DNA of 49,658 nucleotides from Pirellula sp. (lineage in GTDB: Bacteria; Planctomycetota; Planctomycetia; Pirellulales; PNKZ01), in NCBI GenBank assembly GCA_013822735.1, contig PNKZ01000032.1:1-49658 (forward strand). Direction: 5' to 3'. Below, in pieces: positions 1 through 49,658 of this stretch; position 1 is the first letter of the stretch, and the number at the start of each line of letters is the position of its first letter. The position numbers and the translations under genes were made by a program. The notes beneath the pieces were generated by a model. The model had not been told where the DNA came from, did no database searches, and was given only the letters and a program-made list of their open reading frames with translations.

Positions 1-15
1 GCGGCAGAGGTTTTG

Positions 16-2007
16 TCACCGCAAATACGGCCGAATGATCTCGTTCAAAATCGCATAGCCCGCGTCGTTATAGTGGAGCATGTCTTTCAGGTGCAGGCTC
101 GGTTGCGGTCGGCCGTCGGCGTCGAGCAGGCGGGCTTCCACGGCGACGAACTCCGCTTGCTGCGGATCGAGCTTGGCGATCTCCGCGGCGATCAGCTTGT
201 TCGCGGCCCGTTGGCTTTCGATTTGCGGCCAGCGCTTCACGCTCGGGGCGATGGCGAGGAACGTCAGCTTCGTTTGCGGCAGCTTCTCGCGCACCAGGCG
301 CGCGAACGTGACGAAGTCGCCGCAGACTTGCTCGGGCGTTTTGCCCGCATTGAGGTCGTTACCGCCGCAATACATCACAATCTGCCGCGGCCGGAGCGGC
401 GTCACGAGGCGATCGAAGTAGTACACCGAATCAATAATCTGCGAGCCGCCGAAGCCGTGGTTGACGACCGGCAGATCGGAAAACGCCGAGTCGGTCTTCC
501 ACATCCGAATCGTGCTGCTGCCGATGAACAGAATGCCCCCCGGCGGAGTCGCCGCGGCTTGATCGCGGGCTTCCAGTTTTGCGACGTCGGCTTCCCATCG
601 CACCGAAGCCGCGTACGACGGCGGTAGCAATCCCCGGACCCGGCCGATGATCGTGTCTTCCACCTCGGGCGCAAAGTGCTGCGGCTGATCGTAGTAATAC
701 ATCGAGCCGTCGACCTCATAACCGCCTTCGCCGAGCACGCGCTTCGAAGCGATGTAGCAAGGCGAGGCGTTGGCGTAGGCGTTGATCCAGAGTCGCTTCG
801 CGTCGAGCTCGCGTTTGAGGCGCAGTTGATAGTCGACGACCACCTCGCCCGGCAGGAAGACCATCGCCGGACCGTCGCCGAAGGTCCACGTTTGCGCGGA
901 GTAGGGGACCGTGGTCGGCAGCTGCTTGCCGGCGTCGAGCCGCTGCAACTGCACCTTGGCGTGATAAGCGATCGGCCCTTTCGTCGCTGCGCGCTCTTCA
1001 AACACTTTGCGCGACGGCAGCTCCGCCAGCGGCAGATCAAACTCTTCGCGCTTCGCCGCGACGGGGCCGGCGATCTGTGTCCAGGCTTTTTTATTCTTCA
1101 GCAGCTTGGCGACTTCGCGCGCAATCTCGTCGCCGTGCCCGCGCACGATCGTCAGATCGTCTTTGCGGGGCTCGGGATTCGCATCCGCGCCGCAGCCGAT
1201 GCTCACCAGCGCCGTGCAACCGGGATGTTCGCGTTCGAGCTGCTCTTGCACGCAGCCCGCCCAATCGCCGTGGAGCTTGTTGAAGCTGCCGCCGAGCGTC
1301 GTGCAATGGCAGGCGTAATTGATGAGCACGGCGCGGAGCTTGTCTCCCGACGGGTCGCGCACGACCAAAACCGGCAGCGTATGATCGACCACGCCGGTGG
1401 GCACGACGCCGAAGCCGCTCCAACGCCCGTCCTTGAGCAGGCGGCGATTCACGGCGAACTTCGCCGTGCCGAAGCCGTACGAGAGTTCGGCCGGCTCGAG
1501 CTTCCGCGCGGCCTCCAGTGCTAGGTCGCCGAGCAGCGTCGTAAGTTCCCGCTCGTATTTTTGCATGTGGGCCAAGTGATCGGCCGGCAGCAGGTCGGGC
1601 GAGAAGATCAGGCCGGCCACGCTCGGCAAGGCCGGAGCGCTGTGAGTGTGCGACGCGCAAATCGCGAGGTAGGCGCGCGGCAGGGCGATCTCTTTTTGAA
1701 GCCGCGCAGCGACCGCTTCGGTCATCGTGGCCGAAACGCCGAGCGTGTCGACCGTGACGAGCACCACGGGCGGGGCGTCGCCGTTGCGAATCGCCAAGGC
1801 CTTCGCGAACAGGGGTTGTTCGACTTCCGTCGCCTCGGCCGTGCGATTGCCGTAACCGCTCAAACGTACGGGATAGCTCGGCGTGATTTCCACTTTCGCG
1901 ATGCCGACGTGATAGCCCGTCGATTCGGCCGCGACGGAAGATCTCGCAACCAGGCCGCACAAAACCAAGGCGAGAACAAGCAAACGGGCGGAGAGAATTC
2001 GATGCAT
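16..2007 (-). CDS. Secreted neutral-ceramidase-like protein fused to a C-terminal SGNH/GDSL hydrolase
   Basis: About 663 residues. The start at 2007 (MHRILSARLL) gives a clean signal peptide; the longer open frame upstream is GC-rich read-through. Residues about 28-440 resemble the neutral/alkaline ceramidase family: VEITP near the N-terminus, CASHTHSAPAL, NYACHCTTLGG and GCGADANPEP carry the His/Asp-rich zinc-site blocks. Residues about 491-663 form an SGNH hydrolase: IGSS (nucleophile Ser near 497), CGGND (block III) and DMLHYND (catalytic Asp/His near 645). Exported hydrolysis of lipid amides or esters is likely, but the substrate is unknown; planctomycetes have many ceramidase-like proteins that need not act on ceramide. 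It is divergent from the CehA-like gene across a 259-bp spacer. Confidence 0.85.
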   Translation of the reverse strand: MHRILSARLLVLALVLCGLVARSSVAAESTGYHVGIAKVEITPSYPVRLSGYGNRTAEATEVEQPLFAKALAIRNGDAPPVVLVTVDTLGVSATMTEAVAARLQKEIALPRAYLAICASHTHSAPALPSVAGLIFSPDLLPADHLAHMQKYERELTTLLGDLALEAARKLEPAELSYGFGTAKFAVNRRLLKDGRWSGFGVVPTGVVDHTLPVLVVRDPSGDKLRAVLINYACHCTTLGGSFNKLHGDWAGCVQEQLEREHPGCTALVSIGCGADANPEPRKDDLTIVRGHGDEIAREVAKLLKNKKAWTQIAGPVAAKREEFDLPLAELPSRKVFEERAATKGPIAYHAKVQLQRLDAGKQLPTTVPYSAQTWTFGDGPAMVFLPGEVVVDYQLRLKRELDAKRLWINAYANASPCYIASKRVLGEGGYEVDGSMYYYDQPQHFAPEVEDTIIGRVRGLLPPSYAASVRWEADVAKLEARDQAAATPPGGILFIGSSTIRMWKTDSAFSDLPVVNHGFGGSQIIDSVYYFDRLVTPLRPRQIVMYCGGNDLNAGKTPEQVCGDFVTFARLVREKLPQTKLTFLAIAPSVKRWPQIESQRAANKLIAAEIAKLDPQQAEFVAVEARLLDADGRPQPSLHLKDMLHYNDAGYAILNEIIRPYLR

Positions 2008-2266
2008 GGCGGGGCTCGCAAGGCGGGGGCGGGGCAGAAGCGTGTGAGGCGGAGCGTCACAGTCTACCCCTGCCGTGTAACCGGAGCAAAAGTGTGCGTG
2101 TTGCTCGCTCCGTGAATGCGTAGCCACCGGCCGGCTTACGCCGACCGCTCGCCGCGCGTGCCGATTGAGACTAGCCGGCCCGAAAGATGTTTGACGCGGC
2201 CGGCCGGCCGGCCGAAGATTACGGTTGCACGACTCGCCTAGCCCCCCGCCTCGCAGAGACCCCGCC
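2008..2266. other. Divergent spacer with GC-palindromic run
   Basis: This spacer separates two divergently transcribed secreted-hydrolase genes and so should hold both promoters. The only obvious structure is a run of alternating CGGCCGG units around 2198-2213 and GC-rich self-complementary stretches around 2120-2180. I see no convincing -35/-10 pair. Confidence 0.4.
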
Positions 2267-4813
2267 ATGCCGCATCGCCCCCTTGGGCAGGCCCTCGCCT
2301 GCTGCTGCGCGCTCGCCTTCGTCGCCTCCGGTTTTCTCCAGGAAACTCGTAGCCTTTCGGCCGCCGAGTTGGCCGTGCTCACTCCCGCAACTTGGCAAGA
2401 ATTTGCCCCGGCGGGAAAAGAGGTCGACGCGATCTACGGCGACCTCGTGTTACGCAACGACCGGCTGGTGGCCGTCGTCGCGCAGCCGCTGCCGACCCGC
2501 AACGCGAACATGACGGTGAAAAACGTCGGCGGCTGCCTCATCGACTTCTCGGCCCGCGACAAACAGAACGACCAGCTCGGCGCGTTCTTCCCGCTGGGCA
2601 AGGCCGTGAACTGGCGCACCGTGCATACGACGCCGGAGTTTCCGAACCCGGAAGTGCGCACGTCGGCCAAGAGCGTGTCGGTGAAGTTCACGGCGGTGCT
2701 TAAAGAAAACGAGGTCTCGGCGGAGACGACTTATACGCTGGCCGACGACGCCGACTTTCTGCTCGTCGAAACGCGTCTGCTCAACACGAGCGAGAAGCTG
2801 CAAAAGGTGACCGCCAAGGACGAAACGCGCACCGACGGTACCGGCTACCTGAAAGGCTCGACCGGCAAGCTCACGTGGTTCTACGAACGGTGGTGGAACG
2901 CGGCCTACGGCATCGTCGACGCCGAGCACACCACGCAATATCCGGCCGGCGTGAAGGCCGTCGCCGATCTCGATCCCAAGCCGGGCGCCAACGAGTACGC
3001 CGTGCCGGTGGAGGGAAGTGTGGCGCTCACGCGCCGGCTCTACGTGGCCGACGATCTCCGCAAGCTGCAAGTGCTCGCCGCCGCGAAGAGCGGCGACTCC
3101 GCCGAGACGACCATTGCCGTGAAAGATTCGCTCAATAAGTCGGTAGCCGATGCGTTCGTGGAAGTGTCGGTCGACAAGAAGCTGGTGACCGCCGGTAAGA
3201 CCGACGCGCGCGGCATGATCACGTTGCCGCGCGCCGACGGCGGCGAACTGACGGTATCTTCTCCCGCGCACCAGGCGAAAACGCTCACGCTCGAGAAAGG
3301 TGCGCTGACCACGGTCGTCACGCTCCCCGCGGCCGGCACCGTCGGGGCGACGATCACCAATGCCGACGAAGGGCCGACGCCCTGCAAGGTGCAGTTCCGC
3401 GGCACGGGCGATACCAAAGACCCGTTCTTCTTCGATAAGTCCGGCGAGCACGCGGTCGGCAACCTCTACTACGCGCACGACGGTAAGTTCACGCTCGCCA
3501 TTCCGCCGGGCAATTACGATTGCACCGTGAGCTACGGCCCGGAGTACGACATCGTCGAGCAAAAACTCACGGTCGACTCCGGTTCGCAGGCGACGCTGAC
3601 TGCGAAGCTGGTGCGCTCGGTGCAAACGCCCGGCTTCGTCAGCGCCGATTTTCACAGCCATTCGAGTCCGTCGGGCGATAACGTCTCCAGCCAGTTCGGC
3701 CGCGTGCTCAATCTGCTGTGCGAGCACGTGGAATATGCGCCGTGCACGGAGCACAATCGCCTCTCGACCTACACGCCGCACTTGAAGCGGCTCGGGGTCG
3801 AGCATTTGCTCGGCACCTGCGTCGGCATGGAACTCACCAGCGCGCCGCTGCCGACCTCGCACTTCAACGCGTTTCCCCTGAAGCTCCACGAACATCACCA
3901 AGACGGCGGCGGACCGGTCGCCGACCCGAATCCGGAATTACAGGTCGCGCATCTGGCGATGTGGGACGACCGTTCGGCGAAGCTCATCCAGCAAAACCAC
4001 CCCGATATCGGCTGGCTCTTTTACGACAAAGACGGCGACGGCAAGCCCGACGCCGGCTTCTTCACCAACGCGCTGCCGCATATCGACGTCGTCGAGGTGC
4101 ACCCGCCGCACGAGATCTTCCGCGAGCCGCTCCTCGGCAAGGATAAGACCGAGAACAACACCATCTTCAATTGGCTGCAGTTGCTCAACCAAGGGCACCG
4201 CATCCCGGGCGTCGTCAACACCGACGCGCATTACAACATCCACGGCTCCGGCTGGCTCCGCATTTACTTCGAGAGCCCGACCGACGACCCGGCGAAGATC
4301 AAGACCGACGACGTCGTGCATGCCGCCGAGCACGGGCACATCGTGATGACGAACGGGCCGTATCTCGAAGTGCGAGCCACGACGAACGACGGCAAGCAGG
4401 AAACAAGCGACGGCCCTGGCGGCGACCTCGTGGCGGCCGATCGGAAAGTGAAATTGAAGATCCGCGTGCAATGCCCCAACTGGCTCGACGTCGACCGCGT
4501 GCAGGTGTTCGTCAACGGTCGACCGCTGCCGAAGCTGAACTTCACGCGGAAGGACAACCCCGACGCGTTCCAAGACGGGGTACTGAAGTTCGACCGCGAA
4601 CTCGATTTCGAACTCGAAGCGGACGCCCACATCATTGTGGCGACGATCGGCGACGCGCACGCGCTCGGCCATGTGATGGGCCCGGAACACGCGAAAGACA
4701 AACCGTGCGCGGTGTCGAACCCGATCTACATCGACCTCGACGGCAAAGGTTTCACGCCGAACAAAGACACGCTCGGCGCCCCGCTGCCGGTGAAAGCGAA
4801 GGGGTCGAAGTGA
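2267..4813 (+). CDS. CehA/McbA-family metallohydrolase (PHP-type), secreted
   Basis: 848 residues from the ATG at 2267, which gives the signal peptide MPHRPLGQALACCCALAFVA; the frame is open further upstream but carries no plausible export signal. The middle contains carboxypeptidase-regulatory-like beta segments (about 285-400). The PHP-like metal site begins with DFHSHSS (His near 461 and 463) and continues with CTEHNR, TDAHYN and, near the C-terminus, HIVMTNGPYLEV, all typical of CehA/McbA-type proteins. CehA itself is a carbaryl hydrolase, but most family members have no known substrate, so only 'metal-dependent hydrolase' is supported. Confidence 0.85.
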   Translation: MPHRPLGQALACCCALAFVASGFLQETRSLSAAELAVLTPATWQEFAPAGKEVDAIYGDLVLRNDRLVAVVAQPLPTRNANMTVKNVGGCLIDFSARDKQNDQLGAFFPLGKAVNWRTVHTTPEFPNPEVRTSAKSVSVKFTAVLKENEVSAETTYTLADDADFLLVETRLLNTSEKLQKVTAKDETRTDGTGYLKGSTGKLTWFYERWWNAAYGIVDAEHTTQYPAGVKAVADLDPKPGANEYAVPVEGSVALTRRLYVADDLRKLQVLAAAKSGDSAETTIAVKDSLNKSVADAFVEVSVDKKLVTAGKTDARGMITLPRADGGELTVSSPAHQAKTLTLEKGALTTVVTLPAAGTVGATITNADEGPTPCKVQFRGTGDTKDPFFFDKSGEHAVGNLYYAHDGKFTLAIPPGNYDCTVSYGPEYDIVEQKLTVDSGSQATLTAKLVRSVQTPGFVSADFHSHSSPSGDNVSSQFGRVLNLLCEHVEYAPCTEHNRLSTYTPHLKRLGVEHLLGTCVGMELTSAPLPTSHFNAFPLKLHEHHQDGGGPVADPNPELQVAHLAMWDDRSAKLIQQNHPDIGWLFYDKDGDGKPDAGFFTNALPHIDVVEVHPPHEIFREPLLGKDKTENNTIFNWLQLLNQGHRIPGVVNTDAHYNIHGSGWLRIYFESPTDDPAKIKTDDVVHAAEHGHIVMTNGPYLEVRATTNDGKQETSDGPGGDLVAADRKVKLKIRVQCPNWLDVDRVQVFVNGRPLPKLNFTRKDNPDAFQDGVLKFDRELDFELEADAHIIVATIGDAHALGHVMGPEHAKDKPCAVSNPIYIDLDGKGFTPNKDTLGAPLPVKAKGSK

Positions 4814-4820
4814 GGAAGGC

Positions 4821-4902
4821 AGAATGCTGAATGCGGAATGCAGAACAACTCCATGCCGACCCAAATTCCTGTTCAGCATTCAGCATTCGACATTCAGCAT
4901 TT
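4821..4902. repeat. Intergenic inverted repeat, GAATGCTGAATG/CATTCAGCATTC family
   Basis: Left arm 4822-4845 consists of GAATGCTGAATGC-type words; right arm 4871-4902 consists of CAGCATTC/CATTCAGCATT words that are their reverse complement. A second member lies at 25874-25964. It sits between two co-directional genes and could fold into a hairpin in RNA from either strand. This family gives spurious ORFs reading like IQHSAF in planctomycete genomes. Confidence 0.8.
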
Positions 4903-4961
4903 GAAAAACCCATAACTCTCCGCCCCCTGTCACCCCAAACGTCCCAGAAGAAAACGCTAAC

Positions 4962-4993
4962 AGTTGTTGCGAGCGAAATAGTTGTTGCAATAG
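4962..4993. promoter_or_regulatory. Direct repeat AGTTGTTGC upstream of the TPR-redoxin gene
   Basis: AGTTGTTGC occurs at 4962-4970 and 4980-4988, an 18-nt period. The second copy extends to GTTGTTGCAATAG (4981-4993), which matches 12 of 13 bases with GTTGTTGTAATAG at 20286-20298 upstream of the Fur-family gene. It could be a regulator site or part of the promoter. The similarity is weak enough to be chance. Confidence 0.25.
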
Positions 4994-5011
4994 AGAATCG
5001 TGCGAAAGCCA

Positions 5012-7555
5012 ATGTCTATGAAGATCTCGACGCAGATGATCGCCGCCGCTTTATGCGTGGTCGGCCTCGTTGTTCCCGCTCCGGCCGCCGCACCCTCCAG
5101 CAACACGGCTGCGGACGTTTCGTCGAAGGCGGTTTCCGCGTCGCCGACCGAAGTACAAGCCGGCGACGACGACGAAGCCACGCTCCGTGAAGGTCACTCC
5201 TACCACGGCGAGGCGTTCAACGAAGGGCCCCGGCAAGCCGCGTATTTGATGCCCGGCATGGGGAACGTTTCGTTTCCCGTAACCACGAAAAACGCCGAGG
5301 CGCAGAAGTTTTTCAACCAGGGCGTTGCGCAACTCCACGGCTTCTGGTACTTCGAAGCCGAGCGCTCGTTCCGCCAAGCCGCGGCGCTCGACCCCGACTG
5401 CGCGATGGCCTATTGGGGCATGTGCCAAGCGAATACGAACAACGCGAAGCGCGCCGAGAAATTCATCGCCGAAGCAGTGAAGCGCCGCGAACAGGCAAGC
5501 CCGCGCGAACGGCTCTGGATCGACGCTTGGGCCGCCTACCACAAGCCCGACCCGAAGCCGGAAGCAAAGGCTGAGCCCGCGGCGAAGACGGAACCCGCAG
5601 CGAAGCCCGACGCTGCTGCGAAGGCTGACGCGAAGACGGACACAAAGGCCGTGGCCAAGCCCGCTACGCCGCCGACACCTGCCGCAGCGAGCACCAAGCC
5701 CAACCCCACGCGCGACAAAGACCGGCGCCAAGCGCTCATCAAGGCCTTGGAGAACATCGTTCAAGAACATCCGGAAGATATCGAAGCCAAGGCCCACCTC
5801 GTGCTCTTCATCTGGCAGAGTCGCGGGCCGTTGCCGATCGTGAGCTATCAAGCGGTCGACGCGTTGATCGATCAGGTGCTTGAGAAGAACCCGATGCACC
5901 CGATCCATCATTACCGCATTCATCTGTGGGACGACCAGAAGGCGGTGCGAGCGCTCGGTTCGGCGGCGCTCGGCGGGCAGTCGACTCCCGGCATCGCCCA
6001 TATGTGGCACATGCCGGGCCACACGTTCTCGAAGCTGCAACGCTTCGACGATGCCGCGTGGCAGCAAGAAGCGGCCTCGCGCACCGATCACGCTTACATG
6101 ATGCGCGACCGCGTGCTGCCGGACCAAATTCACAACTACGCGCACAACCACGAATGGCTGATCCGCGACCTCAGCAACATCGGCCGCGTGCGCTACGGCG
6201 TCGAGCTCGCGAAGAATCTCATCGAGATGCCGCGCCATCCGAAGTACAACGTCCTCACGAAGAACGGCTCCGCGCAATACGGTCGGACCCGGCTCGTCGA
6301 ACTCCTGCAACGCTTCGAACTCTACGACGACCTACTCGCGCTCGTCGGCACGCCGTATTTGGAAATGCCCGAGCTGCCGCGCGACAAGGCCAAGCACCTC
6401 CGCGTGCTCGGCGTCGCAGCGCTGGAAGCGGGCAATTCCGAGGCCGGCCTGCGTTATCAGAAAGAGCTCGAAACGCTGCTCGCGAAGGAGCAAAAGGCCC
6501 AAAAAGAGGCCGGAGACAAAGCCGAAGCGGCCGCCAAGCAGAAGAAGGAGCCGAAAGAAAAAGTCGCCAAGGCCCGCAACGACGCGCTCAATCCGTTTCG
6601 CGCTCAGATCTCGCAACTCGAAGCCGCGCTGGCCGACGTCCGTGCTCGTAGTCTCGTCGCGGAGAAGAAGTACGCCGACGCGCTCGCGCAGCTCAAGAAG
6701 GCCGGCATCACCGGCGGCGAGTACCTCTCGCGCGTCACGCTCCTCTCCGGTAACCAAAAGGAAGCGGAACGCTTGGCCCGCGCCGTTTACGGCGCGAGCG
6801 CGAAGCAAGTCGTGCCGACGGCCAACCTCACGTACGTTCTCTGGAAGTGCGGCAAGCAAGCGGAAGCGGAGAAGACGTTCGCCGAGTTGCGCACGTTGGC
6901 CGGCGCGGCCGATCTCGACGTGCCCGTGTTCGAGCGGCTGCAGCCGTTGGCGGCGCAACTAAAATTTCCCGCCGATTGGCGCACGCCGCCGGCCACGCGT
7001 ACCGATGTCGGCGCGCGACCCGCGCTCGATACGCTCGGCCCGATCCGCTGGGAGCCGTCGCTCGCGCCGAGCTTCACCATCGTCGATGCCGACGGCGCAT
7101 CGCACGCGCTCGGCGAGTATCGAGGGCGCAATGTGATTTTTATATTTTATCTTGGTTTCGGTTGCTTGCACTGCGTCGATCAGCTGAAAGCAGTGCAACC
7201 GCTGACCGAAGAGTTCAAAAAAGCCGGCATCGAGATCGTCGCCGTGAGCACCGACAAGCCCGCCGATCTCAAATCAGCCTTGACCGCGCTCAAGCCGGCG
7301 GACCATTATGCGTTCACGATTTTGTCCGGCGGCGATCTTACTTCGTTCCAAGCGCTGCGTGCCTATGACGATTTCGAAGCGCAACCTCTGCATGCGACGG
7401 CGCTGGTCGACGCGGCAGGCCGGTTGCGCTGGATCGACATCGGTGCGGAGCCGTTTACCGATGTGAAGTTTTTGCTCGCTGAGAGCAAGCGGTTGTTGCA
7501 ACTGTCGCAAGCCGCACCCTCAAGCACGAACTCCGTGCAGGGACACGCTGAGTAA
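5012..7555 (+). CDS. Secreted TPR-repeat protein with C-terminal AhpC/TSA (redoxin) domain
   Basis: About 847 residues. Starts at ATG 5012 or 5018 (MKISTQMIAAALCVVGLVV) both give a signal peptide; a GTG at 5000 is less likely. The N-terminal half is helical TPR-like (FNQGVAQLHGFWYFEAERS; ALDPDCAMAYWG). It is interrupted by an Ala/Lys/Pro-rich linker near 185-230 and a Lys/Ala-rich helix near 490-525. The C-terminal domain (about 675-835) is a thioredoxin-fold redoxin with FGCLHC (Cys near 717 and 720), so a CxxC pair is present. An exported thiol-redox or peroxiredoxin role is inferred. The cyanophycinase-like gene follows after 16 nt, so the two are probably co-transcribed. Confidence 0.8.
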   Translation: MSMKISTQMIAAALCVVGLVVPAPAAAPSSNTAADVSSKAVSASPTEVQAGDDDEATLREGHSYHGEAFNEGPRQAAYLMPGMGNVSFPVTTKNAEAQKFFNQGVAQLHGFWYFEAERSFRQAAALDPDCAMAYWGMCQANTNNAKRAEKFIAEAVKRREQASPRERLWIDAWAAYHKPDPKPEAKAEPAAKTEPAAKPDAAAKADAKTDTKAVAKPATPPTPAAASTKPNPTRDKDRRQALIKALENIVQEHPEDIEAKAHLVLFIWQSRGPLPIVSYQAVDALIDQVLEKNPMHPIHHYRIHLWDDQKAVRALGSAALGGQSTPGIAHMWHMPGHTFSKLQRFDDAAWQQEAASRTDHAYMMRDRVLPDQIHNYAHNHEWLIRDLSNIGRVRYGVELAKNLIEMPRHPKYNVLTKNGSAQYGRTRLVELLQRFELYDDLLALVGTPYLEMPELPRDKAKHLRVLGVAALEAGNSEAGLRYQKELETLLAKEQKAQKEAGDKAEAAAKQKKEPKEKVAKARNDALNPFRAQISQLEAALADVRARSLVAEKKYADALAQLKKAGITGGEYLSRVTLLSGNQKEAERLARAVYGASAKQVVPTANLTYVLWKCGKQAEAEKTFAELRTLAGAADLDVPVFERLQPLAAQLKFPADWRTPPATRTDVGARPALDTLGPIRWEPSLAPSFTIVDADGASHALGEYRGRNVIFIFYLGFGCLHCVDQLKAVQPLTEEFKKAGIEIVAVSTDKPADLKSALTALKPADHYAFTILSGGDLTSFQALRAYDDFEAQPLHATALVDAAGRLRWIDIGAEPFTDVKFLLAESKRLLQLSQAAPSSTNSVQGHAE

Positions 7556-7571
7556 GGGAGGATTTCGACGT

Positions 7572-9305
7572 ATGAAACGTTCGACGACCGTGCCAAGGAT
7601 TCGGCATTTTGTTTGGTATGGGATTGGTCTCTATCTCATCGCCGTCGGTTCGCTTTCCATTTGGGGCGCTCCCGAGACCCGGGCCGCGAGCTTTTCACGG
7701 GAACCGACATCCCCGATCGGCGGCACCCTCTTCTTATGCGGCGGCGGCAAGCTCCCCGAAACGCTGTACGACGAATTCAGCAAACTCGCCGGCGGCGAAC
7801 AAGGGCGATTGGTCGTCATCACCACCGCCTCGGTGATGGCGGATACAGTGCAAGAACATCTGCTGCTCGACCGTTGGACGGCGCGCCGCTTTCGCTCGAT
7901 AACGCGTCTGCATACCCGCTCGCGCGACGTCGCCGCCGACCCCGCCTTCACCCGCGCCCTGCGTGAGGCGACCGCGGTGTGGATTACCGGCGGCGAGCAA
8001 CGTCGACTCCTGAACTCATACGCCGGCACGCCCGTGGCCGACGAGCTGCATCGCTTGCTGGCCCGCGGCGGCGTCATCGGCGGCACCTCGGCCGGCATGG
8101 CGCTGATCGGCGACGTGGCGATCGTCGAAGAATACATTACCTATCCGCGGCTCGATGCCGGCTTCGGCTTCGTCAACGGCGTGATTTTCGATCAGCACTT
8201 CTCCGAGCGGCGCCGCCAAGGGCGCTTGGCCAAGGCCGTCGCGCAGAACCCCGGCTTCGTCGGCATCGGGGTCGACGAGCGTACGGCCCTGCTCGTGCAA
8301 GGGCGCGAACTGAAAGTTCTCGGCGAAGGAAACGCGCACGTCGTCCTCGGCCCCTCGTCGACCCGTTCGACCACGACCATTCGCCTCCGCGAACATATGC
8401 GCGACGACCTCGTGGCGCTCTCCCGCGCTGCGCTCGCTCGGGCCGGCGAAGTCGGCCCGCCGCTCCGCGCCGCCACGCGCACCGCCGTAGCGCAAACAAA
8501 AACCACGCCGCCGCGCGTCGACAAAGGGTCGCTGCTCATCGTCGGCGGCGGTCGGATGACCGACGCGATTCAGAAGAAGTTCTTGGAACTCGCGGGCGGT
8601 CTGGAAGCGAATATCGTCGTCGTCCCCACGGCCGGCGACAAGCCGGAAGAAGCCGACGCCGAAACTTCTTGGCTCACGAAGGCAGGCGCGAAGAGCGTCA
8701 GCGTCGTGCACGCCCGTTCGCGCGACGAAGCGGAGTCGGAATCGCTGCTCGAAATCCTCCGCAAGGCCGACGGCATCTGGTTCGGCGGCGGCCGGCAATG
8801 GCGCTTCGTCGACGCTTACGAAGGAACGGCTTGCTACGAAGCGTTCCACGACGTCCTCAAGCGCGGCGGCGTCATCGGCGGCAGTTCCGCCGGGGCGACG
8901 ATTCAAGGCGAATACTTGGTCCGCGGCAGCCCGATGGGCAACACCATCATGATGGCCGAGGGGTATGAGCGCGGCTTCAACTTCCTCCCCGGCACCGCCA
9001 TCGACCAACACTTCACCCAGCGCCAACGGGCGCCCGACATGGTGCAACTCAAGAAGAGCTTCCCGCAATTGCTTGGCCTAGGAATCGACGAAGCGACCGC
9101 CGTCGTCGTTCGCGGGCAGGAGATGGAAGTGGTCGGCGACAACAAGGTTTCGGTCTATCCGCCGCGCCCGTTGCCTTCGCTTGAGAACGACTCATCGGAT
9201 ACCGACTTGCCGGACTTGTCCGAACCCCACGTTCTTGAATCGGGCGAAACGTACGACCTAGTCCGCTTCGTGCGCCGCCCGACAAGCGTGGCCGCTTCGC
9301 AATAG
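7572..9305 (+). CDS. Tandem cyanophycinase-like (peptidase S51) protein, two catalytic-type domains
   Basis: 577 residues with an N-terminal signal or anchor (about residues 10-35). Two homologous S51-type domains follow, about 45-270 and 315-545. Each has the nucleophile-elbow motif (VIGGTSAGMA, Ser near 173; VIGGSSAGAT, Ser near 438) and the downstream DQHF motif (DQHFSERRRQ; DQHFTQRQRA). Known cyanophycinases hydrolyse multi-L-arginyl-poly-aspartate exolytically and usually have one such domain per chain. Both copies here keep the serine. No cyanophycin synthetase is visible nearby, so scavenging of external polymer or another beta-Asp peptide substrate is possible. The gene follows the TPR-redoxin gene closely. 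Confidence 0.85.
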   Translation: MKRSTTVPRIRHFVWYGIGLYLIAVGSLSIWGAPETRAASFSREPTSPIGGTLFLCGGGKLPETLYDEFSKLAGGEQGRLVVITTASVMADTVQEHLLLDRWTARRFRSITRLHTRSRDVAADPAFTRALREATAVWITGGEQRRLLNSYAGTPVADELHRLLARGGVIGGTSAGMALIGDVAIVEEYITYPRLDAGFGFVNGVIFDQHFSERRRQGRLAKAVAQNPGFVGIGVDERTALLVQGRELKVLGEGNAHVVLGPSSTRSTTTIRLREHMRDDLVALSRAALARAGEVGPPLRAATRTAVAQTKTTPPRVDKGSLLIVGGGRMTDAIQKKFLELAGGLEANIVVVPTAGDKPEEADAETSWLTKAGAKSVSVVHARSRDEAESESLLEILRKADGIWFGGGRQWRFVDAYEGTACYEAFHDVLKRGGVIGGSSAGATIQGEYLVRGSPMGNTIMMAEGYERGFNFLPGTAIDQHFTQRQRAPDMVQLKKSFPQLLGLGIDEATAVVVRGQEMEVVGDNKVSVYPPRPLPSLENDSSDTDLPDLSEPHVLESGETYDLVRFVRRPTSVAASQ

Positions 9306-9309
9306 AAAA

Positions 9310-9391
9310 GCGAGCGGCAGGGTTTATCCCTGCCGTCTGGCCTGCGTCTGCATTGCGTTCCGGACGGCGGGGGGTAAACCCCGCCGCTCGC
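9310..9391. repeat. Inverted repeat between convergent genes (GCGAGCGGCrGGGTTTA family), possible bidirectional terminator
   Basis: Left arm 9310-9337 and right arm 9363-9391 are near-perfect reverse complements (about 28 bp, loop about 25 nt), lying between convergent stop codons at 9305 and 9412. A half copy of the same word occurs at 12638-12660, also at a convergent junction. The position suits a bidirectional terminator, but there is no T-tract, so this is inference. Confidence 0.7.
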
Positions 9392-9411
9392 CACAGACTT
9401 CTGTAAATCTC

Positions 9412-10911
9412 TTAGCGCCCCGCCGTCGACTTCTGTGAGTGGAGCGGTGCTTTCGAGCGCCCGCCGTTCCACAGGTCGAACTCCGGCGCGGCGTACTTCG
9501 CGAAGAACGCTTCCAGCCGCATGCGCAGGTCTGCGCGTAGTTCGGTGTGAGCGGCATCGTCGTAGAGATTGCGCCGCTCGCCCGGATCGACCGCGAGATC
9601 ATACAGCTCGTGAGGGCCGTCGGGATGTCGCAGGATGAGCTTGGCCTGCTTCGTGCGTACGGCGCGAACCGTTTCAAACTCGAAGAACATCACATCCTCC
9701 CACGGAGGCGGTCGCTCGTCGCGGAGAGCCGGCGAGAAATCGCGGCCCGGGGATTGGGCGACGGTTCCGGACTCCGGTCGCTGACGCTCCCGGCTCACTG
9801 CAGACTTATTGACGCCCAACGCGCTCAGCACCGTCGGCAGAAAATCGTAATTGCTCACCAGCAAGTCGCTCCGTTTCCCCGCCGCCACGCTTCTTGGCCG
9901 GCGAAAGATTAGCGGAATGTGCATCGTCCAATCCAAGGCAGTCAACGGACGAGTGTGATCTCCCATCCCCCAGAAGACTTGCTGGCCGCCGGCGAGCCCT
10001 TGGTCGGCGGTGAACACGACGAGCGTCTTTTCGTCGAGCTGGAGCCGCGCGAGCGTTTCCAACACGCGGCCGATGCCGTCGTCGACCGCGCTGATCTCCG
10101 CGGCATAGCGGCGTATCGACACCGGATTGTTGATGTAGTCGCGATTGTTGAACAGCCGCGCGTCGGGCTCTTCGCGCGGGAACGACGGCAGCAGCTTGTC
10201 GGCGTAATAGTCCCGGTGTCGATTGCGGGCCTCGTTCAAAAGCAGCGGACCGAGACCATACGGACCGTTGTAGGCGAGAAACAAGAAGAACGGCCGCGTT
10301 TGGTGTCGCTCGATGAACTGCACGCCGCGCTCCGTCCAAAGATCGGTGAGATACTCCGGCTCCTTCCGCACCGCGCCGTTTTCGATCACTTCCTGATCGT
10401 AGAACTCCGCGCTGCTGCCGGCGGGCTTCGTGATCCACAGGTCGTCGAACCCGGCCTGCGGCGACAGGTTCGCGCCGAGGTGCCATTTGCCGCTGAGGCC
10501 GCACGCGTAGCCGGCCTCCTTTAAGAGTTGCCCGAGCGAACGAAACTCGCCGATCGTCGAATAGGAACCTGCGCCCGTTTGCGGCGCTCCGCCGGCGAGA
10601 AAACTATGCACGCCGTGCTGCGACGGAATCAGCCCGGTGAGAAACGTGGCCCGCGTCGGCGAGCAGACGGCGTTGGAGCTGTAGGCGTGCGTGAAGAGCG
10701 TCCCTTCCGCGGCTAGCCGATCGATCTGCGGTGTGCGTACGTCCTTGTTGCCGTAACAACCCAAGGTCCAAGGACCATGGTTGTCGGTCATGATCAGCAC
10801 GAGATTGGGAGACTCGGCCGCGGAGGTCGTCGAACGGAGGCAAAGCAGCAGAGCGCCGAGAGCCGCGGATCGGAATGACCAATGACCAACCAGGATGCCG
10901 CGCACCGGCAT
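9412..10911 (-). CDS. Secreted type I sulfatase (formylglycine-dependent)
   Basis: 499 residues if started at 10911 (MPVRGILVGHWSFRS), which gives a signal peptide ending near STTSAAES. The frame can extend to 10959, but that part is pure repeat sequence. The sulfatase signature CSPTRATFLTG gives the cysteine to be oxidised to formylglycine. Other active-site blocks are IMTDNHGPW, GKWHLG, VFTADQG and the late GDHTRP. It hydrolyses sulfate esters, most likely of sulfated polysaccharides, outside the cytoplasm; planctomycetes carry many such genes. The repeat word for VGHWSF lies inside the signal-peptide region. The gene is divergent from the sialate O-acetylesterase gene. Confidence 0.9.
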   Translation of the reverse strand: MPVRGILVGHWSFRSAALGALLLCLRSTTSAAESPNLVLIMTDNHGPWTLGCYGNKDVRTPQIDRLAAEGTLFTHAYSSNAVCSPTRATFLTGLIPSQHGVHSFLAGGAPQTGAGSYSTIGEFRSLGQLLKEAGYACGLSGKWHLGANLSPQAGFDDLWITKPAGSSAEFYDQEVIENGAVRKEPEYLTDLWTERGVQFIERHQTRPFFLFLAYNGPYGLGPLLLNEARNRHRDYYADKLLPSFPREEPDARLFNNRDYINNPVSIRRYAAEISAVDDGIGRVLETLARLQLDEKTLVVFTADQGLAGGQQVFWGMGDHTRPLTALDWTMHIPLIFRRPRSVAAGKRSDLLVSNYDFLPTVLSALGVNKSAVSRERQRPESGTVAQSPGRDFSPALRDERPPPWEDVMFFEFETVRAVRTKQAKLILRHPDGPHELYDLAVDPGERRNLYDDAAHTELRADLRMRLEAFFAKYAAPEFDLWNGGRSKAPLHSQKSTAGR

Positions 10912-10967
10912 TCGATCATGGGAGTTGGTTTCCTTGTTTGGAATTTGGTGCTTGGTCATTGGAATTT
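10873..10967. repeat. Inverted repeat of the AATGACCAAGCACCAAATTCC family, overlapping the sulfatase 5' end
   Basis: Left arm 10873-10890 (GAATGACCAATGACCAAC) and right arm 10933-10967 (…TTTGGTGCTTGGTCATTGG…) belong to the family also found at 23591-23708, 24836-24954 and 33366-33490. The left arm is inside the sulfatase coding frame and encodes part of its signal peptide. Confidence 0.75.
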
Positions 10968-11126
10968 CCGCGACACTCCGCCAATCATCAATCTCGCCGC
11001 ATGCAATGCTTGGTCAGATTTTACCCGGTCGCGGCGCGGGATGTTGCATTGCCGCGGGCGAGCGTACAGATTGGTAGGTCCCGCTCACGCTTACCTACCG
11101 ATTCAAGCACTCTTCCGGATTCTCTC

Positions 11127-12629
11127 ATGCGTATCGCATCGTTGTTCGTCGTCTCGTCGCTCTTGCTGGCCGGCTCGCAAGCCCAGGCCGACGTCAAGCT
11201 TCCTTCGATCTTTTCCGAGCACATGGTCGTACAGGCCGATACGAAGGTGCCGGTTTGGGGTTGGGCCGAACCGAAAGAAGAAGTGACCGTCGAATTAGCC
11301 GGCTCCAAGGCCTCGGCGGCGGCCGACGTGAACGGTCGTTGGCGCGCGACGCTCGATAAGCTGCCGGCCGGCGGCCCGCACAAGCTCGTCGTCACGGGAA
11401 AGAACAAGCTCGAAGTCGGTGACGTGCTCGTCGGCGAAGTGTGGCTCGGGTCGGGCCAATCGAACATGGCGATGCAGGTCAGCCGATGCTTTAATTTCGA
11501 ACAAGAACAAAAGGCCGCCGATCTGCCGCAAGTGCGGATGTTCACGGTGCGCAGCGGCGCCGAAAAGGAAGCCCAAGCCGATTGCCAAGGCTCGTGGGCC
11601 GTTTGCACGCCGGAGACCGTCGGCGGCTTTTCGGCGACGGCTTTCTTCTTCGGCCGCGACCTGCACGCAGCCCTCAAGAAGCCGGTCGGTCTGATCAACT
11701 CTTCCGTCGGCGGTACGCCGATCGAATCGTGGATCTCCGCCGACGCGCAACGGGCCGAGCCGAAGCTCAAGCCGTTTCTCGCCGTGATCGACGAAGCCAA
11801 CGCCAAGTTCGATCCGGTCGTCGCGCAAGCGACGTACGACAAGCAGGTCGCCAAGTGGCAGAAGGATGTGGCCGCCGCCAAGGCTGCGAAGAAGCCGCTG
11901 CCGCAAAAGCCCCGCGATCCGATTGCAACGCGCAAACTCAAGGGAGGCGTAGGCGGTTTATACAACGGCAAGATCGCACCGCTTGTCGGTTACGCGATTC
12001 GTGGCGCCGTTTGGTATCAAGGAGAAGCCAACGCTCAGCCGGGCAAGGCCGAGTACTATCAAACGCAACTTTCCTTGCTCGTGAACGACTGGCGCCGCCA
12101 ATGGAACCAAGGGGAGTTCCCGGTTGCTTGGGTGCAATTGCCGAATTTCGACAACGGCAAACCGGAGTGGCTCGTCGTACGTGAGCAAATGCGGAAGACC
12201 CTCGCCGTGCCGAACACCGGCATGGCCGTGACCACGGACGTCGGCGAAGCGAAGGATATCCATCCTCGCAACAAGCAAGACGTCGGCAAGCGTCTCGCAC
12301 TTTGGGCCTTGGCCAAGGTGTACGGCCAAGCCATCCCGTATAGCGGTCCGATGATCGCGTCGCACGCAGTAAGCGGCGATCGCTTGGTGCTCACGTTCGA
12401 TCAGGCTGAAGGATTAAAGGCCGGCGGCGCGAAATTGCTGGGCTTCGAAATTGCCGGAGCCGACAAGATGTGGAAACCTGCCGAAGCGCAGATCGAAGGG
12501 GCTACGGTCGTCCTCTCGTCGCCCGACGTGAAGCAACCGACCGCGGCCCGCTACAACTGGGCCCACATGCCGACCGGCAACCTGACAAACAACTCCGGCC
12601 TGCCTGCGAGCCCGTTTGCGACGGAGTAG
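11127..12629 (+). CDS. Secreted sialate O-acetylesterase (SASA/SGNH family)
   Basis: 500 residues from the ATG at 11127, which starts the signal peptide MRIASLFVVSSLLLAGSQAQA; the open frame upstream to 10875 is repeat-derived. LGSGQSNMAMQ carries the catalytic serine. SSVGGTPIESW and VWYQGEANA are the other conserved blocks, and DIHPRNK near the C-terminus supplies the catalytic Asp/His. The family removes O-acetyl groups from sialic acids or other acetylated sugars. With the neighbouring sulfatase it suggests trimming of decorated polysaccharides. A full-length family member with no missing catalytic residue. Confidence 0.9.
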   Translation: MRIASLFVVSSLLLAGSQAQADVKLPSIFSEHMVVQADTKVPVWGWAEPKEEVTVELAGSKASAAADVNGRWRATLDKLPAGGPHKLVVTGKNKLEVGDVLVGEVWLGSGQSNMAMQVSRCFNFEQEQKAADLPQVRMFTVRSGAEKEAQADCQGSWAVCTPETVGGFSATAFFFGRDLHAALKKPVGLINSSVGGTPIESWISADAQRAEPKLKPFLAVIDEANAKFDPVVAQATYDKQVAKWQKDVAAAKAAKKPLPQKPRDPIATRKLKGGVGGLYNGKIAPLVGYAIRGAVWYQGEANAQPGKAEYYQTQLSLLVNDWRRQWNQGEFPVAWVQLPNFDNGKPEWLVVREQMRKTLAVPNTGMAVTTDVGEAKDIHPRNKQDVGKRLALWALAKVYGQAIPYSGPMIASHAVSGDRLVLTFDQAEGLKAGGAKLLGFEIAGADKMWKPAEAQIEGATVVLSSPDVKQPTAARYNWAHMPTGNLTNNSGLPASPFATE

Positions 12630-12637
12630 GCGCATTT

Positions 12638-12660
12638 GCGAGCGGCGGGGTTTAGCTCCG
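12638..12660. repeat. Half copy of the GCGAGCGGCGGGGTTTA repeat at a convergent junction
   Basis: GCGAGCGGCGGGGTTTA matches the arms of the inverted repeat at 9310-9391. It starts 8 nt after one stop codon and contains the stop codon (TAA on the minus strand, 12652-12654) of the convergent aminopeptidase gene. Confidence 0.6.
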
Positions 12661-13938
12661 CATCAGCGCTTCGATCTCATCCGCTTCCACCGGGATATCG
12701 GCCATCAGGTCCACCGGGCCGGCGGGCGTGACGAGGACGTCGTTCTCCAAGCGCACGCCGATTCCTTCTTCGGGAATGTAAATGCCGGGCTCCACCGTGA
12801 GCACCCAGCCGGCGGCAAACGGCGTGTGCATCGCGCCGACGTCGTGCACGTCGAGCCCCAGCGGGTGGCCCAGGCCGTGCATAAAATACTTGCGGCAGGC
12901 AGGCTCGTCGGGCTTCGCGTTCTTCACGTCGTCGGTCGTAATCAGCTTCAGCTTGACCAACTCGTCGTTCATCATCAGCTGCGCCTCGCGCGTCCAATCG
13001 CGGTGGAGCTTGCCGACGGTGCAACCGGCGATCGAGGCGCGCATCACGCGCAGTACGGCGTTGTAAACATCGCGCTGTCGGGGCGTGAACTTGCCGTCGA
13101 CGGGAACCGTGCGCGTGAGGTCGGCGTTGTAGTTGGCGTAATTTGCGGCGACGTCCATCAGCAGCAGGTCGCCGGCGCCGCACGGCTGGTCGTTACTGAT
13201 GTAGTGCAAAGTACAGGCGTTCGCGCCCGACGCGATGATCGGCGTATAGGCGAACTTGGCTCGATTGCGCGTGAACTCGTGCACGAACTCCGCTTCCAGT
13301 TCGTACTCGGCCACGCCCGGCCGCACCGCTTTCGCCACGCGGCGGAATCCGGCATCGGTGATCCGAATCGCTTCCTTAAGCACTTCGACCTCCGCGGCCG
13401 ACTTCACCAACCGCAATTGGTGCAGCAGCGGAGCCAGCCGGCGGTATGTGTGCAGCGGATATTCTCGGCGGCAATCTTCGATAAACCGCGCATCGCGCGA
13501 TTGCACCTCCACCACGGCTCGCTTGTGTTCGTTCGAGTTTAAGAACACCTCCGCGGCGTCGCACATCAGCCCCCGCCACGCGCCGGGCAACTCACTCAGC
13601 CATTTCACCGTGCGAATACCGGAAATCCGCGTCGCCTCGTCTTTGGAAAGCTTGTGCCCTTCCCAAGTCTTCAGGTGTTCGTTGGGCTCGCGCAGGAACA
13701 AGATTTCGCGGAGCTTCTCGTCCGGAGCGTCGGGCGCGAGCACCAAGAGCGACTCTTCCTGCTCGATGCCCGAGAGGTAGAACAGGTCGGCGTTCGGCAC
13801 GATCGGCAGCGAGCCGTCGGCGTTGGTCGGCGGCACGTCGTTGGCGTTCAAAGCCACGAGCGCCCCCGGGGGGAGCAACTTAAGAAGGCGGGCCCGGTTG
13901 TCGACGAACAGTTGCGAATCGAGCGGATGGTGACGCAT
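12652..13938 (-). CDS. pepP: Xaa-Pro aminopeptidase (aminopeptidase P, M24B)
   Basis: 428 residues from ATG 13938 (MRHHPLDSQLFVDNR); the upstream extension to 13992 reads into repeat sequence and is not credible. An N-terminal AMP_N domain (about 1-140) precedes the pita-bread metallopeptidase domain. Dinuclear metal ligands are visible: LLMDVAANYANYNADLT (two Asp), HGLGHPLGLDVHD (His), LTVEPGIY (Glu) and RLENDVLVT (Glu). It cleaves the N-terminal residue from peptides with proline in second position, normally in the cytoplasm; no signal peptide is seen. It is convergent with the acetylesterase gene. Confidence 0.93.
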   Translation of the reverse strand: MRHHPLDSQLFVDNRARLLKLLPPGALVALNANDVPPTNADGSLPIVPNADLFYLSGIEQEESLLVLAPDAPDEKLREILFLREPNEHLKTWEGHKLSKDEATRISGIRTVKWLSELPGAWRGLMCDAAEVFLNSNEHKRAVVEVQSRDARFIEDCRREYPLHTYRRLAPLLHQLRLVKSAAEVEVLKEAIRITDAGFRRVAKAVRPGVAEYELEAEFVHEFTRNRAKFAYTPIIASGANACTLHYISNDQPCGAGDLLLMDVAANYANYNADLTRTVPVDGKFTPRQRDVYNAVLRVMRASIAGCTVGKLHRDWTREAQLMMNDELVKLKLITTDDVKNAKPDEPACRKYFMHGLGHPLGLDVHDVGAMHTPFAAGWVLTVEPGIYIPEEGIGVRLENDVLVTPAGPVDLMADIPVEADEIEALMRS

Positions 13939-13946
13939 GTCGGTGG

Positions 13947-13981
13947 GGTTCAGGGTTCCAGGTTTAAAGTTCAGGGTTCGC
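13947..13981. repeat. GGTTCAGGGTTC-family repeat (one arm)
   Basis: Tandem words GGTTCAGGGTTCCAGG and AAAGTTCAGGGTTCG. The full inverted form occurs at 29840-29930. It extends the aminopeptidase P frame artificially at its 5' end. Confidence 0.7.
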
Positions 13982-13988
13982 AATTCGG

Positions 13989-14014
13989 CCATTTAGCCGC
14001 CGAGCTTGTCTCGG
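13989..14014 (-). repeat. Small hairpin repeat with conserved CCATTTAGCCG flank, copy 1
   Basis: The plus strand reads CCATTTAGCCG followed by CCGAG-CTTGT-CTCGG. Copies 2 and 3 at 30780-30806 and 42490-42516 keep the flank, but their stem sequences differ while still pairing. Read in the sense of the downstream minus-strand gene, the hairpin precedes CGGCTAAATGG, about 50 nt before the aminopeptidase P start. Confidence 0.65.
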
Positions 14015-14269
14015 GGAGTCTGCCCGCCCAGGAGCGGGGCAGGAAACGTTGCCGGCATGCCGGCGAGCAGTTCGGGCTCATTCTAGCGACGCCGCAATTC
14101 TCGGTCGCCATGAGAAAACCCGTAGCCATCGCTCCAAATTCACTTTTCCTTTGTAGTCGCCTTCGTCGGATGGCCGAAATTATTGTTGGCTGCGCCCGTC
14201 GTAGGCGGACCCGCGCGCCGCAATTTGTCTTCGCACACCGCCCGACCGGCGGCAAGGGAGTGTCCTGGT

Positions 14270-15079
14270 ATGCGTAGGTTTCTGTCGATTGCGCCCGCCT
14301 TCGCCCTGTTGCTCACGCTTTGCGGCGTCGCGAGCGGGCAAGATCTTCCCACCACGACCGAGCACGGCATCACGATCGGCCCCGACCAATTGGTCGCCGC
14401 CATCCAAGAGTCGCAAGACTTCTGGGGCCCGGTCCGGACGTACCTGGTCAGCCCCGACTGCACCGCGCTGACGCAAGTCGAGCGGGAACAAGCGGTCGCG
14501 TTCCTCAAGCGCATTCACGAAGGGCTGCAACAGCGGCTCTTCGATCGCACCGAAGCCGACGCCATCGATCTGGTCGACTATCTTTCCCACCGCCTGCGGA
14601 TGTTCGAAGTCTATCGCGGTCTGCGTGCTGCGATCGGCGACGACGCCCTGACGGTCGGCATGATTCAAGAATGGGAAAAGGCGTTCCGCGAAATCCACAC
14701 GCACGCCGTTGATCAGCGTGCGCCGAAAATCGCGGCGGTGGTCGCCCGCATGGAAGCTCGGATGCAAGCCGCGGGGCTCGACGCCGCGAAGGTCGCCGCC
14801 GCTCAGAAGCTTTGGATCGTGCAGGCCGACGTCGTTGAGAAGATGGCGACCACGGGTGCGGGCCAGATGATGGTCGACTTCGAGATCCTCGGCAACACGG
14901 AAGTCACGATTCCGGTCGGCCAATTCCTGCTCGACGTTTCCAGCGCCGCCGACTGGGTGACCATCACCCGCGAACCGGGCACGACAATCGGCCGCGAGCA
15001 CTTCGTGAAGGCCTTCAGCGATCTGGCGGAACTGCGGACGAAGTACGCTTCGGCCGCCGGCGGCACGACGACGCGCTAA
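14270..15079 (+). CDS. Secreted protein of unknown function
   Basis: 269 residues from ATG 14270, supported by AAGGGAG about 10 nt upstream and by the signal peptide MRRFLSIAPAFALLLTLCGV ending near ASGQ. The mature part is mostly helical (EREQAVAFLKRIHEGLQQRL; HAVDQRAPKIAAVVARMEAR) with a C-terminal beta-like segment (EVTIPVGQFLLDVSSAADWV). No catalytic motif or cysteine pattern is visible and I do not recognise the family. It is convergent with the PAP2 gene, with only 7 nt between the two stop codons. Confidence 0.7.
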   Translation: MRRFLSIAPAFALLLTLCGVASGQDLPTTTEHGITIGPDQLVAAIQESQDFWGPVRTYLVSPDCTALTQVEREQAVAFLKRIHEGLQQRLFDRTEADAIDLVDYLSHRLRMFEVYRGLRAAIGDDALTVGMIQEWEKAFREIHTHAVDQRAPKIAAVVARMEARMQAAGLDAAKVAAAQKLWIVQADVVEKMATTGAGQMMVDFEILGNTEVTIPVGQFLLDVSSAADWVTITREPGTTIGREHFVKAFSDLAELRTKYASAAGGTTTR

Positions 15080-15086
15080 GCTTCGT

Positions 15087-15818
15087 CTAAGCGGCGCGGC
15101 GCTCGACCACGGGCGACGCCGCGCCGATGCGACGTTCCCAAGCGGTGAATCGGCGCGCCAACGCGGTGTCGCCGTACAAGCCGCGCGCGACGCACCAGGC
15201 GATCGCCGCGGCGAAGAGCGTGTCGCTCACGTAGTGCATGTCGCCCGCCACGCGTTGGCAGGCCACGAGCGCGGCCAGTCCGAGGAAGAGCCGACGCCCT
15301 TGCGGATAGAGCGTGCAAAGTCCCAGCGCCAGGCCGCACGCCGTGGCCGTGTGTGCCGAAGGAAAGCTCTGCCATTCGTGCTCGTTGAGTCCGAGCGGCA
15401 GCAGGCCTTGGAACTGTTGCCACGTCGACATCGCTTCGTGGTCTCCCTGCAACCATAGGTACGGGCGACAGCGGCCGATCGTCAGCTTCACGACGTTGGC
15501 GGCGATGCCTGCTCCCCAGGTCGCACATGCCAACCGCACGACGCATCGCGCGCGGCGCGGATCGAGTGCCGCTACCGCAACGAAGAAGAACACAACCCCC
15601 GCACCGTTGCCGAACGTCTCAGACTGATTGAGCCATTGCACAATCATCTTCGGCAGGTCGACGGTGAGATGCATCCGCGCCACCGGGCCATCGATAAACA
15701 CCAACGCTGCGAAGCCGGCGACCATGAGCGCAAGCGGCGTCTGCCAACGCCAAGCGTCCTCCAGCGGCGAAACTTGCGGCAAAACGACGTTGGGGCGACG
15801 GTCGACGGGAGAATGCAT
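15087..15818 (-). CDS. PAP2-family membrane phosphatase
   Basis: 243 residues from ATG 15818 (MHSPVDRRPNVV); a longer open frame to 16577 is antisense shadow of the glycosyltransferase gene. About five hydrophobic segments. All three PAP2 signature blocks are present: KLTIGRCRP (KX6RP), PSAH, and RVAGDMHYVSD (RX5HX3D). Likely substrates are phosphatidic acid, undecaprenyl pyrophosphate or another lipid phosphate at the periplasmic face. It is divergent from the GT39-type glycosyltransferase gene, so a shared role in lipid-linked sugar metabolism is possible but not shown. Confidence 0.88.
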   Translation of the reverse strand: MHSPVDRRPNVVLPQVSPLEDAWRWQTPLALMVAGFAALVFIDGPVARMHLTVDLPKMIVQWLNQSETFGNGAGVVFFFVAVAALDPRRARCVVRLACATWGAGIAANVVKLTIGRCRPYLWLQGDHEAMSTWQQFQGLLPLGLNEHEWQSFPSAHTATACGLALGLCTLYPQGRRLFLGLAALVACQRVAGDMHYVSDTLFAAAIAWCVARGLYGDTALARRFTAWERRIGAASPVVERRAA

Positions 15819-16097
15819 GCGGCAGAAAAATCGGGGGATAGCGGACCGGAAGGGGCGAACGCCGGAGTCGGCGGAATGTAGTGGCGATGACCGTTTCTTC
15901 CAAGAGGAAGCTGCCGAGCGGCGAGCGGTTAACGCAAGTTGCCGGCAATACCTGCACCGCGGCGGTCCTGTCAGGCGCTCGCGCCAAATAGTCGCATTGT
16001 GAGCGTTTCCCCCGACGCATACCATGACGCCTCGCTCGCGCTTACAAGTCGTGCAGGATGCACGCCGTGCGAGCCCGCAAGGATGCAACGCCCGGGT

Positions 16098-17858
16098 ATG
16101 CGCCTCGAAGTCCGTCATCAGTTCGTCGTGGTCGCGACCGCGCTGGTCGTCTTCTTCACATTGCTCGGCCGTCCCTATCTGTGGGACGAAGACGAACCGA
16201 AGAACGCCGAGTGTGCCCGCGAGATGTACGAGGCCGGCAATTGGACCGTGCCGCAATTCAACTACGACCTCCGCACCGATAAGCCGATCCTGCTGTACTG
16301 GTTGATGCTCGCGGCCTACGAGGTCGGCGGCGTCTCCGAATTCACGGCGCGCTTCTGGTCGGCGGCGTTGGCCGTCGGCACTTCGCTCCTCACCTATCAT
16401 CTCGGCCGGCGGTTGTACGGCGGCTCGGTCGGGCTTTGGTCGGGACTCGCGATGGCTACCTGCCTGATGTTCGCCGTGAGCGGACGCGCGGCCACGCCCG
16501 ACTCCACGCTCATCTTCTGCATCACGCTCACGCTCTATCTCTTCGTCCGCTTCGGCGGCGTCGAGGGGGCTACGCAAGCCGCGCCGCTGCGCCGCGGCGG
16601 CTATCTGGCAATGTACGCCGCCATGGGCTTGGCCGTGCTCGCCAAAGGCCCGGTCGGCGTCGTGCTCCCCGGCGGTATTCTCGGGCTCTTTCTACTCTGC
16701 CGCCGTCAACAAGTATCGCCGGCCGTGACCACTCCGGCTACTTGGTACGGCCGCTTCTTCGTGACGCTGGGTCAAACTTTGGCCCCGCCCCGCTTCCTCG
16801 CAGCCACACTCGCGTTGCGTCCGCTCACGCTGCTCGCGGTCGTCAGCCTGGTCGCGCTGCCGTGGTACGTCGCGGTCGGTGTCCGTACCGACGGTGCTTG
16901 GCTCGTCGGCTTTCTCGGCAAGCACAACGTCGCCCGCTTCACCGGCTCGATGGAAGGGCACGGCGGCCCAATCGTATATTACGTGTTTGCCGTGCTCGTC
17001 GGCTTCTTTCCTTGGTCGTGTCTGCTGCCGATCGGCATCTATCGCCTCGTGCTCCGTTTGCGAACCGGCGCAGCGAATGAAACCCGCGCCGCCGACACGT
17101 TCCTCGCCTGTTGGGCCGGACTCTACATTACGTTCTTTTCGCTGGCGAGCACCAAGCTGCCGAGCTACGTCTTGCCTTGCTATCCGGCCTTGGCCGTGAT
17201 CACCGGCAAGCTCGTCGACGAATGGCTCCGCTCGCGCTCGCTCGTGCCGCGGCTCTGGTTCCGCTGGGCCCTCTACACGCCGGCCATCGTCGGCCTGGCG
17301 ATCGCCGCCGGCTTGCCGATCGTGGCCCATTACCTGCTGCCGGGCGAAGCTTGGCTTGGCGCCGTCGGCCTCACGTTGGTCGCCGGAAGCGGCGTGCTCG
17401 TGTGGCTCGCGCGCAGCGCACACGTCGATAAAGTTCCCGCCGCATTCGCCGGCATGTCGCTTCTGTTTGTCGTCGCGCTCACCGCCGGGCTCGCGAGCCG
17501 CATCAGTTTGCACACCACGAGTCCGACCATCGTCGACGAAGCCCGCAAGCTCGTCGGACCCGAGCCGCACCTCGTCGCCTTCCGCCATTACGAACCGACG
17601 CTCGTCTACTACGCCGGCAGCCATGTCCCCTCCGTCGGCACGGCGGAAGAACTGGATGCGTATCTCGAAAAACATCCGCAGGCCTGCATCGTCACGCGCG
17701 ACGAGCACCTCGCGGCGCTGGAAGAAGCATTGCAGGAGAAGCCGCAAGTCGCGGCCCGACATCGTCGCTTTTTGCGGCGCCGGGGAGAGATCGTGCTCGT
17801 AGCTCCTCCTGCGTCTCGCGTGGCGCGGGAGTCAGATTCGTTAAAGGTCATGCGTTAG
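16098..17858 (+). CDS. GT39-type (ArnT/PMT-like) integral membrane glycosyltransferase
   Basis: About 586 residues from ATG 16098 (MRLEVRHQF); ATG 16083 is an alternative. After TM1 the periplasmic loop carries WDEDEPKNAECAREM, the acidic catalytic motif of polyprenyl-phosphate-dependent glycosyltransferases, and then TDKPILLYW. About ten to twelve hydrophobic segments fill residues 10-510, followed by a C-terminal soluble tail (about 520-586). The family transfers a sugar from a polyprenyl-phosphate donor to lipid A, protein or another acceptor on the outer face of the inner membrane; the acceptor cannot be told here. The toroid-methyltransferase gene follows after 80 nt. Confidence 0.85.
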   Translation: MRLEVRHQFVVVATALVVFFTLLGRPYLWDEDEPKNAECAREMYEAGNWTVPQFNYDLRTDKPILLYWLMLAAYEVGGVSEFTARFWSAALAVGTSLLTYHLGRRLYGGSVGLWSGLAMATCLMFAVSGRAATPDSTLIFCITLTLYLFVRFGGVEGATQAAPLRRGGYLAMYAAMGLAVLAKGPVGVVLPGGILGLFLLCRRQQVSPAVTTPATWYGRFFVTLGQTLAPPRFLAATLALRPLTLLAVVSLVALPWYVAVGVRTDGAWLVGFLGKHNVARFTGSMEGHGGPIVYYVFAVLVGFFPWSCLLPIGIYRLVLRLRTGAANETRAADTFLACWAGLYITFFSLASTKLPSYVLPCYPALAVITGKLVDEWLRSRSLVPRLWFRWALYTPAIVGLAIAAGLPIVAHYLLPGEAWLGAVGLTLVAGSGVLVWLARSAHVDKVPAAFAGMSLLFVVALTAGLASRISLHTTSPTIVDEARKLVGPEPHLVAFRHYEPTLVYYAGSHVPSVGTAEELDAYLEKHPQACIVTRDEHLAALEEALQEKPQVAARHRRFLRRRGEIVLVAPPASRVARESDSLKVMR

Positions 17859-17938
17859 TCAGAGTTCGCCGTCGGCAAGTTTGCGAGAGTGTCCGAGGTT
17901 TCGGTTTCGGCAACCGTCTACTTTGTTCAGGTCGAATC

Positions 17939-19567
17939 ATGCGCGGCACATCGCACGCCGGGCCCCGTTGGTTGGAGCGCGTCTCAGGAGCTTTGCAACG
18001 TCGGGCAGGCGCCGTTTGGCGACGCCTCGCTCGCAGCCCGCGCGCCGTTTCGCCGGAAGGGGCTTTGCGCTGGCTGCGCGAGTGCGCCGGCCGCGACCTA
18101 GGATTATCTCCCACCTGCGGCACCACCGCCGTTTGCCCCGGCCTCACGGCGGCCGCGGTTCCCACGCTGTGGAACTTCGGCGACAGCGATCAGGCGCTCG
18201 CCTATGCGCGCAGCCTCCTCGCGCTGCAACGGCGCGACGGCTCTATTCCCGACGCCGGCCTGCTCCACGTTTCACTCTTCAACACCGCACAAACCATCCG
18301 CGCCTGGCGGACGCTCGTCGACGACGGCGCGCTCCCTGAAGCACTTCCCGCGCTCCGCAAAGCCTGTAGCTATCTCGTTTCCCGCATCGACGACGACGGC
18401 TCGCTCCGCATCCCGACCGGCGGCGGCGCCTTCGAACGTTGGGCGCCCGCCGCCGTACAGCTGGCCGGGCTCGTGGAGATTGCCGCGGCGGCCCGCCGTT
18501 TTCAGATGCCGCAATGGCGGCTCGCCGTAGTCCGCGCCGCCGAACGGACTGCGCGTTGCGAAGAGTTCGGCTTCGGCAAGTGCGCGTCGCACGTCGCCGC
18601 GCACGGCGTCGAAGCGCTCCTCGAACTAGGCACGATCGATCCTCGCTGTGAGACTTTGGCGCGGCGTGTTTTAGATCAAGCCGAAGCTTGCGTGCGGAGC
18701 GACGGTTCGCTCAACGTCGACCTCACACATGGCTGGACCTCGTCGGCGGGCCTTGCCCATTTCGCGGCCCTTTGGTTTCGCACCGGCCAACGTCGCATCG
18801 GTAACGCGGCGATGCAGTGCCTGGCCGCGCATCAACTTCCCTCCGGCGGCTGGTACGGCAGTTGGGGGCGCGGCGCGGCCTTCTTTCCGCACGGCGGCTC
18901 CGCGTGGACGGCCAAATACGCGCTCGATGCGGCACGCGCCCAGGTCGAAGCCGCTTTCGCAGCCGCGCCGAATACGTTGCTTGAGCCGCTGTCCGCGGCC
19001 GATGAACGGTTGCGCGCGGTGCGACGACTCGCCGAAGAAACCATCTCCCGCTGCGGCACCACGGCGCGCATCGCTGACGTCGGTTGCGGCTCAGGCCGAT
19101 ACCTGCGCGAACTCGTGGAAACCTCGCCTCGCTTGCGACTCACCGGCATCGATCCCTCGGCCGCGCTTTTGGAGCACTTGCCCGAACGCGCCGCCGCCGT
19201 CTGCGGCAACTTGCTCCGGCTACCGACCGACGACGAATCGTTCGACGCCGCGTTCTGTATCGAAGCCCTCGAGCATGCGCTGGTGCCGGCCCGCGCCGTC
19301 GACGAACTTTGCCGCGTGGTGCGCCCCGGCGGACGCGTGGTCATCGTCGACAAGGACGCCCGGTTTCAAGCACTTTCCCTCAGCGATCCGTGGGAGCATT
19401 GGTTCGGCGCGCAGTCGCTATCGCTAAAACTCGCCGAACATTGCGACGACGTCCGCTGCGAACCGCTGCCGATGGGCCCGCAACAACGTACGCCCGGCTT
19501 ATTCCTCTGCTGGAGCGGCACGAAACGAGCGACGGCATCCGCAATCCGCCTAGCCGGCGCTGCCTAG
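17939..19567 (+). CDS. Terpenoid-cyclase-like alpha/alpha toroid fused to SAM-dependent methyltransferase
   Basis: 542 residues. Residues about 55-340 contain repeated QxxDGS/SGGW-type motifs (LLALQRRDGSIPDAG, RIDDDGSLRIPTGG, AHQLPSGGWYGSWG), like prenyltransferase/squalene-cyclase barrels. There is no DxDD or DCTAE motif, so cyclase activity is not supported. Residues about 375-500 are a class I methyltransferase: IADVGCGSGRYLREL (SAM-binding glycine loop), TGIDPS, DAAFCIEALEHA and VVRPGGRVVIVDKD. The toroid may bind a lipid or glycan acceptor. It probably shares a transcript with the GT39 gene, suggesting envelope glycan or lipid modification. Confidence 0.75.
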   Translation: MRGTSHAGPRWLERVSGALQRRAGAVWRRLARSPRAVSPEGALRWLRECAGRDLGLSPTCGTTAVCPGLTAAAVPTLWNFGDSDQALAYARSLLALQRRDGSIPDAGLLHVSLFNTAQTIRAWRTLVDDGALPEALPALRKACSYLVSRIDDDGSLRIPTGGGAFERWAPAAVQLAGLVEIAAAARRFQMPQWRLAVVRAAERTARCEEFGFGKCASHVAAHGVEALLELGTIDPRCETLARRVLDQAEACVRSDGSLNVDLTHGWTSSAGLAHFAALWFRTGQRRIGNAAMQCLAAHQLPSGGWYGSWGRGAAFFPHGGSAWTAKYALDAARAQVEAAFAAAPNTLLEPLSAADERLRAVRRLAEETISRCGTTARIADVGCGSGRYLRELVETSPRLRLTGIDPSAALLEHLPERAAAVCGNLLRLPTDDESFDAAFCIEALEHALVPARAVDELCRVVRPGGRVVIVDKDARFQALSLSDPWEHWFGAQSLSLKLAEHCDDVRCEPLPMGPQQRTPGLFLCWSGTKRATASAIRLAGAA

Positions 19568-19575
19568 CAGCTTCC

Positions 19576-19763
19576 TGTAGAGAACGCCCTCCGTGGCGTT
19601 CCGCTTCTACTCAGAGTTCGCGCAAAGACGCTGAGACGCAAAGAAGAACGAAGGCGGTCGGGTCGCGAATTGTGATCACGCCAAATCTTGTCCGGCTTTG
19701 CGTCCTTGCGTCTTGGCGCGCACTTCCGCCAGAAGGAACGCCACGGAGGGCGTTCCCTACAGA
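19576..19763. repeat. Nested composite inverted repeat (GTAGGGAACGCC outer, CGCAAAGACGC inner)
   Basis: The outer arms are TGTAGAGAACGCCCTCCGTG… (19576-19604) and its inverted partner (19734-19763). The inner arms are CGCAAAGACGCTGAGACGC (19621-19644) and CTTTGCGTCCTTGCGTCTTGG (19695-19715). The order is A B B' A'. It fills the 209-bp gap between the convergent methyltransferase and Fur-family genes. The outer module recurs at 23523, 33316, 33532 and 47879. Confidence 0.75.
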
Positions 19764-19776
19764 GAGCCAGATCCAA

Positions 19777-20226
19777 CTACACGCACTTCCCGCAATGACC
19801 TTTCAGCAGCACTTCCGTGAGGCTGCTGATCGTCGACTTCTTGCTTCCCGGCGTCGGGGTGATGTCGACGTGCACGTCGGTCAGGCAGGTCACCGCGCCG
19901 CAATCGATGCAAACGAAGTGCGGATGTTCGGCCGAGTGGTCGTGCCCTTCGCGGCGCACTTCGTAGCGCCACACATGGTCGCCGAGCTCCGCCCGCGCCA
20001 CGAGCCCGCTCTCCGCGAGGTCCATCAAGTTGCGATACACGGTCGCCCGATCGAGCCCGGTCGGCACGAGTTCCTTTGCCAGCTCGGCGTGCGAGAGCGG
20101 CGTCTTCGCGGCGCGCAATTGCTGCAGCACCGCCAACCTTGCCGAAGTGCTTCGTAAGCCCGACTTGCGCAAAAGCGCTTTCAACTCGCCGATCTCTTCC
20201 GCGGCGCGGGCCTTCTTCATATGCAT
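19777..20226 (-). CDS. Fur-family metal-responsive transcriptional regulator
   Basis: About 149 residues from ATG 20226 (or 20220, MKKARAAEE). The winged-helix domain includes RSTSARLAVLQQL, HAELAKEL and DRATVYRNLMDLAESGL (recognition helix). The dimerisation domain has the metal-site stretch HDHSAEHPHFVCIDCG and two CxxC pairs (CIDC and CGKC near the C-terminus) for structural zinc. Sequence alone does not separate Fur, Zur, PerR or Nur specificity. It is divergent from uvrA with about 235 nt between starts, and an AT-rich imperfect palindrome at 20286-20302 could be an autoregulatory site. Possible target: the metal-type ABC operon at 41341-47860. Confidence 0.9.
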   Translation of the reverse strand: MHMKKARAAEEIGELKALLRKSGLRSTSARLAVLQQLRAAKTPLSHAELAKELVPTGLDRATVYRNLMDLAESGLVARAELGDHVWRYEVRREGHDHSAEHPHFVCIDCGAVTCLTDVHVDITPTPGSKKSTISSLTEVLLKGHCGKCV

Positions 20227-20285
20227 CAGCCTGTGGTGCGAGCCGGTCGTTCCGGACGACACTCGTCGCGAACTTGCTCCGTAGC

Positions 20286-20302
20286 GTTGTTGTAATAGTA
20301 AC
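20286..20302. promoter_or_regulatory. AT-rich imperfect palindrome upstream of the Fur-family gene
   Basis: GTTGTTGTAATAGTAAC keeps GTT…AAC ends and lies 60 nt upstream of the Fur-family start. About 10 of 17 positions are symmetric. It is an AT-rich island in a GC-rich spacer. Autoregulation is common in this family, but the match to any known box is weak. Confidence 0.3.
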
Positions 20303-20461
20303 TCCGTCGCGTTGCCGGTTCAAGCCGGCGTCGCTTGCGACAAGCCGTGAAACGCCGCGTTTCCGGCGGTTTCGCGCATCCCCGTCGGTTGTGAAAGCCG
20401 GGCCCCGTGGTTACACTTACCAGATTAAGCACCGCGCGCCGGCCGTGAGTAGTGAGCCCGC

Positions 20462-23400
20462 ATGCCCCTCCGTTCCGCAACTACCGACAGTGCAAGTTCG
20501 CCCCCCGCGGCAATCGCCGACGAGGAAGCGGAATTCATCCGCGTACGCGGAGCGCGGATGCACAATCTGCAAAACGTCGATATCGACCTCCCGCGCGACA
20601 AGCTCACCGTCATCACCGGCCCCAGCGGCTCGGGCAAGAGTTCGCTGGCGTTCGATACGCTCTTTGCCGAAGGCCAACGGCAATACGTCGAAAGCCTCTC
20701 CGTCTACGTCCGCCAATTCCTCACGCAGCTCCAGCGTCCCGACGTCGACCTCATCGAAGGCCTGCAGCCGACCATCTCCATCGACCAGCGCGCCGGCACG
20801 CAAAACCCGCGCAGCACGGTCGCCACGGTCACGGAGATTCACGACTATCTCCGCCTCCTCATGGCCCGCGTCGGCGAGCCGTATTGCCCGCAGTGCAACG
20901 AGCTGATCCGCCGGCAAACGCCCGACCAAATCGTCGACAACCTCGCAAGCCTGCCGGTCGGCAGCAAAGTGATTCTCCTCGCGCCGCTCGTGCGCGGCCG
21001 CAAAGGGAAACACCAAGAAGAGCTCGACGCCGTCCGCAAGGCCGGCTTCGTGCGCGTGCGGGTCGACGGCATGGTCTGCGAAATCGACCAAGTCCCCGAG
21101 CTCGCGCCGCGCAAGGCCCACACCATCGAGGCGATCGTCGATCGGTTGATCATTCGCGATAACCTCCGCCCGCGCTTAGCCGAGAGCGTGCAACTAACGC
21201 TCAAGCACGGCAACGGCGTGCTGACGATTCTTTCCGCCCGTGCCAACGGTCCGGCCGCCGTGCAAACCGCCCCTCCCACAGGCGCGGCACACGCGGCGGC
21301 GCACAAGAGCACCGGCCCCAACGGCACCAAACCGATCGGCCCTCCGAAAAACGGCACATCGCACGGCGCTGCCAATGGTAACGGTAACGGCCACAAACCA
21401 AACGGCGCGTCCGCCGCACCCGCCGGCAACGCCGAGCCCCCCAAGCCGGCCGAAGTCTCCGATTGGAAAGAAGAACTCTTCAGCACGCTCAGCGCTTGCC
21501 CCAACTGTCGCATCAGCTTCGAAGAACTCGAGCCGCGCACGTTCAGCTTCAATAGCCCCTACGGCGCTTGCCAAGCGTGCGAAGGTCTCGGCTCGCGCTC
21601 CGGCTTCGATCCCGACCTGGTCATCCCCGATCGCTCGCTCGCCTTGGGCTCCGGGGCCATTGCACCTTGGCGCGAAATCGAAGCGGAAGAAATCGAACGT
21701 CGCCGGCACGATCTCGCCGAGTTCATGACCGACCGCGGCATTCGCTGGAACACGCCGCTCAAGAATCTGAAGCCGCAAGACTTGGAAGACCTGCTGCACG
21801 GCTGCGGTAAAAAGTTCGTCGGCGTGTTGGCCTTGCTCGACGAAGAATACATCGCCGCCACGGCCGGCCATCGCGACGAACTCGAGCCCTACCGCACGAG
21901 CATCCCCTGCGCGGTCTGTCACGGCTCGCGCTTGCGGCCGGAAGCCCGCGCCGTACGGCTCGCGGATCAAACCATTCAATCGATCAGCGACATGCCGGTG
22001 AGCGACGCCCGGGCATTCTTCGCGCCGCTGAAGTTCGACGCCGAGCGCGAACCGATCGCCCGGCCGATCATTACCGAAATCCTCAAACGTTTGGCGTTCC
22101 TCGAGCAAGTAGGCATCGGCTACCTCACGCTGGCCCGCAGCGCCGATACGCTTTCCGGCGGCGAGCTCCAGCGCATTCGCTTGGCGACGGGCATCGGCAC
22201 CGGCCTGGTCGGCACGTGCTACATTCTCGACGAACCCTCAATCGGCCTGCACCCGCGCGATAACCAACGCCTCATCGACGCGCTCCGCGCCTTGCAGCAT
22301 CTCGGCAACACGGTGCTGGTCGTGGAGCACGACGAAGCGATCATGCGTCAGGCCGATCATCTCATCGACATGGGCCCCGGCGCAGGCCGCAACGGCGGCA
22401 CGGTCGTCGCCGTCGGCACGCCGGCCGAAGTATCGGCGAATCCCCTCTCGCTCACCGGCGGCTATCTCAGCGGTCGGCTGACGATTCCCGTGCCGACCGC
22501 GCGCCGCAAAGCCAACCTCAAGCGGGCCATCACCATCGAAGGGGCGTCGGCCAACAACCTGAAAGACGTGACGGCCAAGTTCCCGCTCGGCACGCTCACC
22601 TGCGTCACCGGCGTGAGCGGCTCCGGCAAGAGTTCGCTCGTCAACGAAACGCTCGTCCGGGCCGTGCGGCGCGAGCTGCTCGGCGCCGGCCCCAAGCCGG
22701 GGCCGTTCAAGAAGCTCAACGGCCTGCAACAGATCGACAAGCTCATCGAGATCGATCAATCGCCGATCGGCCGGACCCCGCGCAGCAATCCGGCCACCTA
22801 CACCGGCCTGTTCGACGAAATCCGCAAGGTGTTCGCCTCCACGCGCGAAGCGAAGCAGAAGGGTTACAAAGTCGGCCGGTTCAGCTTCAACGTCGCCGGC
22901 GGCCGGTGCGAAGATTGCGAAGGGCAGGGGGTGCGGAAGATCGAAATGAACTTCCTGCCCGACCTGTACGTGCCGTGCGAAACGTGCGGCGGCGCCAGGT
23001 TCAATCGGCAGACGCTCGAAGTGCGCTACCGCGATAAGTCGATCGCCGACGTGCTCGACATGCCGATCGACGAAGCGGTCGACTTCTTCGAAAACTTCCC
23101 GGCCATCCACCGGATGCTCAACTCGCTCAAGGAAGTGGGCCTCGGCTACGTGACGCTCGGCCAAAACTGCACGACTCTCTCCGGCGGCGAAGCGCAGCGC
23201 ATCAAGCTCGCCACCGAACTGGCCCGCACCGCGACGGGCAACACGCTCTACGTCCTCGACGAACCGACGACCGGCCTGCACTTCGACGACGTGCGTCGCT
23301 TATTGGAAGTACTCGTCCGCCTCGTGGAGCTCGGCAACACGGTCGTCGTGATCGAACACAACCTCGACGTCATGAAAACGGCCGACTGGATCATCGACAT

Positions 23401-23527
23401 CGGCCCCGAAGGAGGCGCCGCCGGAGGCCAAGTCACGGCCGTCGGCACGCCGGAAGAAATCGCGGCGCTCGCCGACAACGCGACCGGCACATACCTCCGC
23501 GAAGTACTGAACACGCCGGCTCTGTAG
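20462..23527 (+). CDS. uvrA: UvrA, excinuclease ABC subunit A
   Basis: 1021 residues, longer than the usual roughly 940. It recognises DNA damage with UvrB in nucleotide excision repair. Two ABC-type ATPase modules: Walker [15 protein letters not shown] (about 57-70) and [13 protein letters not shown]; signatures [12 protein letters not shown] and [12 protein letters not shown]; Walker [14 protein letters not shown] and [13 protein letters not shown]. Zinc-binding Cys pairs are seen in [16 protein letters not shown] and CEDC/CETC. The extra length is a low-complexity Ala/Gly/Asn/Pro insert at about 260-334, where other UvrAs have a short connection before the CPNC motif. The stop codon lies within a TGTAGGGAACGCC repeat. 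Confidence 0.97.
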
Positions 23528-23583
23528 GGAACGCCCTCCGTGGCGTTCCGCCGGCGAGCGTCGAGGCGTAAGCCCGACGTGTC
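23523..23583. repeat. TGTAGGGAACGCC hairpin module followed by GCGAGCGTCGAGG module
   Basis: Module one (23523-23550) is itself a hairpin, GGAACGCC-CTCCGT-GGCGTTCC. It overlaps the uvrA stop codon TAG (23525-23527). Module two (23553-23583) is related to the 27-bp arms at 33284-33310 and 33501-33527. Confidence 0.75.
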
Positions 23584-23590
23584 CTAACGA

Positions 23591-23708
23591 TTGGTAATGA
23601 CCAATGACCAAGTACCAAATTCCAAACAATTTCCAAACCTCAATGATCGAATGTGCGCTGGGAAGCGTTTAGATTATCGAGGCTTTGATCCTTACTTGAT
23701 TGGTCATC
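23591..23708. repeat. AATGACCAAGCACCAAATTCC-family inverted repeat
   Basis: Left arm about 23596-23629 with ACCAATGACCAAGTACC; the right arm is degraded to CTTGATTGGTCATC near 23692-23708. The interior CCTCAATGATCGAAT… word is shared with the copy at 24836-24954. It ends just before the next coding sequence. Confidence 0.7.
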
Positions 23709-23712
23709 GACG

Positions 23713-24675
23713 ATGCCGAATCTTCCCGCGTTCGCACTGCTCTTCGTTCTTTTCTGCTGCTCCCTCGGCTGCGGGCCAAGCGAAGCGGAACGTCTCCTTG
23801 AGGAACGTCGTTCGCAACCGCTCGACGTTTCGACGCCCCCGTCGGTAAGCAGCGCGAAAAAGCGCTATCGTGTCGAGCGCCGCGTAACGCTCGAAGGAGC
23901 GCAAAAGAGTACGGTCGTCGTCACATCCGAAGCTGCGGTGGAGATCTCGGCGCATGTCGAAAACGGCGCCTTTCGCGTGCGCTGCACGTACGAGAAATTT
24001 CGCGGACCGACTTCCGATGCCGCGGCGGCTCTGCTCGTTCCCTACAACTCGATCGCAGAATTACCGCTAATCGTTCGTTTCGATCGCCACGGCCGTGTCG
24101 AGAAAATTGAAAACCTTCACGAGATCAAGAAAGAAGTTCTCCAGCGGATCGAAGCGGCGACATGGCCCCAAAATTACGAAGACATGGCTCGACAGTGGCG
24201 GAAATTGATCAACAGCATAGTGACCAGAGACGGCTACTTCATGACGGAGTTCGCGAAAGAGTTGGAACTCTTGTTTTTCCTACAAGGACGAACGTACCAT
24301 TTCCGGCAGCCGATCGAAGAACAGCGACGCCAAGAGCTCGGCTCTTTCGCGTGGCTGTTCACCGGTGCGCATCTCAAGGTCACGGATCATTTCCTGTTGA
24401 GTGATTTCCGCGCCCCTCCCTATGCCGATGCGGTGATCGATGCTCGACAGTTGATCGACGGCACGCCGCTGCGCGAAGGCGTTTCCGATGAAGAGCGTTT
24501 GCGTAAGCCGATCGACGAATCGCAGGGTATGGGCCTGCGCTATGAACACACCATGAAATTCGACTTAGATCCTAAGACACGGTGGCCGACGCGTCTGGAG
24601 ATCACCACCGAATCTCGAATGCAAGAGGAAATGCGTCGCGACCAATCGATCATGACGCTTCAGAGTCGCCCCTGA
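23713..24675 (+). CDS. Putative lipoprotein of unknown function
   Basis: 320 residues. The N-terminus MPNLPAFALLFVLFCCSLGC looks like a lipoprotein signal with the candidate lipidated Cys near 20, although Ser at -3 is not the usual lipobox residue. The mature part mixes beta-like segments (VERRVTLEGAQKSTVVVTSE) and helices, with FDLDPKTRWPTRLEITTESR near the end. I see no catalytic motif and do not recognise the family with confidence. It lies between uvrA and a metallophosphoesterase gene, flanked on both sides by repeats. Confidence 0.65.
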   Translation: MPNLPAFALLFVLFCCSLGCGPSEAERLLEERRSQPLDVSTPPSVSSAKKRYRVERRVTLEGAQKSTVVVTSEAAVEISAHVENGAFRVRCTYEKFRGPTSDAAAALLVPYNSIAELPLIVRFDRHGRVEKIENLHEIKKEVLQRIEAATWPQNYEDMARQWRKLINSIVTRDGYFMTEFAKELELLFFLQGRTYHFRQPIEEQRRQELGSFAWLFTGAHLKVTDHFLLSDFRAPPYADAVIDARQLIDGTPLREGVSDEERLRKPIDESQGMGLRYEHTMKFDLDPKTRWPTRLEITTESRMQEEMRRDQSIMTLQSRP

Positions 24676-24680
24676 CGTCG

Positions 24681-24825
24681 CCCATTTCCCCTCTCCCCTT
24701 GCGGGAGAGGGTGCCGCCTTCAGGCGGCGGGTGAGGGGTAATTCTGCACTGCAACGCGCTTTCTTGTAGATCCGCCCCCTCATCCGCCCTGCGGGCACCT
24801 TCTCCCGCAAGGGGAGAAGGGAAAC
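24681..24825. repeat. Inverted repeat of the CTCTCCCCTTGCGGGAGAG family
   Basis: Left arm 24681-24740 and right arm 24774-24822 pair across most of their length: CTCCCCTTGCGGGAGA with TCTCCCGCAAGGGGAG, plus the GGCGG/CCGCC and GTGAGGGG/CCCCTCAT blocks. It begins 6 nt after the lipoprotein stop. Well known as spacer filler in planctomycetes. Confidence 0.8.
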
Positions 24826-24835
24826 GGTTTTTCAA

Positions 24836-24954
24836 AAACGGCAAACAAATTCAACACCTCAATGAGCTAATATTCGTTGCAGCGCGTTTCGATTATTTCT
24901 GTTTCGGTCATTGTCTGCCTTGTTTGGAATTTGGTGCTTGGTCATTGGTCATTC
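24836..24954. repeat. AATGACCAAGCACC-family repeat, left arm decayed
   Basis: The right arm (24920-24954, …TTTGGTGCTTGGTCATTGG…) is intact; the left arm is reduced to GCAAACAAATTCAACACCTC. It abuts the inverted repeat at 24681-24825, so the whole 296-bp gap before the next gene is repeat sequence. Confidence 0.7.
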
Positions 24955-24971
24955 GGTATCACCTTTAACTC

Positions 24972-25868
24972 ATGGTTGAGTCATCGTCGGACCCGTCGCC
25001 GCCGGTTGATCGTCGCAAGTTTCTGCGCAATGCGGCACTGGGCACCGTGAGCGCCGCGGCGGCTGCGTTTCTTTATGCTTGGCGGATCGAGCCGCATTGG
25101 GTCGAGTTGGTCGAGCGCGAGTTGCCGATTGTAAATCTGCCGCCGGCGCTCGACGGCAAAACGCTTGTGCAATTGAGCGACTTGCACATCGGCCGGCTAG
25201 TCGACGACGACTACCTCCGCACTTGTTTCGAATCGGTGGCGGCGCTCGAGCCGGCGATCACCGTGGTGACCGGCGATTGGATGTCGTGCGAAAGCGCCGA
25301 AGAGGTCGACCATGCGGCCCGACTGCTCGAACATCTCAAACCGGCCTCGCTCGCCACGCTCGGCATTACGGGCAACCACGACTACGGGCGAGGCTGGCGG
25401 CGCGAGAACGTGCCCGACGATCTCCAGCGCCGCCTGTCGCAACTCGGCATCCGTCTCCTGCGCAACGATCAAGCGTCGATCGCCGGCTTGCGCTTCGTCG
25501 GCTTGGAAGACTTTTGGAGCGTACGTTTTTCCGCACGCAAAGCCGAACAACTCCTCGCCGGGGCTCCGGCCGACCCGACGATCGTGCTGTGCCACAATCC
25601 CGACGTCTGCGACCTTCCGCTCTGGGGCGATTTCCAAGGTTGGGTGCTCGCCGGCCACACGCACGGCGGGCAATGCAAACCGCCGTTTCTGCCGCCGCCG
25701 CTGCTCCCCGTGAAGAACCGCCGCTACACGTCCGGCGAGTTCGACCTCGCGCCGGGCCGGAACCTCTACATCCATCGCGGCGTCGGCTATCTCAAACGGG
25801 TCCGCTTCAACATGCGCCCGGAGATCACGTGCTTCACGCTCCGGGCGGCGAAGGCGGTTGCCGCTTGA
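24972..25868 (+). CDS. Tat-exported metallophosphoesterase (YaeI/YkuE-like)
   Basis: 298 residues. The N-terminus holds the twin-arginine motif DRRKFLRNA followed by a hydrophobic stretch, so export in folded form is expected. The calcineurin-like metal-site motifs occur in order: LSDLHIG, VVTGDW, GITGNHDYG, LCHNPD and LAGHTHGGQ. Related proteins hydrolyse phosphodiesters or act in lipid A precursor metabolism; the substrate here is unknown. A full set of ligands is present. Confidence 0.9.
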   Translation: MVESSSDPSPPVDRRKFLRNAALGTVSAAAAAFLYAWRIEPHWVELVERELPIVNLPPALDGKTLVQLSDLHIGRLVDDDYLRTCFESVAALEPAITVVTGDWMSCESAEEVDHAARLLEHLKPASLATLGITGNHDYGRGWRRENVPDDLQRRLSQLGIRLLRNDQASIAGLRFVGLEDFWSVRFSARKAEQLLAGAPADPTIVLCHNPDVCDLPLWGDFQGWVLAGHTHGGQCKPPFLPPPLLPVKNRRYTSGEFDLAPGRNLYIHRGVGYLKRVRFNMRPEITCFTLRAAKAVAA

Positions 25869-25873
25869 GGAAG

Positions 25874-25964
25874 CCAATGCTGACAGTGCTGAGTGCTGAA
25901 TGCTGAATTGAGGCAAGGGGTTCTCATCTTTGTTCAGCATTCAGCATTCGACTTTCAGCATTGG
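25874..25964. repeat. Inverted repeat, GAATGCTGAATG family, second copy
   Basis: The ends are perfect complements: CCAATGCTGA (25874-25883) and TCAGCATTGG (25955-25964). Between them are tandem GTGCTGAATGCTGA and CAGCATTCAGCATT words. It starts 6 nt after the phosphoesterase stop codon. Confidence 0.8.
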
Positions 25965-26080
25965 CTCGCCCCTCACCCCTCACCCCTTTTCAGTCCGGTT
26001 ATGCCGATCGTAACGTCGCCTTCCCGGCAATTGCACGGAACCACATGGAGGTGGGGCGAGCGTTTCTGACGTAGAGTTCT

Positions 26081-27865
26081 ATGCCCCCAAAGGCCGCGCT
26101 CCGCGCCGCCGTGTCGCAAGTCCCCTGCGTCGATCGTTACGCCATGAACCGTCGTCCTCAATCTCTCGAAGATTTCGCCTCGCGGGCGCGCGAGTTGTAC
26201 ACCTTGCCGGCCGTGGCGATGCAGGTCTTGTCGCTCGCCGACGATTCGCAAGCCGACGCCGCGCGCTTGAAGCGGACCATCGAACTCGATCCGGCCCTGA
26301 CGGCCAAGATCCTCCGGGTCGTCAACAGTTCGCTCTTCGGCCTCACGCGGCAAATTGCCGACCTCGGACAGGCCGTGGCGCTCGTCGGCGTGAAGGCGTT
26401 GAAACTCCTCACGCTCGGCTTCAGCTTGCCGGAGCGAATGTTTGCGAACAAGGGCGCCGACGTCCTGCGGCACTATTGGACCCGCACGCTCACGCGGGCC
26501 GTCGCTTGCCGGGAGCTTGCCGCGGCCGTCGGCAATCGCCACGCCGAGGAAGCGTTCATCGCCGGACTTCTCGGCGACCTCGGCACGCTCGTGTTCCTCC
26601 AAGAAGGGGGCGACCGGTACTTGGCGATGTATCGCCGCGCGCAAGACGGCGATCCGCCCCTCTGCGTCGCCGAGCGTCGCTACTACGGCTTCCATCACAC
26701 CGACCTCACCGTGCGGCTGCTCACCGATTGGAAGCTGCCGGGCTCGCTATGCGAGAACGTGCGGCAAGGGCTCGGCGTGCACGCGGCCGACGAAGAACCC
26801 GGGCACTTGCCGGCGATGGCCCGACTGCTGCAGCTGGCCGACCATCTTTCGGCGATCGTGGTCGACGAACGGACCGACCTTTGGCCGCAAATGCTCGACG
26901 ACGCGGCGGAGTTTCCGATGCTCCGCGCCGATCGGCTCGCGGAAATCTCCGAACGCGTACAGGATCAAGTCCGCCAACTGGCCGACGTCCTAAACTTGGA
27001 ACTGGTCGCCGAACATTCTTTCCGCGAAGTCGTGCAACGCGCCCATCAGCGGCTCGCCGGCTCGTCGGAGGAAGTGGTCGAAGAGTTGCTCCGCGCCCGA
27101 CGTAAGAAGCCGGACGCGCGCGACAAGGCCGAGCTCGAACATGAGCTAGAGCACGAACTATTAGGGGGCTTCGACGACCTGCGCGACGACGCGCGCCGCA
27201 CGGCCGACGGCGACGGGCAGCATCGCAACGACGGCCATGATTCCTCGCGTGAAGGCTCGAACGCGGGCTCGACCGCGGCGGGCGATACGCTCAACAAATC
27301 CGAGATCCGTCGCGCGGCGGCTCAGCGCGGCGTCGCTCCGACGAAAGAGGGGACGGCCGCGAAGGCGCGGCGCCGCAGTAAGACGATCGCCGCTCCGGCC
27401 CCGGAAAGTCTGCTCAGCCGGCTCGATGAACTGGTCACCGTTTGCCGGCAGGCCCGAGCTCCGTTGAGCTTGGTGCTGGTCGAGCTCGATCGGTTTAAGA
27501 ACTCGGTCGAGAAGTTCGGCCCGCTGTGGGGCGAGTACACGCTCGGCCTGTTGAACGAAGCGGTACAAGCGGTCGATTGGCCGACGCACCAAATTGTGCG
27601 CGATGCACAAGAGCGTTGGGCCGTCGTGCTGCCGGGGGTCGATCGTCGCCGCGCGCTGCAGTTGGTGAACGAGATGATCCGCCGCTTCCGTTTGATCTGC
27701 CCGGTGGAAGAAGCCGGCGCGACGACGCTCAGCTTCGGCACGGCGACGGTGAACATGCCGCCGCGCGATTTCCCGGCGGAAGAACTACGCACGGCCGCGG
27801 CCCGCTGCCTCTACGCCGCCCAAGCGGCGGCCGGCGATACCTCGAAGAGCATTGAGATGTGTTGA
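26081..27865 (+). CDS. HDOD-domain signalling protein with degenerate C-terminal GGDEF-like domain
   Basis: 594 residues from ATG 26081; ATG 26144 (MNRRPQSLEDF) is an alternative start. Residues about 35-240 form an HDOD domain: LPAVAMQVLSLADD, ELDPALTAKILRVVNSSLFG and EAFIAGLLGDLGTLVF. A charged linker (about 340-430) joins a GGDEF-fold domain (about 440-590), recognisable from LVLVELDRFKNSVEKFG and LPGVDRRRALQLVNEMI. The GG(D/E)EF signature is replaced by RDAQERWAV, so diguanylate cyclase activity is not expected. Likely a regulatory scaffold; the ligand or partner is unknown. Confidence 0.85.
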   Translation: MPPKAALRAAVSQVPCVDRYAMNRRPQSLEDFASRARELYTLPAVAMQVLSLADDSQADAARLKRTIELDPALTAKILRVVNSSLFGLTRQIADLGQAVALVGVKALKLLTLGFSLPERMFANKGADVLRHYWTRTLTRAVACRELAAAVGNRHAEEAFIAGLLGDLGTLVFLQEGGDRYLAMYRRAQDGDPPLCVAERRYYGFHHTDLTVRLLTDWKLPGSLCENVRQGLGVHAADEEPGHLPAMARLLQLADHLSAIVVDERTDLWPQMLDDAAEFPMLRADRLAEISERVQDQVRQLADVLNLELVAEHSFREVVQRAHQRLAGSSEEVVEELLRARRKKPDARDKAELEHELEHELLGGFDDLRDDARRTADGDGQHRNDGHDSSREGSNAGSTAAGDTLNKSEIRRAAAQRGVAPTKEGTAAKARRRSKTIAAPAPESLLSRLDELVTVCRQARAPLSLVLVELDRFKNSVEKFGPLWGEYTLGLLNEAVQAVDWPTHQIVRDAQERWAVVLPGVDRRRALQLVNEMIRRFRLICPVEEAGATTLSFGTATVNMPPRDFPAEELRTAAARCLYAAQAAAGDTSKSIEMC

Positions 27866-27871
27866 GGCGGA

Positions 27872-27966
27872 AGTAGCTAGTTACTGGTAGCTAGTAGCTA
27901 GAACAGATGTGGCCGCGCTTCTCTCTTCTAGGAACCTGCTACTAGCTACTAGCTACTCTCTCGGCT
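27872..27966. repeat. Inverted repeat of the TAGCTACTAGCTAC family
   Basis: Left arm 27872-27904 (AGTAGCTAGTTACTGGTAGC…) and right arm 27937-27957 (GCTACTAGCTACTAGCTAC) are made of one pentamer-like word read in opposite directions. The second copy is at 47102-47207. It lies 6 nt past the HDOD stop. Confidence 0.8.
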
Positions 27967-28018
27967 ACCGTGATAGATTCGCGAACTTCATTCTCTCCTT
28001 GCTATTGCGGCTTAAGCG

Positions 28019-28966
28019 TTGAAAGAGCCTGTTGCCGATTCCGGTGCCGATGCGTTGCCGCGCGAGCGTGCTTGGTCGGAGGCCCCGCCGGTCGACTTTA
28101 CGTATGATCCGCCCGTGCAGAGGCGGCGCATTGCGTTGCCGGTGACGTTGTTCGTGCTGACGTGCCTGTCGACGTTTTGGACCGGATCGGTCCGCGGCGA
28201 GATTTTGCCGACCGGCGAAACGGTGCGCGTGGTCGATTGGTCGACCGGCGCGCTCTACATGCTCTGCGTCATGTCGATTTTGCTGGCGCACGAGCTGGGG
28301 CACTTTTTCACGGCGCTCTACTACCGCGTGCCCGCGAGCTTGCCGTATTTCATTCCAATGCCGCTCTTGCCGCTGGGGACGATGGGAGCCGTGATCGGCA
28401 TGAAAGGCTCCGAAGCCGATCGGAAACAACTGTTCGACATCGGGCTCGCCGGGCCGATTGCCGGCCTGATACTGGCCGTGCCGATCGCCTGGTACGGCAT
28501 CGCCACGGCCGTGCCTTATTACGGCGCCGAACCGCCGCTGGTGATGCACAACCCTTGGTTGTTCGATCTGCTCGCGGCGCGATTGCATCCGGAGCTGCCG
28601 GCCGATCAGGTGTACGCATCGAACCCGTTCTATCTCGCGGGTTGGCTCGGCATGCTCATCACCGGGCTCAACATGATGCCGGTGAGCCAACTCGACGGCG
28701 GCCACGTGGCGTATGCGATTTTCGGTCGGTGGTCGCGCTATTTGGCGCGAGGCCTCGTCGTGAGCGCGCTCGCCGCCATCACGTGGTACGGACAGACGCA
28801 ATGGGTGATGATGCTCTTTATCCTCTTCATGATCGGCATCGACCATCCGCCGACGCGCAACGACCGCGCACGGCTCGGCATTGCACGGCGCATCATCGGG
28901 CTCGTCGCGCTCTTGATTCCGATCTTCTGCTTGGCACCGACGCCGATCAGCGTGGCGATGCCGTAG
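28019..28966 (+). CDS. Site-2 protease-type (M50) membrane metalloprotease
   Basis: 315 residues, apparently using a TTG start at 28019. An in-frame TAA is only three bases upstream, and the first in-frame ATG falls inside a membrane helix near residue 80. The zinc motif HELGHF (about 91-96) sits in a membrane segment. The C-terminal NMMPVSQLDGGH (about 218-229) supplies the Asp ligand typical of M50 proteases. About six or seven hydrophobic segments. The family cleaves membrane-anchored substrates such as anti-sigma factors; the substrate is unknown. Its last 20 bases overlap the end of the convergent EamA gene. Confidence 0.85.
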   Translation: MKEPVADSGADALPRERAWSEAPPVDFTYDPPVQRRRIALPVTLFVLTCLSTFWTGSVRGEILPTGETVRVVDWSTGALYMLCVMSILLAHELGHFFTALYYRVPASLPYFIPMPLLPLGTMGAVIGMKGSEADRKQLFDIGLAGPIAGLILAVPIAWYGIATAVPYYGAEPPLVMHNPWLFDLLAARLHPELPADQVYASNPFYLAGWLGMLITGLNMMPVSQLDGGHVAYAIFGRWSRYLARGLVVSALAAITWYGQTQWVMMLFILFMIGIDHPPTRNDRARLGIARRIIGLVALLIPIFCLAPTPISVAMP

Positions 28967-29810
28967 GTCGCGCCGTGACGAGCGGCACGAGGTAGCGCCA
29001 GGCGAGGCCGACGAAGATCAGCGCCGCGCCGGCGATGGTCCACCACGCCGGCCGTTCGGTTTGCCAAACCCAGATCGGCACCAACAGCGGCTCAAGCAAT
29101 CCGATGGCGGCTCCTTCTTGGCTGGAAATCTTCCGTAAGCCGCGGGCGAAGAGAAAGTACGGCGCGCCCAACTGCACGACGCCGAACGCGACGAGCGTGA
29201 GCCACTGGACGTCGGTCGGCCAGAGGCCCCAACGCGCAGGAAGCGGCGCGAGCACGACGGCCGTCGTTGCGAGATTGAGCACGATGAGCCACGCGGAGTC
29301 GAAGTCGCGCAGGCGGCGAAGGAAGTGGATCACCGCGGCATAGAACAGGCCGGAGAGTAGGCCGATGAGCACCCCTTGCGGCGCTCTGTCGTTCCAGAAA
29401 GCGCCGCTCCAGGAAAGGCCCGACAGCTCATAAGCGAGAATGAGCCCGACGCCGCAGGCCGAGAAGACCAGCGGCACAAGATCGCGCCGATCGAGCGGTT
29501 CGCCCGCCAAGCGCGAGAAGAGGCAGACCCACACCGGCGCGATGTTCTGCAGCCAAATGGCGTTGGCGGCCGTGGTCCAGACCATCGATTGCAAGAAGCA
29601 GATGTTCATGCCGAGGAACGCGAGCGTCATCGGCAAGAGCGCCCAACTCCAACGCACGCCGCGCACCAGCGGCAAGAGCACGAGCGCCGCAAACAGGGCC
29701 CTCCACAAGGCCAGCAACAGCGCACGCTGCTCCGGCGGCCAACTTTCAAACACGCCGCTTTTGACAAACAGCCCGTTGGTGCTCCAGAGCACGGCGGCCC
29801 CGCAGACCAT
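28947..29810 (-). CDS. EamA-family (drug/metabolite transporter superfamily) permease
   Basis: About 287 residues from ATG 29810 (MVCGAAVLWSTNGLFVKSG). The frame can run to 29867, but those residues (MNPEPRTLN) are encoded by a GGTTCAGGGTTC repeat. Ten hydrophobic segments arranged as two EamA repeats; the first opens with VLWSTNGLFVK, and GVVQLGAPYFLFARGL is in the second. Substrate unknown; family members export amino acids, nucleosides or drugs. The aldolase gene lies upstream on the same strand, and the 3' end overlaps the site-2 protease gene by 20 bp. Confidence 0.85.
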   Translation of the reverse strand: MVCGAAVLWSTNGLFVKSGVFESWPPEQRALLLALWRALFAALVLLPLVRGVRWSWALLPMTLAFLGMNICFLQSMVWTTAANAIWLQNIAPVWVCLFSRLAGEPLDRRDLVPLVFSACGVGLILAYELSGLSWSGAFWNDRAPQGVLIGLLSGLFYAAVIHFLRRLRDFDSAWLIVLNLATTAVVLAPLPARWGLWPTDVQWLTLVAFGVVQLGAPYFLFARGLRKISSQEGAAIGLLEPLLVPIWVWQTERPAWWTIAGAALIFVGLAWRYLVPLVTARPTASPR

Positions 29811-29839
29811 GAGGCGACCGCGCGTGGAGTCGGGCAGAA

Positions 29840-29930
29840 GGTTCAGGGTTCGGGGTTCAGGGTTCACGGTTCGTTCGCTTCGCGTTATGTCGTCCCAACA
29901 TTCGAACCTTGAACCCCGAACCCTGAACTA
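29840..29930. repeat. Inverted repeat of the GGTTCAGGGTTC family
   Basis: Left arm 29840-29873 (GGTTCAGGGTTCGGGGTTC…) and right arm 29901-29929 (TTCGAACCTTGAACCCCGAA…). It fills the gap between two co-directional minus-strand genes; a single arm is present at 13947-13981. Confidence 0.8.
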
Positions 29931-29932
29931 TC

Positions 29933-30724
29933 CTAGAACTTTCTGTCAAACGTCAGTCCGAGCGGCTTGTACTTGTTTTGCAAGTCTTCCATGCCGGCGC
30001 GGATCATTTGTTGGTCGCAGCCGTTGGCGAGGAAGCGGCCGCCGAGGTCGTAGATTTTCTTGGCAAACTCCGGATTAAAGGCCGGCATGCCCCAATGGAT
30101 GCCCGCGCTCTTGGCGGCGGCGGCGATCCGCTGCATCGCTTCCATGATCTTCGGGTGATCCCATTGGCCGGGGAAGCCGCTGAGGATGCTGTAGTCGCCC
30201 GGCCCGAAGAAGAGCACGTCGACGCCGGGGACCTTGGCCATCTCTTCGCAATGGTCGAGCGCCCCTTGGTCTTCGATTTGAATGACGAGAAACGTTTCGT
30301 CATTGGCGGCCTTCAAATAGTCGACCAGCGGCAACGTGCAATAAGGGTTATCCGCGCCGGCCGAATCGACGCCGCGCGTTCCCAGCGGTGCGAACTTCGC
30401 CCATTTCACGACCTCGCGCGCCTCGGCGGCGTTGTCGCAGCGGGGATACATAATGCCGGTGGCGCCGATTTCGAGCATCCGCCCGAGGCGCAGGAACTCG
30501 CCTTTGGCGCAGCGCACCATAACGTCGGACGTGCCGACGCGCGCGGCCCGCAGCAATTGCCCGGCCGTTTCGACGCTCCGCGATTGATGCTCCATGTCGA
30601 GCCACAGGCCGTCGAAGCCGAAGAGGCTCGCGAGCTCAAACACGGCCGGGTCGTTGATATGCATCGCCGGCACGAGGACCGGTTCGTTGCGACGGAGCTT
30701 CGCTTTGATCTTGCTGGTGCGCAT
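29933..30724 (-). CDS. HpcH/HpaI-family class II aldolase
   Basis: 263 residues from ATG 30724 (MRTSKIKAKLRRNEP); the upstream extension is not conserved-looking. The fold motifs are LWLDMEHQSR (His base), VIQIEDQGA (Glu metal ligand) and FFGPGDYS (Asp metal ligand). The family cleaves 4-hydroxy-2-oxo acids to pyruvate plus an aldehyde using a divalent metal; the physiological substrate is undetermined. Its 5' region carries the CCATTTAGCCG hairpin at 30780-30806. No sugar-acid pathway genes adjoin it. Confidence 0.88.
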   Translation of the reverse strand: MRTSKIKAKLRRNEPVLVPAMHINDPAVFELASLFGFDGLWLDMEHQSRSVETAGQLLRAARVGTSDVMVRCAKGEFLRLGRMLEIGATGIMYPRCDNAAEAREVVKWAKFAPLGTRGVDSAGADNPYCTLPLVDYLKAANDETFLVIQIEDQGALDHCEEMAKVPGVDVLFFGPGDYSILSGFPGQWDHPKIMEAMQRIAAAAKSAGIHWGMPAFNPEFAKKIYDLGGRFLANGCDQQMIRAGMEDLQNKYKPLGLTFDRKF

Positions 30725-30779
30725 GGCGGGAAAGTTCGCGTTTGGTGGGAGATGCAGGAGGGAAGAGGGGTCAAACATA

Positions 30780-30806
30780 CCATTTAGCCGCGGAGCCCGC
30801 CTCCGC
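30780..30806 (-). repeat. Small hairpin repeat with conserved CCATTTAGCCG flank, copy 2
   Basis: CCATTTAGCCG followed by the stem GCGGAG-CCCGC-CTCCGC. It lies 56 nt upstream of the aldolase start, in the same orientation to its gene as copies 1 and 3. Confidence 0.65.
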
Positions 30807-30991
30807 CCGGCTGCCGAAAAAGTCGCTCCCTAAACAGCGGTGGCCCATGCACTTACGGATTCTATTGAGTTTGTTGTACGGAACTCGCCCCGCGACGTCA
30901 CTAATAAGGGTGACGCGCCACGTTGCGCGCCCGTCCGTTCCGTCGATATCTCCGACCGACTGATTTCTCCGTTCTTGCGAAAGTTCCGGCC

Positions 30992-33274
30992 ATGCGTCTT
31001 ACCTTGCGTGTGTTACTCGCGTACCTCGACAACATTCTTGAGCCCGGCGATGCCAAAGCGGTCGAGGCGAAGATTGCGGAAAGCGAGAACGTCTCCACGC
31101 TCGTGCATCACATTCGCGAGATCACCAAGCGGATGCGCATCGGCGCGCCGGAGGTGCTCGGCAAGGGGCTCGGGCTCGATCCCAACACCGTCGCCGAGTA
31201 TCTCGACTACGGACTCTCCGACGACGGCGTGCGCGACTTTGAAAACGTCTGCATGACCTCGGACGTACACATGGCCGAAGTCGCCGCTTGCCATGAGATT
31301 CTTTCGCTCGTGCTCGTGAAGCCTGCCGACATCGATCCGCAAGCGCGGCAGCGGATGTACGGCTTGTTGCACGAGCCGCAAGCCGCGCCGCTCAAAGCCG
31401 AGCCGGTGCGCGAACCTTTGCCGACCGCGGTCCCTGTGTCTGCCGGCGGGTCGCAGCGCCCGGCAAGCGTCGCCATGAGCGCGCCTGCGGAGGCGCGCCG
31501 CAAAGCGGAAGTGCCCGATTACCTGCGGCAACCGGAAGAGGCGCCGGTCGCCCAATCGGGCCCGAGCTTGGTCACCGCGGCGCTGATCCTCATCGCCCTC
31601 GGCCTCCTCGGATCCGCGGCGGCGCTGGCGCTCGTGCCGTACGACAATCTTCCCGGCTTCGCGCAGCCGCTGGCCGAGAAGATTTTTGACAGGAAGCCGC
31701 CGGCGGCGGTCGTTTTGATCGACGAGCCCGGCACCGCATTGCCGCTGCCTACCGCGACCGGCGAGGCCGTGCTGCCGCGCCCGAGTTCGACGTTGCCGCT
31801 TCTTCCCACCGCACCTACGGCAACCGTGCCGGTTCCGCTCGCAACCGCCCCGCGCGGCACGGTTACTTCCGTAGCCGGTTCGACCGTCGTCGTGCCTGTC
31901 GCCGCCGCGAGCGGCACTGCCGCCGGCGCCGGGACCGGTTTACGTCAGCCCGACTCCGCTTTAAACACGGCCGCGACGGCCCCCGCCGCTTCCACGGTCG
32001 CTCCCGCACCGCCGGTTCCCGGATCGATGGCGCCCGGCACGGCAATATCAGGCTCGGCCGCGGCCGGCACCATGACGCCTCCCAATCCTGCAGCGACCGG
32101 TTCCCCCTCCGTCACGGCTACGCCCGCCGTGAGCGGGCAACCGCTGAAGATCGAGCAGGTCGGGCGCGTCAGTTCCGATCTCTCGCAAGTGTTGCTCCGC
32201 TTCGATCCGCAGAGCGGCTGGATGCGCGTGCAGCCGCGTGATGCGATTTCCGTCGGCGATCGTCTGCTCGCACTTCCCGGCTACCGTCCGCAAGTGGCGT
32301 TGGGCAACGGCCTCACGTTCGACCTGCTCGGCGGTACCGCCGTCGAAGTCTTGCCGGTCGATACCACCGGCATCCCCGGCTTGCGCTTGCTGCGCGGGCG
32401 CTTGATGATGTTCACCGTCGGCGGCCCGAAGACCCAGCTCACATTGGAAGACGGCGCGAAGCGGGTCGCCCTGACGCTCGGCGGCGCGGAAGTCGCGCTG
32501 GAACACGTGTTCCGCCGCTACGTCGGAACCGATCCTGCCGCGGCGCCGCTCCCTTGGGCGCTCGTCGTTACCGTGAAGAGCGGCGAGGTCGGCTGGTCGG
32601 TGCGCCCCGGCGATTCGCAGAAGCTCACCGGCCCGGGCCAATGGCTCTGGACCGATTCGACCGATCTCTCGCCGCTGGCCGGCGGCGCCGCGCCGCTTTG
32701 GATGACGGCCGACGAGCGCGACCTCTTAGAACGCCAAGCGGCCGACTACGTCGAAATCACGCTGCGCGGCGGCAAGGCCGTGAAAGTGGCGCTCGAAGAA
32801 CTCATCGACGATCGACGGAGCGAGAACCAACAGCTCGCACTGCGCTGCCTAGCTCAGCTCGGCATGTTCGACGACTATATGCCCCCGCTGAACGACCCCA
32901 CGCAGCGGTACAGCACCTGGGAACGCTATCTCAACTATCTGGCCGAAGCGCAGGATTGGGGACCGTTTTACGCGGAAGGAATTCGCAGCGCCATGGTGAA
33001 GCAGCACGGGCCGGTGAAAGGGTCGGAGTTGTATCGCATGCTTTGGAGCTACGACGACGAGCAACTCAAGGGAGGCATGGCGAAGTACTTGGTGGAAACG
33101 CTCGACCATGAGAACCTCGATTTCCGCACCATCGCATATTGGAATCTCGTCCGCATCACCGGACTCTCGATCGCGTTCACGCCGCAAGATCCGCCGATCA
33201 AGCGCAAGCTCAACATTCAGAAGTGGGCGCAAAAGCTCGACATGGGCCAGATCGTGCATAAGGTAGTGCAGTAA
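30992..33274 (+). CDS. Large single-pass membrane protein with FecR-like region, function unknown
   Basis: 760 residues from ATG 30992. The N-terminal cytoplasmic domain (about 1-140: LLAYLDNILEPGDAKAVEAK, EYLDYGLSDDGVRDFENVCM) resembles the short N-terminal modules of planctomycete anti-sigma-like proteins. One membrane helix (about 190-215) is followed by a low-complexity Ala/Pro/Thr/Val stretch (about 240-400). Residues about 410-580 look FecR-like (WMRVQPRDAISVGDRLLALP; LALGN-type beta repeats; VVTVKSGEVGW). The C-terminal part is helical (about 590-760). Signal transduction across the membrane is an inference from layout only; no sigma factor gene is adjacent. Confidence 0.65.
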   Translation: MRLTLRVLLAYLDNILEPGDAKAVEAKIAESENVSTLVHHIREITKRMRIGAPEVLGKGLGLDPNTVAEYLDYGLSDDGVRDFENVCMTSDVHMAEVAACHEILSLVLVKPADIDPQARQRMYGLLHEPQAAPLKAEPVREPLPTAVPVSAGGSQRPASVAMSAPAEARRKAEVPDYLRQPEEAPVAQSGPSLVTAALILIALGLLGSAAALALVPYDNLPGFAQPLAEKIFDRKPPAAVVLIDEPGTALPLPTATGEAVLPRPSSTLPLLPTAPTATVPVPLATAPRGTVTSVAGSTVVVPVAAASGTAAGAGTGLRQPDSALNTAATAPAASTVAPAPPVPGSMAPGTAISGSAAAGTMTPPNPAATGSPSVTATPAVSGQPLKIEQVGRVSSDLSQVLLRFDPQSGWMRVQPRDAISVGDRLLALPGYRPQVALGNGLTFDLLGGTAVEVLPVDTTGIPGLRLLRGRLMMFTVGGPKTQLTLEDGAKRVALTLGGAEVALEHVFRRYVGTDPAAAPLPWALVVTVKSGEVGWSVRPGDSQKLTGPGQWLWTDSTDLSPLAGGAAPLWMTADERDLLERQAADYVEITLRGGKAVKVALEELIDDRRSENQQLALRCLAQLGMFDDYMPPLNDPTQRYSTWERYLNYLAEAQDWGPFYAEGIRSAMVKQHGPVKGSELYRMLWSYDDEQLKGGMAKYLVETLDHENLDFRTIAYWNLVRITGLSIAFTPQDPPIKRKLNIQKWAQKLDMGQIVHKVVQ

Positions 33275-33283
33275 CGTTCCGAG

Positions 33284-33560
33284 GGCGAGCGTCGAGCCGT
33301 GAGGCCGACGCTCGCTGTAGGGAACGTCCTCCGCGGCGTTCCGCGGGCCGCTTGCCGCGTAAATTCCAATGACCAAGCACCAAATTCCAAACAATGACCG
33401 AAGCGGCAATGTTCGAATCGCGCGGCAGCGCACATTAGGACATTGAGGTTTTGGATTTGTTTGAAGTTTGGTGCTTGGTCATTGGTCATTCCTCCGGACA
33501 CGTCGGCCTCACGGCTCGACGCTCGCCCGGACGGAACGCCCCAGAGGGCGTTCCCTACAG
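33284..33560. repeat. Mosaic of three inverted-repeat families in one spacer
   Basis: Fills most of the 387-bp gap between two plus-strand genes. Modules in order are: A, 33284-33310 (27 bp, perfect inverse at 33501-33527); B, 33316-33343 (TGTAGGGAACG…, inverse at 33532-33559); and C, 33366-33397 (CCAATGACCAAGCACCAAAT, inverse at 33458-33490). The layout is A B C - C' A' B', so it is not a simple nested palindrome. Only about 100 bp before the next start is free of repeat. Confidence 0.8.
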
Positions 33561-33661
33561 AATGCGCAGAGCGGCGCCGGCGGCGCTTGTTTCCGGTCGT
33601 TGGGGCGAGTATCACTGGAGGCCTCGCACCCCACCAGCTTTCTACGCCCGAGCGTTTTCCC

Positions 33662-35170
33662 ATGTCGGACGCCGCTGACGAATCCTCTACCGGCGCGCAC
33701 CTCGCCGAGTATCCGCGCGGCGTGTTGCCGCCGCTCCGCGTCCGCGATCTCCCGGAGCCGCTGCCGCTCCGGAAGATGATCGGCCCCAGCATCATGCTCG
33801 CCGGACTCGCGCTCGGCAGCGGCGAGTTCATCTTCTGGCCGTATCTCACCTACAAGTCCGGGTTCATTTTCTTTTGGGCCTGCGTCATCGGCGTCGTCAC
33901 GCAGTATTTCATCAATATGGAAATTACGCGTTGGGCGCTGGTCACCGGCGAAAGCGCGGTGACCGGCTTCGCGCGACTCAGCAAGCATTGGGCGGGACTG
34001 TTCCTGTTTCTCAACATCGTCCCTTGGATGATTCCCGCTTGGGCCCGCGGCACTTCCGAGATGATTAGCTGGCTCATCTTCCGACCCGAGCTCGGCGCCG
34101 ACGGTTCGATTCACGCTCCGTACATTCCGCACATCACCGTCGCCACGCTGCTGCTCTGCGGCTTCGCACTTACGACGGGCCCCGTGATTTACGAAACGGT
34201 CGAGCGCATTCAGCTGATTCTCGTGTCGTTCATCTTGATCTTGGTCGTCGTGCTCGGCGTCTGCCTCATTCGCTACGACGCCGTGACCGCGCTGCTCGCC
34301 GGTCTCGCTTCCTTCCAGATTCCCAATACGGTCGACACCGGCATCGACCCCATGTTCTTGCTCGGCGCCGTCGCCTTCGCAGGCGCGGGAGGCACGATGA
34401 ACCTCGGGCAGAGCAACTACGTGAAAGAGAAGGGCTACGGCATGGGGGCCTACATCGGGCGGATCACGAGCCCGATCACCGGCAAAGAAGAAACGGTCTC
34501 CGAGCTCGGCTACTGCTTTCCGCTGACTAACGAGAATCTCGCGCGCTGGCGCACTTGGTGGCGCTCCGCCAATATCGAACATTTCTTTTCGTTCTTCTGT
34601 ACCTGCCTGCTCTGCCTCTTCGCTTTGGCGCTCATCGCCTACAGCGTGTTCTACAATCCCGACGGCACGCTCAAAGCCGGCTCCGCTCAGTTCTCCAAAG
34701 ACATCGTCTTCCTGTTCGGCGAAGCCGACGCCGTGGAGCAAGAACTCGGCGGCACGTTCCGCGCGCTATTTCTCCTGATGGGAGCGGCGATTCTTTTCAC
34801 CACCGAGATCGGCGTGCTCGATGCCGCGAGCCGCATCTCGACCGACATCGTGAAGGTGAACTGGCTCCGCGAGAACAAAGCTTGGAGCGAAGGACGCCTC
34901 TACTACTTCTTCCTCTGGGGCACGATCGCCACGGCCATCGTCATCACGCTCATCGGCAAAACTCCCGATGCGATTCTGCTCTTCAAACTGACCGCCTCGA
35001 TGAATGGCGCAGTTATGTTTATCTACTCGGCTTTGCTCCTTTATCTGAACTACTTCAAACTCCCGCGCGCGATTCGGATGAGCCCGTTGCGGGCGGTGAT
35101 GATGGCGTGGTCGACCCTTTTCTTCGGGTTCTTCGCCTTCTGGACGGCGGGGCAAATGCTGGGGCGATAG
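33662..35170 (+). CDS. Nramp-related membrane transporter, atypical motifs
   Basis: 502 residues from ATG 33662; about 11 hydrophobic segments. The first helix reads GPSIMLAGLALGSGEFIFWP, recognisably Nramp-like, but it lacks the DPGN metal motif. The helix-6 region (AFAGAGGTMNLGQSNYVKEK) lacks the MPH motif of classical Mn/Fe transporters. Other Nramp-like features are the amphipathic N-terminus and the helix pair following GVVTQYFINMEITRWALVTG. It may carry another substrate, as do Nramp-related proteins for Mg or Al, or have lost transport. No metal regulator site is obvious upstream. Confidence 0.75.
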   Translation: MSDAADESSTGAHLAEYPRGVLPPLRVRDLPEPLPLRKMIGPSIMLAGLALGSGEFIFWPYLTYKSGFIFFWACVIGVVTQYFINMEITRWALVTGESAVTGFARLSKHWAGLFLFLNIVPWMIPAWARGTSEMISWLIFRPELGADGSIHAPYIPHITVATLLLCGFALTTGPVIYETVERIQLILVSFILILVVVLGVCLIRYDAVTALLAGLASFQIPNTVDTGIDPMFLLGAVAFAGAGGTMNLGQSNYVKEKGYGMGAYIGRITSPITGKEETVSELGYCFPLTNENLARWRTWWRSANIEHFFSFFCTCLLCLFALALIAYSVFYNPDGTLKAGSAQFSKDIVFLFGEADAVEQELGGTFRALFLLMGAAILFTTEIGVLDAASRISTDIVKVNWLRENKAWSEGRLYYFFLWGTIATAIVITLIGKTPDAILLFKLTASMNGAVMFIYSALLLYLNYFKLPRAIRMSPLRAVMMAWSTLFFGFFAFWTAGQMLGR

Positions 35171-35270
35171 AGCCGCCGGCAGACGGCAAGCGTGCCGGCA
35201 CCGCAAACGGCTCGGTGCAAGGCGTTGACGGATAAGCACTTGCGCCGGGCTTAGCGGCCCGTAAGCTGCC

Positions 35271-35300
35271 TTGACCCCCGCGGCGCGCCGCACCTATAAT
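35271..35300 (+). promoter_or_regulatory. Sigma-70-type promoter upstream of the LptD-like gene
   Basis: TTGACC (35271-35276), an 18-bp spacer and TATAAT (35295-35300). This is the best consensus promoter in the window and implies a leader of about 120 nt before the start codon at 35431. Confidence 0.6.
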
Positions 35301-35430
35301 CCGCCGCCGTTTTTCCCGAGCGGCGTCACTTCCATAAATCCCTAGCTCACTTCGTTTTACAGCGACTCTCGCGACGCTCTCCGTCACACCTTTCCCGGCG
35401 CGCGAAAGTACTACGTCGAAGGATCTCTTC

Positions 35431-38400
35431 TTGCCCACCGCAAGCCGCGAGCATGGACTGCTCCGCTGGTTCGCTGCGCAGCGACCTTGGTCGCTCTGCG
35501 CACGTGGGTGCTTCGCGCGCGTGCGCTCGTGGGCGCCGGCCGTGGTGACTGCGCTGTTCCTATGTGGCGCGTTGCCGCCGAGCATGCTTCAGGCACAAGG
35601 TTCCTCGGAGATCGCGCTGCCGGAGCGCAACCGGCAAGATGCCGTACTCTTCGGCGGCGATGAAGCGTGGCGCTGGACACAAGGGGCTTACGACGTTTGG
35701 GTCTTGCGCGGACGTTGCTACGTGCAGCAAGGCGCCGCGGCCGCCGAAGCGCAAGAGGCCGTACTGTGGGTTCGTCGAGAAGCAGTCGCCGCCGAGCGCG
35801 GCTACGATGCGCGCCCCGGCGATTTGGTGCAGGCCGCCGAAGAGACGCCGGCCCGCACGACCGTCGTTGCGTATCTAGAAGGGGACGTGCGCATCGCCGA
35901 TGCCCGGAGCGGCGGCACTTACGAAGTGCGCGATCGCACTTGGTTCGGCGAGTTCGCCTCCGACGTCGATCCGCAAACGCGCACGCCCGCGCCGCAACCG
36001 CAGCCCGCCACGTTGCCGCAGGTGTTCGTCAACGCTCAGGCCCGCCGCAACGCGCTGCTCGATCCGCAGGTCCGTCCGGCACAGTTCACGACCGGTTCTT
36101 CGCCCGTGGCCGGAGCGACGGGCCTCCCCGGCGATTACGCGCCGCCGGTCGTGACGTTTCCGTCGGCGCCGCAACCGTACGCCGTAATGCAACCGGGCAC
36201 CCCCGCACAGCCCGGCATGCCCGCTCAACCCGGCGGCGCGGCGACGCAGCCCAACATTACCGTGACGCCCGTCGCGCCGGCCGCGCCGCTCGCGCCGGTC
36301 GGCCGTCGCTTGCGAGCCTTCTCGCGCTCGGCCGTGAAGGTGCAAGTGAAGTGGATTCCGAACCCGAACAATCCGCAGGAATGGATCGGCGTGATCTCGC
36401 CGGGCGTGAACCTGATCATCGACGGGCTTCCCGGCTTCGGGCAACTCGACATCTCGACGGATCGGCTCGTCGTCTGGACGACCGGCACGCAAGAGCCCGA
36501 CCTTTCCGGGGCTCGCCCGCAAGAGAACGAACGGCCGCTGGAACTCTATCTCGAAGGGAACATCGTGTTCCGCGAAGGGGATCGCACGATCTACGCCGAG
36601 CGGATGTACTACAACGTCAACCAGCGCACCGGCACGATTCTCAAAGCCGAGCTTCTGGCGCCGGTACCCAGCTATTCCGGCATGGCCCGCCTGAAGGCCG
36701 ACGTCATTCGGCAAGTCGGCATGAACAGCTTCCAGGCCGACAACGCGAGCCTCACCACGAGCCGGATGACGAACCCGCGTTATCAGGTGCAAGCCAACCA
36801 GATGACGTTTGAAGACACGCCGCGCACGCTCATGGATCCCATGACCGGGCAGCCGGTGATGGACCCGCTGACGGGCGAGCCGATGGTCGAGCACGATCGC
36901 TTGGCCGTGAGCACCGGCAATACGGTGTTCGTCGGACCGGTGCCGGTGTTCTATTGGCCGAAGCTTTCGACGACGTTGGAGAACCCGCAGTTCTACGTGC
37001 GCAACGTGAAGATTCAGAGCGACCGGATTTTCGGTCAGTCGATCCGCACCGATTTGGATCTGTTTCAAGTGTTCGGCATCAAGAACGCGCCGAAGACCCA
37101 CGACTGGATCGGCAGCCTCGATTACCTCAGCAAGCGCGGCCCGGCCGGAGGTACGACCTACAGTTATAGCGGCGACAACTTCCTCGGCCTCGCCCCCGGC
37201 CCTTATGCGGGCATCGCCGACGCTTGGGCCATCTACGACGACGGACTCGATATTCTCGGCAGCGACCGCCGCGACATGGTGCCGGCGCACAAATTCCGCT
37301 ACCGACTCTTCCAGCGTCATCGCCAGCAACTTCCCGACAACTTCCAACTCACGACCGAGCTCGGCCGGATGAGCGATCGGAACTTCCTCGAACAATACTA
37401 CGAGCTCGAATACGACACGTTTAAAGACCAATCGACGGGAGTCGAGCTCAAGAAGTACGACGACAACAGCAGTTGGGCCATCGCGGCCGACATGCGTTTG
37501 AACCAATACTTCGCGCAGACGGAACAGCTGCCGCGACTCGACCACTTCCTGCTCGGCCAGAGTCTACTCGGCGACACGATCACTTGGAACGAGCACACGT
37601 CGGTGGAATATGCCCGGCTCCGCACGGCGTCGTTCCCGACCGATCCGCAGGATATCGCGAAATTTACCTTCCTGCCGTGGGAAGCGACCGTCTCGGGCGA
37701 GCGACTCGTAACGGCCCACGAGTTTTCCGCGCCGCTGAATCTCGGCCCGGCAAAGGTTACGCCCTATGCCTTCGGACAAGCCGGCCACTGGGGCGAAGTG
37801 CTCGACGGCAGCGATCAGCAGCGGCTCTACGGGCAAGGGGGCGTGCGCGCGGCTTTGCCGTTCTGGAGCGTCAACCGCGACGTCCAAAGCGAACTATTCA
37901 ACGTCAACGGCATCGCCCACAAGGTGGTGCTCGACGTCGATGCCAGCTTCGCCCAGGCCAATCGCAGCCTTTCCGAGTTTCCGTTGTACGACCAACTCGA
38001 CGACGACGCGCAAGAACAATTCCGCCGGCGCTTCACGTTCAACACCTTCGGCGGCGTCGTGCCGCCGCAGTTCGACGAGCGTTCCTACGCTCTGCGCAGC
38101 GGGCTCGGCGGCAACGTCTCGAATCCCTCGGCGGAAATCGCCGACGATCTCTCGGCCGTGCGCATGGGTTTGCGGCAACGTTGGCAAACCAAGCGCGGGC
38201 CGCCGCTGAAAACGCGCATCGTCGATTGGGTGACGCTCGACACCGAAGCCGTGTTTTTCCCGCGCGCCGATCGGGACAACTTCGGCCAGAACTTCGGCCT
38301 CGCGCGGTACGACTTCCGTTGGCACGTCGGCGATCGCCTCACGCTGCTCTCCGACGGCGGATTCGACTTCTTCGATCAAGGGGGGCAAACCGTGTCTGTC

Positions 38401-38754
38401 GGCGCCACGCTGAATCGTCCGACCAACGGCAGCCTGTACCTCGGCTATCGCTCGCTGAACGGGCCGTTTGAAGGGCAAGTACTTATTGCTTCGGCCAGTT
38501 ACCGGCTGAGCCCGAAGTGGTTCGGCACCGGCGCCATGAGCTACGACTTCAGCGGCAACGGCACGATCGGCAACGCATTCTCGCTGGTGCGCATCGGCGA
38601 ATCGTTTCTGGTCGGCTTCAACTTCAACTACGATGCGTACAAGAACAACGTCTCCGGCATGCTGGTCATCGAGCCTCGCTTCCTGCCGGGGATGTCGCGT
38701 AACATGATGGGCGCGTCGATGATTCCGCCGGTCGGAGTTTACGGTCTCGAGTAG
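35431..38754 (+). CDS. lptD: LptD-like outer-membrane LPS assembly protein
   Basis: 1107 residues. The TTG start at 35431 is supported by GAAGGA at 35418-35423; GTG 35521 would begin directly at the signal peptide (APAVVTALFLCGALPP…). The first 300 residues include a Pro/Gln-rich tract near 185-280. Residues about 300-460 look like an OstA/LptA-type periplasmic domain (LYLEGNIVFREGDRTIYAER, YYNVNQRTGTILKAELL). The rest is a beta-barrel with alternating aromatic and polar strands ending in EPRFLPGM. LptD inserts lipopolysaccharide into the outer leaflet. The call rests on architecture and motifs; no LptE is seen nearby. Diacylglycerol kinase follows after 11 nt. Confidence 0.72.
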   Translation: MPTASREHGLLRWFAAQRPWSLCARGCFARVRSWAPAVVTALFLCGALPPSMLQAQGSSEIALPERNRQDAVLFGGDEAWRWTQGAYDVWVLRGRCYVQQGAAAAEAQEAVLWVRREAVAAERGYDARPGDLVQAAEETPARTTVVAYLEGDVRIADARSGGTYEVRDRTWFGEFASDVDPQTRTPAPQPQPATLPQVFVNAQARRNALLDPQVRPAQFTTGSSPVAGATGLPGDYAPPVVTFPSAPQPYAVMQPGTPAQPGMPAQPGGAATQPNITVTPVAPAAPLAPVGRRLRAFSRSAVKVQVKWIPNPNNPQEWIGVISPGVNLIIDGLPGFGQLDISTDRLVVWTTGTQEPDLSGARPQENERPLELYLEGNIVFREGDRTIYAERMYYNVNQRTGTILKAELLAPVPSYSGMARLKADVIRQVGMNSFQADNASLTTSRMTNPRYQVQANQMTFEDTPRTLMDPMTGQPVMDPLTGEPMVEHDRLAVSTGNTVFVGPVPVFYWPKLSTTLENPQFYVRNVKIQSDRIFGQSIRTDLDLFQVFGIKNAPKTHDWIGSLDYLSKRGPAGGTTYSYSGDNFLGLAPGPYAGIADAWAIYDDGLDILGSDRRDMVPAHKFRYRLFQRHRQQLPDNFQLTTELGRMSDRNFLEQYYELEYDTFKDQSTGVELKKYDDNSSWAIAADMRLNQYFAQTEQLPRLDHFLLGQSLLGDTITWNEHTSVEYARLRTASFPTDPQDIAKFTFLPWEATVSGERLVTAHEFSAPLNLGPAKVTPYAFGQAGHWGEVLDGSDQQRLYGQGGVRAALPFWSVNRDVQSELFNVNGIAHKVVLDVDASFAQANRSLSEFPLYDQLDDDAQEQFRRRFTFNTFGGVVPPQFDERSYALRSGLGGNVSNPSAEIADDLSAVRMGLRQRWQTKRGPPLKTRIVDWVTLDTEAVFFPRADRDNFGQNFGLARYDFRWHVGDRLTLLSDGGFDFFDQGGQTVSVGATLNRPTNGSLYLGYRSLNGPFEGQVLIASASYRLSPKWFGTGAMSYDFSGNGTIGNAFSLVRIGESFLVGFNFNYDAYKNNVSGMLVIEPRFLPGMSRNMMGASMIPPVGVYGLE

Positions 38755-38765
38755 GAGCCACGGCG

Positions 38766-39158
38766 ATGACGGACGACGAACGCCTGCAGCCGCAGTCTTG
38801 GGGTCGGAAGTTTCGCTGCGCCTTTCGCGGCGTGAAGCGGGGCTTTCGCGGCGAGTGCAGCTTCTTCGTCCACGGCTTCGCGACCGTGGCCGTCGTGCTG
38901 GCGGCGTTGGCGCTCGAGGCCGACCGTTATGAATGGTATGTGCTGTTGTTCTGCATCACCCTGGTGCTCACCGCGGAAATGTTCAACAGCTCGATCGAGC
39001 GGCTGGCCCGGGCCGTGAGCGATGAGTTCCACCCGCAACTGCGCGACGCACTGGATATCGCCGGGGGCGCCGTGCTGACGGCCTCGCTCGGCGCGGCGAC
39101 CGTCGGCACGTTGGTGCTCGGTCGGCTCGCCTTGCGCATGCTCGGCGCGATCGGCTAA
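38766..39158 (+). CDS. dgkA: Diacylglycerol kinase (DgkA family)
   Basis: 130 residues; a ribosome-binding AGGAG overlaps the stop codon of the LptD-like gene, so the two are probably translated from one transcript. Three membrane helices; the signature region TAEMFNSSIERLARAV corresponds to the family's ExxNTAIE motif with Ser in place of Thr-Ala. It phosphorylates diacylglycerol, or undecaprenol in Gram-positives, recycling lipid made during envelope synthesis. The stop codon overlaps that of the convergent lipoyl-like gene by 4 bp. Confidence 0.88.
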   Translation: MTDDERLQPQSWGRKFRCAFRGVKRGFRGECSFFVHGFATVAVVLAALALEADRYEWYVLLFCITLVLTAEMFNSSIERLARAVSDEFHPQLRDALDIAGGAVLTASLGAATVGTLVLGRLALRMLGAIG

Positions 39159-39406
39159 GCGTCGTCCGCCACGGCTTCGATCATTCCCAGGCGCATGCCC
39201 GGGGTAACCCGGTCGTCTTCGTAGACGAACACTTGCCGCAGGCTGCCGGCCGTCGGAGCGGGGAGGTCGACGGTAACGCCGTCGGCCGAGAGTTCCAGCA
39301 ACCGATCGCCGGCCGCGAACGAGGCGCCGACGTCGACCAGCCACAGGCTCACCGTGACGGGCTCTTCTCCCAGGCCCAACTCCGGCATTGCGAACTCGAC
39401 GAGCAT
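39155..39406 (-). CDS. Small lipoyl/biotinyl-domain protein lacking the modified lysine
   Basis: 83 residues covering a whole lipoyl domain: FAMPELGLGEEPVTV, VDVGASFAAGDRLLEL, LPAPTAGSLRQVFV and EDDRVTPGMRLGMIE. The position normally held by the modified lysine (DK followed by A/V-T-V) is DG here (LSADGVTVDLPAP), and the protein contains no lysine at all. It therefore cannot be lipoylated or biotinylated in the usual way; a structural or binding role is more likely. It is the last gene of the minus-strand run and overlaps the dgkA stop codon. Confidence 0.82.
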   Translation of the reverse strand: MLVEFAMPELGLGEEPVTVSLWLVDVGASFAAGDRLLELSADGVTVDLPAPTAGSLRQVFVYEDDRVTPGMRLGMIEAVADDA

Positions 39407-39446
39407 CGGCGACTGCCCCCTTGCGGCAGGCCCGTGAGAAGCGGAC

Positions 39447-39542
39447 TTAGTAGCGATAGGCGACGTACGCCAAAAACGCCAACCAAGCGACCATCGCCGT
39501 CGCGGCCAGGGCGAACAGTAGCTGTGACCGACGGCGCTCCAT
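39447..39542 (-). CDS. Short single-pass membrane peptide, 31 residues
   Basis: An open frame from ATG 39542 to TAA 39447 encodes MERRRSQLLF followed by a hydrophobic stretch (LAATAMVAWLAFLAYVAY) and a final Arg-Tyr. The basic N-terminus plus one helix fits a cytoplasm-in membrane peptide. It lies between the Minf_1886-type gene (21 nt) and the lipoyl-like gene (40 nt), on the same strand, so translation in one operon is plausible. It is too short for homology evidence. Confidence 0.5.
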   Translation of the reverse strand: MERRRSQLLFALAATAMVAWLAFLAYVAYRY

Positions 39543-39563
39543 CGCGGGCGGCTTCCCTTCGGC

Positions 39564-40001
39564 TTACGAGTTGCGAGGCGGATCGATGACGTAATCGCGG
39601 CGCAGCGCCGTGTCGAAGTCGTACACGTTATCGAAGTCTTCGCGCCGGTCGTGCTTCGTTTTGCTCATCTCGCCGATGTCGATCAGGTTGAAGACGATGT
39701 TGCCGAAGTCGCCGGTCGAGCGAATGCCCCAGCTTTCAAGCACCGTGGCGGCCATAAACCCGAACTGCTCCTGCGCATAGCGACGAATCGCTTCGCACAA
39801 CTCGCGACCGGTGAGATGCCGTTGCCCGCCGGGCGAGGTCTCTACCGGCGGCGGCGCTTCCAACGCATCCGGCGGCGCTTCCGTTCCCAAGCCCAGCGTA
39901 TCGTGCGCGTAACGCAACGCTTCAAACACGAAGCCGTACGCATCGCGCTTATAGCGTTTATCGGCGGCGAGCAGTTCGGAGAAACTCTGGGGCTTGGCCA
40001 T
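39564..40001 (-). CDS. Minf_1886-family protein, function unknown
   Basis: 145 residues from ATG 40001 (MAKPQSFSELLAADKRYKRD). Conserved-looking blocks: DAYGFVFEALRYAHD, HLTGRELCEAIRRYAQEQFG, VLESWGIRSTGDFGNIVFNL and DNVYDFDTALRRDY. I recognise it as the Minf_1886 type, common in Planctomycetes and Verrucomicrobia and without a known role. It is cytoplasmic, with no signal or membrane segment. It lies 85 nt downstream of the PSP1 gene on the same strand. Confidence 0.8.
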   Translation of the reverse strand: MAKPQSFSELLAADKRYKRDAYGFVFEALRYAHDTLGLGTEAPPDALEAPPPVETSPGGQRHLTGRELCEAIRRYAQEQFGFMAATVLESWGIRSTGDFGNIVFNLIDIGEMSKTKHDRREDFDNVYDFDTALRRDYVIDPPRNS

Positions 40002-40086
40002 AAGAACGAACGGCAGGGAGCGATGGATCAAGATCACGGAACGAACGGAACTGCACGGCGGGGCGAGCCGCGGCGAACGCACGGCG

Positions 40087-41199
40087 TTATGAGGCCGGTT
40101 CCTCCGGCCCTGCGCCGGTCGACGGACCGTCCGGAGCCGCTGCGCCGGGAGGCGCGTCGCTGGGAAGCACGATGCTCGGCGGCGCTTCGGCGACCGGCGG
40201 CATCTCCGCCTCGGGCGCCCGGGCCGGGGAATTGCGCTCGGGCCGATCTGCCTGCGCCCGATCTGCCTGTCCGCGGTCGCCCTGTGCGCGATCACCCTGA
40301 GGCCGGTCGCCGCCGCGATTCGGTCCGCGCGAGCCGCGTCGGTCGTCGCGTCGGTCGTCCCCTTCGCGATCTTCCGGCGGACGCCGTGTGCCCGGCACAA
40401 TGCTCAACACGTCGCCGGCCTGAATCAATACGCGGCGTCGATCTTCGGTTTCGACCAATAGCTGACCGGCCAAGATCTCCTGAGCGAGCACGCGCACGCG
40501 GCCGTCGCGCGTGAGCACGTCGGCGCCGATCGGAGCCATTTCCTTCTGCAGATCTTCGTAGGTGTCGTACTCGTAGCGCAGGCAACACTTGAGCCGTCCG
40601 CAACGGCCGGAGATTTTCGTCGGGTCGAGCGTCGCCTTTTGCAGCTTCGCCATCTTCATCGACACCGGCGGCATCTCCGAGAGATGCGTGTTGCAACAAA
40701 CCGGCTTGCCGCAATCGCCGTAATCGGCCAGCAGCTTCGCCTCGTCGCGCACGCCGATCTGGCGCATTTCGATCCGCGTTTGAAACTCGTTCGCCAACGC
40801 CTTCACAAGCTCGCGAAAGTCGACGCGCGTCTCCGAGAGATAATAGACGACGACCCGTTCGCCGCCGAACATCTGTTCGACGTCGACCATCTCCATCGGG
40901 AGTTTTAGTTCTTTGATGTGCTTGCGACAGGTTTCAAATTCGCGCTCCTGCTGCTCCAGCAGCCGGCGCGATTCCCGTTCGTCGTCGGGGCTCATCACGC
41001 GCAGCACCTGCCCGCGCCGCGGATCGGCCATCCGCTCCACCACCACGTCGTTGGCTTCCATCAGCACTTCGCCGACTTCAAGACCTCGCTCGGTGCGCGC
41101 AATCACCCGATTGCCGCGGCGCAGCGTCTCGCCCCGACTGGTCGTAAAGACTCCCAGCGAGCGCATGACGCCGTAACGAACTACGTAGCGATTCGACAT
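40087..41199 (-). CDS. PSP1-domain protein (RicT-like)
   Basis: 370 residues from ATG 41199 (MSNRYVVRYGVMRSLG). The PSP1 core (about 1-250) shows the cysteine-rich signature: GDCGKPVCCNTHL and SGRCGRLKCCLRYEYDTY. In Bacillus, RicT with RicA/RicF forms an Fe-S complex that affects RNase Y and competence, and these cysteines are the likely cluster ligands. The C-terminal quarter (about 285-370) is low complexity with a run of QGDR/QADR pentamers, then Pro/Ala-rich. No RicA or RicF is seen nearby. The downstream Minf_1886-type gene is probably co-transcribed. Confidence 0.85.
   Translation of the reverse strand: MSNRYVVRYGVMRSLGVFTTSRGETLRRGNRVIARTERGLEVGEVLMEANDVVVERMADPRRGQVLRVMSPDDERESRRLLEQQEREFETCRKHIKELKLPMEMVDVEQMFGGERVVVYYLSETRVDFRELVKALANEFQTRIEMRQIGVRDEAKLLADYGDCGKPVCCNTHLSEMPPVSMKMAKLQKATLDPTKISGRCGRLKCCLRYEYDTYEDLQKEMAPIGADVLTRDGRVRVLAQEILAGQLLVETEDRRRVLIQAGDVLSIVPGTRRPPEDREGDDRRDDRRGSRGPNRGGDRPQGDRAQGDRGQADRAQADRPERNSPARAPEAEMPPVAEAPPSIVLPSDAPPGAAAPDGPSTGAGPEEPAS
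40247..40315 (-). repeat. 15-nt tandem repeat encoding GDRAQ-type pentamers
   Basis: About four copies of a 15-bp unit within the PSP1 gene encode DRPQG/DRAQG/DRGQA/DRAQA. They lie in the disordered tail and could vary in number between strains. Confidence 0.6.
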
Positions 41200-41340
41200 C
41201 GGCCGACTGTGATAGAGGGCATTTCGGAGCGGGCGAATCCCCAGTATACCGGGCAACCGCGCGGCGGGGAACGGTCGGAACGCCGCTGCCGGCACTCCCG
41301 CGAAACGCCGCTGCTCGCCCCGAATTCACGTGGCGCAAAT

Positions 41341-42462
41341 TCACTCGCTGCGAATTCCCAGCAACTCCGCATGGCGTAAGGCCGCCGCGGTGCGCTCGGG
41401 CGCGGCACTCTTCAACTTACGGAGCGCCGCGGCGGCCGAAACGTCGGGACACAGCAGCAAGTAGCCGACCACGGCCCGATCGAGCGCCGGATCGTCTCCC
41501 GAACTCTGAAGAAACAAGGCCTCGGCCCGCGCCGTATAGCCCCAAGCGCGGCGGCGGGTCAGGTCTTGCAACGCGCCGGGCGCGGTCGCCGGACGATCGA
41601 GCAAACTCGCCACGCTCGCGATCAGCCGCGCCTCGGGAACTTCACGACCGTACTGCAGATAGAACCGCAAGGCCGCCTGGGCGTGACGTACATCCCCTTC
41701 CGCAGCCTGCGGGTTGCGCAGGATTCTTTCGTCGATCAGGTCGAGCGCCGCCGTGCCGTCGACCAGCAGATAGCCGCCGAGGATGCCGTCGAACCCGGCG
41801 CGAAACTCGCCGGCCGGCGCGACGACCGTTTGTCGCAAGAGCGCACGGTCCGCGTCGCGCTCGGCTCCCGACGGGGCGAGGCCGAGCGCCATGCCGTAAA
41901 AGCCCTTCCGTTCTCCCGGCACGGCCGCGTCGACGAGCCACGCGCGCATTTTTGCATACGGCAAACCGTCGGCAACGGCCGCGACCGCTTCAAACGGCGC
42001 CCGACCGAACTCGCGGAACGCATCTTCGGCGATGTCGGCGTCGGCGTGTTCTAAATACTTGACGAAGTAACGCAACCGCTCGGCGGACGGAAGTTTCACC
42101 GACGGCGCGCGCACGTAGTAGGCGAGCGACGCCTCATCGACCGGCTCGCTCAACCAGTTCCACGGCTCCGACGCCGCGTCGGCATCGTAGCGCCCGAGCA
42201 ACAGCACGAGTTGGCCCTCAGGCAGATCCGAATCGTCGGCTTCGATCGTCGTCGGCTTGCCGAGTCGGGCCGCTCCGTCGAACACTTGGCGGACGGCAAA
42301 CGTGCCGTCGCCGACCGCTTCGGCAAGCAATAAGGCATCGGCATCCGCGCGACGCTCGGCAAACGACGGTTGCACCGCGTTGCAAAACGGGCACGCGTGG
42401 AGCAGGGCAGTGGGGGAAAGCAGAAGGAAAACGGCGATGAGAGCGCAGCGAAGTTGCGACAT
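41341..42462 (-). CDS. Secreted CPFC-motif protein, paralogue 2
   Basis: 373 residues from ATG 42462. A signal peptide (MSQLRCALIAVFLLLSPTAL) is followed at once by HACPFCNAVQPSF, a CxxC pair close to the mature N-terminus. The remainder is helical, HEAT-like. It aligns with the paralogue at 44345-45637, for example RYFVKYLEHADADIAEDAF against AFFQEYFEDADSLLAADSY. A role in periplasmic metal or thiol chemistry is inferred from the CPFC pair and the operon; no enzyme motif is seen. It is the last of the six genes of the ABC/DUF3299 group, with a hairpin repeat 28 nt upstream of its start. Confidence 0.72.
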   Translation of the reverse strand: MSQLRCALIAVFLLLSPTALLHACPFCNAVQPSFAERRADADALLLAEAVGDGTFAVRQVFDGAARLGKPTTIEADDSDLPEGQLVLLLGRYDADAASEPWNWLSEPVDEASLAYYVRAPSVKLPSAERLRYFVKYLEHADADIAEDAFREFGRAPFEAVAAVADGLPYAKMRAWLVDAAVPGERKGFYGMALGLAPSGAERDADRALLRQTVVAPAGEFRAGFDGILGGYLLVDGTAALDLIDERILRNPQAAEGDVRHAQAALRFYLQYGREVPEARLIASVASLLDRPATAPGALQDLTRRRAWGYTARAEALFLQSSGDDPALDRAVVGYLLLCPDVSAAAALRKLKSAAPERTAAALRHAELLGIRSE

Positions 42463-42489
42463 GTTCCGACGTTTCAATTCCTTGCCGGC

Positions 42490-42516
42490 CCATTTAGCCG
42501 CGTTGCTTGTCAACGC
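42490..42516 (-). repeat. Small hairpin repeat with conserved CCATTTAGCCG flank, copy 3
   Basis: CCATTTAGCCG followed by the stem GCGTTG-CTTGT-CAACGC. It lies between the DUF3299 lipoprotein and the CPFC gene, 28 nt before the CPFC start. The stem sequence differs from copies 1 and 2 at both sides together, so pairing is kept. Confidence 0.65.
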
Positions 42517-42539
42517 GCTTCGCGTCGCACGAAGCAAGA

Positions 42540-43313
42540 CTACTCCACCGCGTCCGCTTCCAAGTGGAAGATCGCTTCGTGTTTCCCGTTCAGATCCTTG
42601 TACTCGCGAAACTCCAGCGTCCCTTCGACGGCGACCGGGCGCGTCGAAAACTTCGTCGTCTTGCCGGGGACCATGTCGACGATGATGCAATCGTAGAGCA
42701 ACGCGCCCGGCCCGAAGCAGCACCCTTGGTCGTCGCGCACGAGGATGAACGATTTGACGCCGGTCTCAAACGGGCAGCTCGGATGGATGAAGCCGCGAAT
42801 CTTCACGCGCTTGTTGAAAAGTGCGCGAACCGCGTCGGTGAGCAAGGTCGGCGAGAACGGGTCGTTGCGCTCCATCGGAAACATCAGGCTATCGAACGTA
42901 ATCGGCAACACGCCGGCCGAAGCCGTCGGCGCTTCGAGTACCCGGGTGCGCGGCGGCGGAACGCTGCCCGCCGCCGTCTTGCGAACCGGCGAGCGCGACG
43001 ATTGCGTGGCGGCCGGAGCCGTCGGCATGGGGCGTTGGAGGGCGTCGCGAAATGTTCCATCGCCGCGCTTGGTTCCGGTCGGTGAAGCGCCCGCGGACGA
43101 GGAAGCCTTCGGCGCTCCGACGGTAGCCGATGTCGCAGGCGCGGCCGATGGAGAAGGGGACGGCGACGCTTTCGGCAGCATGGCGAGAGACGCCGACGAA
43201 CCGGAGCCGCCCGCCGAGCCGGGGCCGGCGACCGTCGACTGCGCAGGCTGATAACAGCCGACGACGGCGACGAGGGCCGTCAAACTCATGACCGAAAGAA
43301 GGCGAAGCGACAT
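42540..43313 (-). CDS. DUF3299-type lipoprotein
   Basis: 257 residues from ATG 43313 (MSLRLLSVMSLTALVAVVGC). The lipobox VVGC makes Cys 20 the likely lipidated residue. A Ser/Pro/Ala-rich linker (about 25-130) precedes the DUF3299 domain (about 140-257): KRVKIRGFIHPS, SFILVRDDQGCCFGPGALLY and VDMVPGKTTKF. The CCFG motif is shared with the neighbouring DUF3299 protein. Function of the domain is not established; association with FtsX-type ABC transporters suggests a metal- or substrate-binding part of an envelope complex. Confidence 0.8.
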   Translation of the reverse strand: MSLRLLSVMSLTALVAVVGCYQPAQSTVAGPGSAGGSGSSASLAMLPKASPSPSPSAAPATSATVGAPKASSSAGASPTGTKRGDGTFRDALQRPMPTAPAATQSSRSPVRKTAAGSVPPPRTRVLEAPTASAGVLPITFDSLMFPMERNDPFSPTLLTDAVRALFNKRVKIRGFIHPSCPFETGVKSFILVRDDQGCCFGPGALLYDCIIVDMVPGKTTKFSTRPVAVEGTLEFREYKDLNGKHEAIFHLEADAVE

Positions 43314-43320
43314 AAGCATT

Positions 43321-43435
43321 CCGTGCACTAATGCTACTGAATACTAGCCCCGACGCGCAAGCGAGGGGACGTGACGGAAACAGGCAACACGGAGTCCCCT
43401 CGCTTGCGCGTCAGGGCTAGTGTGTTCATGCACGG
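43321..43435. repeat. Long near-perfect inverted repeat (ACTAGCCCCGACGCGC family) inside the operon
   Basis: Arms 43343-43370 and 43394-43421 match at 27 of 28 positions across a 23-nt loop. An outer pair CCGTGCA/TGCACGG (43321-43327, 43429-43435) extends it. It fills the gap between the two DUF3299 genes. Confidence 0.85.
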
Positions 43436-43456
43436 CTCGTTCAGACTGCGAACCGT

Positions 43457-44281
43457 CTACTTAATGTAATCGGCATCGAGCCGGTAAAGAACCTGTTTCC
43501 CTACGTCGCTCGATTGAAAATTCGCGACGTGGAACGTGCCGGCAACGTGGCGCAGCTGGCGGTCGTAGCTGGTGTCGAGGCCCGGCGCGAGCTCGACGAA
43601 CACCATGTCCGACGGCGGGGGCTGGCCGCCGAAGCAGCAATCGCCGTTGTCGCGGCAGAGCACAAACCGCGTGACGCCCGTCTCATGCGGCGGCGGAAAC
43701 ATATAACCCTTGATGAATACGCGCTTCCCTTCCAGGTCCATCGCTTGCGGCGACGCGAAGTTCCGCATCCGTTCGTCCGGGTTTTTCAACTGCTCGTAAC
43801 TGATGCGCTCGTATCCTTCGGGCACTTCATTCACATAGCGAAACGCCCCCCAGCCGACGCTCGCCAGCAAGAAAAACGCCGAGAGGGCCAGCCCGATCCG
43901 CGCTTGCTTCGCTCCGGAGAGTTCGTCGGGCCGGCTGCGAATGCGTTGCAAAGCCGTGAGGCCGAGCACCACGCCGAGCGCCGGCACCGCTTTCAGAATC
44001 CAGAAGTCCAACAGCGCGATGACCGAGATCGCGCCGATCACAAGGCTGATCACCGCCGACGCGCTCAAGGCACGATACTGGCCGTAATCGTCGACCGAGG
44101 CGGCCGCCGGCGCGGCGCTGAAGAGCGACGCCGGAGTTGCGACACCCGACGGGGCGTCGGTCGAGACTTCGGGAGCGGCAGCTTCTGTCGTGGCGGGCGT
44201 CATATTCGAGTTCGTCCGGTTGCCTACGGCGGCATCTTGGTTGCGAACTAGAAATTCTATCCGGCTGCTGCTGCGCGACAT
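43457..44281 (-). CDS. Membrane-anchored DUF3299-type protein
   Basis: 274 residues from ATG 44281; ATG 44203 (MTPATTEAAAPEV) is an alternative. Residues about 70-150 contain two or three membrane helices (ALSASAVISLVIGAISVIAL; IGLALSAFFLLASVGWGAF). The DUF3299 domain follows (about 180-274): KRVFIKGYMFPP, RFVLCRDNGDCCFGGQPPP and VFVELAPGLDTSYD. It shares CCFG with the lipoprotein DUF3299 gene just downstream, so the two may form a heteromeric unit of the same transporter. The CPFC paralogue 1 gene lies 63 nt upstream on the same strand. Confidence 0.8.
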   Translation of the reverse strand: MSRSSSRIEFLVRNQDAAVGNRTNSNMTPATTEAAAPEVSTDAPSGVATPASLFSAAPAAASVDDYGQYRALSASAVISLVIGAISVIALLDFWILKAVPALGVVLGLTALQRIRSRPDELSGAKQARIGLALSAFFLLASVGWGAFRYVNEVPEGYERISYEQLKNPDERMRNFASPQAMDLEGKRVFIKGYMFPPPHETGVTRFVLCRDNGDCCFGGQPPPSDMVFVELAPGLDTSYDRQLRHVAGTFHVANFQSSDVGKQVLYRLDADYIK

Positions 44282-44344
44282 GTTAGAAATTCGTGGGACT
44301 CCGGCGGCGTGCGGCCCGCACGCTTGCGGACTCCGCCCTGGAAA

Positions 44345-45637
44345 CTACGGGTTCGCGGGAACGGTCACCGGCGTCGGAGCCGTCGCGGCAGGTTCGGAAC
44401 CGGCGGGCTTCTCCGCGGCGATCGTCTTCTCGGCCGACTTGTCTTGCGACTCGGCCTTACCTGTCGATTCGGCGCTCGTGCCGGGCGCCGTCGGGTAATA
44501 GTTCATGGCCCGCTTCACGACGTCCGGGTCGATCTTCGCGAGCTCGTCCAAATGCTTCTTCGCTTCCGGCAGCGGGCAGGCCCGCAAGTAGTTCACCACC
44601 GGCAAGCGAACCCACGACGATTCTTCGTTCGCGTCTTTGAAGAGCTGCACGAGGCGATCCATCACGGTCCAATCTTGCCAGCGCGTGAGGTCGGGAATGA
44701 TCAAGTCGGCCAACGTCGGCCGGCTGAGCATGTGCCGCATCCCTTCCTTCAAACGATCGCGCGAAATCGCGTCGGTCTCTTGGCCGATAAAACGCAGGGC
44801 CATGATGGCCGAGTAGGTGTCGGTGTATTCGGCGTCTTTATTCTTCAGGAACATGTCTTCGATCAGCGGCATGCCGTCGGGGCCGCGCAGCGAAAGGTAG
44901 CTGCCGATCATGGCGTCGAGCGCCGTGCGGATTTGGCGGTCGTCGTTCTTGATCAGCTCTTCGAGGAACGTCACGTCGGCCTGCGTGCCGCAAACGCTGA
45001 GCATGCAGAGATACAACCGGCGACGGCTCGTGCTCACATTCGGGTCTTTGATCCAAGCGATGAGCTTGTCGTGCACCATGCGCGGCTTCAGATCCTTGAG
45101 CTCCGCGTACGGCGCCTTGGCGAACTCGTCGTAGCTATCGGCGGCCAGCAGTGAATCGGCGTCTTCAAAGTATTCTTGGAAGAAGGCCAGGCGGTCGGCC
45201 CCGTTGTCCGGCAGCTTCGGCAGCTTGGTGACGTATTCGATGGCCCGATCGCTCATCGCGGTCGGCGTACCCCAGGCGAGGTTCGCCGGGTCGATGCCGA
45301 AGGCGAGGAACTTCGTGCCGATCGGCTTCTCGCCGAAATAAAGAATCTTGATCGTCGCCGGCTTGCCGTCGGCGGCGGGCTTCAAGTGCTCGCCCCCTTT
45401 GATCGCCGAGAGCACTTCAAAGGTGCACTCGCTCGCTTCCGGCGGGGCATCGGCCGGTTGCTCGGCGGGACGATTCACCAGCTTGCAGATCACCGCCACA
45501 TCGTTCGACTTGATGTCTTCCGAGAGCGTGGTTTGCGCGGCGCTGCAAAACGGGCAGGCCGACGCTTGCCGCAGGCCCGTCAGGTCGACGACCAACGCCG
45601 CGAGAGCGACCAGCGCGAACAGCTTCGATTTCCGCAT
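44345..45637 (-). CDS. Secreted CPFC-motif protein, paralogue 1
   Basis: 430 residues from ATG 45637. The signal peptide (MRKSKLFALVALAALVVDLT) ends near QASA and is followed by CPFCSAAQTTLSEDI, so a CxxC is the first feature of the mature protein. After a beta-like segment (VAVICKLVNR; ATIKILYFGEKPIGTKFLAF) comes a helical HEAT-like region (about 175-385) and a Glu/Ala/Pro-rich tail. It starts 32 nt after the permease stop codon, consistent with translation from the same transcript. The paralogue is at 41341-42462. Function unknown; the context suggests metal handling. Confidence 0.75.
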   Translation of the reverse strand: MRKSKLFALVALAALVVDLTGLRQASACPFCSAAQTTLSEDIKSNDVAVICKLVNRPAEQPADAPPEASECTFEVLSAIKGGEHLKPAADGKPATIKILYFGEKPIGTKFLAFGIDPANLAWGTPTAMSDRAIEYVTKLPKLPDNGADRLAFFQEYFEDADSLLAADSYDEFAKAPYAELKDLKPRMVHDKLIAWIKDPNVSTSRRRLYLCMLSVCGTQADVTFLEELIKNDDRQIRTALDAMIGSYLSLRGPDGMPLIEDMFLKNKDAEYTDTYSAIMALRFIGQETDAISRDRLKEGMRHMLSRPTLADLIIPDLTRWQDWTVMDRLVQLFKDANEESSWVRLPVVNYLRACPLPEAKKHLDELAKIDPDVVKRAMNYYPTAPGTSAESTGKAESQDKSAEKTIAAEKPAGSEPAATAPTPVTVPANP

Positions 45638-45669
45638 GGGACAGTTCCCTTAATGGACATTCCAGAGCT

Positions 45670-47094
45670 TTACGCCGAATTACTTAGCGCTCGCGAGACG
45701 TCGGTCTTGTATGCCGCACGGGCCGGGAAGTACCCGACGACGCCGGCCAGCAACACCAGGCCCGGGAGCAATACTAATTCTATCGGCACGACCAAGACCC
45801 CTTCCATAAAGGGTATCTCCATAGTTGGGAACTGGAAAGCGCCGATTTCGACCCCCGTTCGGGCCAATATATAAGGCCCGGCGAGTCCGATGAGCAGGTG
45901 GCCGAGCACAAACCCCGCCACGCCGCCGCAAAGCGCCAGTAGCAGCGATTCCAGCATCACTACCGATAGCACGCTGCCGCGACTCGCACCGAGCGACCGC
46001 ATGATCGCGATCTCGCGCCGGCGCTCGTTCATCGAATTGTAGATGCCGACGACAATGCTCACCGCCGCCACGACCACGATCAGCACGGCGATCACCAGCA
46101 GGATGGTCGCGATCGGGCCGATGAAGCGATCCATCAAACCGGAAATGATCTGCAACGGAAACACGGCCTGCGCGACGCTGCCTTCGTTGATATCTTTCGA
46201 CACCGTCATCGCCGCCGTCGGGCTATTGGCGTAGTTCACGCGCACGAGAATCGCCGTCACTTCGCGCTCTTCTTCCGGCAGCGGACCGTGGTGATGTTCG
46301 CCGCTCTTCGAATGGCCGTCGAGTAGGAAGAACCCTTCCATGTTGACGAACAGCGCTTGATCGTTGGGCGTACCGGTCGGCGCGAGGACGCCGACGATCT
46401 TAAACGGCTCATGCTTATGTCCGTCGCCCCCTTCCGTCACGCCGTGCGTCGGCTCAAACGTATCGCCGACGCCGAGGCCCGTCGTGCGCGCGACGATCGA
46501 ACCGATGACCGCTTCCATAAAGTGGGGCGGCGCGGCGTGGTCGTGATGGTGCTCTTCTTCCTCGTCGTCGTCAGGGCTCACCATCGTCGGCTGACGCGGC
46601 TTCTCGTGTGCGTGATCATGATCGTGGTCGTGTTCTTCGCCGGCGGCGTGGGCCGCTTCCGCGCCGAAGTTGCGACCGGCCGCGAACTGATACTTCTTTC
46701 CCGCCCCGTACTCCAACCGATCGAACATGGCCGGCGTGGTGCCGACGACGCGGTAACTCTCGAAACTATCGCCCAAGCAATACGGCACGGCCGTTTCGAC
46801 ATACGGCGCGTAGCGACCGCCGGGCTGGAACTCCTTGTAGAAGGTCCAAGGAATGTTCTCGATGGGACGATCGAAGTGGTACACGGTGTTGAGCACCAGC
46901 TGCGCGGCGCCACCCTTCGCGCCCACGATCATTTCGTAACCGCCGGCCCCGCGACGAAACGTGTGGCTCACGGCGCTATACGCCATGAGCACGGCCACGA
47001 TGAGCGCCACGCCGAGCGCCATGGAAAGAATGGTGAGCGTCGAGCCGAGCCCGCGCTGCTGGATGCTTCTGAGCGCTATCTTCCAAAGTGACAT
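45670..47094 (-). CDS. FtsX/MacB-type ABC permease with histidine-rich periplasmic domain
   Basis: 474 residues. The first membrane helix (about 18-40) precedes a long periplasmic domain, and three C-terminal helices (about 310-345, 365-395, 425-450) with YNSMNERRREIAIMRSLGAS complete the FtsX/MacB topology. The periplasmic domain opens with GGYEMIVGAKGGAAQLV, typical of a subgroup of such permeases. It carries histidine clusters: His 155, 157, 159, 161 and 163; 182-184 and 186; 226 and 228; 261; 267-269, the first two embedded in acidic stretches. These look like transition-metal binding loops, which other MacB/LolC proteins do not have. It partners the adjacent LolD-type ATPase. Confidence 0.88.
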   Translation of the reverse strand: MSLWKIALRSIQQRGLGSTLTILSMALGVALIVAVLMAYSAVSHTFRRGAGGYEMIVGAKGGAAQLVLNTVYHFDRPIENIPWTFYKEFQPGGRYAPYVETAVPYCLGDSFESYRVVGTTPAMFDRLEYGAGKKYQFAAGRNFGAEAAHAAGEEHDHDHDHAHEKPRQPTMVSPDDDEEEEHHHDHAAPPHFMEAVIGSIVARTTGLGVGDTFEPTHGVTEGGDGHKHEPFKIVGVLAPTGTPNDQALFVNMEGFFLLDGHSKSGEHHHGPLPEEEREVTAILVRVNYANSPTAAMTVSKDINEGSVAQAVFPLQIISGLMDRFIGPIATILLVIAVLIVVVAAVSIVVGIYNSMNERRREIAIMRSLGASRGSVLSVVMLESLLLALCGGVAGFVLGHLLIGLAGPYILARTGVEIGAFQFPTMEIPFMEGVLVVPIELVLLPGLVLLAGVVGYFPARAAYKTDVSRALSNSA

Positions 47095-47101
47095 GTTTGG
47101 G

Positions 47102-47207
47102 AGTAGCTAGTAGCTGGTTGCTAGTAGCTAGTTAAAGAGGATTGTCGAATTTCAAAACTAGCTACTAGCAACTAGCTACCAGCTACTTTTCTCAGCTACT
47201 AGCTACT
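47102..47207. repeat. TAGCTACTAGCTAC-family inverted repeat between ATPase and permease genes
   Basis: Arms 47102-47132 and 47156-47188, with a further partial unit 47193-47207. The ATPase stop codon (TGA on the minus strand, 47192-47194) and its last residues KVASS are encoded inside the repeat. A second family member is at 27872-27966. Confidence 0.85.
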
Positions 47208-47860
47208 TTGTTGATCTCTTCCAGCCGCTCGACGCGGGTAAACTGCGCGCTCACTTCCGGTGCGTGCGTCACGACCACCAGGGCGACGCTCTCTTCGCGG
47301 CAAGTGTCGCGCACCAGGTCGAGCACTTGCTGTTGGTGGCGCGAGTCGATGCTTGCCGTCGGTTCGTCGGCCAGCATCACCTTCGGACGATTCACCAGCG
47401 CTCGGGCCACGGCCGTGCGCTGTTGCTCGCCGACGGAGAGCATCGCCGGCTTATGGTCGAACCGTTTCCCTAGGCCGACGCGCTCGAGCAGGTGCTTCGC
47501 TCGGGCTTCGTCCGGCTTGCGGCCGCAGAAGCTCATGCCGAGCAACACGTTTTCAAGCGCCGAAAAGCCTGCGAGCAAGTTGAACGTTTGAAAGACGTAG
47601 CCGATGTTGTTGGCGCGAAACATGTCGCGGCCGACTTCGTTGAGCTGCGTAATGTCGGTGCCGTTGATCTGCACCCTGCCAGCATCAGGCCGGGAGATCC
47701 CCGCGATGATATGGAGCAGCGTCGTTTTGCCGCTCCCCGAGCCGCCGACCAGCGCGAGCTGCTCGCCCGCCGCAACTTCGAAGCGCGGCACGTTGAGAAT
47801 CGGCAGCGGCTCGCCGTCGGGCAAGCGGAACGACTTTTGAACGTTTTCGACCAGCAACAT
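47192..47860 (-). CDS. LolD/MacB-type ABC transporter ATPase
   Basis: 222 residues, a standalone ATP-binding subunit. Walker A GGSGSGKTT (about 39-47), Q-loop in VFQTFNLLAGF, signature LSVGEQQRTAVARAL (LSVGE instead of LSGGQ), Walker B VMLADEPTASID and H-loop VVVTHAPE. It energises the FtsX-type permease encoded next. It is the first gene of the run 47860 to 41341. A TTGCAA-N5-TTGCAA palindrome lies 96 nt upstream of its start. The last five codons (KVASS) come from a spacer repeat, so the natural C-terminus may once have been different. Confidence 0.92.
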   Translation of the reverse strand: MLLVENVQKSFRLPDGEPLPILNVPRFEVAAGEQLALVGGSGSGKTTLLHIIAGISRPDAGRVQINGTDITQLNEVGRDMFRANNIGYVFQTFNLLAGFSALENVLLGMSFCGRKPDEARAKHLLERVGLGKRFDHKPAMLSVGEQQRTAVARALVNRPKVMLADEPTASIDSRHQQQVLDLVRDTCREESVALVVVTHAPEVSAQFTRVERLEEINKVASS

Positions 47861-47878
47861 GCGAGAGACCTACAAGAG

Positions 47879-47907
47879 GACGGAACGCCGCGGAGGGCGG
47901 TCCCTAC
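47879..47907. repeat. GGAACGCC hairpin module in the ABC operon leader
   Basis: A variant of the TGTAGGGAACGCC family in inverse orientation (CGGAACGCCGCGGAGGGCGG…). It lies between the operator-like palindrome and the ATPase start, so it would be in the leader RNA. Confidence 0.65.
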
Positions 47908-47955
47908 AAATGCCAAGCCGCAGTTCGCAGCGACCAGAACCGCATTGTCTCCGAT

Positions 47956-47972
47956 TTGCAACAGAATTGCAA
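47956..47972. promoter_or_regulatory. Operator-like palindrome TTGCAA-N5-TTGCAA
   Basis: TTGCAA (47956-47961), CAGAA, TTGCAA (47967-47972): perfect 6-bp half sites with a 5-bp spacer. This is the form I recall for the Nur-type (Fur family) box, tTGCaa-N5-ttGCAA, in Streptomyces. On the minus strand the palindrome also offers a TTGCAA -35-like element with GACAAT 17 bp further on, so a bound repressor would cover the promoter. Assignment to the Fur-family protein at 19777-20226 is inference. Confidence 0.5.
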
Positions 47973-48016
47973 GAACGCGACGACCCGCTAAACAAGCCGC
48001 CACACGCATTCCAGCA

Positions 48017-48170
48017 AGGGAGATAGGGGGATGAGAAGGGGATGGTGGGGATGTCGGAGATAAGAATTGTTGAGACTGAAAAGCGTCGTCGATTGTGCTT
48101 CACATGAATACATGCAGCTTTGTTTTCCGATCTCCTTATCTCCTTCTCATCCCCCTATCCCCTTTTCCGA
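48017..48170. repeat. Inverted repeat of the GATAGGGGGATGAGAAGGGG family
   Basis: Left arm 48018-48065 (GGGAGATAGGGGGATGAGAA…) and right arm 48127-48168 (CTCCTTATCTCCTTCTCATC…) with an AT-richer loop of about 60 nt. It ends 24 nt before the dehydrogenase start. Confidence 0.8.
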
Positions 48171-48193
48171 AATGAAACGCTAACGTTACTGGC

Positions 48194-49252
48194 ATGAAGA
48201 CTTACAGAATTGCGTTGTATCCCGGCGACGGCATCGGGCCGGAAGTCGTCGACCAAGCGGTGCGCGTGCTCGATGCCGTGCAGGCGCGCCACGGATTCCA
48301 GCTCGACTACGTCCGTTTGCCGTGGGGCTTCGACTATTGGCGCGAGCATGGCCGCGTGGTGCCGGAAGATTTTCTCGACGTGCTGCGCCCGTTCGACGCC
48401 ATCTTGCTCGGCGCGGTCGGTTGGCCCGCGACGCTGCCCGACCATGTGACGCTCGCGCCGCTGGTAAAGATTCGCCAGACGTTCGAGCAGTATGCCTGCA
48501 TTCGGCCGGCGAAGTTGCTGCCCGGCGTGAAGAGCGTGCTCGTCGGCAAAGGTCCGGCGGAGATCGACTTCGTCGTCCTGCGTGAAAACTCGGAAGGGGA
48601 GTACGTCGACTCCGGCAGCCGGTTTCGCCAAGGACAAGACGACGAGGTGGCGCTGCAGACGGCGATCCACACCCGTCGCGGCGTCGAACGTATTCTTCGC
48701 TTCGGCTTCGAGATGGCCCGGAAGCGCCGTAAGCGGCTGACGATGATCACCAAATCGAACGCGCAGCGCTTCGCCTACACGCTTTGGGACGACCTACTCG
48801 AACTTGTGAAGCCCGACTATCCGGACGTGTCGGCCGACAAGCTCCACTGCGACGCGGCGGCGATGGACTTCGTCCGCCGGCCCGAGCGGTTCGACGTCGT
48901 CGTCGCCTCGAACTTGTTCGGCGACCTGCTTACGGACCTCGGCGGCGTGATCGGCGGCGGTCTCGGACTGGCCCCCAGCACCAATACGAATCCGGAGCGG
49001 AAGTATCCGTCGATGTTCGAGCCGGTGCACGGCAGCGCGCCGGACATCGCGGGGCAGGGCATTGCCAACCCGGTGGCACAGGTACTCAGCGCGGCGATGA
49101 TGCTCGAGTGGCTCGGCGAAGACGCCGGTGCGACCACGATCCGCCGCGCCGTCGAACAAACGCTGGCCGCCGGCAAGCACACGCCGGACCTCGGCGGCGC
49201 GCTGACGACGTCGCAAATGGGCGACGCGCTGGTGCAGGCCTGCGGCGGCTGA
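48194..49252 (+). CDS. Tartrate/D-malate-type dehydrogenase (isopropylmalate dehydrogenase family)
   Basis: 352 residues, full length. The N-terminus MKTYRIALYPGDGIGPEVVD and LLGAVGWPATLPDH are close to tartrate/D-malate dehydrogenases rather than leucine-pathway enzymes, which have a different substrate loop. Other blocks: VVLRENSEGEY (substrate and cofactor contacts), TRRGVERILRFGFEMA, MITKSNA and DVVVASNLFGDLLTDLGG (metal-binding Asp), then FEPVHGSAPDIAGQGIANP (NAD-binding loop). The family oxidatively decarboxylates beta-hydroxyacids with NAD and Mg/Mn. Leu, isocitrate or homoisocitrate roles are less likely. No leuC/leuD is adjacent. Confidence 0.85.
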   Translation: MKTYRIALYPGDGIGPEVVDQAVRVLDAVQARHGFQLDYVRLPWGFDYWREHGRVVPEDFLDVLRPFDAILLGAVGWPATLPDHVTLAPLVKIRQTFEQYACIRPAKLLPGVKSVLVGKGPAEIDFVVLRENSEGEYVDSGSRFRQGQDDEVALQTAIHTRRGVERILRFGFEMARKRRKRLTMITKSNAQRFAYTLWDDLLELVKPDYPDVSADKLHCDAAAMDFVRRPERFDVVVASNLFGDLLTDLGGVIGGGLGLAPSTNTNPERKYPSMFEPVHGSAPDIAGQGIANPVAQVLSAAMMLEWLGEDAGATTIRRAVEQTLAAGKHTPDLGGALTTSQMGDALVQACGG

Positions 49253-49253
49253 G

Positions 49254-49325
49254 TTTTGAATGATGAGTTATGACTGGCGTGCAAGTACGTCGTTCGTAAC
49301 ACATCATTCATAACTCATAACTTTC
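49254..49325. repeat. Inverted repeat of the ATGATGAGTTATGAC family
   Basis: Left arm GAATGATGAGTTATGAC (49258-49274) and right arm CATCATTCATAACTCATAAC (49302-49321), starting within a few bases of the dehydrogenase stop codon. Confidence 0.75.
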
Positions 49326-49658
49326 CGCGGAGCGGAAGAAGGACGGAATCAGCACGCCGTTCTCAAACCCCTGCAGGTGTTTCGCGCGGATGGAAAGGGC
49401 ATCTCGGATACCCCGGCTGCGCTTGCGCGACCCTGGGCTCCGTGGTGAAACACCTTCGGTGTTTTGGCTGCCCGAGAATAAATCGGCCGGCCAAAAATCG
49501 CCTGGAAATAGGGGCGGCGTTTTTGGGAGAATGCGGCGTGATTCTTGGTGTCGTGTTGGGCCCGGCGGCTAAAGTGGGGTGACGCATGTTGCAAGATCGA
49601 CGTAAGTGCCGCGCACTAAATCAGCGAAATGCGCACAAACGGAGCCCCGAAGTGCGCG
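49326..49658. other. Gene-free end of window with a decayed planctomycete spacer repeat
   Basis: No credible gene. The stretch 49360-49486 (ATCTCGGATACCCCGGCTGC… and …GTGAAACACCTTCGGTGTTT) resembles a spacer repeat I associate with planctomycete genomes, but I see only one copy. GGTGAAACACC/TCGGTGTTTTGG near 49443-49465 is a small hairpin. The last 70 bases show nothing; a gene could begin beyond the window. Confidence 0.45.

Follow-up and report, generated by a model that had tools for sequence, protein, structure and literature searches.

Results

Gene content and order

The window analysed here is the whole stretch of 49,658 nucleotides of Pirellula sp. (assembly GCA_013822735.1, contig PNKZ01000032.1, positions 1-49,658, forward strand), taken from a genome of 6.88 Mb. 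Six minus-strand genes, running from 47860 down to 41341, encode an ABC ATPase, a permease, CPFC1, DUF3299b, DUF3299a and CPFC2 in this order (Table 1). All six were found where the preliminary description of this DNA had placed them, in one direction, and the two CPFC proteins are paralogues as it had proposed. Searches of the open-licence literature brought up no description of such a system for planctomycetes.

Table 1. Features of the locus and their positions in the window
Feature	Position	Strand	Remarks
ABC ATPase (LolD/MacB/ZrgC type)	47192..47860	-	222 aa; ABC_tran E 2.4e-34
FtsX/MacB-type permease, ZrgB clade	45670..47094	-	474 aa; FtsX E 5.1e-16, MacB_PCD E 1.9e-12
CPFC1	44345..45637	-	430 aa; signal peptide; HEAT_2 E 1.2e-7
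DUF3299b (ZrgE family)	43457..44281	-	274 aa; DUF3299 E 1.3e-6
DUF3299a, lipoprotein-like, CCFG	42540..43328	-	262 aa from first start in frame
CPFC2, divergent paralogue of CPFC1	41341..42462	-	373 aa; 28% identity to CPFC1
Fur-family-type operator TTGCAA-N5-TTGCAA	47956..47972	.	95 bp upstream of ATPase gene
Fur-family regulator	19780..20220	-	FUR E 9.7e-15
Permease stretch H217-H261	46312..46446	-	near-invariant residues
Codons in permease	H217 46444-46446, H226 46417-46419, D245 46360-46362, H261 46312-46314	-	
Span of variable His-rich loops, permease residues 148-168, 175-194, 258-272	46279..46653	-	

The ABC transporter

The permease had been described as FtsX/MacB-type, in agreement with its two matched domains (Table 1); a simple hydropathy scan gives four hydrophobic segments and a large periplasmic domain. 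In the phylogenetic tree it belongs to a clade of 45 rows (support 100/99) that also contains three Zrg-type permeases of proteobacteria. The clade was compared with 12 outgroup permeases: the permease part of E. coli MacB, LolC, LolE and nine further FtsX proteins encoded by the Pirellula genome. E. coli MacB falls outside the clade, together with other FtsX proteins of the Pirellula genome, and membership in the MacB drug export family is therefore rejected. In a small blastp test set, the permease matches four Zrg-like permeases, one of them from Deinococcus and the other three encoded in DUF2796-DUF3299 operons, with E-values of 1e-42 to 2e-51, versus 1e-13 at best for MacB, LolC/E and the nine own-genome FtsX proteins. 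Membership in LolCDE is likewise rejected, since neither LolC nor LolE belongs to the clade and the scores are far below the cut-offs, both for the permease against lolCE (43.2, cut-off 362.45) and for the ATPase against the LolD equivalog (195.7, cut-off 307.75). The ATPase, previously called LolD-type, is thus LolD-like but below the cut-off for LolD itself. By blastp it is no nearer to ZrgC than to LolD or YbbA, and its sequence alone gives no assignment. Among 70 loci selected for the presence of the permease, the ATPase gene is its neighbour in 60.

Near-invariant periplasmic histidines mark the permease clade and are absent at those columns from the 12 outgroups, a feature that is new here. 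H217 is kept in 44/45 clade rows and in 0/12 outgroups (9/12 are gapped at this position), H226 is histidine in 42/45 and 0/12, and H261 in 38/45 and 0/12. The three Zrg-type rows have no histidine at column 261 but one nearby, and some histidine within columns 255-264 occurs in all 45 clade rows versus 2/12 outgroups. D245 is present in 45/45 clade rows, yet also in 6/12 outgroups.

The permease contains 21 histidines in total. At a threshold of at least 4 His per 12 residues they form three clusters (Table 1) and not the four or more claimed earlier; the HKH at residues 226-228 falls outside them. A cluster is found in 27 of 65 near-full-length permeases, with varying position and presence. 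The two closest orthologues (L032 and L033) have clusters but many others do not, so the clusters cannot be taken as a conserved feature. The His-rich loops are variable extras, and the conserved feature consists of H217, H226 and the third histidine.

The DUF3299 pair

The reading of the two DUF3299 proteins as one lipoprotein and one membrane-anchored protein agrees with their N-termini. That of DUF3299a is lipoprotein-like, and that of DUF3299b is a membrane segment resembling DUF4190 (29.4 bits, under the cut-off of 35). DUF3299b matches the DUF3299 model with 29 bits (cut-off 22) and the PA4066 structure 4hsp with an E-value of 2.1e-4; DUF3299a reaches 17.5 bits, under the DUF3299 cut-off, and aligns with the family. 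A cysteine is invariant in all 71 rows of the DUF3299 alignment. Members of the DUF3299b lineage from across the class group together (SH-aLRT 91 in a short tree search), which suggests that the pair is old.

The families co-occur elsewhere. A DUF3299 gene lies within 5 kb and on the same strand in 50 of the 70 permease loci; the remaining 20 have none within 5 kb, and five of the 70 have less than 1.5 kb of downstream sequence. Among 392 genomes of the phylum, 92 of 96 with DUF3299 also carry the permease. This count ignores kinship, and divergent DUF3299 members escape the Pfam model on which it is based. In 21 of 40 genomes with a CPFC match there is no Pfam DUF3299 hit, although with a tuned profile two or three such genes are detected next to CPFC in 13 of 20 loci.

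The CPFC proteins

The motif C28-P-F-C31 of CPFC1 is invariant in 20 aligned members. Structure predictions for CPFC1 (pLDDT 83.7 and 84.4) suggest that the CPFC proteins consist of an NTR/TIMP-like OB domain starting with ACPFC, followed by a HEAT solenoid. For the N-terminal domain, the best Foldseek match is 1uap (E 6.7e-4, TMq 0.57, rmsd 6.6), and comparison with 3i70 gives Z 7.2 and rmsd 3.8 over 99 residues, a range in which chance resemblance is possible. In the latter comparison, the first 17 rows consist entirely of NTR, TIMP and complement C3/C5 chains. A fold search with the full-length protein retrieves mostly repeat proteins of the HEAT/armadillo type; NtA and TIMP-1 occupy ranks 7, 12 and 41. 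Pfam NTR/TIMP models give no match for CPFC1 up to E 0.01, nor for CPFC2 and four related CPFC proteins up to E 1. This is a first structural hypothesis for the family.

CPFC2 retains the invariant CPFC motif but represents a deeply diverged lineage; of the 44 CPFC rows, only those from the window and from the two loci closest to it belong to this lineage. A CPFC1-seeded profile picks up the counterparts of CPFC2 in L032 and L033. The order CPFC-DUF3299-DUF3299-CPFC, taken earlier for a mirrored duplication, is correct. A single duplication of this kind finds no support in the trees of the two families, with an old DUF3299 pair and a deep CPFC2 lineage (short tree searches, some long branches). 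CPFC genes travel with the DUF3299 pair even where the transporter is elsewhere. The permease is present in all 40 CPFC genomes among the 392, kinship again being ignored; three of the 40 (G082, G147 and G176) have partial matches only, lacking the N-terminal domain.

Absence of ZrgA

No ZrgA (PF10986, DUF2796) was found in the Pirellula genome. Among the 392 genomes, 12 have a PF10986 match at E ≤ 0.001 and one is above the cut-off, with an internal stop and far from its permease; the same search was positive in 3 of 4 control records. The system is therefore classed as a Zrg-like variant and not as a member of ZrgABCDE. In place of ZrgA one finds His loops in the permease, an "HGG" lipoprotein rich in histidine, or CPFC proteins. 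A permease His cluster is seen in 0/11 loci with the HGG lipoprotein versus 27/54 others, and a CPFC gene in 0/13 loci with that lipoprotein.

Operator and candidate regulator

The operator (Table 1) is the sole match in the window at up to one mismatch (chance mean 0.15). The genome contains two exact sites and none of the reversed-pattern control; the second site precedes a gene resembling a sugar-nucleotide epimerase. At one mismatch, 19 sites versus 11 control sites give no usable enrichment for an own-genome regulon, and the other 18, judged by eye, adjoin no metal transport gene. Among 63 related promoters, TGCAA-N5-TTGCA occurs with up to one mismatch in 17, versus 0.92 expected, and is beyond one mismatch in 46; other spacings of the half-sites occur in 0-3. 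Known Zur- and Fur-box motifs gave four loose matches, each at one locus and none in the window.

Thirty exact sites were found in 59 genomes. Nine adjoin metal-linked genes, namely the ATPase gene of this system (2), a Fur gene (4), a pair of His-rich lipoprotein and MerC (2) and a ZIP transporter (1; PF02535, E 7.2e-28), and 21 adjoin no recognised gene of those kinds. The Fur-family protein of the window is 44-48% identical to Fur proteins from three genomes in which the exact box lies at the Fur gene itself, and on this sequence likeness it may be the reader of the operator; its own gene is without a box (best 5 mismatches). Elsewhere, a Fur-family gene is divergent and adjoins the ATPase gene in L083, is annotated ahead of the operon in L104, and lies near the operon in L046 and further away in L060.

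Discussion

The six genes are related by homology to the Zrg / PA4063-4066 zinc-starvation system and form its planctomycete version. The preliminary description had seen a resemblance in layout only, which understates the relationship given the permease clade and the identity of DUF3299 with the ZrgE family. In Vibrio, according to PMC9817125 and PMC9820375, DUF3299 corresponds to ZrgE; zinc limitation switches the operon on, and zrgA helps the cells to grow under that condition. We favor a Zrg-type envelope system for zinc starvation that lacks ZrgA, with a probability of roughly 0.6. Zinc is the most likely metal, and the earlier proposal of an envelope system for a transition metal, probably zinc, is independently supported by the Zrg homology, the conserved His and Cys residues, the Fur-type operator and the genes linked to it.

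For zinc as the metal, the repression, the metal ligands, the direction of movement and the mechanism, we infer the following. At low zinc, a Zur-like repressor of the Fur family would leave the operator and the operon would be expressed. The ATPase and the four-TM permease would form a machine like MacB or LolCDE, in which, judging from the shared domains, ATP hydrolysis moves the periplasmic domain. In LolCDE, ATP hydrolysis moves the periplasmic domain of the permease. The same is described for MacB in PMC11481552. H217, H226, the histidine at or near 261 and perhaps D245 may form a clade-specific metal site, as their conservation suggests, and the His-rich loops may gather zinc. Zinc could then pass between the permease site and thiol sites of envelope partners. 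In the two OB-fold DUF3299 proteins, one a lipoprotein and one membrane-bound, this site would be the invariant cysteine; in the NTR-like CPFC proteins it would be the CxxC at the N-terminus, while their HEAT solenoid would serve to dock further envelope proteins. Most likely, the machine would use ATP to release zinc in the periplasm or to hand it over there, feeding import.

Alternatively, the system may be a MacB-like exporter of a metal-chelator complex or a peptide, with DUF3299 and CPFC as adaptors and zinc starvation as the signal only. The permease does have a MacB_PCD domain. In addition, PMC11481552 describes the P. aeruginosa relative as a MacB exporter of pyochelin-cobalt, models PA4064-PA4065 as MacB, and reports more intracellular pyochelin and cobalt upon their loss in a zinc-uptake mutant. 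The word histidine is absent from that paper. We consider such an exporter unlikely: the permease clade is apart from MacB, a domain search found no membrane-fusion (MacA-type) domain among the six proteins, and the clade-specific histidines and linked His-rich proteins suggest that the machine itself binds metal. Still less probable is the sorting of the DUF3299 lipoprotein or other lipoproteins in the manner of LolCDE, with incidental His stretches. It would account for a LolD-like ATPase, an FtsX permease and one lipoprotein-like protein in the same operon, but it leaves the clade-wide histidines and the operator without explanation, in addition to the low scores and tree positions given above; we regard it as very improbable.

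A system of the same anatomy could also serve nickel or cobalt under a Nur-like regulator. The operator sequence equals the proposed Nur (nickel) box of Streptomyces, tTGCaa-N5-ttGCAA, as given in PMC3919588, and the P. aeruginosa relative affects cobalt (PMC11481552). Against this, the characterised relatives are zinc-regulated, and no nickel transporter or urease was recognised beside the 30 exact sites (nine adjoining proteins were scanned with Pfam). The operator-linked genes in relatives, encoding ZIP, MerC and His-rich lipoproteins, suggest zinc rather than nickel, and we consider this alternative improbable.

The function of Zrg / PA4063-4066 is disputed between a zinc importer and a pyochelin-cobalt exporter. 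The ZrgA-less version, widespread in a distant phylum, shows the essential parts. In a more tentative reading, to which we give somewhat worse than even odds, these systems may represent a class of ABC machines in which an FtsX-type permease with its own invariant metal site spends ATP on stripping zinc from, or loading it onto, envelope proteins without importing it. The "substrate-binding protein" of Zrg would then be an exchangeable accessory, replaced by His loops, HGG lipoproteins or NTR-like CPFC proteins. If so, the core would be the ATPase, the His-site permease and the Cys-site DUF3299 protein, it would span Planctomycetota, Verrucomicrobiota, Chlorobiota and Proteobacteria, and the importer and exporter readings could be reconciled. 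H217, H226, the third histidine and the DUF3299 cysteine are candidate metal-handling residues, directly testable in non-pathogenic planctomycetes, and the operator and its candidate regulator suggest how zinc control may operate in Planctomycetota.

Comparison with known systems

The ZrgABCDE systems of V. cholerae and V. parahaemolyticus share with Pirellula the FtsX/MacB-type permease, the separate ATPase and a DUF3299 protein; the sequences used for comparison come from Phaeobacter, Sulfitobacter and P. aeruginosa loci of the Zrg type. Pirellula lacks ZrgA and has two DUF3299 proteins, two CPFC proteins and His-rich permease loops instead. The Vibrio promoter is metal-regulated through Zur; that of Pirellula has a Fur-type box of different sequence and is probably metal-regulated too. 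PA4063-PA4066 has a homologous permease (27-28% identity), a DUF3299 protein (4hsp) and the same gene order ATPase-permease-DUF3299. In Pirellula, PA4063 (ZrgA) is replaced. The permease of P. aeruginosa lacks a His cluster, and its third histidine is shifted (LHVDW). MacAB-TolC and LolCDE belong to the same class of FtsX-type permease plus ATPase and probably share the ATP-driven mechanics, but the Pirellula permease lies outside both in the tree and has the additional clade-specific histidines. The N-terminal domain of CPFC may share its predicted OB fold, a structural likeness only, with NTR/TIMP domains (PCOLCE1, agrin NtA, meteorin, TIMP-1 and complement C345C). Mature TIMPs also start with a Cys motif; the CPFC proteins have CPFC in place of CxC, are bacterial and are predicted to be fused to a HEAT solenoid. 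Finally, the operator sequence is common to the Nur regulon of Streptomyces, matching the consensus in PMC3919588, whereas the linked genes here are those for ZIP, MerC, His-rich lipoproteins, Fur and this operon.

Gene cluster and its conservation

Six co-directional genes occupy 41341-47860 on the minus strand, as the preliminary description had stated. Pfam assigns ABC_tran to the ATPase, FtsX and MacB_PCD to the permease and HEAT_2 to CPFC1, one of the two secreted CPFC proteins; in CPFC2 no Pfam domain was found. The second DUF3299 protein carries DUF3299 plus a sub-threshold DUF4190 match, and the other matches DUF3299 under the Pfam cut-off. The dehydrogenase gene is divergent from the operon, with a promoter region common to both, and a similar gene is present in three related loci (L032, L033 and L047). 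Short inverted repeats, perhaps REP-like, were seen by eye between the operon genes (43345-43430, 47100-47200 and 48020-48170).

Features of the window and of one related locus
Feature	Position	Strand	Remark
Fur-family gene	19780-20220	-	beside uvrA-like ORF 20462-23527 (by eye)
PSP1 gene	40087-41202		downstream of the six genes
CPFC2	41341-42462	-	
DUF3299a	42540-43328	-	
DUF3299b	43457-44281	-	
CPFC1	44345-45637	-	
Permease	45670-47094	-	
ATPase	47192-47860	-	
Operator, TTGCAA-N5-TTGCAA	47956-47972		exact, sole copy in window; 95 bp before ATPase start
Isocitrate/isopropylmalate dehydrogenase-family gene	48194-49252	+	upstream of operon
Multicopper oxidase	L191:2231-4001	+	exact operator ~190 bp before it

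The six genes form a conserved system. Among 392 genomes of the phylum, matches were found to the permease in 148 (E <= 1e-20), to DUF3299 in 96 (Pfam model, E <= 0.001) and to CPFC in 40 (E <= 1e-8). The permease is also present in all 40 CPFC genomes and in 92 of the 96 DUF3299 genomes (Fisher p 3e-19 and 2e-44, respectively, kinship ignored). Most CPFC genomes (37/40) belong to the window's class; the other three hold partial matches without the N-terminal domain. The closest named loci are from Planctomycetota MAGs, with 68-71% permease identity, and named permease loci extend to Verrucomicrobiota, Chlorobiota and one Methylomirabilis MAG.

Around the permease 70 loci were retrieved. The ATPase adjoins it in 60; same-strand DUF3299 is at most 5 kb away in 50, and 15 loci have at least two DUF3299 genes. 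CPFC occurs in 16 and the His-rich HGG lipoprotein in 13, and no locus of the 70 has both. In L035, L036 and L037 no ATPase was found adjoining the permease; the permease of L035 and L037 is preceded by a lipoprotein-like protein that bears an NCPFC motif, and a divergent His-rich lipoprotein gene and an ATGCAA-N5-TTGCAT palindrome lie upstream. A further 20 loci were taken around CPFC genes, picked mostly for CPFC far from the permease. Two or three DUF3299 genes adjoin CPFC in 13 of these; since 11 of the 13 have no permease in the fetched stretch, CPFC and DUF3299 constitute a separate module.

Candidate metal ligands and the predicted CPFC fold

Permease residues (window numbering) were counted in 45 clade rows and 12 outgroup rows. 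H217, H226 and H261 are kept in 44, 42 and 38 clade rows, respectively, and none is His in any outgroup, nine of which are gapped at 217. D245 is kept in all 45 clade rows and also in 6 outgroups. The three Zrg-type rows have a His near column 261 (IHVDW/LHVDW), and some His within columns 255-264 is found in 45/45 clade rows versus 2/12 outgroups. In DUF3299 one Cys is invariant (71/71 rows); the next residue is a second Cys in 61 rows (CCFG), and I-H or V-H follows it in the four proteobacterial rows. C-P-F-C, directly after the predicted signal peptide, is invariant in the 20 aligned CPFC members. These four permease residues, the DUF3299 Cys and the CPFC motif are candidate metal ligands, judging by conservation.

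A His-rich loop (a cluster of 4 or more His in 12 residues) is a variable feature, present in 27 of 65 near-full-length permeases and in none of the Zrg-type or Deinococcus permeases. It occurs in 0/11 permeases accompanied by the HGG lipoprotein versus 27/54 others (Fisher p 0.0017, kinship ignored; 3e-6 to 0.027 at other thresholds). Loop and lipoprotein may be read as alternative supplies of a zinc-gathering surface. The substitution is only partial, because a further 27 permeases have neither.

AlphaFold predicts CPFC1 as a small beta domain followed by a HEAT solenoid (pLDDT 83.7; N-domain alone, 84.4). The N-domain matches best to OB folds of the NTR/TIMP type (Foldseek 1uap, E 6.7e-4, TMq 0.57). 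For agrin NtA (3i70) the Z score is 7.2, with an rmsd of 3.8 A across 99 residues. Chance can give such a Z, but the top 17 rows of that search all belong to one superfamily. In TIMPs, the N-terminal Cys binds the zinc of the metalloprotease. The CPFC family and its predicted fold appear to be new within the literature searched.

Operator and candidate regulator

The 6.88 Mb own genome has two exact operator sites, against 0 for a reversed-pattern control. The promoter set comprised 63 sequences: 60 ATPase promoters, including the window's, and three from L035-L037, included once a near-box had been noticed at those loci; for L036 the stretch taken was in the wrong place and did not cover its box. 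Close relatives contribute several of the promoters, which are therefore not independent. Allowing up to one mismatch, TGCAA-N5-TTGCA is found in 17 of the 63, versus 0.92 expected from shuffles; half-sites at other spacings from 0 to 11 occur in 0-3 promoters each. Before that addition, the longer pattern with at most two mismatches was found in 14 of 61 promoters, versus an expectation of about 0.7 based on random stretches drawn from those loci.

A scan of 59 genomes from the class gave 30 exact sites versus 14 for the reversed pattern. All 30 were inspected, and metal-linked genes adjoin 9: this ATPase (G000 and G152), a Fur-family gene (G205, G377, G333 and G327), a His-rich lipoprotein gene paired with a MerC gene in divergent orientation (G137 and G194) and a ZIP transporter (G257). 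One more site precedes the multicopper oxidase of L191, and the rest are within long ORFs or beside genes with no evident metal link. In L196 and L197 the exact operator separates a MerC-domain gene from a His-rich lipoprotein gene whose product belongs to the family seen in L036 and L037. In related genomes it also precedes genes with a prepilin-like N-terminus (L181, L183, L189) or one for a small secreted protein of unassigned family (L182, L199); these may be further members of the regulon. The operator and its linked genes appear new within the literature searched.

Only two FUR-domain matches exist in the own genome, one being the window Fur, whose upstream region has no operator box. 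Because the window Fur is 44-48% identical to the box-adjoining Fur proteins of G205, G327 and G333, versus 24-27% for the other Fur, it is the candidate reader of the operator.

Putative function and relationship to Zrg

The most economical reading is a putative zinc-starvation envelope machine, in which the ATPase and a permease with a periplasmic His site would cooperate with Cys-bearing OB-fold partners. Nickel is compatible with the operator alone, since its sequence is that of the proposed Streptomyces Nur box (PMC3919588). The machine might aid import, hand zinc over between periplasmic proteins or export a complex. The P. aeruginosa relative was reported as a pyochelin-cobalt exporter (PMC11481552); zrgA supports growth of V. 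cholerae under zinc limitation and contributes to zinc acquisition in V. parahaemolyticus (PMC9817125 and PMC9820375). We favour periplasmic mobilisation feeding import.

ZrgA was not found in the own genome. Of the 392 genomes, 12 gave a match at E <= 0.001. The single match above the cut-off has an internal stop and is separated from its permease by over 1 Mb. Run on control records, this search was positive in 3 of 4. The substitution of ZrgA, like the clade-specific permease His, appears new within the literature searched.

In V. parahaemolyticus the DUF3299 protein is the product of zrgE and a zinc-binding DUF2796 protein that of zrgA, the permease and ATPase are encoded by zrgB and zrgC, and zinc limitation strongly induces all four (PMC9817125). 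The order DUF2796-ATPase-permease-DUF3299 is seen in plasmid-collection records of Phaeobacter, where a Fur gene precedes it, of Sulfitobacter, which has two DUF3299, and in one P. aeruginosa record. The solved structure of PA4066 (4hsp) is matched by DUF3299b at E 2.1e-4. The permease tree has 57 tips: 40 from the 70 fetched loci, the window's own and 16 others. One clade (100/99) unites 41 window and fetched-locus permeases with three Zrg-type and one Deinococcus permease; MacB, LolC, LolE and nine further FtsX proteins from the window's genome fall outside. The planctomycete system is homologous to Zrg and is a variant of that known kind, its planctomycete branch being new as far as the literature was searched.
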